64,000 nucleotides of DNA from assembly GCF_030464365.1 (NCBI RefSeq), contig NZ_VCYI01000015.1, positions 1 to 64,000 on the forward strand, given 5' to 3'. The stretch comes from Methanoculleus methanifontis (lineage in GTDB: Archaea > Halobacteriota > Methanomicrobia > Methanomicrobiales > Methanoculleaceae). A program made the translations under genes and the position numbers. The notes beneath the pieces were generated by a model that ran no database searches, was not told where the DNA came from, and was given only the letters and a program-made list of their open reading frames with translations. Below are positions 1 through 64,000 of this stretch, one piece after another. Positions within the stretch are counted from its first letter, which is position 1. Each line of letters starts with the position of its first letter.

Positions 1-117
1 GCGGCCATAGCAGAGGGGAAACACCTGGACCCATTCCGAACCCAGCAGTTAAGCCCTTTCACGTGATGTGTGGTACTGAGGTGCGCGAGCCCTCGGGAAG
101 CCCAACTCGCTGCTATT
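1..117 (+). rRNA. rrf: 5S ribosomal RNA
   Basis: The conserved 5S core (CCGAACCCAGCAGTTAAGCC) lies at about 37-56. The first bases (GCGGC) can pair with GCTGCT at 109-114 to form helix I. The true 5' end is probably one to three bases left of the window, so the gene is very slightly truncated. The 3' end is placed by the helix and could be off by a few bases. The rest of the rRNA operon would lie to the left. Confidence 0.9.
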
Positions 118-242
118 ACCTCCCTTTCATGAGCCATCTGTTCTTATGACGACTCACTATTCGAGCGTCCGCTCTCTCTTACTGTATCTGAAACCGTTTA
201 GTCCTGACTATCTCTTCTGACCCGAATCCAACCGCCTGCAGT

Positions 243-875
243 TCATTCCTGAAGCGGCGATCCCTCGTTGATCTCATCCTGGGGTTGTACGGTAGTATTT
301 TCTAATGATGTCGTCGTTATGTTCTCCATTTGCAGGGTAACATCCGGCGGGATCATCACCGCATCGATGGCATGGATGACACCGTTCGCGGCCGGAATAT
401 CTGCCTGGATCACCCGTGCATCGTCCACCATCACGCCCTCGCCGGCGGCGTTGACGGCGATCGGGTTACCCTGGATGGTTGGAACGGTGTCGTTTGCGGC
501 GATCTCGGCTGCCGTATAACTCCCCGGAGCCATGTGGTAGAGCAGGGTCTCCGCGAGGTAGCCCTTCGGATCGTCGACGAGTTCTTCCAGCATGGTCTCC
601 GAAAGCCGGTTAAAAGCCTCATCCGTCGGCGCAAAGACGGTGTAGGGGCCCGGGCCGGCGAGCGTCTCCTTGAGTCCGGCGGTATTGAGCGCCTGGACGA
701 ACGCTGAAAAGTTACCGTCCCGGGCCAGCACCTCGTCGGCCGTCAGACTTCCGACGACCGGCGTCTCGTTCGTCCGGTTCTGGTCGCTGTCTCCCGGCAG
801 GCCTGTGCAGCCGCAGGTGAGAACAGCCGCCCCGATAACCAGAGCGGTTATACACAGTGCGTAATTCGTTCGCAT
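243..875 (-). CDS. Fasciclin (FAS1) domain lipoprotein
   Basis: A 210-residue exported protein. Residues 1-22 form a signal peptide ending in a lipobox-like stretch, with Cys23 after a Gly as the probable lipidated residue. Residues 45-180 form one FAS1 domain, with the family hallmarks YTVFAPTDEAF and NGVIHAIDAV. The tail is Thr/Asn/Glu-rich. FAS1 domains mediate adhesion or surface contacts, and single-domain lipoproteins of this type are common on methanogen cell surfaces. It lies downstream of the thioredoxin/NHL gene on the same strand with a 74-base gap, so co-transcription is possible but not shown. The ligand is unknown. Confidence 0.88.
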   Translation of the reverse strand: MRTNYALCITALVIGAAVLTCGCTGLPGDSDQNRTNETPVVGSLTADEVLARDGNFSAFVQALNTAGLKETLAGPGPYTVFAPTDEAFNRLSETMLEELVDDPKGYLAETLLYHMAPGSYTAAEIAANDTVPTIQGNPIAVNAAGEGVMVDDARVIQADIPAANGVIHAIDAVMIPPDVTLQMENITTTSLENTTVQPQDEINEGSPLQE

Positions 876-949
876 GGTTCCCCCTGGAGACTGTATACTC
901 TGACCCTCCTCTCTCGTTGCGCCTAAATAAAGTACTGCTCCTGGGGCGG

Positions 950-2413
950 CTATTTCCAGAGCGTCAGGGTCGAGACGACGTGCCGGACGGGATCGTAGAC
1001 CCTGACAGCATGGTTGCCGGTATCAGCGATATACCACAGCCCCCTGAAGTCGGCCAGACCGCCTGGATCGTTCAACTTCGCTTCACCCGAGAGCCCGTCC
1101 CGGTAGCCGCGCTCGCCGTTTCCCGCCCGGGTGAGAACCCATCCGGTCTCCAGGTCGAACTGCTTGATCTTGTGGTTGCCGGTATCGGCGATATAGAGCA
1201 ACCCGTCCTTGTAAGCGATGCCTATCGGCCGGTGAATGCGCGCCATCCGGGCGATGGTGTCGAGATCACCGAAATCATCAGGGGAATGCCCGATACGGGT
1301 TTCGACCATTCCGCGTTTGATACGGCGGATTGCCGAAGCCCCGCTGTCGGCCACGTAGAGCGCCTCGCCGTCGGTGACGATACCGGTAGGCCCGGCGAAT
1401 ACGGCCTTCTTGAGCGGCCCGTCGGCCAGCCCCTCCCGGCCCGACCCGGCATACGGCTCCACCTCATGGCTGGGGAGATCCATTCGCCAGATCTGGTTTG
1501 CCCCTGCCATCGTGATGTAAAGATAACCGCCCAGCAGCACGAGATCCCGCGGCGCGTTCAGTGCGGTTTCGGTGCCCGCTCCGCCTTCGCTGAATGACGG
1601 GGCTGCAAGGCCCGTCCCGGCAATCGTCGCGACCTCCCGCTCGGTCCAGGAGACCTGCCGGATTGTGTGGTTTCCGGTATCCGCGACGTAGAGGATGCCC
1701 TCTTCTTCGTCGAACGCAAGGCCCTCCGGCAGGTAGAATGCGGCTTCATCAAACGATCCGTCGGTGTTCCCGGCAGCCCCGGATCCAATCGTCTCCAGGA
1801 TCTTTCCTTCAGCGTCGGCGACGACAATCCGGTGATGGCCGGTATCGCTTATGAAGAGGCGCATCCCGGGGTTGTCCGCCGCGACTTTACCGGGACGATA
1901 CAGGCTCGTCTCCCGTGTCGTCTCCAGAACGGCTCCCGACGAGAGCCGTCCGCTCTCAAGCTGACCCTGGTCTCCGAACTCCGTCGTCAACCGGTCGATC
2001 TTCGGGTTGAGTCTCCCGTAGAGTCCTTCGCCACCGGTCTTTCCGACCACGTTTCCTCCCGGGTCGATGAGGACGATGGTCGGCCAGTCCTGGATCCCGA
2101 AGGCCTGCCAGAGCAGGCGTCCGCGGTCGATGGCGACGGGGTGTTCCAGCCCGGCGCGGCGCACGGCCTCCTGGAAGTTCCCGCCGACCGCGGCGGATTC
2201 AAACCCGGGGTAGTGAACCTCGACGACTACCAGCCCGGGATACCGCTCTTCGAGTTGCTGGAGATCTGGTGCCAGCCGCATACAGTTCGAGCAGGTGAAC
2301 GTCGCAAACGAGAGCAGCACCACCCTGCCCGCGAGATCGCGGACGGAGAGGGGGTGGTCGATGTTGAGCCATTCGAGATCGGGGGGGAACTCAGGCGCGG
2401 CTATCGGTGCCAT
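950..2413 (-). CDS. Thioredoxin-like/NHL-repeat protein
   Basis: 487 residues with no signal peptide, so probably cytoplasmic. Residues 1-140 are a thioredoxin-fold domain with a CSNC active-site motif and a cis-Pro region (DWPTIVLIDP). The rest is a series of NHL beta-propeller repeats, each with a phrase like YVADTGNH or FISDTGHH. The architecture matches the NHLRC2-like family. Both cysteines are present, so disulfide exchange is plausible, but the substrate is unknown. It lies 62 bases downstream of a TIM-barrel gene on the same strand. Confidence 0.85.
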   Translation of the reverse strand: MAPIAAPEFPPDLEWLNIDHPLSVRDLAGRVVLLSFATFTCSNCMRLAPDLQQLEERYPGLVVVEVHYPGFESAAVGGNFQEAVRRAGLEHPVAIDRGRLLWQAFGIQDWPTIVLIDPGGNVVGKTGGEGLYGRLNPKIDRLTTEFGDQGQLESGRLSSGAVLETTRETSLYRPGKVAADNPGMRLFISDTGHHRIVVADAEGKILETIGSGAAGNTDGSFDEAAFYLPEGLAFDEEEGILYVADTGNHTIRQVSWTEREVATIAGTGLAAPSFSEGGAGTETALNAPRDLVLLGGYLYITMAGANQIWRMDLPSHEVEPYAGSGREGLADGPLKKAVFAGPTGIVTDGEALYVADSGASAIRRIKRGMVETRIGHSPDDFGDLDTIARMARIHRPIGIAYKDGLLYIADTGNHKIKQFDLETGWVLTRAGNGERGYRDGLSGEAKLNDPGGLADFRGLWYIADTGNHAVRVYDPVRHVVSTLTLWK

Positions 2414-2475
2414 GCGACACCCTGTGGCATTTGGAGGTTATGAATGTTGGCGAGGATCGGGGCCGGGCCGCACTG

Positions 2476-3372
2476 TCACGCAGGCGGCGCTGCGTACGCC
2501 GCCCGCCGCGACGCGAGCATCTCTTCGCAGAAGGCAATCGCCGTGGGAACCCTGCTCTTCTGGTAGACCACTGGCTTGATGCGGGGTGTCGTTGAGACGT
2601 TGTCGATCATTGCAAAGACCTGCGGCCAGGGCATCCCGTCGTCCGGCGACGGAGGGCGGAGGTCGCTATGGATGTGAAACGCCTGCAGGGCGTCGAGCGG
2701 GATCTCGCCAAGCGATCCCAGGAAGTCATCTTTCGTTGCGGCGTGGAGATGCCAGGGATCGAGCACTATCCCTGTCAGCCCGGCGATCTCGGGATGCATC
2801 TTCTTGAGTGCCGCCCAGAACGACCGTATCTGGCTCCCCGTGGAGATGCCCTGGTCCTTATGGTGCTCGAGCAGCACCAGCGGTTCCGTCCCGAAGGCGT
2901 TCCAGTGGGCGGTGATCAGGGCATGCATCCCCGCGACGACATCGGTGGGGGTGTTCCTCCGGTCGCCGGGGTGAATCTCGATGATCTCTGGAGGGATGCT
3001 CAGAACGTCCTCGATCTCAAGGAGCATGTCCCCGAAACCGGCTACCCAGCCGGGATCGCGCCACCGCAGGCTTGCCGTCACCTGCCTGCCGTGCCGGTCT
3101 CTCCTGGGGATGGCCGGTTCGGTGTGCAGAAGGTATCTGAGGCTGCCTGGAAGGCCCGTGTCCTGCAGGTAAAGGAGTTCGATGGACGACCGGTTGAGGA
3201 CCGACCCGATCTCCTGCCCTGTCCGTTCCACCTCTGTCTTGTTCTTGATGAAGTCGGCGGGAATCTCGATATACGCGCACCCGAGCGGCTCGGCGAGGTG
3301 CCAGCGTTCGAGAAGCCCGCCTCGTTGAGTCGCCTCCGTGACGTTGGGGTAGATGTAGTCTGCACCCGGCAT
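2476..3372 (-). CDS. Xylose-isomerase-like TIM-barrel protein
   Basis: 298 residues from the ATG at 3372; an upstream in-frame ATG at 3405 would add 11 residues that look non-coding. The protein resembles AP endonuclease/xylose isomerase-type TIM barrels. It has likely metal ligands spread along the barrel: EIHPGD, LLEHH, DPWHLH and FHIHSD. I cannot assign a substrate. It could be a sugar isomerase-type enzyme or a repair endonuclease relative. It is probably transcribed with the thioredoxin/NHL gene that follows. Confidence 0.7.
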   Translation of the reverse strand: MPGADYIYPNVTEATQRGGLLERWHLAEPLGCAYIEIPADFIKNKTEVERTGQEIGSVLNRSSIELLYLQDTGLPGSLRYLLHTEPAIPRRDRHGRQVTASLRWRDPGWVAGFGDMLLEIEDVLSIPPEIIEIHPGDRRNTPTDVVAGMHALITAHWNAFGTEPLVLLEHHKDQGISTGSQIRSFWAALKKMHPEIAGLTGIVLDPWHLHAATKDDFLGSLGEIPLDALQAFHIHSDLRPPSPDDGMPWPQVFAMIDNVSTTPRIKPVVYQKSRVPTAIAFCEEMLASRRAAYAAPPA

Positions 3373-3535
3373 GGTGGTCTGGCTATGCCATGGGGGGCGG
3401 ATCACAAAAACGTTGGGGGTCTCAACCCTTCCTCATTCTCTTCCAGCGGGAGTCTGCGGCGGAAGGAAGCAGGCGGCCCGGATTCTGCCGTCCTGGGCGA
3501 GACCCCGGGGATGCTGCTCGATGAACGGCCTAAAA

Positions 3536-3811
3536 TTACTGTGGCGGCCCGGGGGGCCACCTGCGCCTGTCGAGAACCTGCGGACAGACGAACAGCACGT
3601 CCACGGGAGCATGGATATAACTGCAGTAGGCGCACCCGGGATCGTAATACATGCATGAAGTGCATCCCCACTGTTGCGGCTTCCCCTCTCTCTCCAACCG
3701 AGAGTCTCCCATTTCTGCATCGTGCAACGTATATATATCCCGCTCCTGGGCCTCGGGGTATTGAGCATCGGGGTTACTCTTCACCGGATCGCTGTCGTCA
3801 GGTGATCTCAT
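3536..3811 (-). CDS. Small cysteine-rich hypothetical protein
   Basis: 91 residues from the ATG at 3811; the open frame extends to 3871. The C-terminal half holds a cysteine cluster (CTSCMYYDPGCAYC) suited to binding a metal or Fe-S centre, and ends in a basic, Pro-rich tail. The N-terminal half is acidic and low in complexity. Support for a real gene comes from the promoter. The sequence just upstream on this strand has a 14-base palindrome at 3859-3872 followed by an AT-rich TATA-like segment, the same arrangement as in front of the neighbouring UbiA gene. There is no clear ribosome binding site. Function unknown. Confidence 0.4.
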   Translation of the reverse strand: MRSPDDSDPVKSNPDAQYPEAQERDIYTLHDAEMGDSRLEREGKPQQWGCTSCMYYDPGCAYCSYIHAPVDVLFVCPQVLDRRRWPPGPPQ

Positions 3812-3858
3812 GTTGTACCGTAAGATGCTCTCCCCGGCTGCCAGACATTTATTGTGTT

Positions 3859-3872
3859 GATGAAGATTCATC
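3859..3872. promoter_or_regulatory. Palindromic operator-like site, copy 1
   Basis: GATGAAGATTCATC, a perfect 6+6 inverted repeat around a 2-base centre. It lies between the end of the UbiA gene and the small cysteine-rich gene, just upstream of an AT-rich TATA-like segment on the minus strand. The identical 14-mer recurs at 4848-4861. Confidence 0.55.
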
Positions 3873-3896
3873 TCTTCAACGAATCTTCGGGGCTAT

Positions 3897-4808
3897 TCAT
3901 ACTGGAAGATAGGGTAATGCGACGACGAGCAGATAGAGGATGACGGCCAGCAGGATGAACTCTCCATCGGTAAACAGCTCGAAGAGGAGTTTTTCTTTTC
4001 CTAACCATTGAAAGCACAGGAGGTATCCCTGGGCGTAGACCGTGCCCGCAGCCAGCACCAGCACCAGATGGAAACCCCCCAGGAGCCCGCCGGCAAGCAC
4101 CAACGCGGCTCCGACCGTCACGTTCATCGCCGTGAGGAGATAAAGCGTCTTTTTGGAACCGAGGATCGTCGGGATCGTCCTGACGCCGGATAAAACGTCC
4201 CCTTCCTGGTCGCGCATATCGTAGACCACCGTGTTTGTGAAGGTCTGTACGAGGAAAAAGATGCCGACGAGGCTGGTGGCGGCACTCACGGGAAGGCCGG
4301 CATGGCAGATCGGCAGGAACGTCGCGGGGAGTGTCCAGGAGAACGCAACAATCAGGCTTTTCATGAACGGCACCTCTTTCAGTCGCCGGAACCCAAATCG
4401 GGCTGGGAAGAGAGGTACGCTGTAAACGATTCCGGCAAGCAGGGGTATGGTTGTGATGAGCAGGCTGCCGAGCCCATGGTAGGCGGAGAGGCAGAAAGCA
4501 AGGATGAAGGCAGAGATTGCAGAATGGAAGAGGATGGCTTCGTACTTCTTCGTGAACGAGTAGCGTTCTGCATGGTTGACTGCATCTTCGTCCTCGTCGG
4601 TCTTGCGATTGAGGTTGTAAACGGCAAACACGACGAGTGCCAGGATCGCCGTGGCAACCGGATCGAAGGGGAGACCCTGCAGAAGGCACGAAATGTACAC
4701 CATCGCCGCCATCATGGCAGCGGTATACAGGGAACTGTATACGATGAGGTGGACGATGATCTGACAGGCCGGTTGAACCACGTTGATGCGATTTGCATAT
4801 CCGAACAT
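3897..4808 (-). CDS. UbiA-family prenyltransferase
   Basis: 303 residues with about eight or nine membrane segments. UbiA enzymes move a prenyl chain onto an aromatic or glycerol acceptor using two Asp-rich, Mg-binding motifs. Here the first is NRKTDEDED (N-x3-D-x3-D spacing kept) and the second is YDMRDQEGD. It differs from the DGGGP synthase at 28301, so a quinone-like, haem or other lipid acceptor is possible; I cannot tell which. It has its own AT-rich promoter overlaid with a GATGAA palindrome (4829-4873). An identical palindrome follows the gene. Confidence 0.85.
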   Translation of the reverse strand: MFGYANRINVVQPACQIIVHLIVYSSLYTAAMMAAMVYISCLLQGLPFDPVATAILALVVFAVYNLNRKTDEDEDAVNHAERYSFTKKYEAILFHSAISAFILAFCLSAYHGLGSLLITTIPLLAGIVYSVPLFPARFGFRRLKEVPFMKSLIVAFSWTLPATFLPICHAGLPVSAATSLVGIFFLVQTFTNTVVYDMRDQEGDVLSGVRTIPTILGSKKTLYLLTAMNVTVGAALVLAGGLLGGFHLVLVLAAGTVYAQGYLLCFQWLGKEKLLFELFTDGEFILLAVILYLLVVALPYLPV

Positions 4809-4828
4809 GGAGTGTTTTTCAGAAAACC

Positions 4829-4873
4829 GATGAATATTTATTACTCCGATGAAGATTCATCACCCTGATGAAT
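4829..4873. promoter_or_regulatory. UbiA promoter with GATGAA operator cluster, copy 2
   Basis: On the minus strand, upstream of the start at 4808, an AT-rich TATA-like stretch (about 4832-4843) is preceded by the perfect palindrome GATGAAGATTCATC at 4848-4861. Two further GATGAAT half-sites lie at 4829-4835 and 4866-4872. A repressor or activator dimer bound there would touch the TATA box. The palindrome is identical to the one at 3859-3872. Confidence 0.55.
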
Positions 4874-5064
4874 CGAGACGTTCGGCTGCGACCTTCTATA
4901 AAAAGGCCTTTGTATTGCGCCTTTTCCTCTCCCTGCCTGTGAAAATAGGTTGTTGGAAAAAGTGCCACCTGAATCCTGGCAGGTCTTTCATCCCCGGGAT
5001 CGTAGAGTTAACGCTATACTGTGAGCCGCTTTCTAATCCGGGTGATTAAAATCTGGAAAATGGA

Positions 5065-5892
5065 TTACTGAGATATCTTCAGTAATCGGGAGTCCACTTT
5101 ATAGTGCTGGAAGAGCCTCTCACCCCAGGAAACCGCCGCCGCATCGGTACCGACGAGATCGGTGGCGGCGTCATACTTACCTGTATCGCGTCTGTATAGG
5201 CCTAACGACAGATAACCATCGCTCACCGTCAATCCCAGACGGATCGGCGAAGGAGAGACGTATATCTTGAAGTTAGCATATCTGCTCAGGGGTTCCAGCA
5301 TGGCGCTATACGGTTCGTCGTCCAGTCTCCGGGCGAGTTCTTCGGTGACGATGAGTTCCGCGGGCCTGCCTTCCATGACTATACCCTTAACCTCATCCGC
5401 AAGAAGTGGACTCATAATCGATGAGACGCTGTGGATCCACGATGCTTTTCGGAGTATGGCATGAAATGCCGCATACACGGCAAAAACGTCCTCTTCAATA
5501 TTCTTTACCGCCTCAGTGTGGTAGAGGCACTCCAGATTGTTCAACAGCTCAGGGGGTATGCCCTCGATCTCGTGTTCGATCCAGAAGTCCCTGTGGCGCT
5601 GGAGCGCCCCCATGAGCGTAACCAGCCGCTCGATCTCCGGTTCAACGAGCCTGCCCATGGCAGTGAGCGCATAGTCGCCGCGTATCGATTCGACGTAATG
5701 CAGGGCCTCGAGCTGCCGGATCTTCGGGATGAGCGCCTGCGATGAACTTCCTGTGATGTCACGGAGGGTCGAGAGCGGTTTGCTCCCGCTGCCGAGGGCA
5801 ATCATCACCTGCGTCAGCAGTCTCGACCGGAAGATCGCCTGAACGTCGTCATGGAACTCGGTATAGATCTCGAGGGGAGATATTTCGTTCAT
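5065..5892 (-). CDS. FilR1-like winged-helix regulator (DUF1724)
   Basis: 275 residues from the ATG at 5892; an in-frame extension to 6096 overlaps the divergent promoter region and looks non-coding. Residues 15-85 form a winged helix-turn-helix (GSSSQALIPKIRQLEALHYV). The remainder is the DUF1724 domain known as the middle domain of the methanogenesis regulator FilR1, with RPAELIVTEELARRL. Proteins of this family are transcription factors of Euryarchaeota, especially methanogens. It is divergent from the metallo-beta-lactamase gene at 6078 and might control it or itself. Its target is not visible here. Confidence 0.85.
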   Translation of the reverse strand: MNEISPLEIYTEFHDDVQAIFRSRLLTQVMIALGSGSKPLSTLRDITGSSSQALIPKIRQLEALHYVESIRGDYALTAMGRLVEPEIERLVTLMGALQRHRDFWIEHEIEGIPPELLNNLECLYHTEAVKNIEEDVFAVYAAFHAILRKASWIHSVSSIMSPLLADEVKGIVMEGRPAELIVTEELARRLDDEPYSAMLEPLSRYANFKIYVSPSPIRLGLTVSDGYLSLGLYRRDTGKYDAATDLVGTDAAAVSWGERLFQHYKVDSRLLKISQ

Positions 5893-6077
5893 TGTTCTTA
5901 TTGTTAAGCGGTGCCGGTCGATGCATATCATCCTTTCTATTCCTGCGCGCTCTTGCCATCCGCCGTTCCTCTCCTTCTGCCGGCCGATCGCCCGCATGCC
6001 CGGAACGCCGGGTATGATGCCGATGCCCGACCTCATCACACTTATAGCCCGAGCGCCCTTTACTTGTATTGAGAGTA

Positions 6078-7340
6078 ATGCCGCCAATACCTGCACGATA
6101 CCTGATCTGTATCACACTCTGTGCATGCGCCGTCGCCTGCCTCGTCACCGCAGGCTGTTCCAACCCTTCCGGGCAGCCGGAGATCGGCTCCGATCTCTCC
6201 GGTGATCTCGTCGTCCATTTCATTGACGTCGGGCAGGGCGATTCGATCCTGGTCGAGTTCCGCGATAAGACCATGCTCATCGATGCCGGCGAGCGCGGGA
6301 TGCGTGAGCGCGTCATTGGATACCTTGAGGAGAGTGACGTCGAGAAACTCGATGTGGTCGTGGCAACCCATGCGCACTCCGATCACATCGGCGGCCTTTC
6401 CGGCGTCATCTCCGCCTATCCGGCCGGCCAGTTCGTTGACGCCGCGCAGCCGCACCCGACCGCGACCTACGAGAACCTGCTCGCCCTGGTCGAAGACCTG
6501 GGGATACCCTACACCGCGGCGGAGCGCGGGCAGACGATTGCCCTCGATCCCGACCTCGAGATCCTGATCCTGAACCCAGGCGCAGAGCCGCTCGGCGACA
6601 TAAACGAGGACTCCGTCGTCCTGATGGTGACCTACGGGGAGATCTCGTACCTCTTCACGGGCGATGCCGGAAACCCGGCGGAGGAAAGCATGGCGGAGGC
6701 CGGGCTCGACCTCGACGCCGACGTCCTGAAGGTCGGCCATCACGCGAGCCGCGAAGCGTCCTCGGCAGAGTTCCTGACCGCGGTCAGCCCCGCGATCAGT
6801 ATCATCCCGGTCGGTGAGGGGAACAGTTACGGTCACCCCCACGAGGAAGCGGTCGAACGCCTCGAGGCGACCGGCTCGCGCATCTACCGGACCGACCTTG
6901 ACGGAACCGTCATCGTCGCCACCGACGGAACGGCGCTCACCGTTGCCGCCGGCGGGGCACCCGCCGCCACCGTGACGGCCGGGGCAACGACCGCGGCCAC
7001 AACGGCAACCCCGACGGTGACGGCGACGCCGGCTCCCTCGTCCGGCATCTACATCACCGATCTCGACCTCCAGGAGGAGTGGATCGCCGTCGCGAACGCG
7101 GATGAGACGGCGGCCAATCTCACCGGCTGGACGATCACCGACGAAGGGACGCGCAACACCTACACCTTCCCGGTCTACACACTCGATCCGGGCGCCGACG
7201 TCACCGTCCACTCCGGGGCGGGCAACGACACCGCGACCGACCTCTACTGGGGGCGGGGAAGCGCGGTCTGGAACAACGACGGCGACCTCGCCACGCTCGC
7301 CGATGCGAACGGCACCGTCGTCAGCACCATGGAGCGGTGA
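6078..7340 (+). CDS. ComEC-like metallo-beta-lactamase lipoprotein with lamin-tail domain
   Basis: 420 residues from the ATG at 6078 (a TTG at 6069 is also in frame). Residues 1-27 are a lipoprotein signal (VTAGC). Residues 45-290 form a metallo-beta-lactamase fold like the competence protein ComEC hydrolase domain. Zinc motifs HAHSDH (98-103), FTGDA and GHHAS are all present, so hydrolase activity is likely. A Thr/Ala/Pro linker leads to a C-terminal lamin-tail domain of about 100 residues. The enzyme should face outside the cell and may cut extracellular phosphodiesters or nucleic acid. The following DUF3006 gene overlaps its stop, as is usual for this pair. Confidence 0.87.
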   Translation: MPPIPARYLICITLCACAVACLVTAGCSNPSGQPEIGSDLSGDLVVHFIDVGQGDSILVEFRDKTMLIDAGERGMRERVIGYLEESDVEKLDVVVATHAHSDHIGGLSGVISAYPAGQFVDAAQPHPTATYENLLALVEDLGIPYTAAERGQTIALDPDLEILILNPGAEPLGDINEDSVVLMVTYGEISYLFTGDAGNPAEESMAEAGLDLDADVLKVGHHASREASSAEFLTAVSPAISIIPVGEGNSYGHPHEEAVERLEATGSRIYRTDLDGTVIVATDGTALTVAAGGAPAATVTAGATTAATTATPTVTATPAPSSGIYITDLDLQEEWIAVANADETAANLTGWTITDEGTRNTYTFPVYTLDPGADVTVHSGAGNDTATDLYWGRGSAVWNNDGDLATLADANGTVVSTMER

Positions 7341-7585
7341 TGATGGCGGAGGATGAGTCGGCCTTCCGGGTGAGCCTCGATCGCGTCGAGGAGGGCCTCG
7401 CTGTCCTCCTCCTCCGCGAGGACGAGTCGATCCGGTTCACGCTCCCCCGTTCCCTCCTTCCACCCGGTGCCCGGGAGGGCGATATCCTGGAGGTTGCGAT
7501 CCGCCGCGACGTCGCGGAGACGGAGGCGGCGAGGCGGCGGGTGGCGGAGAGGATCGAGCGGCTGCGGAAGCGAAGCGCGGAGTAA
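7340..7585 (+). CDS. DUF3006 domain protein
   Basis: 81 residues from the ATG at 7340, which overlaps the previous TGA (TGATG); ATG at 7343 is equally possible. It has the small beta-rich N-terminus of DUF3006, then a charged helical tail (ETEAARRRVAERIERL). DUF3006 genes commonly sit beside ComEC-like metallo-beta-lactamase genes, as here, which suggests a linked role. The biochemical function is unknown. Confidence 0.75.
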   Translation: MMAEDESAFRVSLDRVEEGLAVLLLREDESIRFTLPRSLLPPGAREGDILEVAIRRDVAETEAARRRVAERIERLRKRSAE

Positions 7586-7630
7586 CGTCCCACTCTTTTT
7601 TATACCCTATCCCTCCTTACGAGAGCACCG

Positions 7631-8728
7631 ATGCAAAACCGGTGCGACGTAGTCGTCGTCGGTGCGGGCCCCGCGGGCAGCACCGCCGCGCGCTACGCGG
7701 CAGAAGCGGGGCTCGACGTCCTCCTGATCGATAAGCGGAGAGTGGTCGGTGTCCCGGTCTGCTGCGGGGAGTTCAATGCGTCACCGGAGGTTCTCGCGAG
7801 CACGCTCCCGAACGCCTCCGGCCTCGACGAACTCTTTCCCATCGACCCCGGGCTGATCCAGCGGGAGCTCCGGGCTGCCGTCGCCGTCTCCCCCGGCGGC
7901 CGTGAGTACGAGTTCGAGCTCCCCGGCTACACCGTTGACCGGGACACGTTCGACCGGCACCTCGCGAATGCAGCAGGTCGTGCGGGTGCCGTACTCTCGC
8001 CGGATACAGCGTTCCTCGGCTGGAAAGGCAGCCGGGTAACGACCACCCGGGGCGAGACCGAGGCTCGCGTCGTCGTCGCCGCGGACGGCCCGCTCTCCCA
8101 CGTATGCCGTTCGGCCGGGATGGAGCAAAACGCCGTCCTCGCCCCTGCCATAACCTGCCGGGTCGACGGGGAGTTCAGCGACCGCCTGCAGTTCTTCTTC
8201 GGAAACCGCATCGCCCCGGGAGGATACGCGTGGGTCTTCCCGAAACGGGGATGCGCAAACGTCGGGCTTGGGGTGCAGAAGAGAGGCACCCCGCTTCCGG
8301 TTCTCCTGAGAGCGTTCCTCGCGAGCAACGGTTTCTCCGCCCGCGACGTCCAGGCCGGGTTCGTGCCCGTCTCTGGCCCTATCCGCGAGACCGTCCGCGG
8401 AAACGTCCTCGCCGTCGGCGACGCGGCGGGCCAGGTCGTCGCGTCCAACGGGGGAGGGATCGCGACCGCGATGATCTGCGGGCGGCTTGCCGGGCTTGCG
8501 GCGGCAGACCACCTGCTTCGCGGCGAGCCCCTCGGGGCCTACGAGCGGGCGTGGCGCTCGGCGATAGGCCGGGAACTGCTTGCCGCCGCAAGGATGAAGA
8601 GGATGGCCGACCGGGTCCTCGGCTCGGACTTCCTCCTTGAGCGGACGATGAGCCTCATCGGAGGCCGCGGCATTGCAGACGTCATCATTTACGGTGGTCT
8701 CCGAAAGGCTCATGCTCCACGGGAGTAA
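7631..8728 (+). CDS. Geranylgeranyl reductase family flavoprotein
   Basis: 365 residues. The N-terminus has the FAD-binding Rossmann motif VVVGAGPAGSTAARYAA (residues 8-24) and a C-terminal FAD motif (VLAVGDAAGQ). A CCGEF segment matches the family's PCGG-like region. The family saturates the double bonds of geranylgeranyl chains in archaeal ether lipids or reduces related isoprenoids. Length is slightly below the usual 390-410 residues. It stands 45 bases after DUF3006 and 11 bases before the RNase III-like gene, so it may share a transcript with the latter. Confidence 0.85.
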   Translation: MQNRCDVVVVGAGPAGSTAARYAAEAGLDVLLIDKRRVVGVPVCCGEFNASPEVLASTLPNASGLDELFPIDPGLIQRELRAAVAVSPGGREYEFELPGYTVDRDTFDRHLANAAGRAGAVLSPDTAFLGWKGSRVTTTRGETEARVVVAADGPLSHVCRSAGMEQNAVLAPAITCRVDGEFSDRLQFFFGNRIAPGGYAWVFPKRGCANVGLGVQKRGTPLPVLLRAFLASNGFSARDVQAGFVPVSGPIRETVRGNVLAVGDAAGQVVASNGGGIATAMICGRLAGLAAADHLLRGEPLGAYERAWRSAIGRELLAAARMKRMADRVLGSDFLLERTMSLIGGRGIADVIIYGGLRKAHAPRE

Positions 8729-8739
8729 CGGGCACAGGG

Positions 8740-9429
8740 ATGCACCGCTCGCTTACGTGGAACCTGCCGGGGATCGAAGGGCGGCTTACAACGCTCAGGG
8801 ACGACCTCGTGCGGGAGACCCCGGCGCTTTCTATGGGAGACTCCGCAAAGTTCCGGCGCTGGGTCGGGGATATCGAGACCGTTCTTACGAAGGCGACCGT
8901 GATCGCGGGGACGGTGCAGCCGGAGGTCGAGGCGGACCTCGGTTACTCGCTCGGGGATCGCGAGCAGTTCGTCATCGCCCTGTTCCGCCCGAGCACCCGC
9001 AACCTCTTTGACGAGATAGCGGAGCATGCTCAGAACGGCTGCTGGTGCACCCTCACCGATGCGATGTTGCGAGAACTCGCGGGGCTCCACGAAGTGGCAG
9101 GGGCGCTCGCGTGGATCGGTGACGCCGCTCTAAAGATCGGTCTTCTTCCGGCAATCTGGGATCCCGACATCGCGAAAGCGGGAGTCCTGACCCAGAACCG
9201 GAAAGCATATGACCGGAACTCAAACCTCGCCCGGCTCTGCGACCGCTGGGGGCTGTATGAGCACCGGATTCATTTTGATATAGACATCTCGAGGAACGCA
9301 CGGAAGATCAACCACACCAAGGGGACGCTCGTTGAATCGGCCTTCGGGATTCTCTTCCTCAAAGAAGGGCTGAAGGGAGTTGCATCCGCCGCGGAACTGC
9401 TCAGGCCGCCTCCCCTGCGGCGGGGGTGA
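8740..9429 (+). CDS. RNase III-like domain protein, no dsRBD
   Basis: 229 residues. The RNase III core is recognisable by eye: IGDAAL at 126-131 for the family's LGDAVL, a middle helix with NSNLARLCDRWGL, and VESAFGILFL at 198-207 for the VEALIGGVFL helix. Of the four acidic metal ligands of bacterial RNase III, two are kept (Asp128, Glu199). Two appear changed (Glu to Ala124, Asp to Thr196). There is no C-terminal double-stranded RNA-binding domain. It may be a reduced-activity or structural relative acting on RNA. It follows the geranylgeranyl reductase gene closely. Confidence 0.75.
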   Translation: MHRSLTWNLPGIEGRLTTLRDDLVRETPALSMGDSAKFRRWVGDIETVLTKATVIAGTVQPEVEADLGYSLGDREQFVIALFRPSTRNLFDEIAEHAQNGCWCTLTDAMLRELAGLHEVAGALAWIGDAALKIGLLPAIWDPDIAKAGVLTQNRKAYDRNSNLARLCDRWGLYEHRIHFDIDISRNARKINHTKGTLVESAFGILFLKEGLKGVASAAELLRPPPLRRG

Positions 9430-9469
9430 CCGGAACGGTTATGATTCCCGGACCCCCCCATCCCTCGAG

Positions 9470-9757
9470 GTGATTGAACTGGTCGATGTTGTCAAGGCCG
9501 ACGGCAGGAGAGAACCGTTCGTGCGGGAGAAAGTGACCGTGAGCGCGCTGAAGTCGGGAGCGCCGCCGGAGGAGGCAAGGGTGATCGGCGAAGCCGTCGA
9601 ACGGATCGCCTACGACGGAATGCCTTCCGGCGAGATCCGGCACCGGGTGCTCGAGCACCTCCATGAACGAAACCCGGAGTGGGAGAAGAACTGGCTCATA
9701 TACGACCGCGCCGTCAAGAAACGCGGTGCGGCAGCCGTGGGGCAGCCTGCCCGCTGA
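9470..9757 (+). CDS. Stand-alone ATP-cone domain protein
   Basis: About 95 residues from the GTG at 9470; the start is uncertain because the frame is open to 9380 with no good ribosome binding site. The ATP-cone begins at VVKADGRREPF and runs through REKVTVSALKSGAP to HERNPEWEKNW. ATP-cones usually regulate ribonucleotide reductases or NrdR. Here the domain stands alone with a short basic tail, so it may act in trans as a nucleotide sensor; that is inference. Confidence 0.65.
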   Translation: MIELVDVVKADGRREPFVREKVTVSALKSGAPPEEARVIGEAVERIAYDGMPSGEIRHRVLEHLHERNPEWEKNWLIYDRAVKKRGAAAVGQPAR

Positions 9758-10110
9758 TCTTTTTCCGCATCAAGATCCCGCGGTGTTCATCTGCCGGCTG
9801 TCCGGGAGCCCGGATGTCTATCGACCGGGGGCGCAGCCGCCGGAGCAGGACGCCCGGTAGTCTGTTTCGATCCTCCGTGTGCGAAGGTATATTTACTGAT
9901 CTGCGCCTATATTTGTCTTGTATTGCCCTATGGTGCCAGGAAATCGGAGGATAGGGGTGGCCATTAATCGGCCGCTTTCTGTTCAGTCACATTCCCCGGG
10001 TGCATATGGTAATCAGCATCCACAGATTGGCACGATGCTCAATCCGCATTATACTCGGCCCCCGCATTCTCCGGGAGCCCGCGGCGTGGGCACGCCAGCA
10101 GGCGATATAT
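9758..10110. other. Intergenic region with promoter-like TATA sites
   Basis: No convincing gene. TATA-like sites lie at 9887-9894 (GTATATTT) and 9907-9914 (CTATATTT), upstream of the MATE gene. A third AT stretch (GATATAT) abuts the ATG at 10111. The open frame running from 10000 into the MATE gene has an N-terminus unlike any transporter and is taken as leader. Confidence 0.4.
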
Positions 10111-11523
10111 ATGCCGACAAGTGATTCAGAAGACGATACACCCGCAAGTAGTAACCAAACAGAAGGAACGAAGATACTCCTCGCCGATCCGAAGACCGCG
10201 ATCCTCCGGCTCTCCCTGCCGATGATGATCGCGATGACCCTCATGACCCTCTACAACGTCGTCGACGCGTTCTGGGTCGCGGGTCTCGGTGCCGACGCTC
10301 TTGCCGCCGTCGGGTTCGCATTCCCGCTCTTCATAATAACCATCGGGTTAGCGAGCGGGCTCGGGACCGGCGGGGAAGCGGCGCTCGCGCGGACGATCGG
10401 CGCTCACGACAGGGCCGGCGCGAGCAGCGTTGCGATGCACACCCTCCTCCTGATGACCGTGCTCGCCGTTGTCGTCACCATCCCGCTCTTCTTCTTTGCG
10501 CAAGACATCTTCGTCCTCATGGGAGCGGGCGACGCCGTCGGTCTAGCCACCGAGTATGCACGGATCCTCTTTATGGGGACGTTCGCCCTCCTCTTCGGCG
10601 AGGTCGCCTACGCGCTCATGCACGGTGAAGGAGATGCAAAGCGGACGATGTACGCCATGGCGGCGGGAGCGGTGGCGAACATCATCCTCGATCCGATCCT
10701 GATCTATGGGCTCGATATGGGGATCGCCGGCGCGGCCTGGGCGACCATCCTCGCGGAGGTGATCGCCGGCGTCCCGATGGCTTACTGGCTCTTTGTGAAG
10801 AGAGATACCTACATATCTCTACGTTTACGGGAGTTCTGTCCGGACGTTGGAGTCGTGCGAAACGTCCTGCAGGTCGGTTTCCCGGCCGCAGCCGAGCAGA
10901 TGGCACTCGCCCTGATGGCCCTGATCTTAAACGGCGTCATCGTCCTCATAGCGAGCACCGACGGCGTTGCCGTATACTCGGTCGGGTGGCGGGTCGTGAG
11001 CATCGGCCTGACGCCGATCCTCGCCATATCGTCGGCGGTGGTCGCGGTCACCGGCGCCACCTACGGGGCACGGGCGTATGCACGGATGGAGACCGCACTC
11101 CGGTTCGCCGCAAGGCTCGGTCTCGGGATCGGTATCGGGCTTGCCGTGGCCACGTTCGTCTTCGCCCCCCGGATAGCCGCACTCTTCACGGTAGGCGATG
11201 CCGCCGGGATCGCCCCGGAACTGACGACCTACCTCCGGGTCATGAGCCTCGTTTACCCCATGGTCGGGTTCGGGCTCTTCTCGGCGTCGTTTTTCCAGGG
11301 AACCGGCCTTGGCGCACGGTCTCTTACGATCACGGTTCTGCAGAACATCGTTTTATCCATCCTCTTTGCCTGGATGTTTGCAGCCGGTCTCGGACTCGGT
11401 CTCCCCGGCATCTGGTGGGGCGTTGCTGCAGGGAACGCGATCGGCGCGGCGCTCGGGTATGCCTGGGCTCGCCGGTACTCGGCAGGGCTCCAGATCAGGC
11501 CGGCCGGAGCGACGGCGGCGTGA
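10111..11523 (+). CDS. MATE-family efflux transporter
   Basis: 470 residues with twelve predicted membrane helices in two related halves. The N-terminus (ADPKTAILRLSLPMMIAM) is the usual entry into helix 1 of archaeal MATE proteins, and MHGEGDAKRTMYAM is the loop after helix 5. MATE pumps export cationic drugs or metabolites using a proton or sodium gradient. I chose the ATG at 10111 rather than upstream in-frame ATGs because the extra residues are not membrane- or family-like. The gene stands alone. The natural substrate is unknown. Confidence 0.88.
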   Translation: MPTSDSEDDTPASSNQTEGTKILLADPKTAILRLSLPMMIAMTLMTLYNVVDAFWVAGLGADALAAVGFAFPLFIITIGLASGLGTGGEAALARTIGAHDRAGASSVAMHTLLLMTVLAVVVTIPLFFFAQDIFVLMGAGDAVGLATEYARILFMGTFALLFGEVAYALMHGEGDAKRTMYAMAAGAVANIILDPILIYGLDMGIAGAAWATILAEVIAGVPMAYWLFVKRDTYISLRLREFCPDVGVVRNVLQVGFPAAAEQMALALMALILNGVIVLIASTDGVAVYSVGWRVVSIGLTPILAISSAVVAVTGATYGARAYARMETALRFAARLGLGIGIGLAVATFVFAPRIAALFTVGDAAGIAPELTTYLRVMSLVYPMVGFGLFSASFFQGTGLGARSLTITVLQNIVLSILFAWMFAAGLGLGLPGIWWGVAAGNAIGAALGYAWARRYSAGLQIRPAGATAA

Positions 11524-11550
11524 GGGATCCATGGTGCAATACTAACCCAT

Positions 11551-11745
11551 CTACCGATCTTCGCGGCTTCGCGGCTTCGCGTGTGATATCGATTGTTGAT
11601 AGTAATACAGTCTCACGCGAAGGACGCGAAGCCGCGAAGGACGACTTTCCCGAAGGGAAAGGAGTTCGAGCACCGCAGGTGCGAAGCCCGATGTTCTGTA
11701 GGAAAGGAGTTTGAGCACCGCAGGTGCGAAGGAAGGTTGGTGGTC
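11551..11745. repeat. Intergenic repeats: CGCGAAG inverted pair and GAGCACCGCAGGTGCGAA units
   Basis: CTTCGCGGCTTCGCGTGT (11566-11583) faces TCTCACGCGAAGGACGCGAA (11611-11630) as an imperfect inverted repeat. It is followed by two direct copies of GAGCACCGCAGGTGCGAAG about 50 bases apart (near 11669 and 11714). The same unit is a building block of the larger elements at 33.4, 39.3 and 59.1 kb. Small open frames here are repeat-derived. Confidence 0.7.
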
Positions 11746-11802
11746 TGCCCCCCTGGAGGACTTCCTCAACTATTTCAGTGAACTACTGTGGTATGAGGGG
11801 TC

Positions 11803-13410
11803 TCACCCCTCATACCCGTCATCCTCGCCGTGCACCACTTCGCGCAATGTGAACTTAAACGACGCCCCGAGGTCGGGCCTGCCTTCCACCCTATCCTCAA
11901 CCCAGATCCGGCCGCCGTAGCGCTCGATGAGCATCCTGACAATGAACAGGCCGAGCCCTTCTCCATATCCCCGGTTCCTGCCCTGCCTGAATCGGTCGAA
12001 GAGTGTCTCCTTCATTGCGTCGGGGATGCCGGGGCCGGTGTCCTCCACGGTCACCACCTCCGCGTGATCCTCATCAAGGGAGTCTTCCACCTGGATCCCG
12101 ATCCTGACATCCGGTCCGCCGAATTTGACGGCGTTGCCGATGAGATTCGAAAAGACCTCGGGGAGCAGGTCGTCGGCCCAGACCTCTGCGGTGGTGCCGT
12201 CAAAAGAGATGGTTGTTTCCGGGGTGCGCTCGATCCCCGCCCGGATCACGCGGCCGAGATGGATCGGTTTTAAGTCGGGCGGTTCCTGGTGAATGCGGCG
12301 GATGGTCGAGACGTTCTGGAGGATGCCGGTGCTCTTCCGGACGCATTCTTTGAGTTTCCTTGCGTACCGGGCGGCGTCGTCCTCCAGCACATCAAGCAGG
12401 AGGTCGCAGTAGAGGTTCGCGACATTCTCCGCGTTCTTGATGTCATGGGTCATGACGTCCAGGTAGAGGTTCGTCTCGCGGTGGGCCGCCTCCAGCCGCT
12501 TGTGGAGCATGCTCCGGAGAACCCCTGATCCGATCTCCTGCCCGATCGCCCCCAGGAGGCGGCGCTCTTCATCACGGAACCCCTCGACCTTCCTGCTCCC
12601 GAGGAAGAGCGCGCCGACCACGACCGATTCCGCAAGGATCGGGATACAGGCGAGGCTGGAGACCCCGAGCGAGGCGAGGATCTCTTCTTCGATCGTGCCC
12701 CCTTCGCCCTGCACCTCGAGGTAGCGCGGCTGTCCGGCAACGAACACAAAGTTCCAGGGCCAGTGGTGAACCTTGATAGCCCTGCTCCGGGCAAGGTAAC
12801 TCTCCGGGACACCGCGGTGGTAGCGTGTGAGCGCCATTGTCCGCTCCGGGTTCAAGAGATACGTCAGCCCCAGGTCGAACCCGAGCAGTTCGAGGGTCTT
12901 TGAGAGCGACGCTTCAAGCAGTTCGTCGAGCGAAAGGGACGACGCAGATACTCCCATGATCTGGTTTAAGACCAGGAGTTGTCGGTTCGAGGAGAGCAGC
13001 CCTTCGTTTGCCGGCCTCTGGTCAGTGACGTCCCGCATGCAGAGCACCCACATCCCGGCAAACGTCCCCCGCTCAACCTTGCGGCTGGAGTAGACGATCC
13101 GTCGCTCTTCCCCCCGCGGGTCCTGCACCGAGAGGTCGAGACCGGGCGTCTCGGTTCCGCTATGCACCGCGTTGAGGAGTCTTTTGGCATCGTCCCTCTC
13201 CTGCAGGAGCGGCGTCAGGTGTGCGTCGAGGATCCGGCGGGCGTCGATTCCGAGGATCTCCTCTTCGCACGCACAGAGGAGATTCATGGCAAATGCATTT
13301 GCCCAGAAGACCTGCATTTTCCGATCGAGCACGAGGATACCTGCGCCCGGTTCGTCGAGAATCCGAAACGCCTCTTGAGATATGGTAGATATCGAATCCG
13401 CTCTATTCAT
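11803..13410 (-). CDS. PAS-GAF sensor histidine kinase
   Basis: 535 residues, no membrane segment, so a soluble sensor. A PAS domain (about 10-130) reads LDRKMQVFWANAFAMNLL. It is followed by a GAF domain (about 150-305), then a dimerisation helix with the phospho-accepting His in VMTHDIKNAEN, then a HATPase_c domain (about 385-525) with N (NLIGNAVKFGG), G1 (DTGPGIPD) and G2 (GYGEGLGL) boxes intact. It probably senses an intracellular redox or small-molecule cue. No response regulator is adjacent. Neighbours are repeats on one side and an Hdr-like gene on the other. Confidence 0.88.
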   Translation of the reverse strand: MNRADSISTISQEAFRILDEPGAGILVLDRKMQVFWANAFAMNLLCACEEEILGIDARRILDAHLTPLLQERDDAKRLLNAVHSGTETPGLDLSVQDPRGEERRIVYSSRKVERGTFAGMWVLCMRDVTDQRPANEGLLSSNRQLLVLNQIMGVSASSLSLDELLEASLSKTLELLGFDLGLTYLLNPERTMALTRYHRGVPESYLARSRAIKVHHWPWNFVFVAGQPRYLEVQGEGGTIEEEILASLGVSSLACIPILAESVVVGALFLGSRKVEGFRDEERRLLGAIGQEIGSGVLRSMLHKRLEAAHRETNLYLDVMTHDIKNAENVANLYCDLLLDVLEDDAARYARKLKECVRKSTGILQNVSTIRRIHQEPPDLKPIHLGRVIRAGIERTPETTISFDGTTAEVWADDLLPEVFSNLIGNAVKFGGPDVRIGIQVEDSLDEDHAEVVTVEDTGPGIPDAMKETLFDRFRQGRNRGYGEGLGLFIVRMLIERYGGRIWVEDRVEGRPDLGASFKFTLREVVHGEDDGYEG

Positions 13411-13648
13411 ACGAATATTCTGCCCCCTTGATGTTTTTTATCCTGTAAACTTTATATAAAAAATCGTATCCCGGGTGATAAGTGATTTGCGGTGACGGCC
13501 CGGCAGGCACCGAACCGTCTTCGGTTTCGGCCGGTCACCCAGGCACGGTTGCGAGCATATCGAAGACCATACCCGGCCGCTCCCTGCCGCGATCCCTGCC
13601 GCCCTTCGTGATGGGGATCGCGCATCCTCCACCAGGATCCATCCTCCT

Positions 13649-15097
13649 CTAAAGTATCCCTATCCGGCAGAGTGTGGGTGAAAGCGAGGTCAGGTGGCCC
13701 TGGATGCAGACCGTCTCCCTCGGGTCGGCGCCCATTGCGAGTGCCAGGAGCTCGGTGATATGGAGCACCGGCACGCCCATGTGGTCGTAGACCAGCTCGC
13801 ACCCCGGACAGTCGACGACCATCACGTCCAGGCGGTTGTTCATGAAGTCCTGGCGGACGAGCCGGTTCAGCCGGGAGAGTTCCAGGGGGCGGCTTTTCCG
13901 GTGCCGGTCGAAGAGGTTCTTGACCCCGCCGCAGCAGTAGTGCTCCATCACGCTTCTCGTGATCCTCGCTCCCGTCACCGCCGTGAGATCCAGCAGCCCC
14001 GGCGGGACGGCAAGGGTGCCGTTCATTTTGCGGTAGTGGCAACTGACGTGCACCCCGACGGCGAGCCCGGTGAGCCGTCTCTTGACGAGCCGCCGGAGTT
14101 CGTCGAGGTAGAGGGGATAGAGATCGAGGATGTTTGCCACCGAAAACATCCCTGGATCGATTACCTCCCGGCCGATCCTCGCCAGTGCCGCGTTCACCAC
14201 CTCCCTGTTGGGGCTCCGCGAGAGCATATCGAGTGCGGCGGCATACGAGTCGCTGCAGGTCGGGCATATCCCGGTCACGGCGATCTCGCCGCCGGGCTCG
14301 AACGCGTCACGGATGACGCTGAGGTTCCTTGCGGTGAGGAGCAGCCGGTCGGCGAAACCTGCCCCGCCCATGTAGTGCGGGGCACCCCCGCAACAGGTCT
14401 GCATCGGCGAGGTCTCGTAATGGATGCCGAGGGCGGTAAGGATCATCTTCTGCGAGAGGTCCGCGCCGGGATAGTTGAAGGCACAGCAGGAGTTGAGGTG
14501 AAAGACCCGGTCAGGCCGGGCGAGCAGTCGCCTTGGCGGGCGGTGTCCGGGCACCGAGAAGGCCGATGCATCGACCGGACGGAGCAGCAGCCGCCGGACC
14601 TCGTCGATCGCCCTGCCGTCCACCGGGTACGGGTACCGGACCGCCTTTGCGATGAACTTGTGGAAGTGGCCCCTCTCAGTGTAGAGCGGAAGAAATGCCC
14701 GGGGAGGAAGACCGCCCCGGTCGAGGAGCATCCTTCTAAAGACCGGCTGCAGGCGTTCCGTCTCGTAAACGGCATTGACGATCCCGCCGATGCTGACGGA
14801 GCGCGGGCAGACGGTCTCGCAGGAGTAGCACTGGACGCAGACGGCAAGATCGAGCCCGGGCTGTCTCCCTGCCTGGAGGGCCGCGGTCACCTTCCGTGCA
14901 AGGTAGCCCGGATCCCCGTTCGCTCCGGGATCGTTGATCCGTGCCGGACAATACGGCGTGCAGGAACCGCATGCGTTGCAGAGCCGGAAGTTCTGGAGCC
15001 GCGGGTCTTCCTCGTGGAGCAACTGGCGTATGGCCCCGCCCGTGACCGCGTTCTGGATCATCTCCCGATCCGGTTCGGGGATGACTCTACCAGGCAT
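13649..15097 (-). CDS. HdrCB/HdrD-like iron-sulfur protein (fused ferredoxin and CCG domains)
   Basis: 482 residues. The N-terminal part (35-115) has two 4Fe-4S motifs, CNACGSCTPYC and CVQCYSCETVC, as in HdrC. The C-terminal part has two CCG domains: CC(20-40)-TCCGG-ICPTC, and SCHYRK-YCCGG-DCPGC, as in HdrB, which carry the noncubane clusters that act on disulfides. The order matches HdrD, but the protein is longer than typical HdrD (about 400). It is probably a soluble disulfide/thiol or succinate-type electron carrier subunit; the partner flavoprotein is not adjacent. Confidence 0.82.
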   Translation of the reverse strand: MPGRVIPEPDREMIQNAVTGGAIRQLLHEEDPRLQNFRLCNACGSCTPYCPARINDPGANGDPGYLARKVTAALQAGRQPGLDLAVCVQCYSCETVCPRSVSIGGIVNAVYETERLQPVFRRMLLDRGGLPPRAFLPLYTERGHFHKFIAKAVRYPYPVDGRAIDEVRRLLLRPVDASAFSVPGHRPPRRLLARPDRVFHLNSCCAFNYPGADLSQKMILTALGIHYETSPMQTCCGGAPHYMGGAGFADRLLLTARNLSVIRDAFEPGGEIAVTGICPTCSDSYAAALDMLSRSPNREVVNAALARIGREVIDPGMFSVANILDLYPLYLDELRRLVKRRLTGLAVGVHVSCHYRKMNGTLAVPPGLLDLTAVTGARITRSVMEHYCCGGVKNLFDRHRKSRPLELSRLNRLVRQDFMNNRLDVMVVDCPGCELVYDHMGVPVLHITELLALAMGADPRETVCIQGHLTSLSPTLCRIGIL

Positions 15098-15381
15098 GCT
15101 CGATCCCGGGGATCGCCCCTGCTACATGCATATACGAACGGGCGGTTGTTCCTCCCTTTGGGAAGCGAGCAAAGTCTACGCTAAGAGTGTATCGCCTGCG
15201 GTATTGATCCATTCCTTCCCCCCACCGATAACGTCGCTGGTACCTCCTGTGGTTACTACTTAATGGTTTGGATAGTAGGGGGCCGCACGGCGGTTCCGGG
15301 ACAAACGGATGCCGGAGTCTATCTGGAGAGACATCCGGCTCGCCGCTCAGGTACGGCGCACCTAACCGGGAAAAATGGTGA
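15098..15381. other. Intergenic region, nothing recognisable
   Basis: Between the Hdr-like start and the superoxide dismutase stop. A few short hairpins are possible but there is no gene, RNA or clear repeat. Confidence 0.4.
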
Positions 15382-16014
15382 TTAGAGGTTCTCGAACCGC
15401 TTGTTCACTGCGTCCCAGTTCACGACGTTCCAGAACGCGTCGATGAACTGACCCTTGTTGTTCCTTTGATCGACATAATAGGCGTGCTCCCACATATCGA
15501 GCACCATCAGGATGCGGAACGTCGGGTAAACATGGTTGTTGTGCTTCTCGATCTGCATGATCATGGGACGGTCCGTCATGGTGCAGTATGCCAGTGCCGC
15601 CCACCCGGACCCCTCGACGCTCGCGGCTGCCTTCGTGAATTCGGCCTTGAACCTCTCGAAGGAACCCCATTCCTGGTCTATCCGGTCTGCAAGTGCGCCG
15701 CCCGGTTTTCCTCCGCCGCCCTTTCCGGCCGGGGCCATGGTCGGCCAGAAGAGAGTGTGCAGGACGTGGCCGCCGATGTTGAACGAGAGTTCCTTCAGGA
15801 TCGCCTTCATATCGACTTCGGTGCCTTCCTGTCGCGCCTTCTCCAGTTTCTCGAGGTTGGCGTTCGCCCCGGTCACGTAGCCCTGATGGTGCTTATCGTG
15901 GTGCAGGGAGAGTTGCTCCTTTGAGATGTGAGGCTCAAGGGCGTCGGGCGCATACGGCAGCGGCGGCAGCTCGTATTTTTTCAGCGATGCAGTTGCCATC
16001 TTCTGTACAGCCAT
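15382..16014 (-). CDS. sod: Superoxide dismutase (Fe/Mn type)
   Basis: 210 residues from the ATG at 16014; a second ATG at 15999 is also possible and the TTG at 16023 is less likely. The metal-ligand segments are all present: HHDKHHQGY (first His), HVLHTLFWP (second His) and [10 protein letters not shown] (Asp and His). The enzyme dismutates superoxide in the cytoplasm and protects the oxygen-sensitive methanogenesis enzymes. A glycine-rich loop ([10 protein letters not shown]) is typical of archaeal members. The gene appears monocistronic. Confidence 0.93.
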
Positions 16015-16360
16015 AGTAATCAACTGTCAGAAGGAAAGGGATCTATTTCATAGTGTCGGTGTTTGTCTGTCTGCCGGAGATGCTGCTCGCCTGCACCTTC
16101 CGCCGGCGTGTGGGGCAACGACACTCCGGTACCGCCCCGATCATACCCGCAATGGTCATCGGGAAGGTTGGCGCCTGTAGCTCGCCGTAACGGCAAAAGG
16201 TCGGAAGAGGCCGTTTTGGAGTCTGGCGACTGCGGTTCAGTCATGCGAAACCTTTAACTGCTCAGGTATGATGGATGGTATCCGGGTTGCCGGCCTGCAG
16301 GTGCCTATACAACTCCGAGGCGCCTCTGTACGATACCAGCCAGACCGCGGTGGATCTTCC

Positions 16361-17941
16361 ATGAAGACGGCAGCACGTATCTCGCTCTTTACCGCCACGC
16401 TCATGGTGCCGCTTGCGGTCTTCTTCCTCCGTGATCTGCACCTCATACTGACCGGAGTCGGTTGGAGCCTTTTTGCGAGGGTTCTCTCGCTCTTTCTCGT
16501 CGCTGTCACGGCATTCGGGGTGATCCAGTTCGTGAGTTACGCCGATCACCTTCTGCGATCGCTCTATGCCTACCGTCCCCCGGCACCGCAAGGGTCGGGT
16601 GCGCCGACCTCTCCCGTCGCGGTCTTCATCCCGGTCTACAACGAGGAGCCGGACGTGGTCGAATCCTGTGTCCGGGCGTGCACGGCGATTGCCTATCCCA
16701 ACATCCGCATCTTCCTCCTCGACGACTCCACAGATTCGCACAAACGCATCTTTATGCAGGAGATATGCCGGCGGTATGGTCTCCGATATCTCCACCGCGA
16801 CCACAGGCGCGGGTTCAAGGCGGGAGCGATCAACCACGCCCTCTCGCATCTCGACGCCGATACACCGTACCTTCTGGTCATCGACGCCGACCAGAGGGTG
16901 AAGCCGGAGATCCTCGCCGATCTCGTCCCTATCCTTGAGGCCGACCCGGCCGTATCCTTCATCCAGACTCCGCAGTTCTTCCGAACAGAGCCCCACGACC
17001 CGATAAGCGTCACGTTCTCCTACCAGCAGCACATCTACAACAAACACGTCTGCAGGGGGCTCTCCGTCAACAATACCGCCATGCTAACGGGCTCGAACTG
17101 CATCTTCCGGGTGAACCATCTCACCGCCATCGGCGGGATGGACGAAGCGTGTATCGCCGAAGACATCGCCACTTCATTTGCGTTCCACCTCCAGGGCCGG
17201 CGTGGAGTCTTTCTCGATGCTGTGTATGCAGAGGGTGTTGCGCCGCCGAACCTCGCTGCGTACTTCACGCAGCAACTCCGCTGGGCATACGGGAACACCC
17301 AGCTTCTCGGGACGATCCTCCGGCAACTCGTGGCGCAGCCCCGGAGCATGACAGCGATGCACTGGCTTGAGTTTCTCATTACGGTCTCGATCTACTTGCT
17401 CGGTGCGGTGAACGTGGTGCTCTTCCTCCTCCCTGTCGCCACGCTGATCTTCGGTATCCCGATCCTCCCCGTATGGGTTCCCCCGACGTTCGCTGTGGTG
17501 CTCGTGGTGGTGATCGCGATCCAGGTCATCGTCAGCATCCGCGAGCGGCAGTACTCCCTGCATGACCTCGCGTTCTCGCAGGCGATCTTCAACACGCTCG
17601 CCTTCGTATATGCCCGGGCGATCTGGTACGCCGTCTCGGGAAAGCACCTGCCGTTCATCGTGACGCCGAAAGTAGCGCGGGGTTCCGCCTCCCGTTCCCG
17701 TGTCCGGATAGGGCCGGTTCTCCTCGTGATTGCGGCCGTCCTGGTATCGATGGCCGTCGGCATCATGCGGGCGGTCTTTCTGGGCCCGGACGCCGGCACG
17801 GCGATCCCGCTCTTCTGGGCCTGCTACACGCTCGCCGTGCTCTCGTCGTTTCTGGTGGTCTGGCAAAGAGATGGGACGCGGGTAGCGGGAGATGGCACTG
17901 ACCGGGCGTCCCGTCATTCCGGAACGGACAAAAAAGAGTAG
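16361..17941 (+). CDS. Membrane glycosyltransferase family 2 (cellulose-synthase-like)
   Basis: 526 residues from the ATG at 16361, which has a GGTGGA ribosome binding site; in-frame codons back to 16268 are not family-like. There are two N-terminal helices, then a processive GT2 domain with LLDDS (about 121), VIDADQ (about 174), a TGSNCIFR acceptor region, the EDIATSF motif and QQLRWAYGN (the QxxRW signature). Several C-terminal membrane helices follow. Such enzymes polymerise and export a beta-linked polysaccharide. No PilZ or accessory genes are nearby. It ends 6 bases from the convergent acd gene. Confidence 0.87.
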   Translation: MKTAARISLFTATLMVPLAVFFLRDLHLILTGVGWSLFARVLSLFLVAVTAFGVIQFVSYADHLLRSLYAYRPPAPQGSGAPTSPVAVFIPVYNEEPDVVESCVRACTAIAYPNIRIFLLDDSTDSHKRIFMQEICRRYGLRYLHRDHRRGFKAGAINHALSHLDADTPYLLVIDADQRVKPEILADLVPILEADPAVSFIQTPQFFRTEPHDPISVTFSYQQHIYNKHVCRGLSVNNTAMLTGSNCIFRVNHLTAIGGMDEACIAEDIATSFAFHLQGRRGVFLDAVYAEGVAPPNLAAYFTQQLRWAYGNTQLLGTILRQLVAQPRSMTAMHWLEFLITVSIYLLGAVNVVLFLLPVATLIFGIPILPVWVPPTFAVVLVVVIAIQVIVSIRERQYSLHDLAFSQAIFNTLAFVYARAIWYAVSGKHLPFIVTPKVARGSASRSRVRIGPVLLVIAAVLVSMAVGIMRAVFLGPDAGTAIPLFWACYTLAVLSSFLVVWQRDGTRVAGDGTDRASRHSGTDKKE

Positions 17942-17947
17942 ATATCC

Positions 17948-19990
17948 TTACCGGAACCGCTGCCAGAGGATTCTTCCCATCACCCGGAAGGTGAAGTCGA
18001 GTTCCTCGAAGGTCGGGATGCCGTTCTCCTTGAGGACCTTGCGGCCCCGCTCCATCGAGTCGCCGCCGAGCAGCGTCCCGACGATCATGTTCTCGGTCTT
18101 CTCCGAGAACCGGGTGATCTGGTTTGCGAGCTGCTCTGAGCCGATGACGAGGTTCGGGAACCCGACCACGAACGCGATGTCCCAGCAGTCCTGGTATTTG
18201 GCGAGCGTGCTGAACGTCTGCTCGAACCGCTTTTCGTTGGCGTCGCCGAGCAGGTCGATCGGGTTGTTCTTGTTCCAGAAATCGGGCAGAAGATCGTTGA
18301 GTTCCTTGAGGACCTTGGGCGGAAGGCTGATCAGGTCGATGCCGTAGCGCTCGGCGTAGTCGGAAGAGAGAACGGCGAACCCGCCGGCGTTCGTGATCAC
18401 GACCGCCCGCTTGCCGCGGGGGTAGCCTTTCGGAGTCGCCAGCATCTCCGCGACCTGGAACGTGCCGGTCAGGGTGTGAACGGGGATCACGCCGGATTCG
18501 CGGAAGGCTTCCATGTAGACGTCGTACGACCCCGAGAGCGAACCCGTGTGGGACGAGGCCGCCTGCTGCCCTTTCGCCGACGAACCGGACTTGATCGCCA
18601 CGACGGGTTTGGTCTTCGAGACTTCGCTGACCACCTTCATGAAGGTCTTGCCGTCCTGGATCTCCTCGATGTAGAGGATGATGCCTTTGGTCTTGGGGTC
18701 GCGCTCCACGAACCGGAGGTAGTCGATGAAGTTGAGGTCGGCCTGGTTGCCCACCGAGACGACGACGGAGAACCCGATGTCCTGCCTGATGCTCCAGTCG
18801 ACCACCGTGTTGACGATAGCCCCGCTCTGGGAGATGAAGGCGATGTTGCCGGGTTTGGGGGACTCGTGGACGTAAGTGGTGTCGATGCCCTTTGGGGGAA
18901 TGATCATGCCGAGGCAGTTCGGGCCGATGATACGCGTCCCGTAACGCTTTGCGATCTCGATGACCCGGTCCTCGAGCGCTTTTCCTCCCTCGCCCATCTC
19001 CTTGAACCCGGCGGTGATGATGACCACCATGACGACGCCCTTCTGCCCGCACTCCTCGACCACGCTCGGGACGTGCTTTGCCGGGACGGTGATGACCGCC
19101 ATGTCGACGGGGTTCGGGATATCGAGGATGGAGGGATACGCTTTGAGCCCCTGGACCTCCGGGCGTTTGTTGTTCACCGGGTAGAGCTGTCCGGGGAAGT
19201 GGAGGAGGTTGTGCATCACGGCGTAACCCATCTTCTTGGGTTCGGACGAGGCCCCGATGACCGCGACCGACCGGGGGGTGAAGTACTCGATCGGGACGAA
19301 CGGTCGCTCTTTCGCTGTCTTCTCCACGGCTTCGTCGTCGACGAAGATCCGGGCGTCGACGATGCAGGCTCCCGACTCATACAGCCTGACCGGGTTGATG
19401 TCGAACTCCACGACGTTGGTGTTCTCGGCGAAGAAACAGTTGATCGCCCACATGACCTTGACGAGCGTCTCTTCGTCTCTCGGCTTTGCCCCGCGGTAGC
19501 CCTGGATCATCGGGTAGCTGTGGATCTCCCTGACCATCTGCCGGATCTCCTCTTCGGAGACCGGGAGAATCCGCAGGGTGACGTCTTTCATCAACTCGAC
19601 GAGGGTACCCCCTATACCGAAGGTGAGCACTTTCCCGAACGCCGGGTCGGTCTTCCCGCCGATGATCAGTTCGAGTCCCGGCGCCGCCTGCTGCTCGACG
19701 ATGACGCCTTTGATCTCGGCTTCGGGGTTGTACGCCTTCGCGTTTGCGACGATCTTGTTGAACGCCTCTTCCGCAGCCTGCTTTGTGGATATACTTACGA
19801 TAACGCCGCCTGCATCGCTTTTGTGGATGATCTGGGGCGAGTGGATCTTCATGACGACCGGAAACCCGATCTTCTCCGCCACCTTGCTTGCTTCTGCAGC
19901 AGTCTTGACGATCGCATGTTCGGGCACCGGTACGCCGTACTGTTTTAGGAGATCGTACGATTCGAACTCGCTCAGCATTCTTTTTGCCAT
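17948..19990 (-). CDS. acd: ADP-forming acyl-CoA synthetase, fused beta-alpha
   Basis: 680 residues. The enzyme couples acetyl- or acyl-CoA to ADP plus phosphate to give acid and ATP, or runs the reverse. The first 230 residues are the ATP-grasp (beta) part, with VVMKIHSPQIIHKSD and EFDINPVRL. Next come the CoA-binding domain (SVAVIGASSEPKKMGY) and the ligase domain, with the phospho-His in SSHTGSLSG. The beta-then-alpha order is one of several known shuffled forms of this superfamily. The whole frame is intact. Acetate or a branched or aromatic acid could be the substrate. Confidence 0.88.
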   Translation of the reverse strand: MAKRMLSEFESYDLLKQYGVPVPEHAIVKTAAEASKVAEKIGFPVVMKIHSPQIIHKSDAGGVIVSISTKQAAEEAFNKIVANAKAYNPEAEIKGVIVEQQAAPGLELIIGGKTDPAFGKVLTFGIGGTLVELMKDVTLRILPVSEEEIRQMVREIHSYPMIQGYRGAKPRDEETLVKVMWAINCFFAENTNVVEFDINPVRLYESGACIVDARIFVDDEAVEKTAKERPFVPIEYFTPRSVAVIGASSEPKKMGYAVMHNLLHFPGQLYPVNNKRPEVQGLKAYPSILDIPNPVDMAVITVPAKHVPSVVEECGQKGVVMVVIITAGFKEMGEGGKALEDRVIEIAKRYGTRIIGPNCLGMIIPPKGIDTTYVHESPKPGNIAFISQSGAIVNTVVDWSIRQDIGFSVVVSVGNQADLNFIDYLRFVERDPKTKGIILYIEEIQDGKTFMKVVSEVSKTKPVVAIKSGSSAKGQQAASSHTGSLSGSYDVYMEAFRESGVIPVHTLTGTFQVAEMLATPKGYPRGKRAVVITNAGGFAVLSSDYAERYGIDLISLPPKVLKELNDLLPDFWNKNNPIDLLGDANEKRFEQTFSTLAKYQDCWDIAFVVGFPNLVIGSEQLANQITRFSEKTENMIVGTLLGGDSMERGRKVLKENGIPTFEELDFTFRVMGRILWQRFR

Positions 19991-20130
19991 GGTTACCTCC
20001 TCACGTTTTGAGTATCTTTACTCGAACACCACTATGATCTTGCAGTTCGTGTTCCCTGACAGATGAACCGTCTCCCGGAAAACTAACCCGATAGGTCGGT
20101 ATTAACCTTACAGCGTGGTATCATATCTGC

Positions 20131-20140
20131 TTTATAGGTT
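20131..20140 (-). promoter_or_regulatory. TATA box for the acd gene
   Basis: On the minus strand, AACCTATAAA. It implies transcription starting near 20110 and a leader of about 115 bases before the ATG at 19990. The rest of 19991-20334 shows no gene. Confidence 0.4.
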
Positions 20141-20334
20141 TTGTAATGATTCAACATGATAAATTGGATTGGGGGTTCTGTCCGCCTTCGGGATTCCGCT
20201 GTTATCCCTGGAATGCCCGGATTAGAGGGAGATTCTTCCCGGATCTCCGGCTGGTTCCGGCCGGGGCGTACCGGTCCGGGTAACATTTAACGCAGGGTGC
20301 GGATGACCGGAATGGGCCGGGATACCTCCGACAT

Positions 20335-21705
20335 TCATCCTTCCACGGCGGCCCTGCCGGACTCTGTTGGCGTCAGGGGTTCCTGCTCCGCGATAAGCGG
20401 CCTGACAATCTCCCGGAGTTCGCTGCGGAACGCTGCCCATCCCTCCCGCCGGTTGAGATCGTGGGAGAGCCGGACAGCCCGGATCATGAGCGAAACGTCC
20501 ATGTCCGTCCCTTCCGGGGAGCGCACTGTGAGGGCGAAGTTCTGTTTCTGCTCAAGAAGCACTTCCGGATAGAGGAGCATGCACCTCCCGGTGTTTGTCT
20601 TCGCTGCATATGCATACATCTGGTAGAGGTCCGCTTGTGAGACACCCAGCTTCCGGTCGCCCGGATCCAGCTGTTTATACTTGGTATCGATGACACCCTC
20701 AATCCGCGGCCATCCGATGACGACATCCGGCCTCATATTGAAGAATTCAGTCCCGTTCGCATCCTTAGCAAGCCTGCCCACGATTGCCTGTGATCTGACC
20801 GGCACATTCCTCCCGAAGAAGTAGGCTGGATCTTCTGCAAGGACTGCGCTGATGAACTCTTCGAACAGTCTCTCCATCGGGATCAACAGAGAGAAGGATT
20901 CGACCTTCGAAGCCTGCAGGGTGAGGGAAGAATTCGAGAGGAATACTCTGCACAGCCGGATATGGGGTTCGAAGATGCGGTTGAGCCGCGAGAATGCGAT
21001 ACGATCGATCTCGGCTACGGAGACCGGTGTCAACGTCACCGGAGCGAGGTGGTTGACGATCGAGCGGAGCAGTCGGATCGTCGTAAAGTCCGAGACAGTC
21101 CTTGACATCAGGTAACAGGTATATTTGAGGGTTCGGTTCAGGAGGTTGTCGACTGAGAGCTCATGGTACCGGCAGGGGATAATATGCATGCGAGCAGGGT
21201 TTATGTAGTGCCGGAAGTCTATCCGCCCTCGAATTACGTGGAGTTCATTCGAGTTGCGGATATATTCCCTCTTCAGGGAGTTCTTTATCGTATTCAGCAG
21301 GCTCTTTGCAAAGAGGCGAATGAAGACTTCGAAGAGGTCCATCTTCCTGAGATCGAGACCTGCCGGGTCCACTTCGGTGATGGGAACGTTTTCCGTATGA
21401 GAAAGCATCTTGAGAAGATTCGCGGCTGCCATTGCCCTTTGCTCCCGGCAACTCTCCCATGCAAAGAGTTTGGGGAGGATCTGAACAGTGAAGCCGTTGG
21501 CTCTTACTACCCCGACGTAATTCAACGGTTTGATCGAGTCCCTGCCGATCTCAAGGAACGGTCTTTTGTTGTTCAGGCAGTCCAGCAGTTCGATGGTCTT
21601 TTTTGTCAGGTGAAGGGTTCCCTCCCCGAACGAATCCGTCTTTGAGGAAACGTACGGGTATCTCTGGTACTCAAAGAGGGTTGCTACCGGTTGGTTCTCA
21701 CTCAT
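20335..21705 (-). CDS. mcrC: McrC-like restriction nuclease subunit
   Basis: 456 residues from the ATG at 21705, overlapping the mcrB stop by 8 bases; three upstream ATGs lie inside mcrB. The N-terminal part is the McrC region that contacts McrB. The C-terminal part has a PD-(D/E)xK nuclease core: RPDVVIGWP, then VIDTKYKQLDP, then a helix with QADLYQMYAYA. The motif is intact. McrC cuts modified DNA when driven by the McrB GTPase ring. It is the last gene of the cassette. Confidence 0.88.
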   Translation of the reverse strand: MSENQPVATLFEYQRYPYVSSKTDSFGEGTLHLTKKTIELLDCLNNKRPFLEIGRDSIKPLNYVGVVRANGFTVQILPKLFAWESCREQRAMAAANLLKMLSHTENVPITEVDPAGLDLRKMDLFEVFIRLFAKSLLNTIKNSLKREYIRNSNELHVIRGRIDFRHYINPARMHIIPCRYHELSVDNLLNRTLKYTCYLMSRTVSDFTTIRLLRSIVNHLAPVTLTPVSVAEIDRIAFSRLNRIFEPHIRLCRVFLSNSSLTLQASKVESFSLLIPMERLFEEFISAVLAEDPAYFFGRNVPVRSQAIVGRLAKDANGTEFFNMRPDVVIGWPRIEGVIDTKYKQLDPGDRKLGVSQADLYQMYAYAAKTNTGRCMLLYPEVLLEQKQNFALTVRSPEGTDMDVSLMIRAVRLSHDLNRREGWAAFRSELREIVRPLIAEQEPLTPTESGRAAVEG

Positions 21706-23491
21706 CTGGTTCGGCATGTTCCTGTTCATGGTTCCCGTTCGCAAGCGCTTCGACTGCCATGAGGAACTCGTCGCCGTATAGTCTCTCATGGATTTCGAAA
21801 CCCCGCTCGTCCGGGGAGAGTTTGATGAATTTGCTCCCGATAACTTCGTTGAATCTGGCGGGCGCATCGTAGTAGTATTCCTGAAGGAGGGGAACGATCT
21901 CATGATACCACGCGAAGCGTAGCATCTCAAGCGCATCGTCTCGCGATCCGGCATTCCTCACTTTCATCAGATAACTGTGGCCTATCTGGTGATCCCGATC
22001 ATAATTCCCTGCTATTCTCTCGTTGATCGTTTCCAGGGCATCCGTAGCGATATCGATGATCTCCCCGACCTCGTCGTCATTATCGTCGGGGAGGCTCCTG
22101 AGAACGCTGTAGTCGGGCATCATCTCGATGAAACCGAACCTACGCCGGAGTGCGGCGTCGACGAGCGATATGGATTTATCGGCGGTGTTCATCGTGCCGA
22201 TGATGTAGAGGTTCGGCGGGATTGCGAACTTTTTTTTGGAGTAGGGGAGGGTTATCATGATCTCATACTCCTCACCGTAGCGCTTGTCGCCCTCAAGGAG
22301 CGTGATCAGTTCTCCGAAGATCCTTGAAATGTCTCCGCGGTTGATCTCGTCGATGATAAGGTAGAAGGGAACCTCCGGTGCAGTTTTCAGTAATTCTTTC
22401 TTCTCCGTATCTTCAAGGTGTGGGATGCTCTCGGATTCGTTCCATCGCCCTTCAATCCCCGCCCTTTCCGCGAGCACGTTGAATGCACGGTGGGACAGTG
22501 TCTTGAAGATGCCGTCCTCCACGCGGTAGGTGAGGGTGCCGTCGTCGGTGGTAACCGGGCGGAGACCTTCGACGAAATCCTCGTAGCCGAAGGAGGGGTG
22601 GAAGGTGACGAACTCTTTGTCTGGAATGGTCTCCTGGATCTTCTTCAGTTCGATGCCGAGCGACTCATATGTCAGTCCATCCGAAAACGCGATAATCCGT
22701 TGGAGTTCGCCCTCGCTCAGTCGTTTCAGGCTGCACGCCATTTGTATCCGCACCAGAATGGATTCTTTCAACCCGGGATCGTTCTTCATATCCTCGAAAG
22801 ACGGGCCGTCGAACTGTTGAACCACCTCAAACTCTATGGAATTCGCCTCTTTTCGGGTACACCTGACCGCCGTCGTGAACCGGCGCAACTTAACGGCGTT
22901 ATATGCCAGCGCCACGTCGCCTTCCTGGAGTTCGTCGTAGTATGTCTGCCAGTTTCGCCTTCCTTTCCAGTCGTAGGTGAAACGGGTTCCGGGAGAGAGA
23001 TCGGGAATCTGGCCGTCTCTTGGTTCGTAAATCGTCAATGAGAAGATTCGTTGATCGAGGAGCGAGTCTTCATGAACTTCATAGTCATGGGTGTTGAGAT
23101 GCGAGATGTAGTTGTTTGCGCGGTACGTCTTTCCCGTGCCCGGAGGGCCGTACAGGATGACCTGCTTTTTGTGCGCGAGGAGGGTTGTTATTTCGGTATC
23201 GTTGTTTGTGTCTGGCATTGGGTTGCTCCTGTCCAGGTTTAATCCAGGCAGGATCCAGGCAATACCCGCAAGCACCCACAGGGGGTCTTCGACCTCCCAT
23301 GTTCTCCTGAATGACGTGGTCTCCGCAACACTTGTCGCGAAACTTCCTGCCCACAAGGTGGCCCGACCATACCCTTCACCGCCGGGGTATGGGATGTCGT
23401 AGCCTAATGTCCGAGCAAATTTTTTCCATCGTCTCTGTTTGAAATCAACGAACCTGTCCGGGAAGAGGGAAGTCAGTAGGACGGTGCACAA
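21698..23491 (-). CDS. mcrB: McrB-like AAA+ GTPase, main frame
   Basis: 597 residues as read from a TTG at 23491. Walker A GPPGTGKT at 115-122, Walker B LIIDEINR, and the family signature MNTADKS followed by DAALRRRFGF identify the McrB motor that drives McrC. Sensible coding sequence continues upstream of 23491 in the same frame to about 23660 (for example LIEDFPQDDAKAATRIDAF), where it meets an A8 run. On the other side of that run a different frame carries the N-terminal part. The real product is therefore probably about 750 residues from 23958 or 23946, joined by a frameshift or broken by one. Confidence 0.82.
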   Translation of the reverse strand: MCTVLLTSLFPDRFVDFKQRRWKKFARTLGYDIPYPGGEGYGRATLWAGSFATSVAETTSFRRTWEVEDPLWVLAGIAWILPGLNLDRSNPMPDTNNDTEITTLLAHKKQVILYGPPGTGKTYRANNYISHLNTHDYEVHEDSLLDQRIFSLTIYEPRDGQIPDLSPGTRFTYDWKGRRNWQTYYDELQEGDVALAYNAVKLRRFTTAVRCTRKEANSIEFEVVQQFDGPSFEDMKNDPGLKESILVRIQMACSLKRLSEGELQRIIAFSDGLTYESLGIELKKIQETIPDKEFVTFHPSFGYEDFVEGLRPVTTDDGTLTYRVEDGIFKTLSHRAFNVLAERAGIEGRWNESESIPHLEDTEKKELLKTAPEVPFYLIIDEINRGDISRIFGELITLLEGDKRYGEEYEIMITLPYSKKKFAIPPNLYIIGTMNTADKSISLVDAALRRRFGFIEMMPDYSVLRSLPDDNDDEVGEIIDIATDALETINERIAGNYDRDHQIGHSYLMKVRNAGSRDDALEMLRFAWYHEIVPLLQEYYYDAPARFNEVIGSKFIKLSPDERGFEIHERLYGDEFLMAVEALANGNHEQEHAEPDE

Positions 23492-23568
23492 CGCAGCTGC
23501 TCCGGCCCGGTCCGGAGAATCGTTTTTGTCCTTATAGCCAAGGCGTACTGCTTCATCGATAAATGCAT

Positions 23569-23958
23569 CTATCCGGGTGGCCGCTTTGGCGTCGTCTTGT
23601 GGAAAGTCTTCAATAAGTGTTTGAATTGTCTGGACTGCAAGTTGCCCTCTTTTTTTTCGGTAAACCTTGTAAACCGTATGAACTCAATCCTTGCCGTCGC
23701 TGCCCAGCAGTTCTTGATGACTTCTTTAACCTCATCAATATCCAGTTCCTGCCTTGAGAGAACCTGCTTCAATTGAGGGTAAAATGTTCTTCTGTTCTCG
23801 ATCTCGTCGGATGCGAATGTTTTCCCCAGCATATCGAGGGTTGTATTCTCATGCTTTGCTATCGCCTCAAGCAGCTGCGAGAACCGCGTATCAAGATCCC
23901 GACCCATGAAAAAACCCCTTTCCAGAAGATCGGAGTCGCGTGGCATTAATTTTGCCAA
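23569..23958 (-). CDS. N-terminal part of McrB, in a shifted frame
   Basis: 129 residues as read, starting at the ATG at 23958 or 23946. The first 103 residues or so look like a real helical domain (LLEAIAKHENTTLDMLGKTF, VIKNCWAATARIEF). After TEKKEG, at the A8 run (about 23651-23658 on the plus strand as T8), the remainder reads as nonsense. The next frame over picks up with KKRGQLAVQTIQTLIEDF and runs directly into McrB. It is thus best seen as the 5' segment of mcrB. Confidence 0.6.
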   Translation of the reverse strand: MAKLMPRDSDLLERGFFMGRDLDTRFSQLLEAIAKHENTTLDMLGKTFASDEIENRRTFYPQLKQVLSRQELDIDEVKEVIKNCWAATARIEFIRFTRFTEKKEGNLQSRQFKHLLKTFHKTTPKRPPG

Positions 23959-24083
23959 TTACCTTTTTAGCAATCTCCTCCGGACCCGCTCGCCCTGCAA
24001 AGGTTCTATCGCTCGGAGGTTACGGGGTCGGGGAGCCTTGCAGAGCCGATAGGCTGGACATATGAACGTTCCACAACACCGGG

Positions 24084-24197
24084 CTACAGGTGCCAGTGGT
24101 AAAGTCGTGCGAGGATAGAGCCGCCCGCGAGTGTTCTCATCGCCTCCGGGTCGTGCCGGATCAGGTCGACGAGCAGGGAGGTGTCAAGCGTCGGCAT
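24084..24197 (-). pseudogene. Truncated VapC-type PIN-domain toxin
   Basis: A 37-residue frame starting with the ATG at 24197. MPTLDTSLLVDLIRHDPEAM is a typical PIN-domain N-terminus with the first catalytic Asp (LDTSLLVD). It stops at 24084, about 95 residues short of a normal VapC, after a stretch (ARLYHWHL) that is not family-like. It starts inside the antitoxin gene (14-base overlap), as intact vapBC pairs do. The lost part is not recognisable in the 120 bases before mcrB, so it seems a decayed or recombined remnant. Confidence 0.65.
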
Positions 24198-24333
24198 CGA
24201 AGTCGACCTTTCGCATCGAAGACCTTCTCATCTCATGCGAGGCTTCCGCGACCGAGGTGGCCAGCGCGGGGTTCGGCCCGAATTCTTTGAGGATCTCAGA
24301 GAGTTTCTTCGGTGGGGTGTACTTCAGGATCAT
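24184..24333 (-). CDS. Small VapB-like antitoxin
   Basis: 49 residues. The ATG at 24333 lies one base after the stop of the transporter gene, with a GAGGT ribosome binding site. The protein (MILKYTPPKKLSEILKEFGP at the start, MRRSSMRKVDFDADA at the end) is not a clear AbrB, MetJ or Arc fold. Its position, its size and its 14-base overlap with a PIN-domain start mark it as the antitoxin of a VapBC-type pair. With the toxin truncated it may no longer have a partner. Confidence 0.55.
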   Translation of the reverse strand: MILKYTPPKKLSEILKEFGPNPALATSVAEASHEMRRSSMRKVDFDADA

Positions 24334-24334
24334 T

Positions 24335-25543
24335 TCAGAACCTCACCAGCCCTCGCTTCCCGATCGCCCCCCACCCTAAAAGACACGCAACCCCGACCGC
24401 CACGTTGATCGCCCCGAGGCCGAGGACGAGGTTCTTCCCGAAGAGGAAGACGAGAACCATCCCGGCACTGCCGAAGACCAGGCCCGTGCAGTTGATCAGG
24501 GCGGACGCGGAACCGGTATCCTCTCTCTGCTGATCGAGCATCAGGAATGCACCCCCCGGCCGCACGGCGCTCCCCATTAGCGAGGCCGGAAAGAGGGTAA
24601 GGGCGAAGGCCAGCGGCCCCAGGCTCCCGAAGAGGCAGACGAGCACTCCGCTGCCGATCATGACGACGAACCCCGACGCGACGATCGAGCGGCGGCTCGC
24701 GTGCCGGGAGAGCCAGAGGTAAAGGAATGGGCCCGCTATCAGGCCGACGGCGTTGAGGGCGAAGTAGAAACTGTACCACTGCTCCGAGAGCCCGAACCCC
24801 TCCTGGTAGATATATGACGATGCGGAGACGAATGCCAGGGAGGCGGTGCTCACGAGCGAGAATACGATGAGTAACGATGCAAATCCGGGGTTTTTGAGCA
24901 CGGCCCCGAGCCGGCGGACGGACTGCGCCATGGTGCCGTTATACCGCGAAGGGATGGTCTCCTGGAGGACGAGGGCGCCGGCCATCGAGACGACGCCGAT
25001 GAGGGCGAGCACCGCAAAGAGGCCCTGCCATGAGGTGTAGGGAAGCATGAACGCCCCGAGAACCGGGGCGGCGGCGGGCGAGATGACGACCATGGACTGG
25101 ACGAGCGCGAGCACCGACTCCCTCTTTCGCCCGTCGTAGACGTCCTTGACCATCGCCATAGCGACCGCAGAGGCGGCACTGCCGCCGACGGCTTGAAGGA
25201 TTCGGAAGGCGATGAGGTGCCAGATGTCCCACGATATCACGCACCCGGCGCTTGCGGCGATGTAGAGCGCAAGTCCGACCAGGAGGACGGGCCGCCGCCC
25301 GTACCTGTCGGAAAGCGGCCCCCAGAAGAGCAGCCCGAGGCTGAAGAAGAGAAAGAAGAGGATCAGGGTCAGGTTGGTGAGGGTGGCGGAGACGCCGAAG
25401 TAGTCGCCCATGCTGGGAAGGGCGGGGAGGTAGAGGTCGGTCGAGAGCGGGACAAAGGCGGAGAGGAGAGCAATCAGGATGATTAGGCCGCGATCCCCGA
25501 GATGTTTCTGGGTCGGCCGGTCACTGTTGGGGGAGTGGTGCAT
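24335..25543 (-). CDS. MFS drug exporter, Bcr/CflA type
   Basis: 402 residues, twelve membrane helices. The N-terminus (LSAFVPLSTDLYLPALPSMG) and the loop GPLSDRYGRRPVLL are hallmarks of the Bcr/CflA subfamily of proton-linked exporters. A second-helix motif (ILQAVGGSAASAVAMAMVKD) agrees. It probably exports a drug-like or metabolic compound. The antitoxin gene follows directly, so the VapBC remnant may be transcribed from here. Confidence 0.9.
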   Translation of the reverse strand: MHHSPNSDRPTQKHLGDRGLIILIALLSAFVPLSTDLYLPALPSMGDYFGVSATLTNLTLILFFLFFSLGLLFWGPLSDRYGRRPVLLVGLALYIAASAGCVISWDIWHLIAFRILQAVGGSAASAVAMAMVKDVYDGRKRESVLALVQSMVVISPAAAPVLGAFMLPYTSWQGLFAVLALIGVVSMAGALVLQETIPSRYNGTMAQSVRRLGAVLKNPGFASLLIVFSLVSTASLAFVSASSYIYQEGFGLSEQWYSFYFALNAVGLIAGPFLYLWLSRHASRRSIVASGFVVMIGSGVLVCLFGSLGPLAFALTLFPASLMGSAVRPGGAFLMLDQQREDTGSASALINCTGLVFGSAGMVLVFLFGKNLVLGLGAINVAVGVACLLGWGAIGKRGLVRF

Positions 25544-25601
25544 GGAATCGTCTCTATCTCGGGTGGTGGTGCAGAAGTGGGCGTTTGCCCTTAGAACAGT
25601 A

Positions 25602-25676
25602 TGCTGCTATGGGGATTCGAACCCCAGTCGCAGGAGTGAGAGTCCTGCATGATTGGCCGGTCTACACTATAGCAGC
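25602..25676 (-). tRNA. tRNA-Glu (CTC)
   Basis: Folds as a complete cloverleaf: acceptor GCTGCTA with TAGCAGC, T-arm with GGTTCGAATCC, and anticodon loop CTCTCAC giving CTC. No CCA is encoded. An AT-rich stretch about 40-55 bases upstream (TTTAAATATGAT on the minus strand) is a likely TATA box. Confidence 0.92.
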
Positions 25677-25864
25677 GCATTGCACCATCGTGCTCTAAAT
25701 TATTGGTCTTTATCATATTTAAACCTGTCTCGAACTCCGCCTTCCCCGATCATGTCGGGGGTTGGGCAATCTGGCCCCTATACGGGCCGGAATTTATCCT
25801 TCGCTTCGTGATTTCCATCACAGACATCCATAAGTAGCTTCCCAACATATGTGTATCGGCAGCA

Positions 25865-26980
25865 ATGAGCAGTGTCGAAGAGCAGATACGGGAGATAGAG
25901 GACGAACTTAAAAATACCCCGTACAACAAGGCGACCTCCAAGCATATCGGCCGCCTCAAGGCGAAACTCGCGAAGATTCGTGACGAAGCGGTAGCCCGGG
26001 CCATGGCCTCCGCCGGAGGGGGCGAGGGCTACTCCGTGAAGAAGTCGGGGGACGCCACCGTCGTCCTGGTCGGCTTCCCGTCGGTCGGAAAGAGTACGCT
26101 GCTCAACAGGCTCACCGGTGACGATCTCTCGGAAACGGCGGCCTATGCCTTCACGACCGTCTCCGTCATTCCGGGCGCGATGGAGCACCGGGGTGCGAAG
26201 ATCCAGATCCTGGATATCCCCGGCCTGATCGCCGGCGCCGCCATGGGTAAAGGCCGCGGGAAAGAGGTGATCGCCGTCGTGCGGAGCGCCGACCTGATCC
26301 TTGTTCTGGTCGACGTCTTCAACGAGCAGCACACGGACGTCCTCCTTCGTGAACTTCACGACGCCGGTATCCGGATCAACCGGGAAAAACCCGATATCAC
26401 CATCAAAAAGGCCGGAAGCGGCGGTATCAGACTAAACACCGTCGGTGCCGTCGACCTCGATGTCGATGAGATCCGGTCGATTCTCGCGGAGAACAAGATC
26501 GTCAACGCCGATGTCCTGATCCGCAACGAAATCAGCCAGGATGATTTCATCGACGCGATGATCGGAAACCGCGTCTACGTTCCGGCGTTCATTGCGGTCA
26601 ATAAGGTTGACCTGGTCGACGAAGATACACGGGCGGGGATAGAGAAAGAACTGACCAAACGGTTCGGCGAGCCCCCCATCATGGTCTCGGCGCACAGCGG
26701 TTACCACATCGAAGACATGAAAGACGCCATCTTCGACAACCTGGGATTCATGCGAGTCTACCTAAAGCCGACCGGCGGCCCCGCAGATATGGACGAACCG
26801 CTGATCATCCGGAGCCCGGCGACGGTCGAGGACGTCTGCAACCGTCTCCACCGGGACTTCGCGGACAAGTTCCGCTACGCGAAGGTCTGGGGCGAATCGG
26901 CCAAACACGACGCCCAGCGTGTTGGCCTCGCTCACAAACTCGCGGACGGGGACGTCCTCACCGTCGTCACCCGCCGCTGA
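25865..26980 (+). CDS. drg: DRG-family GTP-binding protein
   Basis: 371 residues. An N-terminal helical region is followed by a G domain with GFPSVGKST (G1), DIPGLI (G3) and NKVD (G4), and a C-terminal TGS domain (about 295-370). This matches the developmentally regulated GTP-binding (DRG/Obg) family found in all archaea and eukaryotes, which is linked to translation and ribosomes. It ends 14 bases inside the convergent trm1 gene. It lies downstream of, and opposite to, tRNA-Glu. Confidence 0.92.
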   Translation: MSSVEEQIREIEDELKNTPYNKATSKHIGRLKAKLAKIRDEAVARAMASAGGGEGYSVKKSGDATVVLVGFPSVGKSTLLNRLTGDDLSETAAYAFTTVSVIPGAMEHRGAKIQILDIPGLIAGAAMGKGRGKEVIAVVRSADLILVLVDVFNEQHTDVLLRELHDAGIRINREKPDITIKKAGSGGIRLNTVGAVDLDVDEIRSILAENKIVNADVLIRNEISQDDFIDAMIGNRVYVPAFIAVNKVDLVDEDTRAGIEKELTKRFGEPPIMVSAHSGYHIEDMKDAIFDNLGFMRVYLKPTGGPADMDEPLIIRSPATVEDVCNRLHRDFADKFRYAKVWGESAKHDAQRVGLAHKLADGDVLTVVTRR

Positions 26981-28082
26981 CCACTTTTTCGAGCACCGGG
27001 AGCGGTGCATCGGTCTTTATTGCTGTTCCCGAGTAATGCGCACGGCTCGCCTGGTAGCCGAGGGCTGTAAGCCGCTCGATGACCGTCTCGATTCTGCCGG
27101 GAGAGACCCGCAGGCGTTTTGCAATGACGTGGTAGTCGTAGTGGCTCGACGTATCCAGTTCCTGCCGGCAGGTCGCGAGCAGCCGCCCGATCCGCGCCCC
27201 GGTTCCGGCCGTGACCGACGGCAGGGCCTCCTGCATCGCGGCAAGCGTTGCATCGTCGTTGATCCTTCCCGTCCAGAGGGGGCCGACCAGCACGAGGTTC
27301 GCGCCGCAGAGCGGGCACTCTTCCGGTTCCGGAAGCATCCCGGCCTGTTCCGAGCGATAGAGGCATTTTGGGCACTGCATCACGTAGCCGATCCGTGCAA
27401 GCGCCCGGTCAGCCGCCGCCGCTCCATACCGGAGTCTGAGGTGCAGGCGGTGGAAGTGCTCGTGTGCGTAGCAGAAGAGCGGTTCCACCCCGCGATCGTA
27501 CTTGATCACCTCGCGCACCACGAACCCCATCAGCGTCCGGAGGCCGACCTCGACGTGATACTCGGTGTTCCGCGGTCGGGAGAAGTAGCGGCGCATGCCT
27601 GCCTTGAGGTGCGCTCCGCAGAGCGGCGCGGTGTCGGTGGCGGTGACGAAGAGGTAGTTCCCGGCGCTCCGTGCCGCGGAGTCGACGAACGGCGCTGGCG
27701 TCCCGAAGGGGTCGAGGTCGACGGCGTCGAACGTCCTCCCGCTCATCAGGACGTTCGCGTCTTCGCGGGTGACCTCGGCGGCGAGACCCAGCGCCTCGAC
27801 GTTCTGCCGGGCGAGGTCGACCGCTTTCACGTTCCAGTCGTTGATCGTCACCGGTATCCCGACCTCATACGCCACCCTTAGTCCCCGGACACCGGACGCA
27901 CCCATCGCGTCGAGGTAACTCTGTGGCCTCAGTACGGTGAGCAGGAGGATGGTGGCGTCCCGGTTCATCTCCATGCGCGCGTTATAAAAGACCGGGCCGC
28001 TTCCCGGCGGGAATTGGGTGCGAGGATCCTGCCTGGGTACAAGAAAACTGGTTTTCCCTTCGGTAACCTCGACAACGTCCAT
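26967..28082 (-). CDS. trm1: tRNA (guanine26-N2)-dimethyltransferase
   Basis: 371 residues. The enzyme uses S-adenosylmethionine to dimethylate G26 of tRNA. An N-terminal TRM1 region (GPVFYNARMEMNRD) leads into the Rossmann methyltransferase core (YLDAMGASGVRGLR, VDLDPFGTP). A C-terminal part carries a zinc-ribbon-like pair, MQCPKCLYR and CPLCGANL. Length is typical for archaeal Trm1. The 3' end overlaps the DRG gene. Confidence 0.93.
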   Translation of the reverse strand: MDVVEVTEGKTSFLVPRQDPRTQFPPGSGPVFYNARMEMNRDATILLLTVLRPQSYLDAMGASGVRGLRVAYEVGIPVTINDWNVKAVDLARQNVEALGLAAEVTREDANVLMSGRTFDAVDLDPFGTPAPFVDSAARSAGNYLFVTATDTAPLCGAHLKAGMRRYFSRPRNTEYHVEVGLRTLMGFVVREVIKYDRGVEPLFCYAHEHFHRLHLRLRYGAAAADRALARIGYVMQCPKCLYRSEQAGMLPEPEECPLCGANLVLVGPLWTGRINDDATLAAMQEALPSVTAGTGARIGRLLATCRQELDTSSHYDYHVIAKRLRVSPGRIETVIERLTALGYQASRAHYSGTAIKTDAPLPVLEKVVSGG

Positions 28083-28151
28083 GCTTCCTGAAATGGTGGA
28101 TGCTCGATACCCTTATACCTTCTCATGCACAATACTTTTACTCCGGAGTAT

Positions 28152-28226
28152 GGGCTTGTGGCCTAGCCAGGACATGGCGTCAGCCTCCTAAGCTGAATGC
28201 CGGGGGTTCAAATCCCCCCAAGCCCG
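28152..28226 (+). tRNA. tRNA-Arg (CCT)
   Basis: Acceptor GGGCTTG pairs with CAAGCCC. The anticodon stem-loop TCAGC-CTCCTAA-GCTGA gives CCT. The T-arm is GGGGGTTCAAATCCCCC. There is no encoded CCA and no intron. CTTATACC at 28120-28127 is a plausible TATA box upstream. Confidence 0.93.
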
Positions 28227-28300
28227 TCATTTTTCCCGATTCTGTTCCGGAAGAATCCTCTGGTTATTTATCCTCGCCCCGAGAACCTAACTCCTTGAGA

Positions 28301-29140
28301 ATGAGCGTCTCCGCATTCATCCGGATAACCCGTCCGCACAACGCCGTCGTTGCCGGCCTTACCGCGCTCATCGGCTATCTCATCGCCACCGGGACGCTCA
28401 CGCCGCCGTCGCTCCTGCTCGCCGTGGTTGTCGCGCTCATCACCGCCGGCGGGAACGTCATCAACGACGTTTTCGATGTCGAGATCGACCGGATCAACCG
28501 CCCCGATCGTCCCATACCGGCAGGAGCGATCAGCCTTGCCGGTGCAAGGGTGTATGCAGCGGCGCTCTTTGTCGGTGGTATCGTGATTGCCACCCTGACA
28601 ACGCCCCTCTGCCTTGCGATCGCCCTCGTAAACTCGAGCGTCCTCATTGCATATGCCGTCCGGCTGAAGAGAACCCCGGTTCTCGGCAACGTGGCCGTAG
28701 CTTACCTGACGGGGAGCGTCTTCCTCTTCGGCGGGGCGTTTGCGGGCATCGAGGGGCTCGTCCGGAACCTCTCGCTCGCGGCAATCACCTTCCTTGCGAC
28801 CGTCGCGAGGGAACTTCTCAAAGACGCAGAAGATGTCGACGGGGATGCGGCGGGCGGCGCACGCACCCTTCCCATGATTGCCGGTGTCCGGAAGACGGGA
28901 ATATTCGCGTTCGCCTGCGCCTGCGGTGCCGTGCTGGTGAGTCTTCTTCCCTTCGGCGACTGGTGGGGCCTCTTTTATCTCGCCGGCATCGCGGTCGTGG
29001 ACCTTGTCATCCTCTTCGGGGCCTTCCGGGGTCTTAGATGCACGACGCCGGGCTGCGTCCGGGAGTCAAATGCGACGTCGATCCTGCGGGCAGGTATGTT
29101 TGCCGCGCTTGCGGTCTTTGCGATTGCCGCGGTGATATGA
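28301..29140 (+). CDS. Digeranylgeranylglyceryl phosphate synthase (UbiA family)
   Basis: 279 residues from the ATG at 28301; in-frame sequence upstream is the tRNA-Arg gene and is not coding. The enzyme adds the second geranylgeranyl chain to GGGP in archaeal membrane lipid synthesis. NDVFDVEIDRINRPDRPIP is the first Asp motif and DAEDVDGDAAGGARTLP the second; both are complete and closest to this subfamily. About eight membrane helices. TTATTTA at 28264-28270 is about 33 bases before the ATG, so the mRNA leader would be very short. Confidence 0.88.
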   Translation: MSVSAFIRITRPHNAVVAGLTALIGYLIATGTLTPPSLLLAVVVALITAGGNVINDVFDVEIDRINRPDRPIPAGAISLAGARVYAAALFVGGIVIATLTTPLCLAIALVNSSVLIAYAVRLKRTPVLGNVAVAYLTGSVFLFGGAFAGIEGLVRNLSLAAITFLATVARELLKDAEDVDGDAAGGARTLPMIAGVRKTGIFAFACACGAVLVSLLPFGDWWGLFYLAGIAVVDLVILFGAFRGLRCTTPGCVRESNATSILRAGMFAALAVFAIAAVI

Positions 29141-29267
29141 TCGGGAGTGCAGGTATCCGGGCACCCGGCCGCCGCCTCTGGAATGCCCGGCATGCCCGTC
29201 CCGGGGTCGAAATATCCACTGATAATTTTATCTGGTTACGGGCCGAGCTGTTATTCAGGAGATCTTC

Positions 29268-29678
29268 ATGAAAGTTTACCGGCACGGGGACACGTATATA
29301 GCACCGAAAGGTTCCTTTTTTGACGGAAACGTGAAGATAGATGGGAATTTCATCACCCCTCCCGAGACGCACATCTGGGGCAATATGGTCGTTGCCGGCC
29401 GCCTCGAACTCGGACCCGGTTCGACGGTCGGCGGGTTCATCGAGGCCGAGAGCATCGTCGTCGGACACGATGTCCGGGTAAAAGGGCCGGTCAGGATTAC
29501 GAAGACCGCCACCATCTGCGATAACGCGTGCCTCCATTCGATCAAGGCGGGGGGCAACGTCACCCTCCGGCCCGGGGTCGATGTCGGTGCCGTGAACAGC
29601 GACGAGACGATCTTCGTCTACGGCAAGGTCACCAGCGAGCGCCTATTCGGCAGGGCTGTGAAAGTCTACGGAACCTGA
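29268..29678 (+). CDS. Bactofilin-like polymer-forming protein
   Basis: 136 residues with a repeated beta-helix pattern (GNVKIDGNF, GNMVVAGRLELGPGS, GFIEAESIVVG, GNVTLRPGVDVG), as in polymer-forming cytoskeletal proteins (DUF583). No membrane segment. Bactofilins build filaments in bacteria; archaeal versions are little studied. It overlaps the convergent DUF116 gene by 36 bases. Confidence 0.75.
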   Translation: MKVYRHGDTYIAPKGSFFDGNVKIDGNFITPPETHIWGNMVVAGRLELGPGSTVGGFIEAESIVVGHDVRVKGPVRITKTATICDNACLHSIKAGGNVTLRPGVDVGAVNSDETIFVYGKVTSERLFGRAVKVYGT

Positions 29679-30347
29679 CGGGGGTTTGATGCCGAGCAGG
29701 GCGGCATCTCTCACCGCGGTCCAGTCCGCTATCGTCTCCACGCACCCGTCTTTTACGTTCACGACACCGATGGCGATGATCCCTACCCGGTCGGACATAT
29801 CGATCCCGTCTTTTACCTCCATGAGGCAGCCGACGCCGATGATTGCCCGGGGGTGATACTTCTTGGCCATTCTTTTGATGAACGTCGAGCCCGGGACGAT
29901 GAAGACCCGGTAGCCGACGCTCTCCAGCCACACTACGTTCTCCCCGACTGGACATCGGCCGCAGTTACGGCATTTGAGGCCTTCCGGTGTCAGGTGTGCC
30001 GGACACTGCGCCGACCGCAGGCACTGGGGCAGGAAGACCGCACGCTGCTCGATGGGTGTCTCGGAGAAGGCCTTTGTGTTCATGGTGTTCCTGAGCGTTA
30101 TGAAGAACGTGATGAGATCCTTGTCGTCCAGCCCGAGGAGCTTGCAGAACGCCTTCACGAGCCCCTCTAAAAGAACCATCCCCGGTATCAGGATCCGTGG
30201 TAAGTAGAACTTCCCCCTGGTGATCGAGGCGGCAGCGATGATCGCGAGGCATACCGCGGCAAGCAGCATCCCGAGGATGAAGAAGAACGTGACCTCCCCG
30301 ATGAGGGTCATCAACTGGATCCAGATCTCGGAATCAAAGAGACTCAT
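29643..30347 (-). CDS. DUF116 membrane-anchored protein
   Basis: 234 residues. Two N-terminal hydrophobic segments (about 10-45 and 50-70) are followed by a soluble DUF116 domain. The domain carries a cysteine set (LPQCLRSAQCPA, GLKCRNCGRCPVG, GVGCLMEV) that could bind Fe-S or zinc. Its start overlaps the mtnA stop by 4 bases, so it is the last gene of a four-gene operon. The function of DUF116 is unknown; its cysteines and its HdrA-like neighbour suggest a redox role (inference). Confidence 0.82.
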   Translation of the reverse strand: MSLFDSEIWIQLMTLIGEVTFFFILGMLLAAVCLAIIAAASITRGKFYLPRILIPGMVLLEGLVKAFCKLLGLDDKDLITFFITLRNTMNTKAFSETPIEQRAVFLPQCLRSAQCPAHLTPEGLKCRNCGRCPVGENVVWLESVGYRVFIVPGSTFIKRMAKKYHPRAIIGVGCLMEVKDGIDMSDRVGIIAIGVVNVKDGCVETIADWTAVRDAALLGIKPPSGSVDFHSPAE

Positions 30348-31411
30348 GATCTGCCCCCCCTATCCATCCCGACCAGCTGGAAGGACTCCGTATAAGGCGG
30401 TCGGAGCACGCCGATCTCGGTGACGATCGCATCGACAAGGTCGAGCGGCGTGGCGTCGAAGGCATAGTTGAGCACGTTCACGTTATCGGGCGCGAGTTTT
30501 TTGTCGCCGCAGTACGTGAGTTCGGAGCGGTCCCGCTCTTCGACGGTGACGTCCGTTTCCCTGCGGGAGAGGTCGAACGTGGAGACCGGTGCCGCAACGT
30601 AGAACGGTATGCCGTGGTGATGAGCGGCGACGGCGTGCATATACGTCCCGATCTTGTTGAAGGCCGCGTCCTTCGTGATTCGGTCGGCGCCGACGACGAC
30701 GAGGTCGATCTTGCCCTTCCGCATCAGGTATGCTGCCGACGAGTCGGGGATGAGGGTCACATCGATTCCGTCCCGGGCAAGTTCCCAGCAGGTGAGCCTT
30801 GAGCCCTGGTTGAGCGGCCGGGTCTCGCAGGCGATCACCCGCACGTCCTTTCCGGCCTCAACCGCCGACCGGATCGTCCCAAGCGCCGTCCCCCAGCAGC
30901 GGCAGGCGAGCGCTCCCGCGTTGCAGTGCGTGAGCACCGTGCACTTCTCCGGGAAGAGTTCTTCGCCGAACTCGCCGAGCCTTCGGCAGGTCAGTTCGTC
31001 CTCCTCGGCGACGGCGTTCGCCTCGGCGACCGCTATGCCCTTCGCCTCCGCGACCGATGCGGCCACAGCCATCTTCCGTTGTACGCGGTCGATCCCCCAC
31101 GCGAGGTTGACCGCGGTCGGGCGGGTGCCCGCGAGAAGGTCTCCCGCCCGGCCGACCTCGCCCGAGAACCGTTTAAGGTCGGTCTCTCTGCTCCGGACGG
31201 CGGCGAGCGCCACGCCCATCGCACCGGCAATCCCGAGCGCCGGGGCCCCCCGGACCTCGAGCCTCCGGATCGCCCGGGCGAGGTCGTCGACGGTCGCGCA
31301 CCGCATCTGCTCGTATCGGCCGGGAAGCAGAGTCTGGTCAATGTAGAGAATGCACTCGTTCTCCACATCCCACGCGATGGTGTAGGGCTCTTCCCTTTCC
31401 AGCATGCTCAT
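30344..31411 (-). CDS. mtnA: Methylthioribose-1-phosphate isomerase
   Basis: 355 residues. MtnA converts 5-methylthioribose 1-phosphate to the ribulose form in methylthioadenosine salvage; it is related to eIF2B alpha. The N-terminal RRLEVRGAPALGIAGAMG, the active-site Cys in TVLTHCNAGALA and the Asp in VVVGADRI are all present. In methanogens this enzyme may feed sulfur or carbon from SAM by-products into other pathways. It overlaps both neighbours by 4 bases (ATGA), so its translation is probably coupled to the HdrA-like gene. Confidence 0.9.
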   Translation of the reverse strand: MSMLEREEPYTIAWDVENECILYIDQTLLPGRYEQMRCATVDDLARAIRRLEVRGAPALGIAGAMGVALAAVRSRETDLKRFSGEVGRAGDLLAGTRPTAVNLAWGIDRVQRKMAVAASVAEAKGIAVAEANAVAEEDELTCRRLGEFGEELFPEKCTVLTHCNAGALACRCWGTALGTIRSAVEAGKDVRVIACETRPLNQGSRLTCWELARDGIDVTLIPDSSAAYLMRKGKIDLVVVGADRITKDAAFNKIGTYMHAVAAHHHGIPFYVAAPVSTFDLSRRETDVTVEERDRSELTYCGDKKLAPDNVNVLNYAFDATPLDLVDAIVTEIGVLRPPYTESFQLVGMDRGGRS

Positions 31412-32682
31412 CCCACCCTGATCGCGTCGAGGAACGCTCGCATGGCCGCCGCCTCGCCCATCGCGACGGAGTCGGGGATGTCTCTCGGTGCGGTGGCGGT
31501 TCCTGCCACGTAGATCCCGGGCCTCACCGTGAGCACGGGGCCGACTTTCTGGTCGGCGACCCCGAAGAACCCGGACTCGTCCCGCGGGATGCCGAGCATC
31601 CGGGCCACTTCGTCCGCTCCCGCGGCAGGTCCGAGCCCGACAGAGAGGACCACCAGGTCGGGGTGGAACGTCTCCACCTCGCCGGTCTCGGTGTTCTCCG
31701 CGACCATCGTCAGGTGGTCGTTCTCCTCGAGCACCTCACCAGGGAACCCGCGGACGAACCTGACCCCGAGACTCATCGCCCGCTCGTAGTACTCCTCGTA
31801 ACCCTTGCCGTATGCGCGGATGTCGTTGTAGAAGACGGTGACCTCGATATCGGGGTTCTTCTCCCGGATGAGCGTGGCGTTCTTCATCGCGTACATGCAG
31901 CAGACGCCGGAGCAGTAGGGGCGGCCGATGGAGATGTCGCGGGAGCCGACGCACTGGACGAACGCCACGCTCCGGGGCGGCTTGCCGTTTGAGAGCCTCT
32001 TGAGTTTGCCCCCCGTCGGGCCGCTTGCGTTGATCATCCGCTCGAACTCCAGGCTCGTGATGACGTCGGGGATAATGAGGTAGCGGAATTGCGCTTTGTT
32101 TCTGGCATCGAACGTCGCATAGCCGGTCGCGACGACGATGCTTGCCGCCTCTATCTCAAGCAGCCGCTCCTTGTCCTCGTGCAGGATCGCCTCTTTTCCG
32201 CAGACATCGTAGCAGAGCCCGCACTCAATGCAGTGCTCCTGGTCTTTGACGACGATATCGGGAACCGCCTGGGCGTGGGGCTTGTAGATCGCCTTACGGG
32301 CGCCGATGCCGGCGTCGAATTGGTTATAGACCTCCACCGGGCAGATCGCGGTGCAGTCCCCGCAACCGTTGCACTCGTCCTCGAGGACGTAGCGGGGGTG
32401 CTTTTTGACCTGGACGCGGAAGTTCCCCACCTCTCCCTCGATCCCCTCGACCTCGGAGCAGGTGTGGATGGTGACGTTTGGGTGCCGGGCCACCTCGACC
32501 ATCTTCGGAGAGAGGATGCACATCGAGCAGTCGTTTGTGGGAAACGTCTTGTCGAGCTGGGCCATATGCCCGCCGATGGTCGGTTCGCGCTCGATGAGGT
32601 GGACGTGGATGTCATGGTCGGCAAGGTCGAGCGCCGCCTGGATGCCCGCGACCCCGGCGCCGATGACGACGACCTCAGTCAT
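31408..32682 (-). CDS. Short HdrA-like flavin/iron-sulfur protein
   Basis: 424 residues, against about 650 for HdrA. It begins at the FAD Rossmann motif (VVVIGAGVAGIQAALDLAD), so the HdrA N-terminal domain is missing, as is the C-terminal ferredoxin. Kept are NDCSMCILSPKM, the inserted ferredoxin (CNGCGDCTAICP and CIECGLCYDVC) and the CSGVCCMYAMKNA cluster motif. HdrA proteins bifurcate or carry electrons; this one may reduce an unknown partner. It sits between a gamma carbonic anhydrase and mtnA with overlaps on both sides. Confidence 0.86.
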   Translation of the reverse strand: MTEVVVIGAGVAGIQAALDLADHDIHVHLIEREPTIGGHMAQLDKTFPTNDCSMCILSPKMVEVARHPNVTIHTCSEVEGIEGEVGNFRVQVKKHPRYVLEDECNGCGDCTAICPVEVYNQFDAGIGARKAIYKPHAQAVPDIVVKDQEHCIECGLCYDVCGKEAILHEDKERLLEIEAASIVVATGYATFDARNKAQFRYLIIPDVITSLEFERMINASGPTGGKLKRLSNGKPPRSVAFVQCVGSRDISIGRPYCSGVCCMYAMKNATLIREKNPDIEVTVFYNDIRAYGKGYEEYYERAMSLGVRFVRGFPGEVLEENDHLTMVAENTETGEVETFHPDLVVLSVGLGPAAGADEVARMLGIPRDESGFFGVADQKVGPVLTVRPGIYVAGTATAPRDIPDSVAMGEAAAMRAFLDAIRVG

Positions 32683-33166
32683 GGCGATACCTCCCTGCTA
32701 GTTTGACGTATTCTTGTGCGTTGTGGAGGATGCTCTCCTGCTGTTCGGGCGTTGTCTCCCTGACCACTTTTCCGGGCACGCCGAGGATGAGCGAGTTCGA
32801 CGGGATGTCTTTTCCCTCCGTCACCACCGCGCCAGCGCCGATGATGGAGCCTTCCCCCACCACCGCGCCGTTCAGGACGACGGCGCCCATCCCGACGAGC
32901 ACCCGGTCGCGAATGGTGCAGCCGTGCAGGATGGCGGCGTGGCCGACCGAGACCTCCGCGCCGATCGTGGCCGGGAAGTCGGGCGTGGTGTGGACGACGG
33001 CGTTGTCCTGGATGTTCGAGCCCGCTCCGACCGTGATCGTATCCCGATCGCCCCGGACAACGGCGCCGAACCAGACGCTCACGTCGTCGCCGAGGCTCAC
33101 GTCTCCAATGACTGTCGCGTTCTCTGCGATAAAGACGCGGTTCCCCACAACCGTTCCGCTCTCCAT
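32675..33166 (-). CDS. Gamma-class carbonic anhydrase family protein
   Basis: 163 residues from the ATG at 33166; the open frame upstream covers a non-coding repeat. It is a left-handed beta-helix of hexapeptide repeats (VIGDVSLGDDVSVWFGAV, NIQDNAVVH, VSVGHAAILHGC). Three His (NAVVHTTP, GHAAILHG) match the metal ligands of the Cam/CamH group. Subtype CamH lacks the acidic loop of Cam, as here. Activity on CO2 or on an acyl or other substrate is not settled for this group. It overlaps the HdrA-like gene by 8 bases and leads the operon. Confidence 0.85.
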   Translation of the reverse strand: MESGTVVGNRVFIAENATVIGDVSLGDDVSVWFGAVVRGDRDTITVGAGSNIQDNAVVHTTPDFPATIGAEVSVGHAAILHGCTIRDRVLVGMGAVVLNGAVVGEGSIIGAGAVVTEGKDIPSNSLILGVPGKVVRETTPEQQESILHNAQEYVKLAGRYRHD

Positions 33167-33342
33167 AGTGAGTCTACTATTGGTTGCGGCGATACAAAAT
33201 GTTCTCCATCGAGGGGTAAGGGAGGGGCGGGTGGGCGCCGTATGCGACCTGTGGCGGAGTCCGGGGTTCAGGCAGCAGGTTGGCGCTGATGCGGCTATTG
33301 AGACTTCAAGCGTCGAGAAGTCACGTACAGTGGACCGTGGGG

Positions 33343-33661
33343 ATATCGCCATTGGGGAGGGGCTGACGGGGAGGGGGGCTCGCCTCCCTCCCCTGTCTCT
33401 ACCTAGGTATTAGCCTATGACCCCACCCCACCCGGCCTTCGGCCTCCTCATTCGCACCTGCGGTGCTCATGCTCCGCTCCTTCGGAGCATCGCACCCCGC
33501 CCCAAGGGGCAGGGGCAGTGCGTGGCGATAGACGATGTCCCCATGGGACATCGCTGGAGAAAACCGAAGGTCTTGGAATGGGAACTGGCTGAAGGTGCGA
33601 CATTCCAGAGGAATGCGACTGGTCGAAGGGCAGGAGCGTGAGCACCGACAGGTGTGAACGG
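33343..33661 (+). repeat. Dispersed hairpin-rich element, copy A
   Basis: A roughly 250-base intergenic element, with flanks to 33661. In order: ATCGCCATTGGGGAGGGG, a G-run/C-run hairpin (GGGGAGGGGG then CCTCCCTCCCC), TGTCTCTACC, CCACCC, CCTCATTCGCACCTGCGGTGC, a GC hairpin near 33500, GTGCGTGGCGATAG, then a GATGTCCCCATGGGACATCG hairpin. It aligns base by base with the reverse complement of the copies at 39201 and 59033. Open frames across it are not genes. Confidence 0.8.
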
Positions 33662-33913
33662 GGCTTGAGCGCCGTTTGATCCGGGGGCAGATGCGCAGTT
33701 CCCTAGACAGCCGTGCTGGGGCATGTGTAACCACGAACAGTATTCGAGCGCCTTAAAGGTGAGATGCTTGAATCCGGGAGTAGTCGCTCCCTGTTTGGGG
33801 CTCTTTTCACCTCCAGCACCCTTGAGAATTGTGTAGCGAGCCTCCAACATCCCTCCCCCGCTCTCCACCAACCGATCACTACCCATAAAACCCCTCGCGG
33901 CAAACGCCTCTGG

Positions 33914-34372
33914 ATGAAAGTGATGGTCGGGGGGACGTTCGATCCCCTGCATGCCGGGCACCGGAAACTCCTCACCCGTTCCTTCGAGCTCGCCGGGCCC
34001 GACGGGGAGGTGACCATCGGGTTGACGACCGACGAGTTTGCCGGTGCAAAGGTGCATCCCGTTCACACCTACGAAAAACGGCTTGAAAACATCACGTCCT
34101 TTATTCGTGAACACGGCTACACCGCAACGTGGAAGGTCGAACCGCTCATCGACCGCTACGGCAGCGCCCTCGACGCGGACTTCGATATCCTCGTCGTCTC
34201 CGAGGAGACCTTCCCGGTCGCCGTGGAGATCAACGAGCGCCGGCGCGAGCGCGGGAAAAGAAAGGTGGACCTTCACGAGATCTCGTGCGTCCTCGCCGAA
34301 GACGGCCGGCGGATCTCGAGCACCCGGATCTGCCGGGGGGAGATCGACCGGCACGGCCGCCTGATCAGATGA
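33914..34372 (+). CDS. coaD: Phosphopantetheine adenylyltransferase, archaeal type
   Basis: 152 residues from the ATG at 33914. It makes dephospho-CoA from 4'-phosphopantetheine and ATP. MVGGTFDPLHAGHRKLL is the nucleotidyltransferase HxGH region and ISSTRIC the ISxTxI motif. The frame extends upstream to 33764 but those residues are not family-like. The AT-rich CCATAAAA at 33885-33892 is about 25 bases before the ATG, so the mRNA may be leaderless. It overlaps the convergent pyrI by 8 bases. Confidence 0.88.
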   Translation: MKVMVGGTFDPLHAGHRKLLTRSFELAGPDGEVTIGLTTDEFAGAKVHPVHTYEKRLENITSFIREHGYTATWKVEPLIDRYGSALDADFDILVVSEETFPVAVEINERRRERGKRKVDLHEISCVLAEDGRRISSTRICRGEIDRHGRLIR

Positions 34373-34832
34373 TGTGGTTTGCGATATCGTCCTTGATCAG
34401 CCAGTCGCAGTAGAGGCAGTGCAGCCCCTTGTCGAGCACCTCGAACGTGCTCTCCACCGGCTCGTTCGTGTTCGTGATGCAGCCGGGGTTCGGGCACCTG
34501 ACCACGCCTTTGAGGATCTCCGGGATCTCCACGCCCTTCTTCTCCACGACCTGGTAGTCGCGGATGATGTTGATCTTTGCCTGCGGCGCAAGCAGGGCGA
34601 TCCGGTCGACCTCCTCCGTGCGGAGTTCCCGGTTCTCAATCTTGACGATATCCTTCTTTCCCATCCGTTTGCTCTTGACGTTTGTTGCGATGCTCAGGCA
34701 TTCCGGGGTCGACCCGGTGATACCGAGGATCCGCAGAACGTTCAGTGCCTCGCCGGCCGTGATATGGTCGATGACGGTGCCGTTCCTGATAGGGCTGATG
34801 ACCAGCCCTCCCGATGGGTCTTTTCTGGTCAC
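34365..34832 (-). CDS. pyrI: Aspartate carbamoyltransferase regulatory chain
   Basis: 155 residues. It binds nucleotide effectors and zinc and assembles with PyrB. The effector-binding domain (GTVIDHITAGEALNVLRILG) is followed by the zinc-binding part with four Cys (VRCPNPGC and LHCLYC). Start overlaps the pyrB stop by 4 bases, so the two are co-expressed in the usual archaeal order. Confidence 0.95.
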   Translation of the reverse strand: MTRKDPSGGLVISPIRNGTVIDHITAGEALNVLRILGITGSTPECLSIATNVKSKRMGKKDIVKIENRELRTEEVDRIALLAPQAKINIIRDYQVVEKKGVEIPEILKGVVRCPNPGCITNTNEPVESTFEVLDKGLHCLYCDWLIKDDIANHII

Positions 34833-35725
34833 TTCATCACCTCGTGGAGGAGCGCCATCCTGATTGGCACACCGTTCTTTGCCTGCTCGAAGTAGCGTGC
34901 GTACGGCGTGCAGTCCACCTCCGGGTCGATCTCACCGGCGCGCGGGAGCGGGTGGAGGATCATCAGCCGCTCTTTCACCCCGGCGAGCAGGTCGGTCGTG
35001 ATCCGGTAACTGGACGCGACGTTGTAGTAGGATGCCGAGTCCGGGAACCGTTCACGCTGGATCCTCGTGACGTAGAGGACATCGAGTTCCCGGATCGCCT
35101 CCTCGACGTTCGGGTGCTCGACGACCTCCATGCCGCGCTCCCTGAGTTCGAGGGCTATGTTTGCCGGCATCTCGAGCCCCCCGGGCGCGATCGTGTGCAG
35201 CGTGACGCCGTAGAGCGAGAGGGCGAGCGCCAGCGAGTGCGCAGTCCTGCCGTAGCGGAGATCCCCTAAAAGCCCGACGTCGATCCCGTCGACCGACATC
35301 GACTGCCTGATGGTGTAGAGGTCGAGCAGCGTCTGGCTCGGGTGCTGTCCCGCGCCGTCCCCGGCGTTGATGACCGGTACCGAGGCGAACTCGCTTGCCA
35401 GCCGTGCCGCCCCCTCTTTGGGGTGGCGGAGCACGATGGCGTCCGCGTAGCTGCTCACCACCCGGATGGTGTCCGCGAGCGTCTCCCCCTTGACGATGGA
35501 ACTCGCCTCCACGGAATCGACGCTGATCGACCGTCCGCCGAGCCGGGCCATGGCCGTTGCAAACGACATCCTTGTCCTGGTGCTGGGCTCGAAGAAGAGA
35601 AGCGCCACAAGTTTATCGTCAAGCATTCCGGACCGGTATTTGCCGGTATCGAACTCCTGCGCCCGGTCAAGCAGGTAATCGAGATCGTCCCTTTCAAAAT
35701 CGCGGATCGAAATAATGTGGTACAT
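34829..35725 (-). CDS. pyrB: Aspartate carbamoyltransferase catalytic chain
   Basis: 298 residues. It makes carbamoyl aspartate, the first committed pyrimidine step. The carbamoyl-phosphate motif FEPSTRTRMSF, VLRHPKEG, INAGDGAGQHPSQTLLD and HPLPRAGEID are all intact. It is the first gene of pyrBI. The promoter must lie in the 180-base divergent gap before the small Cys-rich gene at 35909. Confidence 0.96.
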   Translation of the reverse strand: MYHIISIRDFERDDLDYLLDRAQEFDTGKYRSGMLDDKLVALLFFEPSTRTRMSFATAMARLGGRSISVDSVEASSIVKGETLADTIRVVSSYADAIVLRHPKEGAARLASEFASVPVINAGDGAGQHPSQTLLDLYTIRQSMSVDGIDVGLLGDLRYGRTAHSLALALSLYGVTLHTIAPGGLEMPANIALELRERGMEVVEHPNVEEAIRELDVLYVTRIQRERFPDSASYYNVASSYRITTDLLAGVKERLMILHPLPRAGEIDPEVDCTPYARYFEQAKNGVPIRMALLHEVMK

Positions 35726-35908
35726 CGTGCGGCTACCTTCCGGGGGCTTTTCATCCGGCGCTGGCGTCCGAATTGTTCCGCCCCTCTTCTCTCCTGAATA
35801 GTGGTTCGCTGCGCACTCACTAAATACCTTTTTTCGAGTGCGTGCCCTACCGACATCACAACCTTTGTCACCTTCGCCCGCCTCATACTATTTCTGGAGA
35901 AGAAGCGC

Positions 35909-36097
35909 ATGTCTGATGAAAATGTAGAATTCGCACCTGAAGTCTGCTGCCACTGTGAGGGGGCCGGGTGCATGTACTGCAACAAAAAAGGTACCGTGAT
36001 GGTGCCGCAGCCCCCACAGAAGTGCAGGCACTGCGGCGGGGACTGCTGCATATATTGCGGCTACACCGGGTGGGAACGCCCGCTGAAGGAATACTAA
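35909..36097 (+). CDS. Small zinc-ribbon-like cysteine-rich protein
   Basis: 62 residues from the ATG at 35909, with a GGAGAAGA ribosome binding site. Two near-identical knuckles, CCHCEGAGCMYCNKKGTV and CRHCGGDCCIYCGYTGW, resemble the CxxCxGxG zinc centres of DnaJ-type fingers. It could bind zinc or Fe-S. It is divergent from pyrB and convergent with trmI (stops 4 bases apart). Function unknown. Confidence 0.75.
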   Translation: MSDENVEFAPEVCCHCEGAGCMYCNKKGTVMVPQPPQKCRHCGGDCCIYCGYTGWERPLKEY

Positions 36098-36101
36098 ACT
36101 C

Positions 36102-36827
36102 CTATTTTCGTGCGACCGTGATATAGCCGCTGTGGCCGACCCTGGTCGAGGGCCGGGTTCCCCGGGCGGAGCGCGTCAGTTCCCGCTCCATGCACTCGTA
36201 GCAGTGAACGTCACGGAAGAGCGGGGTTGCGGCATCGAGCGCAACGAAGGTGTGCTCGAGGAACGGCGTGTAGCAGGAGAGATAGCCGCCGGGCGAGAGG
36301 AGCGAGAAGGCGTGCTCCACGTGCGCCGGCGTTATCGTCAGGTCGAGATGAACGACGTCGAACTCGCCGGTGGCTTCGAGCATGTCGGCAGCGACCACCT
36401 CGACGTTCTCGAGGCGGGCGTTTCTGATGTTCTTCTCCGCGAGTCTCGCGAACTCCGGGCGCACTTCGTAGGTCTTCACGCTGCGGGTGATGCTCCCGAA
36501 GTAGATTGCAGCGACGCCGCTCCCGGTTCCGGCGTCAAGAACCGCGTCGTCGCGGTTCATCCCCGTGTAGGCGATCACCATCCCGATGTCCTTGGGGAGC
36601 ATGGGCGCTCCGCTCCGTTTTGCGTGGACGAAGAAGTCGGTCGGCCGGGGGCGGAGCACGGTGAACGGGATCTCGAGATGGGTTCGGATCTCGCTTCCCG
36701 GGCTCATGCCCACGAGCGCCCCGAGATCGATCATACCCCGGTCGGTGGAGAACTGGCCCTCGCCTGCCGTCACGAAGTACTCGCGCTCCTCGCCGACAAG
36801 GAGGAGGCGTTCGCCCGTCTCGATCAT
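36102..36827 (-). CDS. trmI: tRNA (adenine57/58-N1)-methyltransferase
   Basis: 241 residues. An N-terminal small domain (the LLLVGEEREYFV region) is followed by a Rossmann methyltransferase with motif I VLDAGTGSGVAAIYFG, and HLDLTITPAH at motif IV. This matches archaeal TrmI, which methylates A57 and A58 in the T-loop of tRNA. It overlaps the NAC stop by 4 bases. The cluster RecJ-PUA-NAC-TrmI is transcribed on this strand. Confidence 0.9.
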   Translation of the reverse strand: MIETGERLLLVGEEREYFVTAGEGQFSTDRGMIDLGALVGMSPGSEIRTHLEIPFTVLRPRPTDFFVHAKRSGAPMLPKDIGMVIAYTGMNRDDAVLDAGTGSGVAAIYFGSITRSVKTYEVRPEFARLAEKNIRNARLENVEVVAADMLEATGEFDVVHLDLTITPAHVEHAFSLLSPGGYLSCYTPFLEHTFVALDAATPLFRDVHCYECMERELTRSARGTRPSTRVGHSGYITVARK

Positions 36828-37165
36828 TGCTGCGCGAGTTTCAGGATCGCTTCGGCGATGTCGCCGCGGGTTTCGACGAGCGCCGCCCGTGCGGCCTCCT
36901 CGGTTGCCCCGGCCTGCGATGCGACGAGGGCGACGTCGTCGTCGGGGATCTCCGGGACGGCCTCCTCGAACCGGGCCTCCCCCGTGAGCTGGTAGGTGGT
37001 AACCCCCTGCATGGTGGTCGCGACGACCTGGGCATCGTCGAAGACGTAGTTTCCCGCGGGCGTGTAGATGACGACCTTCTCGACGCCCTCGATCTCCTCC
37101 ATCTCCATGCCCATCTGCTTCATCATCTGCTTCATCTTTTTCGGGTTCATCTTTCCTGGAAACAT
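36824..37165 (-). CDS. nac: Nascent polypeptide-associated complex protein
   Basis: 113 residues. A Met/Lys-rich N-terminus (NPKKMKQMMKQMGMEMEEI) is typical of archaeal NAC. The NAC beta-barrel (KVVIYTPAGNYVFDDAQVV) and a C-terminal UBA domain (ATEEAARAALVETRGDIAEA) follow. It binds emerging chains at the ribosome exit. It overlaps the PUA gene by 19 bases and trmI by 4. Confidence 0.95.
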   Translation of the reverse strand: MFPGKMNPKKMKQMMKQMGMEMEEIEGVEKVVIYTPAGNYVFDDAQVVATTMQGVTTYQLTGEARFEEAVPEIPDDDVALVASQAGATEEAARAALVETRGDIAEAILKLAQQ

Positions 37166-37653
37166 TCGGATCCCCTTCCCTGCCGTACTTTTACCGCTAC
37201 ACCGTAATTAAATGCCAGCATCTCCCGCCCGGAGAGCAAAGCCGCCCCGGTGGCGAGGAGCACGTCGCCCGCCGTCACCACCAGCACCTCGTCTCCTGCG
37301 CGGATGCCCTCGTCGGCAACGACGACGTGTTTCGCCATCGCGTTCTTCCCGTCCGCGACGAACGGCGCCACGTCTTCCTGCACCGCCACCCGGTAGGCCG
37401 GGGGGGCGAGATGAGCCGCGAGCCGCGCCGCTGCGGTTATCCCGAGGGTCAGGCGGCCATCCTGTGCGCGAACGGTCGCAAGCCTCTCCTTTCCGATGCG
37501 CACCTGGCGGATGCGTCCGGTCGTGGAGAACTGGAAGTTACATTCGTCGGGGAAGATCGCAACTCCGGCCCCGGCGCCGAACTGGAAGTCAGCTATCGTC
37601 CGGATCCGCCGAAGCGAACTGTCGTTTGAGTATTCGGTTGACACTATCAACAA
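37147..37653 (-). CDS. PUA domain RNA-binding protein
   Basis: 168 residues as read from the TTG at 37653, or 165 from the GTG at 37644; GAGGAG precedes both. An N-terminal domain (IADFQFGAGAGVAIFP) is followed by a PUA domain (about 85-160) with VADGKNAMAKHVVVAD and IRAGDEVLVV. It resembles archaeal PUA-domain proteins found beside NAC and linked to tRNA modification or ribosome work. Its start lies inside the recJ gene end (65-base overlap). Confidence 0.83.
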   Translation of the reverse strand: MLIVSTEYSNDSSLRRIRTIADFQFGAGAGVAIFPDECNFQFSTTGRIRQVRIGKERLATVRAQDGRLTLGITAAARLAAHLAPPAYRVAVQEDVAPFVADGKNAMAKHVVVADEGIRAGDEVLVVTAGDVLLATGAALLSGREMLAFNYGVAVKVRQGRGSECFQER

Positions 37654-38992
37654 ACTCCTCTTCTGTATCGTGGGGGATGAATGCCCCGGCGGCGATCCGG
37701 TGCCCGCCGCCTGCGCCGCCCGCTCCGGCGGCCGCCTCGACGAGCGCTTTCTGCAGGTCGACCCCGCGGCCGAGCGCCCACTCGTTCGTCCGCATCGAGA
37801 CTTTCGTCACTTCCGGCTCGTCCACCATCGCGGCGAGCACCATCATGGGCTTCTTCCAGTTTAGTTTGGAGAGCGCCATCCCCGCCCCGATCCCGACAAT
37901 GGTGTCGGGGAACCGGTCGCCGGTGTGGACGTACTGGAGGTGCGAGAGTTCGGTCACGCCGGCATCGAGGATGTACTGGAGCAGGTCGCGGATGACCGAT
38001 CGGTGGTGGGCGAGCATGTGCTCCGCTTCGCGGTAGGCTTCCCCGTGCTCCCCGTGGCAGATGCGGCTCCCTATCCGGGGTTTCGCCCACCGCCCGCAGG
38101 CGTTCAGGAGGGTGGCGTACTCGGAGGCGTTCCGGAGCGGTGTGCGTTCCGGCTCGTCGGGGAAGATGTAGGTCTCGGCGAGCAGGCGGTCGGTCTCCCT
38201 CCCGTGGGCGATGAGCTGCTGGGCGAGGGCGCTGATGATCGTGCGCCGGTCCTCGAACGGGAGTTCTTCCCAGACGAGCCACCCGCCCCGCGGGTTCTTC
38301 AGTTCGACGCCGAGCCTCTCGAGGAACCGGAGTGCTGCGTTCGTGTTGTTCGAGATCCCGTCGATGTAGGGGTCGTCGCAGTAGCCGAGGCAGACGTGGA
38401 CCGGGCGGGTGGACGTCCCGTAGCAGTTCAGGTCATGGTCCTGCACGACGATGTTCCCGCACTCCACGCCGTCCCGGACGATCTCGCGTGCCGGGCCGAC
38501 CAGCCCGCAGTTCTCCCGGGCCATCATGTCCCCGACGTTCCCGATGACGGCGAGTTTGGCGAGGTCGATGGCTGTCGGGTCGATTGCCTTCGCGACCAGG
38601 TACGCGATCCCGGCGGCGCTCATCCGGGTGATGCCGTGATCGAGGCTGTTCACCTGAGGGTAGGCCGTGCCGCAGGGCTGGCCGACGTGGTGGTCGAGGA
38701 TCAGGACTTCGTCGCTGGAGAGGCCGTGTTCCTCGAGAAGGTTCTGCTGCCCGGCGCCGAGGTCGGCAAAGAGTTTCAGGGACCCGTCCTTTGGGACATG
38801 GCGCATCGCCATCGGTTCGAGCTGGCGGACGAAGACGGATTCGACAGCCATGCCCTCGCGGACGAGCGCCTGCGCGAGGATCGCCTCCGTGCTGATGCCG
38901 TCGGCGTCGATGTGGGAGATGATCGTCACCGAGTCCGCTTCACCGATGATATCCGCTGCTCTCCGCACATCGTTTTCGAGGCTCATCTCCAT
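37589..38992 (-). CDS. recJ: Archaeal RecJ-like DHH phosphoesterase
   Basis: 467 residues from the ATG at 38992 (another at 38986). DHH motifs are in order: VTIISHIDADGIST (motif I), LFADLGAG, LILDHHVGQP (the DHH motif), NVGDMMA. The DHHA1 domain ends in AGGAGGGHRIAAGA. Archaeal RecJ/GAN proteins are single-strand exonucleases tied to the replisome, or RNases. The frame is open far upstream through repeat copy B, which is not coding. Confidence 0.9.
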   Translation of the reverse strand: MEMSLENDVRRAADIIGEADSVTIISHIDADGISTEAILAQALVREGMAVESVFVRQLEPMAMRHVPKDGSLKLFADLGAGQQNLLEEHGLSSDEVLILDHHVGQPCGTAYPQVNSLDHGITRMSAAGIAYLVAKAIDPTAIDLAKLAVIGNVGDMMARENCGLVGPAREIVRDGVECGNIVVQDHDLNCYGTSTRPVHVCLGYCDDPYIDGISNNTNAALRFLERLGVELKNPRGGWLVWEELPFEDRRTIISALAQQLIAHGRETDRLLAETYIFPDEPERTPLRNASEYATLLNACGRWAKPRIGSRICHGEHGEAYREAEHMLAHHRSVIRDLLQYILDAGVTELSHLQYVHTGDRFPDTIVGIGAGMALSKLNWKKPMMVLAAMVDEPEVTKVSMRTNEWALGRGVDLQKALVEAAAGAGGAGGGHRIAAGAFIPHDTEEEFVDSVNRILKRQFASADPDDS

Positions 38993-39200
38993 AGTAGTGG
39001 GTGGTGAAGGGTCAATAATGCATGGGAGTGTGGAGAGGGCGAAGGGTTTGGGAGGTCGGCGAAATGGAGAACCGGAACATGAGTGGCTTGAGTCTTCAAA
39101 CGACAGATTACGCAACCTGTTCCAGTGGTCGTCTGGGCGTGCCGGGTACAACCCAATGTCAGAACAACTGCAACGATGACGAGCTCCGTACGCTGGCCTG

Positions 39201-39465
39201 CGCACCTGGCGGTGCTCAAGCTCCGTAAGACCTCCGGTCTTCTCCAGCGATGTCCCATGGGGACATCGCCTATCGCCATGCACTGCCCCCGCCCCTCGGG
39301 GCGGGGAACGACTGCTGGAACAGCAGGAGTTTGAGCACCGCAGGTGCGAATGAGGAGGCCGGAGGCCGGGCGGGGTGGGGGCACAGGTATAATCTACTGA
39401 GGTAGAGACAGGGGAGGGGGGATGCTCCCCCCTCCCCGTCAGCCCCTCCCCCAATGGCGATAGCC
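39201..39465 (-). repeat. Dispersed hairpin-rich element, copy B
   Basis: This copy lies reversed relative to copy A. Along the plus strand: CACCTGGCGGTGCTCAAG, hairpin CGATGTCCC-ATG-GGGACATCG (39249-39269), hairpin CCCCGCCCC-TC-GGGGCGGGG (39287-39306), GAGCACCGCAGGTGCGAA (inverted mate of the opening), CCCCGCC region, TAGAGACA, hairpin GGGGAGGGGGGATGCTCCCC. It ends CCCCCAATGGCGATA. Confidence 0.82.
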
Positions 39466-39497
39466 TGTGGAAATCCGTGTAAGGCACGTGCGGTCGA

Positions 39498-39600
39498 GAA
39501 CAATCCCGACACCCGTGGGTGCACCGTGTATACGGCGTATGGTGCACGGTATGCGACCGAACAATCCCGGCACCAGTGGGTGCACCGGTTGCACCCTGGC
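39498..39600. repeat. Two direct copies of a 35-base segment
   Basis: GAACAATCCCGACACCCGTG at 39498 and GAACAATCCCGGCACCAGTG at 39560, each followed by GGTGCACCG, start about 62 bases apart. No gene is recognisable from 39466 to 39724 apart from these. Confidence 0.5.
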
Positions 39601-39724
39601 TGCTCATCTGCCACCACTCCCCTAAACCGGCACCCTCCCCGGCGCAACTCCGGTCGGAAACTAAAACTATCTAAGAAAAGACCGCCATAGCACCGATCAG
39701 ACAACGCTCCTGGAGGTGCAGGAC

Positions 39725-41128
39725 ATGACGACAAACGATATGCGGGAATTTCTGGAAACCGGCGTGATCGACGCCGGTCGGATGAAAGCGGTCGAAGGGA
39801 ACGCCGTTGCGCTCGGTTACCCATCGCTTTTGATGATGGAGAGCGCCGGACGGGCGGTCGCGGATGCCGCCCTCGCCCGCAGCCCCTCCCGCGTTCTCAT
39901 CCTCTGCGGGAGAGGGAACAACGGCGGCGACGGAATGGTGGCGGCCCGCTACCTCCAGCACCTCGATTCGGTCGACGTCGTCTACCCCGACTGCGGTTCA
40001 ACGACCGCCTCGGCTGCTGCCCAGCTCGCTCTCCTCCGGCACTGCTCCGTTGCTCTCCACCCCGTCCGGTGCGCCGCAGACGTCGAGGCCCTCTCCCGCC
40101 TCTTTGACGACGCGGATATCATCGTTGATTCGATGCTCGGCACCGGGGCGTGGGGCACGGTGCGGGAGCCGTTCGCGTCCCTCGTTACCCGTGCGAACGT
40201 GAGCGGCTCGCCCGTCGTCGCCGTCGATACCCCCACCCCCGGCATCCGGGCGGCAGAGATTCTCTCGTTCCACCGCCCGAAGGTGGAGGGTGCGGACGTC
40301 ACGGATATCGGCATCCCGCTCGAGGCAGAGATATTCACCGGCCCCGGAGACCTCACGCTCGTCCCGTCGAGGAGTTCGCAGGCCCACAAAGGCGTCGGTG
40401 GCGAGGTGCTCGTCGTCGGGGGCGGCCCCTACCAGGGGGCGCCCTACATCGCGGCGATGGGGGCGCTTCGCGCCGGTGCTGATATCGTGCGGGTCGCCTC
40501 ACCCGCATACGTCCCCATGCCCGACCTGATCTACGAGCGCCTGGAGGGGAGCACGATCACGGCCGATCACCTGGAGATGATCCTCTCCCTTGTCGACCGG
40601 ACGGACGTGGTCGTCTGCGGCATGGGTCTCGGGAAAGAGAGCCACGACGTCGTGCTCGCTATCGCGGAGGCGGCGAAGCGCGCGGTCTTCGATGCCGATG
40701 CGCTCGCCCGGCCCCTGCCGGCGGCGAGGGAGACGATCTACACCCCGCACGCTGGCGAGTTTGCCCGGATTGCCGGGACGGAACCCCCGGCGGACCTTGC
40801 GGCGCGCGGGCGGTGCGTGAAGGCCGCCGCAAAGACGGGGACCGTCCTGCTCAAGGGCCCGGTCGATGTCGTATCCGACGGGTCGCGGGTCAGGTTCAAC
40901 CGGACCGGAACTCCCGCCATGACCACCGGGGGGACGGGCGACCTGCTCGCCGGCATCGCCGGCGCGCTCTTCTGTCATCTCCCTGCGTTCGAGGCCGCCT
41001 GCGTCGCCGCGTACGTGAACGGCAGTGCCGGCATGCTCGCCGCAGAAGGGCGGGGGAACGGCATGCTTGCGACCGATATGCCCGACCACATCCCGGAAAT
41101 TCTCTTCCGGCGCCCTGCACCAGAATGA
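39725..41128 (+). CDS. nnr: Bifunctional NAD(P)H-hydrate epimerase/dehydratase
   Basis: 467 residues from the ATG at 39725, with a GGAGGT ribosome binding site 8 bases before it. The N-terminal YjeF_N epimerase domain has LILCGRGNNGGDGMVAARYL and DSMLGTGAWG. The C-terminal carbohydrate-kinase-like dehydratase has TPHAGEFARI, LLKGPVDVV and GGTGDLLAGI. Together they repair damaged NADH and NADPH hydrates. The two domains are fused, as in many bacteria and archaea. It precedes moaC. Confidence 0.93.
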   Translation: MTTNDMREFLETGVIDAGRMKAVEGNAVALGYPSLLMMESAGRAVADAALARSPSRVLILCGRGNNGGDGMVAARYLQHLDSVDVVYPDCGSTTASAAAQLALLRHCSVALHPVRCAADVEALSRLFDDADIIVDSMLGTGAWGTVREPFASLVTRANVSGSPVVAVDTPTPGIRAAEILSFHRPKVEGADVTDIGIPLEAEIFTGPGDLTLVPSRSSQAHKGVGGEVLVVGGGPYQGAPYIAAMGALRAGADIVRVASPAYVPMPDLIYERLEGSTITADHLEMILSLVDRTDVVVCGMGLGKESHDVVLAIAEAAKRAVFDADALARPLPAARETIYTPHAGEFARIAGTEPPADLAARGRCVKAAAKTGTVLLKGPVDVVSDGSRVRFNRTGTPAMTTGGTGDLLAGIAGALFCHLPAFEAACVAAYVNGSAGMLAAEGRGNGMLATDMPDHIPEILFRRPAPE

Positions 41129-41186
41129 ACTGCCCTAAGCCGCCTTCTTTTATCCCCTGAAAGACAGAAGATCTCCTGCGATACAC

Positions 41187-41681
41187 ATGAGCGAGTCCGG
41201 CGAACACAACAAGACCCCGGTCTTCACCCACATCGAGAACGACCGCGCACAGATGGTGGACATCTCGGCAAAGGGCGAGGTCGTCCGGGAAGCGGTTGCG
41301 AGCGGCAGGATCTACCTCCGGAGCGAGACGCTCCGCGCCATCCGGGAAGGAACCGCGGTCAAGGGCAACGTTTTAGCGACCGCACGGGTGGCGGCAACCC
41401 TCGCGGTGAAAGACACGCCGCGCCTCATCCCCATGTGCCACCCCATACCGCTCGGGGGCATCACGATCGACTTCGAGGAGGGCGACGGCTACATCGAGGC
41501 GCTCGCCCGTGTCAGGTCGTACGGGAGGACCGGCGTCGAGATGGAAGCGCTCACCGGCGTCTCCGTTGCCCTTCTCACCGTCTGGGACATGGTCAAGTCG
41601 GCGGAGAAAGACGAGGACGGGCAGTACCCGGTCACCCGGATGGACGCCATCCGCGTCGTGGAGAAACGCAAGGGCGTGTAG
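41187..41681 (+). CDS. moaC: Cyclic pyranopterin monophosphate synthase
   Basis: 164 residues. It catalyses the second step of molybdopterin synthesis, needed for formylmethanofuran and formate dehydrogenases. The signatures PMCHPIPLGG and MEALTGVSVALLTVWDMVKS are intact. It is 58 bases downstream of nnr on the same strand. Confidence 0.95.
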   Translation: MSESGEHNKTPVFTHIENDRAQMVDISAKGEVVREAVASGRIYLRSETLRAIREGTAVKGNVLATARVAATLAVKDTPRLIPMCHPIPLGGITIDFEEGDGYIEALARVRSYGRTGVEMEALTGVSVALLTVWDMVKSAEKDEDGQYPVTRMDAIRVVEKRKGV

Positions 41682-41732
41682 GGCACTGCGGGATCGATCT
41701 TCCCACATGCCCCTTCGTGTGAAGGATCCGGC

Positions 41733-41916
41733 ATCGCGCGAAGCCGCGAAGAACGCGAAGATCGGTTGGCTGTTGGCGGATTCCCTGAGAAGTCTGATGC
41801 TTCTCACCCTCCCTCCCCTACAGGGAGATCGCACTTCGAAACCCTTTGGGTTTCTCATGCCCCTGCCCTTCGGCCAGTCGCGCTTCGCGGCTTCGCGCTC
41901 TTCGCGTGAGGTGAAA
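41733..41916. repeat. Inverted CGCGAAG repeat pair
   Basis: GCGCGAAGCCGCGAAGAACG (from 41737) faces CTTCGCGGCTTCGCGCTCTT (from 41884) across about 130 bases. Between them lies a second small inverted match: GATTCCC-type text and GAAACCCTTTGGGTTTC (41838-41854). The same CGCGAAG words occur at 11.6, 47.0-47.2 and 50.2 kb. No gene. Confidence 0.6.
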
Positions 41917-41976
41917 TACCAGAACAAGGAGGGTCAATATACCGGAGCCCCCGGTGGGCGCGGGACCCCGGGGGAA

Positions 41977-42071
41977 TCCTTTATTTGCGCTCCCGTCAAC
42001 CTGTTAGGAACCACGGGATACGTCCCGGAAAGGAATGTGGCGGAAACGCTGAACCTGAGGTGATTCAAAAC
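41977..42071 (+). promoter_or_regulatory. Promoter and leader of the L15e superoperon
   Basis: CCTTTATTTG at 41978-41987 is a plausible TATA box. The predicted leader has a small hairpin (CGGGA-TACG-TCCCG, 42017-42030) and ends in AGGTGAT, a ribosome binding site 7 bases before the L15e ATG. Confidence 0.4.
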
Positions 42072-42662
42072 ATGGCAAAATCGATGTATGCCTACGTACG
42101 CGAGGCATGGAAGCGGCCTGACCGGTCAGAAGTGAAAGGGCTCCTCTGGGAGCGCCTCCAGAAGTGGCGGCGCGAGGGGAGTGTCGTGCGCGTGGAGCAC
42201 CCGACCCGGATCGATCGGGCCCGTTCGCTCGGCTACAAGGCCAAGCAGGGCATCGTCGTCGTGCGGGTCAAGGTCCGCCGCGGCGGCCGGAGGAAGCCCC
42301 GGTACATCCGTGGGCGCAGATCCGCACGCACGGGCATGCGCCGGCTGACCCCGGCAAAGAGTCTGCAGCGAATGGCCGAGGAGCGCGCATCCCGCAAGTT
42401 CCCGAACATGGAGGCCCTGAACTCCTACTGGGTTGGTGAGGACGGCCGCTCCAAGTGGTTCGAGGTCATCATGGTTGACGGGCACCACCCGTCGATCAAG
42501 AGCGACCGCAACCTCGCATGGCTGGCCGACCCGGTTCACCGGGGCCGGGCGGAGCGCGGCAAGACCTCCGCCGGCATGAAGGGGCGCGGGATGCGGACGC
42601 GCGGGCGTGGAACCGAGAAGACGCGCCCGAGCATCCGTTCTCACGCGAACCGCGGCAAATAA
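42072..42662 (+). CDS. rpl15e: Ribosomal protein L15e
   Basis: 196 residues, highly basic. The N-terminus ([13 protein letters not shown]) and middle ([20 protein letters not shown]) are the standard archaeal L15e. The start ATG at 42072 follows AGGTGAT. It is the first gene of the cluster that continues through RNase P, proteasome and SBDS genes. Confidence 0.97.
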
Positions 42663-42692
42663 ATACCCCTTTTTTCATACGGCCTACCCACA

Positions 42693-43337
42693 ATGAAGAT
42701 CACAGATGCCGGTATCCGTCCCTATCCTGCCGGTGACTCGACGGTTGCGCGAATGGCTCTCGAAGCAGCAGGACTCGGATTCGATAGCGCTGTCGCTATC
42801 GGAGATGCCGTGCATCGGCCTCCCGGCATCGAGATTCTCCGGGGGGCCGTGATCGGCGCCGCGTCCGTAAAGGAGGTCTTAAAGAGGGTGCGCGATCCCG
42901 CCGTCCGGCGGGCCGACATCGTCTATGTCGACGCCGGGGATACCTCCTTCAACCGGGCGGTCGTCTCCATCAAAGAGGTGAATGTCGTCAGGAGCATCCA
43001 TGCCGCCCGGAGAAACGCCTTCGATCACGTCGCCGCACGGACGGCAGCGGAGCAGGGCGTGGCGGTGGACATCTCGATGGCTCCCATCATACATCTCCGC
43101 GGAACGAAGCGCCAGAGGGCGTTGCAGCGGTATGCGGACGTCCTCTCTCTGCAGCGGCGATACGGTTTTCCACTGACGATATCGTCCGGTGCCCGTTCGA
43201 TACTCGGGCAGCGATCGGTTCGCGAGATCCGCGGTCTCTGCGCACTCTTCGGCATGACCGGGACGGAAGTGACCGAAGCGCTCGCGTCCGTCGGCTGGAT
43301 CGCCGAACCGCACCGACCCGTGGAGGTGGTAAAATGA
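42693..43337 (+). CDS. rnp3: RNase P protein component 3 (Rpp30)
   Basis: 214 residues with the TIM-like barrel of p30. Signatures include VNVVRSIHAARRNAFDHV and ISMAPIIHLRGTKRQRALQRY. It is part of the RNase P holoenzyme that trims tRNA 5' ends. It overlaps rnp2 by 4 bases. Confidence 0.93.
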   Translation: MKITDAGIRPYPAGDSTVARMALEAAGLGFDSAVAIGDAVHRPPGIEILRGAVIGAASVKEVLKRVRDPAVRRADIVYVDAGDTSFNRAVVSIKEVNVVRSIHAARRNAFDHVAARTAAEQGVAVDISMAPIIHLRGTKRQRALQRYADVLSLQRRYGFPLTISSGARSILGQRSVREIRGLCALFGMTGTEVTEALASVGWIAEPHRPVEVVK

Positions 43338-43816
43338 GGCCGAGACCGCCGGCGATGCGGACAAAACGGCGCTACATCCTGGCGCGGATCCTCCCCTACG
43401 GGGTGCAGGTAGATCAAAAACAGATGTACTTCGCAGTCATCGAGGCCGCGACCTCGCTCTTTGGCGATGCGGCTGTCGGTCTTGCGCAGCCCGCGGTGGT
43501 CTTCTGCGAAGGGGGGTACGTCGTCGTCCGGTGCCGGCGAGGAGCCGAGAATGATATCGCCGTCGCGCTTGCAACGGTCACCTCGGTCGCTGATGAGCGG
43601 ATCGCGCTCCGGACAGTCGCCACCTCGGGGACGATTCATGCACTGCGGCGCCGAATGAAACCGAGCCGGCGTCACTCCGGAGACGAAGAAGTGAAGATCG
43701 GGGAAACTTATTTCGCGGTCTATCGCTATCCGCGTCAAAAGGTTGATTTGGTTGAAAAAGGTATTAAGCATCAGAAGTCATTGTTTTTCACCGAAGCCGA
43801 TTTGGAGGAACGATAA
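43334..43816 (+). CDS. rnp2: RNase P protein component 2 (Pop5)
   Basis: 160 residues. [16 protein letters not shown] is the usual Pop5 start, then an alpha-beta core ([17 protein letters not shown]). An N-terminal MRPRPPA extension is present. It partners Rpp30 in RNase P. It overlaps rnp3 (ATGA) and shares one base with psmA (TAATG). Confidence 0.93.
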
Positions 43817-44538
43817 TGCAACCACAATATCAGATGGGATATGACCGGGCGATCACGGTGTTCAGCCCGGACGGAAGGCTTTACCAGGTCGAGTACGCCA
43901 GAGAAGCGGTGAAACGTGGCACGACAGCCGTTGGAATCAAGTGCAGCGAAGGTGTCGTGCTGATTGTCGATAAACGGGTGACGTCCCGTCTCCTTGAACC
44001 GGTTTCAATCGAGAAGATCTTCAAGATCGACGCGCACATCGGCGTTGCGTCCTCCGGCCTCGTCGGCGATGCGCGGTCTCTCGTAGACCGGGCCCGGGTC
44101 GAGTCGCAGATCAATCGCGTCTCCTACAACGAGCCGATAAGCGTCGAGACCCTCGCCAAGAAGCTCTGCGACCATATGCAGACCTACACTCAGTTCGGCG
44201 GTGCACGCCCCTACGGAACCGCGCTCCTGATTGCAGGAGTCAGCGATGGGGAGGCCCGTCTCTTCGAGACCGATCCGAGCGGCACGCTGCTCGAGTACAA
44301 GGCGACCGGAATCGGAACCGGCCGGCCTGCGGTTATAAAGACCTTCGAGGACGAGTACCAGGAGGATGCGGACTTCTCCGGCGCCATCAGGCTTGGAATC
44401 AAGGCCTTACACGCCGCGACGGAGGGCAAACTCGACGTGAGCGCCATCGAGATAGGCGTCGTCTCCATCGAGACCGGGGAGTTCCGGAAGCTGGAGAAGG
44501 ACGAGGTAAAGGCATACGTCGACCAGTTCGAAGAGTGA
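43816..44538 (+). CDS. psmA: Proteasome alpha subunit
   Basis: 240 residues. The N-terminal [20 protein letters not shown] is the alpha-type gate signature, then [15 protein letters not shown]. It forms the outer rings of the 20S proteasome. The beta subunit is not in the window. The stop overlaps the GTG of the SBDS gene. Confidence 0.96.
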
Positions 44539-45251
44539 GCGTCATCCGTATGATCCCTCTCGACCAGGCAGTAGTAGCGCGGCTTGAAAGCTACGGAGAA
44601 CGGTTCGAGGTCCTTGTCGACCCCAACCAGGCCATGCGTATCCGGCAGGGCGAATCGATCGACCTGGAGGATGTCGTCGCCGCCGATTCCATCTTTTCGA
44701 ACGCCGCCCATGCAGAACGGGCCTCCGAGGAGGCTCTCCTGAAGGTCTTCAAGACGACCGAGTTCGAGCAGGCGGCACTCCGGATCATCCAGAAGGGCGA
44801 GATCCATCTTACGGCGGAGCAGCGCCGGCACCTCATCGCGGAGAAGCGGAACCGGGTCATCACGTTCATCGCGAGGAACGCCGTCAACCCGCAGTCCGGG
44901 TTCCCCCACCCGCCGCAGCGCATCGAGCTTGCGATGGAAGAGGCGCGGGTGAGCATCGACCCCTTCAAGTCCGTCGAGGAGCAGGTCAAAGAGGTGGTCA
45001 AGGCGCTCCGCCCGCTCCTCCCCATCCGGTTCGAGGAGATCCGGATCGCCGTGAAGATCCCGGCGGATTATGCCGCGAGAGCCTACGAGATCACGACCGC
45101 AGGATCGCTCGAGCAGGAAGAGTGGCAGAAGGACGGATCCTGGATCGCCGTCGTCAAAATTCCGGCGGGCATCCAGGAGGAGTTCTACGACCTGGTCAAC
45201 AAGGTTTCCAAGGGGAATGCGGAGACCCGGATCGTTGAACGGATGTCGTGA
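44535..45251 (+). CDS. Ribosome maturation protein SBDS
   Basis: 238 residues from a GTG at 44535 overlapping the psmA stop (GTGA); the ATG at 44550 ([19 protein letters not shown]) also fits the family start. The SBDS fold is followed by its C-terminal domains ([20 protein letters not shown]). It acts with EF-2-type GTPases in 50S subunit maturation. In many archaea the exosome genes come next; here they do not. Confidence 0.93.
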
Positions 45252-45306
45252 GTAACTATATTAATCGACAGCACAAAAATTAGAGGACATACAAGAGGTA
45301 CGCGAA

Positions 45307-45597
45307 ATGGCAAGTCGCAAACAGAGTGCAAAGGGCAGGGTAGTCGGAAGTTCCGGGCGTTTCGGCCCGAGGTACGGGCGGTTTATCCGGAAGAGAATCA
45401 ACCAGATCGAGAAGGTCTCCCGCGCGAACCATGCGTGCCCCCGTTGCGACCAGAAAGCGGTCAAGCGTGAGGGAACAGGCATCTGGACGTGCCGCAAGTG
45501 CGGGTTCAAGTTTGCAGGCGGCAGCTATGTCCCGGAGACGCCGGCGATGCGCGTCGCCGCGCGGAGCATCGAGCGGTCGCTGCAGAGGGAGGGTTAA
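45307..45597 (+). CDS. rpl37ae: Ribosomal protein L37Ae
   Basis: 96 residues. The N-terminal basic region (SSGRFGPRYGRFIRKRI) and a four-cysteine zinc ribbon (CPRCDQ and CRKCGFKF) are intact. It follows SBDS by 55 bases and rpoP by 6. Confidence 0.96.
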   Translation: MASRKQSAKGRVVGSSGRFGPRYGRFIRKRINQIEKVSRANHACPRCDQKAVKREGTGIWTCRKCGFKFAGGSYVPETPAMRVAARSIERSLQREG

Positions 45598-45603
45598 TCG
45601 GCC

Positions 45604-45735
45604 TTGGTTGCCTATAAGTGCGCTCGCTGTAAACAAAAAGTAGAAATTGACGTCAATATACGTTGCCCCTATTGTGGGCACCGCATCCTCTTCAAGGAAC
45701 GCGGAGCCGGAATAAAAGATCTGAAGGCTCGATGA
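45604..45735 (+). CDS. rpoP: RNA polymerase subunit P
   Basis: 43 residues from the TTG at 45604, six bases after L37Ae. The zinc ribbon reads [12 protein letters not shown] then [11 protein letters not shown], with a basic tail ([13 protein letters not shown]). The stop TGA is part of the ATGA that starts the Brix gene. Length and gene order (L37Ae-rpoP-Brix) match other archaea. Confidence 0.93.
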
Positions 45736-46136
45736 CGGTCGTCACGACGTCACGTAAACCGGCGCCCGAGGTGCGCACCCTTGCGCGGGATCTGGCGTTC
45801 TCGATCGGCGCCGGGTACGTCACCCGCGGCAAAGCGGGCATGGGGGACCTTTTTTCCCTCGACGTGTCGGTTCTGGTCGTCTCGAAATCCGGCCCTTTTT
45901 TTCTGATCCAGGTATTTGCTGGCGATGAACCGGCAACAGAGATCCGCGTCAGGTCATTCTCTGTCGAGGAGCGCACCGGACCGATCGCCCGCGGGCTTTT
46001 CGTTTCGGACCACTCTGTCTACGAGACGCTCAAGGATCACGCCGACGTCGTGTTTGCCGGCGAGTCCCTTACGGGACACCGGATCGTCTTTGACGGAACG
46101 CAACGGAAACGCTATACCCTGAAGGTGGCCCCATGA
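45732..46136 (+). CDS. Brix domain rRNA maturation protein
   Basis: 134 residues from the ATG at 45732, overlapping the rpoP stop by 4 bases. It is a compact archaeal Brix (Imp4-like) protein. [20 protein letters not shown] is the sigma-70-like motif start and [13 protein letters not shown] the C-terminal strand. It acts in ribosomal RNA processing. It overlaps pcc1 by 4 bases. Confidence 0.87.
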
Positions 46137-46387
46137 CGCATACGGCGGTCTTCCGGTTCGCGACCCCCGATGCCCGTGCCCTCTACCTCTCCGTCCGCCA
46201 GGAGATGGGCGACGTGGGCGACCGGTCATCCGTCCGGGTCATGCTTGCGGACGACGATACGCTCGTCCTTGAGGTGAGCGCCACCGATATACCCGCGCTC
46301 AGGGCGGCCTTAAACACCTGGCTTCGGCTGATCACGATTGCGGTCGAGATGCGGGAGCTTGCCGTCCCGTCTGATGTGTCTCCGTAA
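46133..46387 (+). CDS. pcc1: KEOPS complex subunit Pcc1
   Basis: 84 residues. A Pcc1 fold (ALYLSVRQEM, LVLEVSATDIPALRAALNTW) with the helix LRLITIAVEM at the end. KEOPS makes the t6A modification at tRNA position 37. The ATG overlaps the Brix stop. Confidence 0.88.
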   Translation: MTHTAVFRFATPDARALYLSVRQEMGDVGDRSSVRVMLADDDTLVLEVSATDIPALRAALNTWLRLITIAVEMRELAVPSDVSP

Positions 46388-46545
46388 GGGGGCCGGCGCC
46401 GGGCGCGGGACGGAGATCCTTTTTTGAACCCTCACATTTTAAGGGTTTCACGTCCCTATCATGTAGAGAAAGGGCAGAGGGCTGGGAAGGCCGCTGTCCA
46501 CCACCCGAAATATCGTTACTGATCTTCACCCCTTTCGAGGAGTAG
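46388..46545 (+). promoter_or_regulatory. Terminator-like T run and prefoldin leader
   Basis: CCTTTTTTGA at 46419-46428 follows pcc1 and could end its transcript. GAACCCT...AGGGTTTC at 46427-46450 can form a hairpin just after it. No gene. Confidence 0.35.
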
Positions 46546-46917
46546 ATGAATATGGAAAACATCCCGCCAAAAGTGCAGAACCAGCTGGCGATGCTTCAGC
46601 AGATGCAGCAGCAGCTCCAGACCGTAGTATCGCAGAAGGCACAGTATGAACTGACGATCCGCGAAGCCAGGCGCGCGGTCGAGGACCTGGCCGACGTCCC
46701 CGAGGATGCGGCGGTCTTCATGAACGTCGGCAGCGTCATGATGCAGAAGAGCAAGGAGCAGGTGCTCGCGTCCCTGAACGAGCGCATCGAGACGCTCGAT
46801 CTCCGCGTCAAGTCGCTCGAGAAACAGGAAAAGGCGCTGCAGGGCAGGTTCGAGCAGTTATCCTCACAGGTCAGGGGGGCGCTGGAAGGTAAACAGCAGC
46901 CTCCCGGCCCTGCCTGA
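46546..46917 (+). CDS. pfdB: Prefoldin beta subunit
   Basis: 123 residues from the ATG at 46546, with GAGGAG before it (another ATG at 46552). It has two long coiled-coil helices (PKVQNQLAMLQQMQQQLQTV and SKEQVLASLNERIETLDLRV) flanking a beta hairpin. It forms the hexameric chaperone that hands unfolded proteins to the thermosome. Confidence 0.95.
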   Translation: MNMENIPPKVQNQLAMLQQMQQQLQTVVSQKAQYELTIREARRAVEDLADVPEDAAVFMNVGSVMMQKSKEQVLASLNERIETLDLRVKSLEKQEKALQGRFEQLSSQVRGALEGKQQPPGPA

Positions 46918-47276
46918 TCCCTGAAATCCATCTTTTTTGCTCTGAAGAAGATCTCTCGCCAGAGGGCGATTACCTACCTCTCATTGGCGCCTGGGTACTG
47001 TCCGGCAGTACGAAGAAGTTCTCCGGGGCTCTCGCATATCGTTCACGCGAAGCCGTCGGAATTCTTCGGTGCTCAAGTTCCGTTGGAGTGTCGCAGCGTG
47101 AGACTCCATCCTTACTTTCCAACTGCCGGCTCACGCGAAGTCCTCATCTCGACCCTGAGAAAGACCTCCGTTGGACGCCATATCGTCGACCACTGTCGAA
47201 AACGAAGTGACTGCCGGGGATTGAGTGAAGGGCCTCTCAAGGACCGTTTTAAAATAGTTGGTGGGGGGTGAGCCGC
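46918..47276. repeat. Gap holding a degenerate repeat copy
   Basis: No gene. It carries worn fragments of the repeat family: TTCACGCGAAG (47041), GGTGCTCAAGTTCCG (47069), CTCACGCGAAG (47131). The text around is close in style to 62650-62830. Confidence 0.45.
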
Positions 47277-48821
47277 TCACTCCTCCTGCTCGCGGTCGAG
47301 TTTGTGCGTCCGGCAGACGAGGTTGATCGCGTTGATAACCGCCTCGACCGACGCGAGGATGATGTCGTCGCTTGAGGCGCTGGCATCGAAGGCCCGGCCC
47401 CGTTCATCCTCGACGGCGATGGTGACATGCCCGAGAGCGTCGGTGCCGCCGGAGATCGCCTCGATGTTGAACTCCTTCAGCTGGACCGGGGCCGGGATGA
47501 TCCCGAGGATCGCCCGTACGGCCGCGTCCACCGGGCCGTTGCCGATGCTTGAGAAGGTGTGCTCAACTCCGTCGACGGTCGCCCTGACACTTGCTGTCGG
47601 GATGACGTGGTTGCCAGTCATGATGGCGACGTCCTGCAGTTCCAGGGTCTTCTCATCGGGTGCGAGCTGCATGACGCTCTCCGCGATCTCGTAGAGATCA
47701 GCGTCCGTCACGCGCTTACCCTTGCCGGCAATTGCCTTCACCCGGATGACGATCTCATCGAGCTGTTCTTCGGCGGGCTCCATGTGCACCTCGGCGAGCA
47801 TCTGTTTGACCGCATGCCTCCCGGCGTGTTTGCCGAGTTTCAGCCTGCGCCGGTGTCCGACCATCTCTGGTGTCATGATACCCGGCTCGAACGTATCCGA
47901 CCGGGTGATGACGCCGTGGGAGTGGATCCCGCTCTCGTGGGCAAAGGCGTTCTCGCCGACGATCGGGTGTGTTGCTGGGATGCTCATCCCCGCGTAGCGG
48001 GCGACGAGCCGCGAGGTCTCGACGAGGCCGGTCGTCCGGATGCCGGTATCGATACCGTAGATGGACGACAGCGCCATTACCGTCTGCGCGAGGTCGGCGT
48101 TACCCGCCCGCTCGCCGAGGCCGTTCACCGTCACCTGCACCTGGGAGGCGCCGGCCTCGACCGCCGCGATGGTGTTCGCCACCGCAAGCCCGAAGTCGTT
48201 GTGACAGTGGACATCAATCGGGCAGTTCACCTCGTGGTCGATCCGCTCGATGAGATGCTTCATGGCCGTCGGGGTGATCACCCCGACCGTGTCGGGCACG
48301 TTGATGATCGTCGCTCCGGCGTCCACCGCAACACGGTACACCTCTATCAGGTAATCCCAGTCGGTCCTTGTGGCGTCCATTGCGGAGAACATGCACCGGC
48401 CGACGTGGTCGCGCGTATACGCGATGATGTCGCCGGTGGCCTCGAGGACCTGCTCGCGGGTCTTACGGATGGTGTACTCGCGCTGGACGTCGGAGGTCGG
48501 GATGAAGACGTGGACCATGTCGACGCCGCAGTCGATGCACGCATCTACGTCGGCCCGGAGCGACCGCGCAAGGCCGCAGACCTGTGCGGAGAGCCCGAGA
48601 TTCGTGATGGCCCGGACTATCTCGCGTTCGGCATCCGAGGATGCGGGAAAGCCCGCTTCGATGGCGTGGACTCCTATTCCGGAGATCTGTTCTGCAATAC
48701 CGAGCTTCTCTTCGAGTGTGAACGAGATGCCCGGTGTTTGTTCACCGTCGCGCAGTGTGGTGTCGAAAACAGTGACGTTCTTGTTCGCACGGCTATCGGT
48801 GAAGAAGACAGTACGCTTCAG
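47277..48821 (-). CDS. leuA: 2-isopropylmalate synthase family protein
   Basis: About 514 residues. The frame carries the whole enzyme: [17 protein letters not shown] near the N-terminus, [24 protein letters not shown], and a C-terminal LeuA dimer domain. This fits 2-isopropylmalate synthase; (R)-citramalate synthase is the main alternative. There is no ATG, GTG or TTG in frame before 48518, which lies inside the barrel. The start here, CTG at 48821, is a guess. Two TATA boxes lie upstream, and a 20-codon ORF at 48793-48855 in another frame starts where a leaderless message would begin. Confidence 0.8.
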
Positions 48822-48855
48822 CGTTCCTGCGTGCTTCAGCGTTTGTAGGGTTCAT
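48793..48855 (-). other. 20-codon leader ORF ahead of leuA
   Basis: [20 protein letters not shown] then TAG. Its ATG is about 26 bases after the TATA box at 48877-48886, so it would be at the very 5' end of a leaderless mRNA. It overlaps the first codons of leuA in a different frame. It could be a leader peptide, or the real leuA start with a one-base frame error between. Confidence 0.4.
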
Positions 48856-48876
48856 ATATACCTCTTATTCGAGGTT

Positions 48877-48886
48877 GTATATAAAG
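48877..48886 (-). promoter_or_regulatory. TATA box for leuA
   Basis: CTTTATATAC on the minus strand, a near-perfect archaeal TATA box, whose spacing puts transcription start at about 48855. A second one, TATATAT (48854-48860), would start transcription near 48830. Confidence 0.6.
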
Positions 48887-48968
48887 AATAACGTCCGTGT
48901 TCTGCCTGTCTCCGCAAATCTTGCGAAATATTTAATAACAACTCTATCTAACATTATTAGAGCAGAGA

Positions 48969-49075
48969 CCCGCCTTAACTCAGACTGGTAGAGTGCGCGG
49001 CTGTAGTATGGTCTTCGCTCTCGGGCGAACTGCGCGGCTACCGCGATGTCCCCGGTTCGAATCCGGGAGGCGGGA
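48969..49075 (+). tRNA. tRNA-Tyr (GTA) with intron
   Basis: Acceptor CCCGCCT pairs with AGGCGGG. The anticodon arm CGCGG-CTGTAG...A-CCGCG gives GTA. A 33-base intron (49007-49039) interrupts between positions 37 and 38, the usual archaeal site. T-arm CCCCGGTTCGAATCCGGGG-like. A TATA-like AAATATTTAATA lies at 48934-48945. Confidence 0.9.
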
Positions 49076-49093
49076 TCACCCTGAACATTGAGT

Positions 49094-49166
49094 GCCCAGG
49101 TAGTGTAGTGGCCTATCATGACGGCCTGTCACGCCGTCGACACGGATTCGAATTCCGTCCTGGGCG
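49094..49166 (+). tRNA. tRNA-Asp (GTC)
   Basis: Acceptor GCCCAGG with CCTGGGC, anticodon arm ACGGC-CTGTCAC-GCCGT giving GTC, T-arm CGGATTCGAATTCCG. No CCA. It sits 18 bases after tRNA-Tyr and is probably co-transcribed. Confidence 0.93.
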
Positions 49167-49353
49167 TCACTTTCTTTCATTTTTCCAGCCCTCAGCGTAG
49201 CGGATAATCCCTCATAGAAGAGGGGGTGCCGTGTTCCCGGGATGCCACGAAAACCCCATTAAACCTGCCGATAATCCGTGGAACTTGTAATCTAGCAGGC
49301 AACGTTATTAAAAAATGGTATATAGGAGAATTTAATTTTATTTCCTTGATAGA

Positions 49354-49362
49354 ATATATATA
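49354..49362 (+). promoter_or_regulatory. TATA box of a leaderless small gene
   Basis: TATATATAC ahead of the ATG at 49385. The centre-to-ATG distance of about 27 bases is what a leaderless archaeal mRNA needs. Confidence 0.55.
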
Positions 49363-49384
49363 CCTTGATGCAATATCCGGTGTC

Positions 49385-49510
49385 ATGTATGTTCTAGGAA
49401 AATGGATCAGGAGCGATCCCGTATTCGACGCTTTGGGCCCGCTCATCCTTGGGATAGGTCTTTTAGTTCTGGCAAGTCTGGCCGCATATGCTTCTGGATT
49501 TGTGACCTGA
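49385..49510 (+). CDS. Small membrane protein, 41 residues
   Basis: A short N-terminal region (MYVLGKWIRSDPVFDAL) precedes one hydrophobic helix (GPLILGIGLLVLASLAAYA). An open frame extends to 49226 but has no promoter; the TATA box at 49354 points to the ATG at 49385. I do not recognise the family. It may be a regulatory or complex-associated small membrane protein. Confidence 0.5.
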   Translation: MYVLGKWIRSDPVFDALGPLILGIGLLVLASLAAYASGFVT

Positions 49511-49633
49511 CGGCAGAAGGGGGCCGCGAAGATACGGTGCCTGCAGCGGACCCGGCGGCCCTAAGCACTTATTACAACTCCGCCTCAACGTGTGATGTAC
49601 GCCGGGGCACGACACCGCGGATGTGACGGAACC

Positions 49634-50161
49634 ATGACCTACCATATGCCACCTGGACCAGGAAACGAACGTTCGAATAACCGGACCCTGCAGGTTCTCA
49701 TCGCAAGGCTCTCGAACCCGAACAAGACGGTGCGGGCGGAAGCGATGCACGGGCTCGTGGCGATTGGAAGACCCGCCGTGCCCGCTTGCATTGCCCTGCT
49801 ATCGGACGGCGACTGGACGGTGCGCTATCGTGCAGCGGAGGCCCTCGGGCTGCTCGGTGACGGCGAGGCGTATGCGCCCCTCGTCGCCGCTCTCGACGAT
49901 GAGAAGGATCATGTCCGCTACATGGCGGCGAAGGGGCTCGGGCTGCTCGGCGAGCCCCGGGCGGTTGAGCGGCTCGGACAGATGCGAAACGACGAGAACG
50001 AGTTCGTTCGGCGGAGCGCCGCGCGATCGCTTGGCACGATCGGTAGCGAAGAGGCGATAGGGCTGCTTCGTGGGGCTCTCGAAGACGAGATGACAGACGG
50101 CGTCCGTGCGGCAATCCTCGAAGCGCTCCGCGATGCCGGTGTGGATACACCACTTCACTGA
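49634..50161 (+). CDS. HEAT-repeat protein
   Basis: 175 residues from the ATG at 49634 (an earlier in-frame ATG is at 49592). Five HEAT-like repeats of about 31 residues, each like VRYRAAEALGLLGDGEAYAPL. Such proteins are binding scaffolds, and in phycobilisome lyases the same repeats occur; no lyase role is implied here. Neighbours give no clue. Confidence 0.82.
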   Translation: MTYHMPPGPGNERSNNRTLQVLIARLSNPNKTVRAEAMHGLVAIGRPAVPACIALLSDGDWTVRYRAAEALGLLGDGEAYAPLVAALDDEKDHVRYMAAKGLGLLGEPRAVERLGQMRNDENEFVRRSAARSLGTIGSEEAIGLLRGALEDEMTDGVRAAILEALRDAGVDTPLH

Positions 50162-50386
50162 TTTTGACATTCGGCATCGAGCAATGCAGCCTCATGCGAC
50201 GACGTAAAACGGAGCTAGTAATTGTTATCGCTTTTCGCGAAGAGCGCGAAGTCAGGACAAATTTCGGACGTTTTGTCCGTCGCAACTGGTATACGGCCGT
50301 CCTGTTCCATACCTGGTGTCAGGGTTGGCAAAGCGCCGGATCTTGGGCAGGGCCCCATAGTGCCCGCTGTAAAAGAGTAAGATGAT
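50162..50386. other. Intergenic region with a CGCGAAG word
   Basis: CGCTTTTCGCGAAGAGCGCG (50229-50248) is a palindrome-like relative of the repeats at 11.6 and 41.7 kb. No gene. Confidence 0.35.
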
Positions 50387-50806
50387 TCAGGACCGGGCGA
50401 CCTCGCCCGGCGCGCTCTTCTTGCGGCAGACGGCATCGATCACACCGTGCTGCACGTTGTAGAAACTGTGCAGGATGTCGATCTCGCAGTCGAGATCGAT
50501 GACCGTCTCCTCGTCACCCCCGGTGCAGAGGGTCACGGAGTCTTCCTGGAACGTGACGTATGGGGCACCGTCCGCCCGGGCATCCGCCTCCGCGGTGATG
50601 TAGATACAGTCATCCCCTTCGACCACCTCGACGTCGGACTCCCTCTCCTCGTCTTCGGCAAAATCGGGGTAGGGAGTCCCCTCGGGCAGCCCGCTGATGA
50701 TAGTGAACCCGATGATCTTCGGGTCGTAGGGAGGCATCTCGCCCAAGATCTTTTCCATCAGCCGCGCGATGTCTCGAAACATTTCGTCGTATGGGTTATT
50801 CGCCAT
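50387..50806 (-). CDS. Hsp20-like protein
   Basis: 139 residues from the ATG at 50806, overlapping the regulator stop by 11 bases. The N-terminus (DEMFRDIARLMEKILGEMPP) and C-terminal strand pattern (CIYITAEADARADGAPYVTF, VIDLDCEIDILHSFYNVQHG) resemble archaeal Hsp20-type domains, although the IxI tail is absent. It could be a small chaperone or a regulatory partner. Coupling to the ArsR-like gene suggests stress control. Confidence 0.55.
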   Translation of the reverse strand: MANNPYDEMFRDIARLMEKILGEMPPYDPKIIGFTIISGLPEGTPYPDFAEDEERESDVEVVEGDDCIYITAEADARADGAPYVTFQEDSVTLCTGGDEETVIDLDCEIDILHSFYNVQHGVIDAVCRKKSAPGEVARS

Positions 50807-51419
50807 GTGTACCACGTATCCGGTATCGGTCGTTGATTCGCTCGACAACCCCCGTGTGTATGAGGTTGACCAGTCTCTGTTTCAGCTCATCCGTGGACAG
50901 GCTGCTCACTTCCTCGAGTTCCGCGAGGCGCAGGTCGGCATGTGAGAGCGCGAGGATGATCTCCAGGTCCCCGTCGTCGGTGATGAAGATCCCCCGCATG
51001 CGCATGATCTCAGCGAACCTCGATTCGATCTCCCGCTCCAGTTGTTCGAGGTTATCCAGAAGTTCATCGCGAGCCCGAACCATCCTCCTGAATGCCTCGA
51101 GGTTTCTTGCAAATCGTGTTCTCTGGTTCTCTTCAACGGAGGGAAGCGTAACCCCGTCCTGCTTCTGCAGGTTTACGATGACATTGATGTCATGCGAGAG
51201 ATAGTAATACTTTCGCCTGCGTTCGTCCTGGTAGGATACAAGGAGCTGTTCGCGCTCCATCAACTGCAGGTGCTCTATCACCGCTTTTGGACTGAGCACC
51301 AGGCGCTCGGAGATCTCGGTCACAAAACACGGTTTCTGCCGCAGCAGTTCTATTATTCGCCGCCTGTTCCGGTTTCCCAGGATATCGAGGAGACGGGAAA
51401 CATCACTGCCCTCGAGCAT
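50796..51419 (-). CDS. ArsR-like winged-helix regulator
   Basis: 207 residues. The N-terminal winged helix (ISERLVLSPKAVIEHLQLME, then the beta wing with QDERRRKYYYLS) is clear. A long coiled-coil (about 110-150) follows, then a second small domain. No metal-binding cysteines of the classical ArsR sensor type are obvious. It probably represses its own operon with the Hsp20-like gene. Start ATG at 51419. Confidence 0.75.
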   Translation of the reverse strand: MLEGSDVSRLLDILGNRNRRRIIELLRQKPCFVTEISERLVLSPKAVIEHLQLMEREQLLVSYQDERRRKYYYLSHDINVIVNLQKQDGVTLPSVEENQRTRFARNLEAFRRMVRARDELLDNLEQLEREIESRFAEIMRMRGIFITDDGDLEIILALSHADLRLAELEEVSSLSTDELKQRLVNLIHTGVVERINDRYRIRGTHGE

Positions 51420-51456
51420 ATTTACTAAATGTTAGTGATTTTACCATAAAAAAGTG

Positions 51457-52923
51457 TCACTCGAAGAGGCGGTAGTTCGGTGCCTCATCGGTGATCATGA
51501 TGTTGTGCGGGTGACTCTCGCCATACCCCGCAGGCGTAATTCTGAGGAATCTGCTGTTCCTCTGCAGGTCCGTTATCGTCTTTGAGCCCGTGTAGCCCAT
51601 GGCGGACTTCAGGCCGCCGACAAGCTGGTAGATGACATCCGATACATGACCGACATAGGGCGTGACTCCCTCGACGCCTTCGGGAACGAACTTGGTTCTC
51701 CCGAACTCCTTCTTCTGGAAGTAGCGGTCGCTCGATTCACCGCTGCTCATGACGCCGAGCGACCCCATCCCGCGATACTGTTTGTAGCGCCGGCCCTTGA
51801 TCGACGTGACCCTCCCCGGCGCTTCGTCGGTGCCGGCAAAGAGGCTGCCCGCCATGATACAGTCCGCGCCGGCGGCGATCGCCTTCGCGATGTCCCCGGA
51901 ATAGCGGATGCCGCCGTCGGCGATCACCGGCACATCTGCCGCGTGCGCCACCTCGGCGACGTTTGCAATCGCGGTGACCTGCGGCACGCCCACGCCCGCG
52001 ACGATCCTCGTCGTGCAAATGGAGCCCGGCCCGATGCCGACCTTCAGCCCGTCGACCGTCCCGGCAAGGGCCAGGGCCGCCTGCTTCGTCGCGATGTTCC
52101 CGGCCACCACGTCGACGTCGACGCTCGCCTTGATATCGCCGACCGCCTTGACGACGTTCATGTTGTGGCCGTGAGCGCAGTCCACCACCAGGGCATCGGC
52201 GCCCGCCTCGAAGAGCCTCATCGCCCGGTTGAAGTCGAAGGGGCCCACCGCGGCGGCGACCCGGAGTTTCCCGTTCGCATCGCGGTTCGCGTGGGGATAC
52301 TGGCGCTTTTCGAGGATGTCGCGCATCGTGATGATGCCGACCAGGCACCCCTCCGCGTCCACAACCGGAAGACGCTCGACTTTGTTCGTATACATTGTCT
52401 CGAGCGCGTTCTCCGCTGTGACGTCTTCGGAGGCCGTGATCAGCTTCTTGGTCATGTAGTCGGTGATCTTCGCCTCGCCGCGTTTGGGCAGGATCGCCCT
52501 GATGTCCCTGCGGCTGACGATGCCGATCATCTTATCGTTCTCGATGACGGGCACGCCGCCGATACCATACTGCCGCATGACCCGTTCCACGTCGGTGACT
52601 GTAGACTCCGGGCCGACCGCAACGACCTCGCGCTCGATCAGATCCTCGGCCTGCTTGACGACCCTGACCTCGGCGACCTCGCGATCCGCAGGCATATTCC
52701 GGTGGATGACACCGATGCCGCCTTCGCGGGCTATGGTTATCGCCATCACTGACTCGGTCACCGTATCCATGGCGGCGCTCACGAGGGGGATGGTCAGGGG
52801 GATGTTGCGCGAGAACCGCGACCTGACATCGGCCTCGTCAGGCTCGACCCATGATTCGGCGGGCTCAAGAAGCACGTCGTCGAACGTAAATGTCGTTTCC
52901 ATCTGCATCTTCTCGATGTACAT
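51457..52923 (-). CDS. guaB: IMP dehydrogenase
   Basis: 488 residues from the ATG at 52923, with AGGTGAT before it. It oxidises IMP to XMP in guanine synthesis. Two CBS domains sit at about 95-210. The active-site loop [20 protein letters not shown] has the catalytic Cys. The distal flap ([13 protein letters not shown]) and the Arg region are intact. It is 3 bases after mfnB and so shares its transcript. Confidence 0.96.
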
Positions 52924-52926
52924 ACA

Positions 52927-53616
52927 TCACCTGAGCATCATCATTGCTTTCTCCACCAGTTCCGCCCTGACCACTGTCGACCGATCGCCTCCGCAGACCA
53001 TCCCCCGGACACCGATGATCTCGGGGTTGATCCGCTTTAAGGCATCGAGGTCCTCGAACTTCAGTGAACCGGCAAGAGCCGTCTGCAACCCGAGTTCCCG
53101 GTTTCGCACGGAGAACCGGGTCAGTGTCTCCTCGTCCATGAACTCAAAGAGACTCTTCCCATCCTTAATACCGGTGTCGATCATGGCGACGTCGGCCCCG
53201 GCGTCCGCGACCAGAGCACTGATAGCGAGTGGCGAGATCGTGTCTATCCTTGCAAAATCGGCATACGTTGCAATGACGACGTATTTCTCGGGAAACTCGC
53301 GCTTCACCGCCGTGGTCACCGCCTCGATGACCTCGCGGGCACGGTCTTCTCCGTCGAACATCAGGCCGACTTTGACATAATCGGCACCGGCGTGCGCGGC
53401 ACCGTATGCAGAAAGAGCTGCAGTTCCCGGTTTATACTCATTGTCCCCGATTGCAGCGCTAACAGGCTTCTTGCCGGCGATTTCCTTGATTCCCCGGATG
53501 ATCCAGGGAAAATTCGCGCCCAGCGACCCTTCTGAGGGTTTCTTCACGTCGATGATGTCAGCGGAAAGCGAGCTTCTTGCCTCCTCAATGCTGCTTGGAC
53601 TGACGAGTAATTGCAT
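52927..53616 (-). CDS. mfnB: Methanofuran synthesis enzyme MfnB
   Basis: 229 residues. MfnB makes (5-formylfuran-3-yl)methyl phosphate from two glyceraldehyde 3-phosphates, an early methanofuran step. The TIM barrel begins MQLLVSPSSIEEA and has DIIDVKKPSEGSLGANFPW with the catalytic Lys. It is divergent from the HisA-like gene (44-base gap) and leads into guaB. Confidence 0.93.
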   Translation of the reverse strand: MQLLVSPSSIEEARSSLSADIIDVKKPSEGSLGANFPWIIRGIKEIAGKKPVSAAIGDNEYKPGTAALSAYGAAHAGADYVKVGLMFDGEDRAREVIEAVTTAVKREFPEKYVVIATYADFARIDTISPLAISALVADAGADVAMIDTGIKDGKSLFEFMDEETLTRFSVRNRELGLQTALAGSLKFEDLDALKRINPEIIGVRGMVCGGDRSTVVRAELVEKAMMMLR

Positions 53617-53660
53617 AGAAATTAATGATCCTTCACCCTAATAGTGATTACGTTGAGGAC

Positions 53661-54341
53661 ATGGAACTGATTCTTGCAGTTGATCTGGCAAGCGGCCTTG
53701 TGGTGCACGGAAAGTCCGGAAACCGCGCCGATTACCGGCCGCTGACTTGGGGACTTGCCCCTTCAGCTGAACCGGAAGCCTACCTCTCCGGTCTCGGGCC
53801 CCGGTATCTCTACATCGCCGATTTCGAGGCTCTCGAGGGCAGGAGACCGCAGGACGACCTCGTCCGGCGTTGCGCCGCTATGGTCGAGCGGTGCTACCTC
53901 GACCGGGGCATTCGGTCGCCCGCCGAATGCGCCGCGGTCGAGGGCGTGACGCCGATCGTCGGCACCGAGACGGCCGCGACGGCGATCGAGGATCTTGCAG
54001 CCTACCAAACCGGATACCTGAGCATCGACGTTAAAGGCGGTCTGGTGCTCCCCTGGGGCATCCCGCCGGCGGAGATGCTCCGCCGTGCGGCGGCATTCTC
54101 GTTTGAGGGGTGCATCCTCCTCAACATCGGCGCCGTGGGGACGGAACGGGGCCTCGACCGAAAAGAACTCGAAGAACTGCGGGCGTGCTACCCCGGCCGC
54201 CTCCTCTACGGGGGCGGGGTCGCCGGGGTCGATGACATCCATCTCCTCGCCGATGCCGGGTTTGACGGGGCGATCATAGCAACCGCCGTTCACCGTGGCA
54301 CGGTGCCGCTCGAATGGCTCCGGAGGGGACACCCGTGCTGA
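53661..54341 (+). CDS. HisA/HisF-like TIM-barrel protein
   Basis: 226 residues from the ATG at 53661 (GAGG ahead). The fold is HisA-like: LILAVDLASGLVVHGKSGNR, YLYIADFEALEG, and the C-terminal phosphate loop LYGGGVAGVDDI. It lacks typical HisA features, so it is not the histidine enzyme itself. Its place opposite mfnB fits the HisA-like proteins of methanogens with unknown, perhaps furan-related, roles. Its end overlaps the tmk GTG. Confidence 0.75.
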   Translation: MELILAVDLASGLVVHGKSGNRADYRPLTWGLAPSAEPEAYLSGLGPRYLYIADFEALEGRRPQDDLVRRCAAMVERCYLDRGIRSPAECAAVEGVTPIVGTETAATAIEDLAAYQTGYLSIDVKGGLVLPWGIPPAEMLRRAAAFSFEGCILLNIGAVGTERGLDRKELEELRACYPGRLLYGGGVAGVDDIHLLADAGFDGAIIATAVHRGTVPLEWLRRGHPC

Positions 54342-54952
54342 TCACCATCGAAGGGATCGATGGGAGCGGCAAGAGCACGCTTCTTGCCCGTCTCCGCGAA
54401 CTGCTCGCCGACCTTGACCCACTCTTCACCCGGGAACCCGGCGCCACCTGGGTCGGCGAATCGGTGCGGCGGGCGGTCGCTGAGCGGATGGATCCGATCA
54501 CCGAGGCCCTGCTCTTCTGCGCCGACCATGCCGCGCATATCGATACGGTGATCCGGCCCGCTCTCGATACGGGACAGCTCGTCATCTCCGACCGCTACGC
54601 CGACTCGCGGTTTGCCTACCAGCCGGTCGTCCTCGACGATGTCCTCTCCGACCCGCTCTCCTGGCTTCGCCGGATCCATGAGGGGTGGTCGATCCGGCCC
54701 GACCGGACATTTCTCCTGGTCCTGCCAATAGAAGACGCTGTTTCACGACTTGATCCTGAGAAAAAGAGGGAGTATTTCGAAAGCGCCGCGATCCTTGAGC
54801 GGGTGCAGGAGAACTACCTGAACCTTGCAGCTGCCGACCCGTCGCGGTTCGTCGTCGTCGATGCGCTCCTTCCAAAAGAAGATGTTGCCCGGTTCATCGC
54901 CGACGAGATCAGGACTGGTGCCCGATCGTCACGACGACGTCCCCGAGCGTGA
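54335..54952 (+). CDS. tmk: Thymidylate kinase
   Basis: 205 residues from the GTG at 54335, which has a strong GGAGGGG 7 bases before it and yields [16 protein letters not shown]; the ATG at 54314 has no such site. Walker [10 protein letters not shown], the DR(Y/H) motif [12 protein letters not shown] and the LID region are intact. It phosphorylates dTMP. It overlaps the convergent valS end by 44 bases. Confidence 0.9.
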
Positions 54953-57503
54953 GGACGTCAACCTCTTCTCCCGCCACCCGGTAGGCGACCTTCGGCGTGA
55001 AGGAATCGGCCGGCACCGGGATCTCCTCGCCGTCGACCGTGACGATCGCAGGCGGGTTCTTGAGCAGTTCCGGTGGGAGCGCCTCCACGGCCTGCATGAA
55101 CCCGCGCGCCTGCTTCCTGAGCGTCGGCCCGATCACCGCCATGTTGAAGTCCACACCGCTCACGACCTCTTCAAGCTGCGGCGTGCCGGTGCTCCATCGG
55201 GAATCGGCATTGAGAGCACGCCCGGTGTCGCCGGCGTCGTCGACAGGTTCCGGTGCGTAGATCATGACGTGGCCGAGTGGCGCGTTCAGCGCCATGCCCT
55301 TATCGTGCTTGTAGCGCCGGAGTTCCGCGACCGTCTTCACCAGGAGATCGCCGTGGCGCCGCGCTTCGTCGTCGGCGTATGAGAAGTCCGGCCAGGCCTC
55401 TTTGTGCACGCTTCTCCCGGTGAGGTTGTGGTAGCACTCTTCCGCGAAGTGCGGGATGATCGGGGCAAGCAGGCGGCAGAGGACATCCATCGTTGTTCGA
55501 AGCGCGCTGCATGCGCTGGCCCTGGTGCTGTCGTCGGCGTATAGCCGCCCTTTCGCGACCTCGATGTAGTCGTCGGCGAGCGTGTTCCAGGCAAACTCCC
55601 GGATCGCCCTGAGCGCCCGGTCGAACTGGTACCCCTCCATCGCGGCGGTGACCTCGGCGACGGTCTCGGAGAGCCGGACGAGCAGCCAGCGGTCGGTGAG
55701 TTCCGTCACCGGCGCCGCGGGATCGGCCCCCTTCTCCAGGTGTCCCATGACGAACCGGAAGATGTTCCAGAGTTTGGTCTGGAACCGGGACGCGGCGACG
55801 ACGTCGTTCCAGTTGAACATGATGTCCGAGCCGGTCGCGGCACCCCCGGCACCCCATTGCCGGAGCGCGTCCGCGCCGTACTGCCCGACAATCTCCTCAG
55901 GGGAGATGATGTTGTCGCGGCTCTTGCTCATCTTGAACCCGTCTTCCCCGAGCACCATGCCGTTCACCAGGATCTCGTCCCAGGGGTGGCCGCCGGCCAG
56001 CGCCTTCGCCCTGAGGATGGTATAGAACGCCCACGTCCGTATGATGTCGTGACCCTGGGGGCGGATCTGTGCCGGGAAGTACGGAGGTTTTGCATCGGTT
56101 CCGTCCCACCCGGTGACATGGAGCGCCGATATCGAGGAGTCCATCCAGGTGTCGAGCACGTCCGTCTCGCCGGTGAAGTCCGATCCGCCGCACTTCGGGC
56201 AGGGGTTCTTCGGCATATCGACCGTCGGGTCGATCGGGAGGTCTTCCTCGGCCGGGAGAACCATCTCGCCGCACGCGGTGCAGAACCAGACGGGAATAGG
56301 GGTCGCGAAGATCCGTTGCCGGGAGATGCACCAGTCCCATTCCATGGAGTTCGTCCAGTTCTCCATCCGGGCGAACATATGCTCCGGTGTCCAGGAGATC
56401 CTCCGCGCCGCATCCAGGATATCGTCCTGGTGAACCCGGACGAACCACTGCCGCTCCGAGAGGATCTCGATCGGGGTCTTGCACCGCCAGCAGGTCCCCA
56501 CCCGCTGTTCGAGTTCCTCCTGCCGCTTCAGGATCCCGGCCTTCTCCATATCCGTGAGGATCGCTTCCCTGCAGGCCTCCGAGGTCATCCCCTCATACGG
56601 GGCTGCGGTCGCGGTCATGATGCCCTGGCGGTCGATAGCCTTGCGGAGATCCAGACCGTGCTGTTTCCACCAGTAGACGTCTGTCTTGTCGCCGAACGTA
56701 CAGATCATCACCGCGCCGCTGCCGAACTCCGGGTCGACCGCGACGTCCTCGATGATCGGAACATCGTGACCGAAGATCGGGACGGTCAGTCTCTTCCCCT
56801 TCATCCCGTGGTACCGGTCATCCTCGGGATGGACGGCCACGGCAACACAGGCTGCGAGCAGTTCCGGCCGGGTGGTGGCAATCTCGACGCCGTCGAAGTC
56901 GAAGTAGTTGAGTTTGGTGGTGCGGGGCGCGTAGTTGACCTCGGCGAACGCGATGGCCGTCTCGCACCGGGTACAGAAGTTCACCGGGTGCTCGCTCTGG
57001 TAGATGTCACCGGCTTTGAGCATCTGCAAAAACGACGCCTGGGTCTTTTTGTAGTAATCCGGGAGCATGGTGATGTATTCGTGGCTCCAGTCGGTCGAGA
57101 ACCCGAGCCGCCGCATGGTTGTCCGCATCTTCTCGATGTTGCCGAGCGTGAGGTCGCGGCACATCTCCCGGAACTTCTCCCGGGGTACGTCGTTTTTGGT
57201 GATCCCGAAGGTCTCCTCGACCTTCACCTCGGTCGGGAGGCCGTGGCAGTCCCACCCCTGCGGGAACATGACGTTGTAGCCGCGCATGCGTTTGTACCGC
57301 GCGAGGAAGTCGATATAGCACCAGTTCAACGCGTTCCCGATATGGAAGTTACCGGTAGGGTAGGGCGGCGGCGTGTCAATGATGAAACGGGGGTTTTTCG
57401 AGGCGGGGTCGAAATAGTTGTCCTCATCCCGCCAGGTATTCTGCCAGCGTCTCTCCACTTCTTCGATATCGTAGTTTTTGGGTAGTTGATGTGACGGCGA
57501 CAT
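54909..57503 (-). CDS. valS: Valyl-tRNA synthetase
   Basis: 864 residues from the ATG at 57503; the frame is open to 57722 but the extra residues are not conserved. The class I signatures are [13 protein letters not shown] (HIGH) and [10 protein letters not shown] (KMSKS). The editing domain and a zinc-knuckle pair (CTACGEM and CPKCGGSD) are seen. It charges tRNA-Val. The ATG is about 190 bases from the divergent DUF92 gene. Confidence 0.95.
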
Positions 57504-57691
57504 TTTCAGCGTATAATCTCTCTCTTTCCAGTGAAATATATTGCTGGGGTTTCCCCGCCCGGGTATCCCGCGCTGCGCACGGGTTTGCCGTCCGCGGCGG
57601 GGGCGTCGCGGCCCGTTCACCGTTAAAAACCGCAAAGGCGGCAGGTGTTCGACCCTAAAGGCTTTGTTCCTGCACTTCCAATTGTGTATGA

Positions 57692-58888
57692 ATGACAAAG
57701 CCGCTGGGGTTGGTTCTGGCATCAGTCCTCACCCTCGTCTTCATAGGCCTGGCCCCCCTGCTCCAGCCAGCGTGGCTGCTCACACTCTTCCTCGTTCCGT
57801 TCTCGCTCATCCTCTTCCTCATTAGAGAGACACGCTACGTGTCACTCTCGATCGTCGCGCTTGCCGTGCTCTACGGACTCGACTGGCTCTCGACGTTCGT
57901 CTTCACCTGCACGCTCGGTATCGTCGTGATCGGGGAGGTGGTGTTCCGGCTTACCGGTGATAGGCACGCGGCATACCTCCATCACCTGGTTGCTGCAATC
58001 GCCGTATCGATCGCGGTGATGCTCTACCTGCAGTACGCCGCGCCGCTGGTCGCCGTGATGGGCGTGGTCGTCGCGGTGCTCCTCCGGGCGGCCCTCCGGG
58101 GCCGTGATGACGCCCTGATGATCGAGGCGCTCGGTGTTGCGATGACCATGTTCCTCTTCGAGGAACTCAACTTCGAGGTCGACCTGACCCTTCTTGTCGC
58201 CGCGGCCGTGATAGCGTTCGGGTTCGGTTACACCTCCTACCGCTTCCGGGTAGCCGACATCAGCGGCCTCTTCTCGGGTGCCATGATCGGGATCATCCTG
58301 ATCGTCTTCGCAGACGTCCGGTGGTTCCTGATCATGCTTACCTTCTTTATCATCGGTGCCGGGGCTACCCGGTACCGTTACGGCGATAAAGAACAGCTCG
58401 GCGTCGCCCAGGAGCACGGGGGCGTGCGCGGCTACTTCAATGTCTTCGCAAACGGCCTGGTGGCGACCGGCGCCGCCATCCTCTACGGCCTGACCGGCCA
58501 GGCGGCGTTTGCGGCGCTCTTCATGGGCAGCGTCGCCTCGGCAGCTGCCGATACCGCCGCAAGCGAGATCGGGATCACGGGGAAGACGCCGTACCTGATC
58601 ACGACGCTCAAGCCGGTGCCGCGGGGGACGAACGGCGGGGTGACCCTGCGAGGCGAGGTCGCGGCCGTCATCGCATCCGCCGCCGTCGCCGCCGTCGCCT
58701 GGGCGATGGGCGTCGCCGACCCCTGGATGGTCGTCGTCACGGTCGCCGCCGGGTTCATCGGCACCAATGTCGACAGCCTGGTGGGCGCAACGCTCGAGAA
58801 CAGCGGCAGGATCGGGAACTCGGGCACGAACCTGGTCGCTACGTTCTCGGGCGGGGTCTCTGGGATGCTGATCTATATGCTCGGGTGA
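57692..58888 (+). CDS. DUF92 membrane protein
   Basis: 398 residues, ten or so membrane helices. The C-terminal 230 residues match DUF92 (TIGR00297 type): [35 protein letters not shown] and [14 protein letters not shown]. Plant relatives phosphorylate phytyl phosphate, so an isoprenoid kinase role is possible. The N-terminal part adds extra helices. Confidence 0.8.
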
Positions 58889-59032
58889 GGGGGCGCGGGG
58901 GGGCAGGTGCGGTTTTTAAAGGGTATAGTCCGCTGACTGTAAGTATCCGGGCGGATCGTGGAGCAAAATGCCATGTCTCGCAAAGTACTGTCCTTTGAGA
59001 CATCGTTCAACCCCTTGCACGGATTACCATCG

Positions 59033-59275
59033 GCTTCGCACCTTCGATACTCTAGCTCCGTTTCTCCGAACCATCGCTTATCGCCACGCACTGCCCCCGC
59101 CCCTCGCGGGCGGGGAACGACGGGGCCATAGGGCCGGAGCATGAGCACCGAAGGTGCGGAGGAGGAGCGCGAAGCGCGGGCGGGGTGGGGGTTACAGGTG
59201 TCCTTTTGTGCGGTAGAGACAGGGGAGGGGGGATGCTCCCCCCTCCCCGTCAGCCCCACCCCCAACGGCGATATC
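59033..59275 (-). repeat. Dispersed hairpin-rich element, copy C
   Basis: Same orientation as copy B. It holds the GCACTGCCCCCGCCCC segment with its GGGGCGGGG-type mate (partly CGCGGGCGGGG), GAGCACCGAAGGTGCGGA, GGGTGGGGGTTACAGG, TAGAGACAGGGGAGGGGGG and its C-run mate, ending CCCCAACGGCGATA. The GATGTCCC hairpin is degenerate here. The whole gap 58889-59463 has no gene. Confidence 0.8.
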
Positions 59276-59463
59276 TCCTCGAAAGCCGTGCATGGGCGTA
59301 CCATCAGAAACACCGGACGGAACCTGCAGGCAGAAGGGCAGAACGAAGAATGTGCGGGAAACAATGAGGAGCCGTTTCAGATGATGCGGCAGGAAAAATC
59401 TAGAAGATATTAGATATCAAAACCCGGCACTGGAGAAAAAAGTATAATTCCTGTCCAGCCAGT

Positions 59464-60291
59464 TCAGTACTTATACCAGCGCCCCTTCTCGTCGTACTCC
59501 CCCTGTTCTGCCTGCACAGCACCAGCGTGTTTTTTGAAGAAACTCGCCTTGTAGGCGTAGAGGAACGCCGAGAAGAGCACGAGCACGACCGCATAGACGA
59601 TTGCGGTGATCCATATCCCCTCTGTCCCGATGAGCGCGAGAATATCCTCCGGCATCACCGCCTGGAGCTCGTCGGGGCTCATGTTGACGAGCGGTTCGAG
59701 TTTGTTCACGAGCAGGGCTGTCCAGGCAAAGAGTCCCGCGAATCCGAGCACCGCGAAGGTGACGATGTTTATCAGGTAGAAGACGAGAACGCTGCCGAGG
59801 TTGTTCATGACGAACTCGATGCTCCGCCGGATCGACTCAAAGACGCCCGTCTCCTCAAAGACAGCCACGGTGTCGTAGAAGAACGTGAAGAAGGCGATCG
59901 AGAGGATGACCCCGAAGAGGAGCGCCGCCATGTTCGCGGCGGCTCCGACGCCGAGGAGCGCGAGCGGTATCGTGAGCAGGAAGAGTGTCAGGATGACCGC
60001 GAAGAAGATAACCAGCGCCGGCAGAAGTATCCGGAAGTAGTAGGTCTTGCCCGACTGCACAAACTCGCCGAAGGAGAAGTTCTCCCCCCGGATCGTGCCG
60101 TAGACGCCGCCGGCTAAAAACGGCATCACGAGAACCTGCAGGAGTGCCAGAGGCTCTGTGTAGAACGCTCCGCCGTAGATGGGGATGACGAGGTTGAGAA
60201 CCGCGAGAGCGCCCATGACGAGGCCGACCGACCAGAGGACGGGGTGCTGCCGGAGGAGTCCGGCGGCACCGGTGACCGATTCGAGTGTCAT
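59464..60291 (-). CDS. Membrane protein, DUF7847/DUF4013-like
   Basis: 275 residues from the ATG at 60291 (GTG at 60297 is also in frame). About six membrane helices with an inner pattern (FSFGEFVQSGKTYYFRILLPAL, VFESIRRSIEFVMNN) as in archaeal DUF4013/DUF7847 proteins. Function unknown. It starts 2 bases after the previous gene's stop, so the two are one operon. Confidence 0.65.
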   Translation of the reverse strand: MTLESVTGAAGLLRQHPVLWSVGLVMGALAVLNLVIPIYGGAFYTEPLALLQVLVMPFLAGGVYGTIRGENFSFGEFVQSGKTYYFRILLPALVIFFAVILTLFLLTIPLALLGVGAAANMAALLFGVILSIAFFTFFYDTVAVFEETGVFESIRRSIEFVMNNLGSVLVFYLINIVTFAVLGFAGLFAWTALLVNKLEPLVNMSPDELQAVMPEDILALIGTEGIWITAIVYAVVLVLFSAFLYAYKASFFKKHAGAVQAEQGEYDEKGRWYKY

Positions 60292-60293
60292 GC

Positions 60294-60884
60294 TCACCGG
60301 TTCCTCGGCATGGCGACGATCTCGCGCACCTGCAGGTCGAAAAACGTTGCGGTATGCGCGGGACGGATGACGCAGACGGTATCAGCGCCGGTTGCAGTGC
60401 CCCCGACCGCGATTACCTCTTCATCGACGCCGACCGCGCCCTGGTCGGCCGCGATGAGGACGCACTCCACCGCGACCTTCAGGCCGACCGCGACGATTCG
60501 CCGCAGGGCCTCGGCGATTGCTTCCGTGCGGGAACTCCCGCCGAGTTTCGGTGAGCGGGATATTGCGCGTTCGAGCCCGGAGAGCGCGTGCGTCCCGGTG
60601 ACGATCTTCGCGCCCTCAGCCCGGAGGGTCTCGGCCGCCTCCGGCGAGAACTGCCACTCGCCGGGTCGTGAGAACCCGACCACGTAGGTGACGACGATCA
60701 GCTCAAGGTCGGTTCCCGCCATTGCGTCCCGGAAGGCAAGCGCCGTCCGGCCGCTGCTGCTCGCGACAACGATCTTTTTGACGCCGAGTTCCCGCGCCCG
60801 CTCGACGGCGAACCGGGCGGCGTCGTGGGTGTTCTCTCTACCCGGCGCATCGAAGTAGTAGGTATTCCGGGTTACGAAGCTCAT
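60294..60884 (-). CDS. Pyruvate-kinase C-terminal-domain-like protein
   Basis: 196 residues. The whole protein matches the pyruvate kinase alpha/beta (C-terminal) domain: HDAARFAVERARELGVKKIV, VASSSGRTALAFRDAM, VVTYVVGFSRPGEW. There is no catalytic barrel, so it is not a kinase. Stand-alone versions occur in many archaea; role unknown. Confidence 0.8.
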   Translation of the reverse strand: MSFVTRNTYYFDAPGRENTHDAARFAVERARELGVKKIVVASSSGRTALAFRDAMAGTDLELIVVTYVVGFSRPGEWQFSPEAAETLRAEGAKIVTGTHALSGLERAISRSPKLGGSSRTEAIAEALRRIVAVGLKVAVECVLIAADQGAVGVDEEVIAVGGTATGADTVCVIRPAHTATFFDLQVREIVAMPRNR

Positions 60885-61036
60885 GTAGTCATGTTGTCGT
60901 TGCTCCTAATTGAATCTCCCGTACCGATGATTGGGGCTGCAACGGCACGGCCAGGGTCGCTACGCCGGGGAAAGAAGGTGATAAATGGTGGATGGCCCAA
61001 CACTACTCTCAACCGAACGGTGCGGTAGGAGTTTTC

Positions 61037-62206
61037 ATGATTACACTGGCCATTGCAGGAAAACCAAACTGTGGGAAATCGACGTTTTTCAGGGCGGCGA
61101 CCCTTGCACAGGCGGAGATCGCCAATTACCCGTTCACGACCATCGACGCAAACCACGGCGTCGCGTACGTCCGGACAACCTGCCCGTGCCAGGAGATGTG
61201 TGTCCCGTGCGAAAACTGCCGGGACGGGGTCAGGTTCATCCCGGTTGGGCTGATCGACGTGGCGGGCCTCGTTCCCGAGGCGCACCTCGGGCGGGGGCTC
61301 GGCAACCAGTTCCTTGACAACCTCCGGCAGGCGGACGCCATCCTCCAGATCGTCGATGCCAGCGGGGGGACGGATGCCGAAGGGAACCCGATCGATGTCG
61401 GTTCGCGCGACCCGGTGAAAGATATCGAGTTTCTCCAGTACGAGATGTCGATGTGGATGTACGGCATCCTCTCGCGGAACTGGGCGAAACTCGTGCGGCA
61501 GGCCCAGTCAAAGGACTTCTCTCTCGCGGCGGCGATTGCCGAGGTCTTCGCCGGCCTCGGGATCACCTACGAACACATCCGCGATGCCACCGAGGCGGTT
61601 GGGATCGAACTCCGGACGGCGGGGGAGGAGGACCTGATTCGGTTTTGCCACGAGCTGATGACGATCAGCAAGCCGATGCTGATCGTCGGGAACAAGGCCG
61701 ACCTGGCTCCGGAGGAGTGCCTTGAGCCGCTCAGAAAGCACGACGTCGTCTTTACGAGCGCGGCAGGCGAGCTTGCAATCCGGATGGCCGCAGAGGGGAA
61801 TTTCGTGCGCTACCTTCCCGGCGACCGGAGTTTCACCGAGAACCCTGAGGCAAATCTCAGCGCCGCGCAGCGTGCCGGGCTCGCGAAGGTCGCGGAGTTC
61901 ATGCAGAAGTTCGACGGTACCGGGGTTCAGAAGGCGCTGGACGGCGCGGTCTTCAACCTCCTCGACCGGATCGTCGTCTTTCCGGTCGAGGATGAGCACA
62001 AACTCACCGACGGCAAGGGCAGGGTTCTCCCCGACGCGTTCCTCATGAAGCGCGGGTCGACCTCCCGCGACCTCGCCTACCAGGTTCACACCGACATCGG
62101 TGAGGGATTCCTGTATGCCATCGATGCAAAGACCGGGATGCGGATCAAGGACACCCAGGAACTGAAGAACGGCGACATCATCAAGATCGTCAGCGTCCGG
62201 AAGTGA
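61037..62206 (+). CDS. YchF-like/Obg-family GTPase
   Basis: 389 residues from the ATG at 61037 (GGAG 7 bases upstream). The G domain has AGKPNCGKSTF, VGLIDVAGLVPEA and GNKADLAP. A Cys-rich insert (TCPCQEMCVPCENC) follows beta 2 and may bind metal. A TGS domain (RGSTSRDLAYQVHTDIGE) is at the C-terminus. It belongs to the Obg/YchF group that contacts ribosomes. G4 is NKAD, so GTP is likely, unlike bacterial YchF, which prefers ATP. Confidence 0.88.
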   Translation: MITLAIAGKPNCGKSTFFRAATLAQAEIANYPFTTIDANHGVAYVRTTCPCQEMCVPCENCRDGVRFIPVGLIDVAGLVPEAHLGRGLGNQFLDNLRQADAILQIVDASGGTDAEGNPIDVGSRDPVKDIEFLQYEMSMWMYGILSRNWAKLVRQAQSKDFSLAAAIAEVFAGLGITYEHIRDATEAVGIELRTAGEEDLIRFCHELMTISKPMLIVGNKADLAPEECLEPLRKHDVVFTSAAGELAIRMAAEGNFVRYLPGDRSFTENPEANLSAAQRAGLAKVAEFMQKFDGTGVQKALDGAVFNLLDRIVVFPVEDEHKLTDGKGRVLPDAFLMKRGSTSRDLAYQVHTDIGEGFLYAIDAKTGMRIKDTQELKNGDIIKIVSVRK

Positions 62207-62292
62207 ATCCCCGGACGGAGAGGCGGGCCGCCTCTCCCCCGTCCCCCGGAGAGCGAACCAGCACTCCCGGTGTGCTGGTATAAATCGATAGG

Positions 62293-62303
62293 CATTTATA
62301 TAG
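62293..62303 (+). promoter_or_regulatory. TATA box of the small gene at 62326
   Basis: CATTTATATAG, centred about 27 bases before the ATG at 62326, which predicts a leaderless mRNA. Confidence 0.55.
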
Positions 62304-62325
62304 ATTTGAGAAATATTCGATCATC

Positions 62326-62646
62326 ATGAGCGGCGAGGTCTACCAGGCGCAGGTCCTCCGGAACTTCTTCGACACCATCACCGGAACGGACAGGAACCTG
62401 ACCCGGATCTACATGTGCGTGATGAGCCTCGCCAAACTCCGGATGGAGTCCCCTGAGAGGATGACGTTCCTCGTGGACCAGCTCCGCAAGTCCAAACAGA
62501 AGCGGGAACTCTCGGTCGATATCATCGATTATATGTGCGATGTGGCGCGCGATCTCGAACTCGTCACCGTCCAGACAGCGTTTGGTGTGAAAGACATCAA
62601 TGCGGTGACCGACGAGTTCAGCGGGATTAGCCTCGATTCGCTCTGA
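62326..62646 (+). CDS. Hypothetical protein, 106 residues
   Basis: A helical acidic-basic protein (NFFDTITGTDRNLTRIYMCV, RMTFLVDQLRKSKQKRELSV). No family recognised; no membrane segment. The TATA box spacing supports a real leaderless gene. Its neighbours (YchF and a repeat region) do not hint at a role. Confidence 0.7.
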   Translation: MSGEVYQAQVLRNFFDTITGTDRNLTRIYMCVMSLAKLRMESPERMTFLVDQLRKSKQKRELSVDIIDYMCDVARDLELVTVQTAFGVKDINAVTDEFSGISLDSL

Positions 62647-62844
62647 TTTTTTTGCCCGGGGAGGTGTCCGGGCGGTTTGAACGTTTTCCAGGGAGTTGTG
62701 GCTCTCCTCGGCTGATCCCTGGTACACGTTACGGTTTGGAAACGCGACTGCCGGAAGGTGCGAAGAACAACGCCCGGAGTTTGAGAAATCCAAAGAGTTT
62801 CGAGTGGTAGCGGACGAAGCGGTCAGGCGAGGAAACTGCCCAAT

Positions 62845-63105
62845 ATAGTGGACCGTGGGGGAATCGCCATTGGGTGAGTGCGACTGGCCGTAGGGTGCGA
62901 CGTTCCAACGGAACGGAACTGGAGCATCGTCAGGTGTGGGCCAGGACCATGAGCACCGTTAGGTGCGAGGGGTTTCAGGGGAGGGGGGATGTTCCCCCCT
63001 CAAAACTCTTCGAGTTTCTCATGCTCGCTGCGCTTGCACTCCCCTTTGTCCCCACCCCCTCATGGCGATGTCCGGTGGAAATCCGTGGATGGGATTTGGG
63101 GCCGA
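62845..63105. repeat. Rearranged copy of the dispersed element, copy D
   Basis: The left part (62845-62960) runs in the copy A direction (AGTGGACCGTGGGG, ATCGCCATTGGG, GAGCACCGTTAGGTGCGA). The right part (62976-63105) runs in the copy B direction (GGGGAGGGGGGATGTTCCCC, CCACCCCCTCATGGCGATG, GTGGAAATCCGTGG). It therefore looks like a fusion of two inverted halves. The surrounding 62647-63536 holds no gene. Confidence 0.65.
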
Positions 63106-63536
63106 GCGGAAGGTGCGACGTTTCGCCGGAAAGCGATGGCCCGAAGGATCGGAGCAAGAGCACCCTCAGGTGGGAGCTGCGTAACCCTACAGGCTTCCAA
63201 TGGACGCCCGCGCCCTCCTCATATTATCGTTGTCTTCCAGCCCCATGCCGGTACATGGTAAAAAAGTATGCCCCTCTGCAGGATGAGTCCACAAGATCAA
63301 CGCAAGCCGGATCCCGGCGTGCCCGAGCAGATCCGCCCGGGATGCCGTAGGCGAAGAGGAACGCCGTGCCGGGGATCGCCATGGTTGGAATCACGCAAGA
63401 ACTCGAACGTTGTCCGGGGCGCGAGGGGAGAAGGGGTATCGGTGCCCTTCCAGGATCTCTTCGCAGCACGTTCTCCCGACGATCGGCGGCGCTATCGTTA
63501 TCAGACCCCGGAAGACGTCGCCCTCAGTCAGTTCGC
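63106..63536. other. Intergenic region, repeat remnants only
   Basis: Further worn repeat words (AGCACCCTCAGGTGGGAGC at 63159). Short open frames on both strands have no family features or ribosome binding sites. Nothing else seen. Confidence 0.4.
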
Positions 63537-64000
63537 TCATGCAGCCAGTTTTTCTTTATATGACTCCAGGATCTGGATGATGAACCGCTGGTGCTCCTCA
63601 AGCGCCTGCTCGTCTTCGGGTGAGGTCTCAATACCGACGGCGTAGAGCAAGATCAGGGCGTTATCGAGGTCGAGCGCGGTTGAATCTTCGATCTGGTCAT
63701 CCGAGATGTGGATGGCGAGATCGCCATAATCCTCCTCAGTGAAGACATGCTCCGGGTTCGCCGTCACCCGGGACTCGGCGAAGCCGCCGGCACGCTCCCG
63801 GAAGATCAGGAGCGCGCGCTCCAGCGTTACGGGGCGCGGGGTGATCGCGTCGAGCCGGGCAAGCGCCTCCGTGCTCTTCTCCATCGCGTTCGCATAAAGC
63901 CCGAACTTATACGTCAGCAGGGACTGTGCGACCAGATGGCCGGTCTCCTCGTCGATAACAGCGAGGAGCGGCTTGAGCCTGATGATATACTCATTTAACA
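63537..64000 (-). CDS. Hypothetical helical protein, partial
   Basis: The frame is open to the right edge, so the N-terminus is outside the window; an internal ATG at 63884 is unlikely to be the start, since coding sequence continues upstream (LNEYIIRLKPLLAVIDEETG). The protein is acidic and helical, ending in EEHQRFIIQILESYKEKLAA. I do not recognise the family. Confidence 0.6.
   Translation of the reverse strand, partial: LNEYIIRLKPLLAVIDEETGHLVAQSLLTYKFGLYANAMEKSTEALARLDAITPRPVTLERALLIFRERAGGFAESRVTANPEHVFTEEDYGDLAIHISDDQIEDSTALDLDNALILLYAVGIETSPEDEQALEEHQRFIIQILESYKEKLAA

Follow-up and report, generated by a model that had tools for sequence, protein, structure and literature searches.

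To our knowledge, DNA sites are known for few methanogen regulators. Regulators of the Msr group act on methyltransferase genes. MsrC and MsrX of Methanosarcina acetivorans are described as combining a helix-turn-helix (HTH) with a DUF1724 domain (PMC11784639). FilR1 of Methanosaeta harundinacea is presented as having an ArsR-related DNA-binding domain and as binding promoters and up-regulating them; a REC receiver domain and a partner kinase are also described for it, and its targets are methanogenesis genes (PMC3991700). HdrR of Methanosarcina barkeri carries a winged helix at its N-terminus and is an activator that binds a conserved palindrome-bearing region of its target promoter (PMC11218639).

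The locus described here lies in a window (the whole stretch analyzed, 64,000 nucleotides) from Methanoculleus methanifontis, where the minus strand carries, in order, a regulator gene (5892-5065), a box, a UbiA gene (4808-3897), a second box, and a small ORF (3811-3536). This arrangement is likely to be a local transcription-control cassette, in which the adjacent regulator binds the box and has the two genes under its control, probably by activating them. The features are as follows.

3536-3811, minus strand: predicted small Cys-rich protein gene, 91 aa (from orthologues, alignment, and core pN/pS)
3844-3885, minus strand: Box 2 (small-ORF promoter), with ATTCGTT at 3878-3884, the palindrome at 3859-3872, and TATA-like AATAAATGTC at 3844-3853; model match E 1.5e-9
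3859-3872, no strand assigned: palindrome copy on the small-ORF side, read directly from the letters
3897-4808, minus strand: UbiA-family prenyltransferase gene, 303 aa; Pfam PF01040 E 1.7e-16; Asp motifs NRKTDEDED and DMRDQEGD
4829-4835, plus strand: fourth half-site GATGAAT, between the TATA and the UbiA start
4833-4874, minus strand: Box 1 (UbiA promoter), with ATTCATC at 4867-4873, the palindrome at 4848-4861, and TATA-like AATAAATATT at 4833-4842; model match E 4.5e-11
4848-4861, no strand assigned: palindrome copy on the UbiA side, read directly from the letters
5065-5892, minus strand: regulator gene, 275 aa, with a predicted N-terminal winged helix-turn-helix and a FilR1_middle effector domain; candidate reader of both boxes

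The preliminary description had reported two identical 14-mers, each just upstream of a minus-strand TATA-like stretch, one before the UbiA gene and the other before the Cys-rich ORF. Both copies of GATGAAGATTCATC were found at 3859-3872 and 4848-4861, and in each case the TATA-like box follows 5 bp downstream on the minus strand. Of the additional GATGAAT half-sites, that at 4829 is correctly placed, but the one given as 4866 actually begins at 4867. The UbiA promoter half-sites (TTCATC) at 4829, 4848, and 4867 are phased at exactly 19 bp, and arrays with the same phase also occur in other genera. The palindrome as a site is real and conserved, but the operator comprises three half-sites and not one palindrome. 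The full element, ATTCATC-N5-GATGAATnTTCATC-N5-AATAAATgT, is larger than the 14-bp palindrome and aligned without gaps in 19/19 UbiA promoters and 24/25 small-ORF promoters of Methanoculleus and one further genus (G036/G037), the sole small-ORF exception being the second copy in G037; the box is thus conserved in relatives beside orthologues of both genes. In Box 2, the third half-site is degenerate (minus-strand ATTCGTT, 3878-3884). Four of the genomes with the regulator lack UbiA (G002, G008, G015, and G027), and there the regulator is followed directly by the box and the small ORF. In Methanoculleus and G036/G037, 27-28 nt separate the TATA-like element from the UbiA start; in most other genera the distance, taken from the 42-bp box, is 24-25 nt. 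With a start so close, the UbiA mRNA would be nearly leaderless.

Throughout the own genome (2,611,534 bases), the exact pattern GATGAANNTTCATC occurs only twice, both times at this locus, whereas a pattern with 12 fixed bases would be expected by chance at ~0.16 places in a genome of 2.6 Mb; the site is therefore not one that is frequent at random positions. With up to two mismatches, the window alone yields four matches against 2.1 expected, which is unremarkable, so the significance of the palindrome rests on its exact copies and their conservation. Over the 35 genomes of the genus the exact pattern was found at 17 places in 12 genomes, 14 of them at the UbiA/small-ORF locus and the remainder in G023 (one) and G028 (two); a backward control pattern was found at one place. 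A sequence-only model of the box (R1), built from 33 of 42 distinct sites, was then scanned over the same genomes. At E<=5.4e-5 it recovered all 40 expected sites (18 UbiA and 22 small ORF) and one in G032; recovery was not surprising because the majority of these sites had gone into the model, and the informative part is the gap below them, the next match being at 0.0017. Beyond its two boxes the own genome has no R1 match better than 0.167, and the circuit therefore looks dedicated to two genes. The two-promoter regulon proposed earlier is strongly supported by the rarity of exact sites and by the presence of the box at both promoters across relatives.

Further R1 sites occur elsewhere in the genus, weak third sites in G018, G007, and G026 and a strong one in G032 (E 5.5e-7). 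All precede genes for orthologues of a single secreted protein, to which nothing in the own genome matched at E<=1e-20. This protein of 681 aa (L185:6349-8487; G018:C13, G007:C1, G032:C33; GHSSHFMTDIGNPMHTG), preceded by a weaker copy of the box, by eye resembles a zinc-dependent phospholipase C or P1 nuclease; its only Pfam match is Flg_new_2. In G032, whose genome is 90% complete, the box precedes the secreted-protein gene without the regulator.

The small ORF had been predicted to be a real, co-regulated gene, a prediction that is strongly supported. It is a real gene, judging from its orthologues in 22/35 genomes of the genus (with matches in 24/40 of the family and 26/232 of the order) and its core, CxxCxYYDPxxxYCxYIxxPVxxLFVCPQxL, which is present in 24/25 loci with pN/pS 0.28. 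The conserved start is the ATG at 3811; the listed ORF start at 3871 falls inside the palindrome. Codon-position bias is weak over the first 84 codons, and clear constraint is limited to the Cys-rich core, so the N-terminal half is less well supported. An alignment of 15 sequences has C53, C63, and C76 invariant and C50 nearly so, a pattern that would fit metal or Fe-S binding. The predicted structure was unusable (pLDDT 46), and no sequence relative in the PDB was found at E<0.5.

UbiA matches its Pfam profile with 60.7 bits (cut-off 34.2), and among the 20 rows listed, NxxxDxxxD is present in 18 and DxxDxxxD in 17, the others being cut or split genes; we take these two Asp-rich motifs to be the catalytic motifs of UbiA prenyltransferases. 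Assignment as the archaeal membrane-lipid GGGP geranylgeranyltransferase was rejected, the NCBIfam equivalog cut-offs being missed by far (36.8 vs 296 bits; 25 vs 353). It thus has both motifs but is far from the archaeal lipid enzyme models. Orthologues occur in 18/35 genus genomes, all among the 22 that have the small ORF and the regulator. Separately, several genus genomes have a distant FilR1-like regulator convergent with a distant UbiA paralogue (L099:5088-6415, L098:6655-7982), and the box was not found at these pairs.

The regulator gene lies just upstream of UbiA and is present in exactly the same 22/35 genus genomes as the small ORF, with presence cut at E<=1e-50 and leaving aside a partial copy at the end of a contig in G024. 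Its FilR1_middle (PF08350) match, a family of which DUF1724 is presumably the older name, has E 1.4e-28 and 99.9 bits against a cut-off of 27; at the N-terminus, HVO_A0261_N scores 26.7 bits, below its 35-bit cut-off. In the structure model, the DNA-binding part has predicted helices and a wing at pLDDT below 50, and the effector domain resembles phospholipase-D folds. The best fold match of this low-confidence model was TrmBL2 (PDB 5bpi; E 5.5e-8, 14% identity, TM 0.38), and a PDB sequence search found no relative. The genus alignment contains no palindrome in the regulator's own promoter, which counts against the proposed circuit. Upstream of the regulator, at window positions 5893-5960 on the minus strand, is a strongly conserved stretch, GAATRGAAAGGRTGATATGYGTCGACCGGCACCTCTTA, that is unlike the box.

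Over the order, the regulator profile has matches in 84/232 genomes (E<=1e-50). We took 33 regulator loci for an order-wide test and counted 32 of them, outside the genus cassette set. The one dropped, L235 (G122:C159, 3097 bases), is a Methanoculleus-like cassette on a short contig in a genome of another family, and is either misbinned or a recent transfer. An operator scoring >=15 bits was present in 26/32 loci versus 3/160 shuffled sequences, and none of 21 control loci reached this score, the highest being 8.6. The six loci with no operator comprise three near contig ends, two distant paralogues, and one second copy in G036 (L214, L220, L236, L237, L238, and L242). Where UbiA accompanies the regulator, the box lies upstream of it in 21 of 23 loci; of the two exceptions, L220 starts at the edge of its contig, and in L232 UbiA is preceded by no more than a weak box. 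The linkage is kept where gene order changes to UbiA-regulator, and the box marks regulator-linked UbiA genes across the order.

By genome, R1 at E<=0.003 finds the box in 60/232, and 57 of these 60 have the regulator, the three that lack it at its cut-off being G032, G062, and G231. Outside Methanoculleus and G036/G037, the box is present in 33/60 regulator genomes versus 2/135 that are regulator-free. The Fisher values for the association are 1.7e-29 and 1.5e-18, but because the genomes are related these are not true probabilities. Counting against the link, no box was found at E<=0.003 in 27 of the 84 genomes that carry the regulator, and the second copies of the regulator and small ORF in G037 (L103) and G036 (L237) have no good box. 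Targets outside the genus, named by eye from sequence, are a mixture of CcdA-like membrane proteins, response regulators, secreted proteins, and sensor kinases, with no redox theme common to them; the shared metal or redox theme suggested in the preliminary description is conjectural. Where the regulator has no UbiA nearby, in two genomes from a single genus, the box precedes a CcdA-like membrane protein (L226:5243, L239:5012). Three loci have a second box after UbiA, followed by a conserved stretch with no clear ORF (L212:5963-6250, L213 minus from 3079, L211:5905-6100); this is possibly a non-coding RNA. Rfam gave no match on seven loci, these stretches included.

One residue of the predicted recognition helix, A53 in the regulator of this locus, covaries with one operator base. 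Among 26 loci, 20 have Ala as the residue following SQ and six have Ser/Thr; at base two of GATGAAT the Ala loci carry A (19 loci) or G (one), whereas all six Ser/Thr loci, which are drawn from three families, carry C. The best-scoring operator of each locus was used, a choice that matters little for this base in multi-half-site loci like L223 and L227; the loci share ancestry, so the number of independent events is below the number of loci. No box was found at the four paralogues whose helices are clearly different (L098, L099, L236, and L238).

Gene conservation and co-occurrence, the order-wide linkage, and the covariation of helix with operator together make it highly likely that the adjacent regulator binds the box directly. 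That the box is instead read by another, unlinked regulator, its neighbor being linked for a different reason, is quite unlikely; such a reader would account for boxes without the regulator in G032, G062, and G231 and for the two second cassette copies without a good box, but not readily for a regulator in 57/60 box genomes, for linkage that survives the change in gene order, or for the covariation. The fixed distance from the TATA-like element could also be that of a mere extended core promoter for the basal machinery, but with two such sites only in 2.6 Mb and a box whose presence follows one regulator, this seems very improbable. Identical 14-mers only 1 kb apart might likewise suggest chance, or recent duplication of one promoter; that is scarcely credible, as the two copies have different flanks, what follows each TATA box is conserved in its own right, and both boxes are maintained in two genera; the genus scan and the comparison with shuffled sequences contradict it as well.

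The cassette reading would then run as follows. The regulator would bind ATTCATC-N5-GATGAATnTTCATC, the operator of three half-sites that directly precedes each of the two weak TATA boxes, and this would bring UbiA and the gene for the small Cys-rich protein under joint control. As the operator lies immediately before the BRE/TATA region, with its center ~41 bp upstream of the inferred start, the bound regulator would most likely help recruit TBP/TFB. That it activates rather than represses is the reading we favor, with some reserve, from the box position, TATA boxes that look poor by eye, and the description of FilR1 and HdrR as activators. Repression by the same regulator, through blocking of the BRE/TATA or use of the extra half-site downstream of the UbiA TATA, is possible but doubtful: a gap of 5 bp between palindrome and TATA-like element leaves room for overlap with the BRE, and at UbiA a fourth half-site does lie between TATA and start, but in most relatives this half-site is degenerate (minus-strand TTCACC), and it is absent at small-ORF promoters; the weak TATA boxes and the two activating systems also speak against it. 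A wider view, an order-wide isoprenoid-linked regulon in Methanomicrobiales, is speculative and rather unlikely. In it, the FilR1-family regulator would sense a prenyl- or lipid-related metabolite linked to the orphan UbiA through its phospholipase-D-like effector domain and, from operators of half-sites phased at 19 bp, activate UbiA and lineage-specific helpers (the small Cys protein, the CcdA-like protein, secreted proteins, and response regulators).

A description of the UbiA/small-ORF regulon was not found in the literature searched (Methanoculleus regulators, Methanomicrobiales UbiA, and FilR1_middle/DUF1724). The comparative evidence ties regulator, operator, and core target together across an order, down to one testable residue-base pairing. 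It also offers a way to approach an orphan UbiA enzyme, and a small Cys-rich ORF that had no name becomes a real gene with a defined control circuit. The 275-aa regulator shares the FilR1_middle family with FilR1 but differs in having no receiver (REC) domain matched in the Pfam scan and in its linkage to UbiA. Like HdrR, it is encoded beside its likely target, has a predicted N-terminal winged helix, and would bind a palindromic promoter element and activate, a likeness of described features and not of sequence family, but the HdrR target is hdrBCA (PMC11218639). The Msr regulators share its predicted HTH and DUF1724 architecture, and are likened to it by domains rather than by DNA sites. With TrmBL2 it has in common a predicted winged helix and an effector domain, although the PDB entry is titled an archaeal chromatin protein and not a local regulator. 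The regulator family is already known, and the circuit is of a familiar kind.
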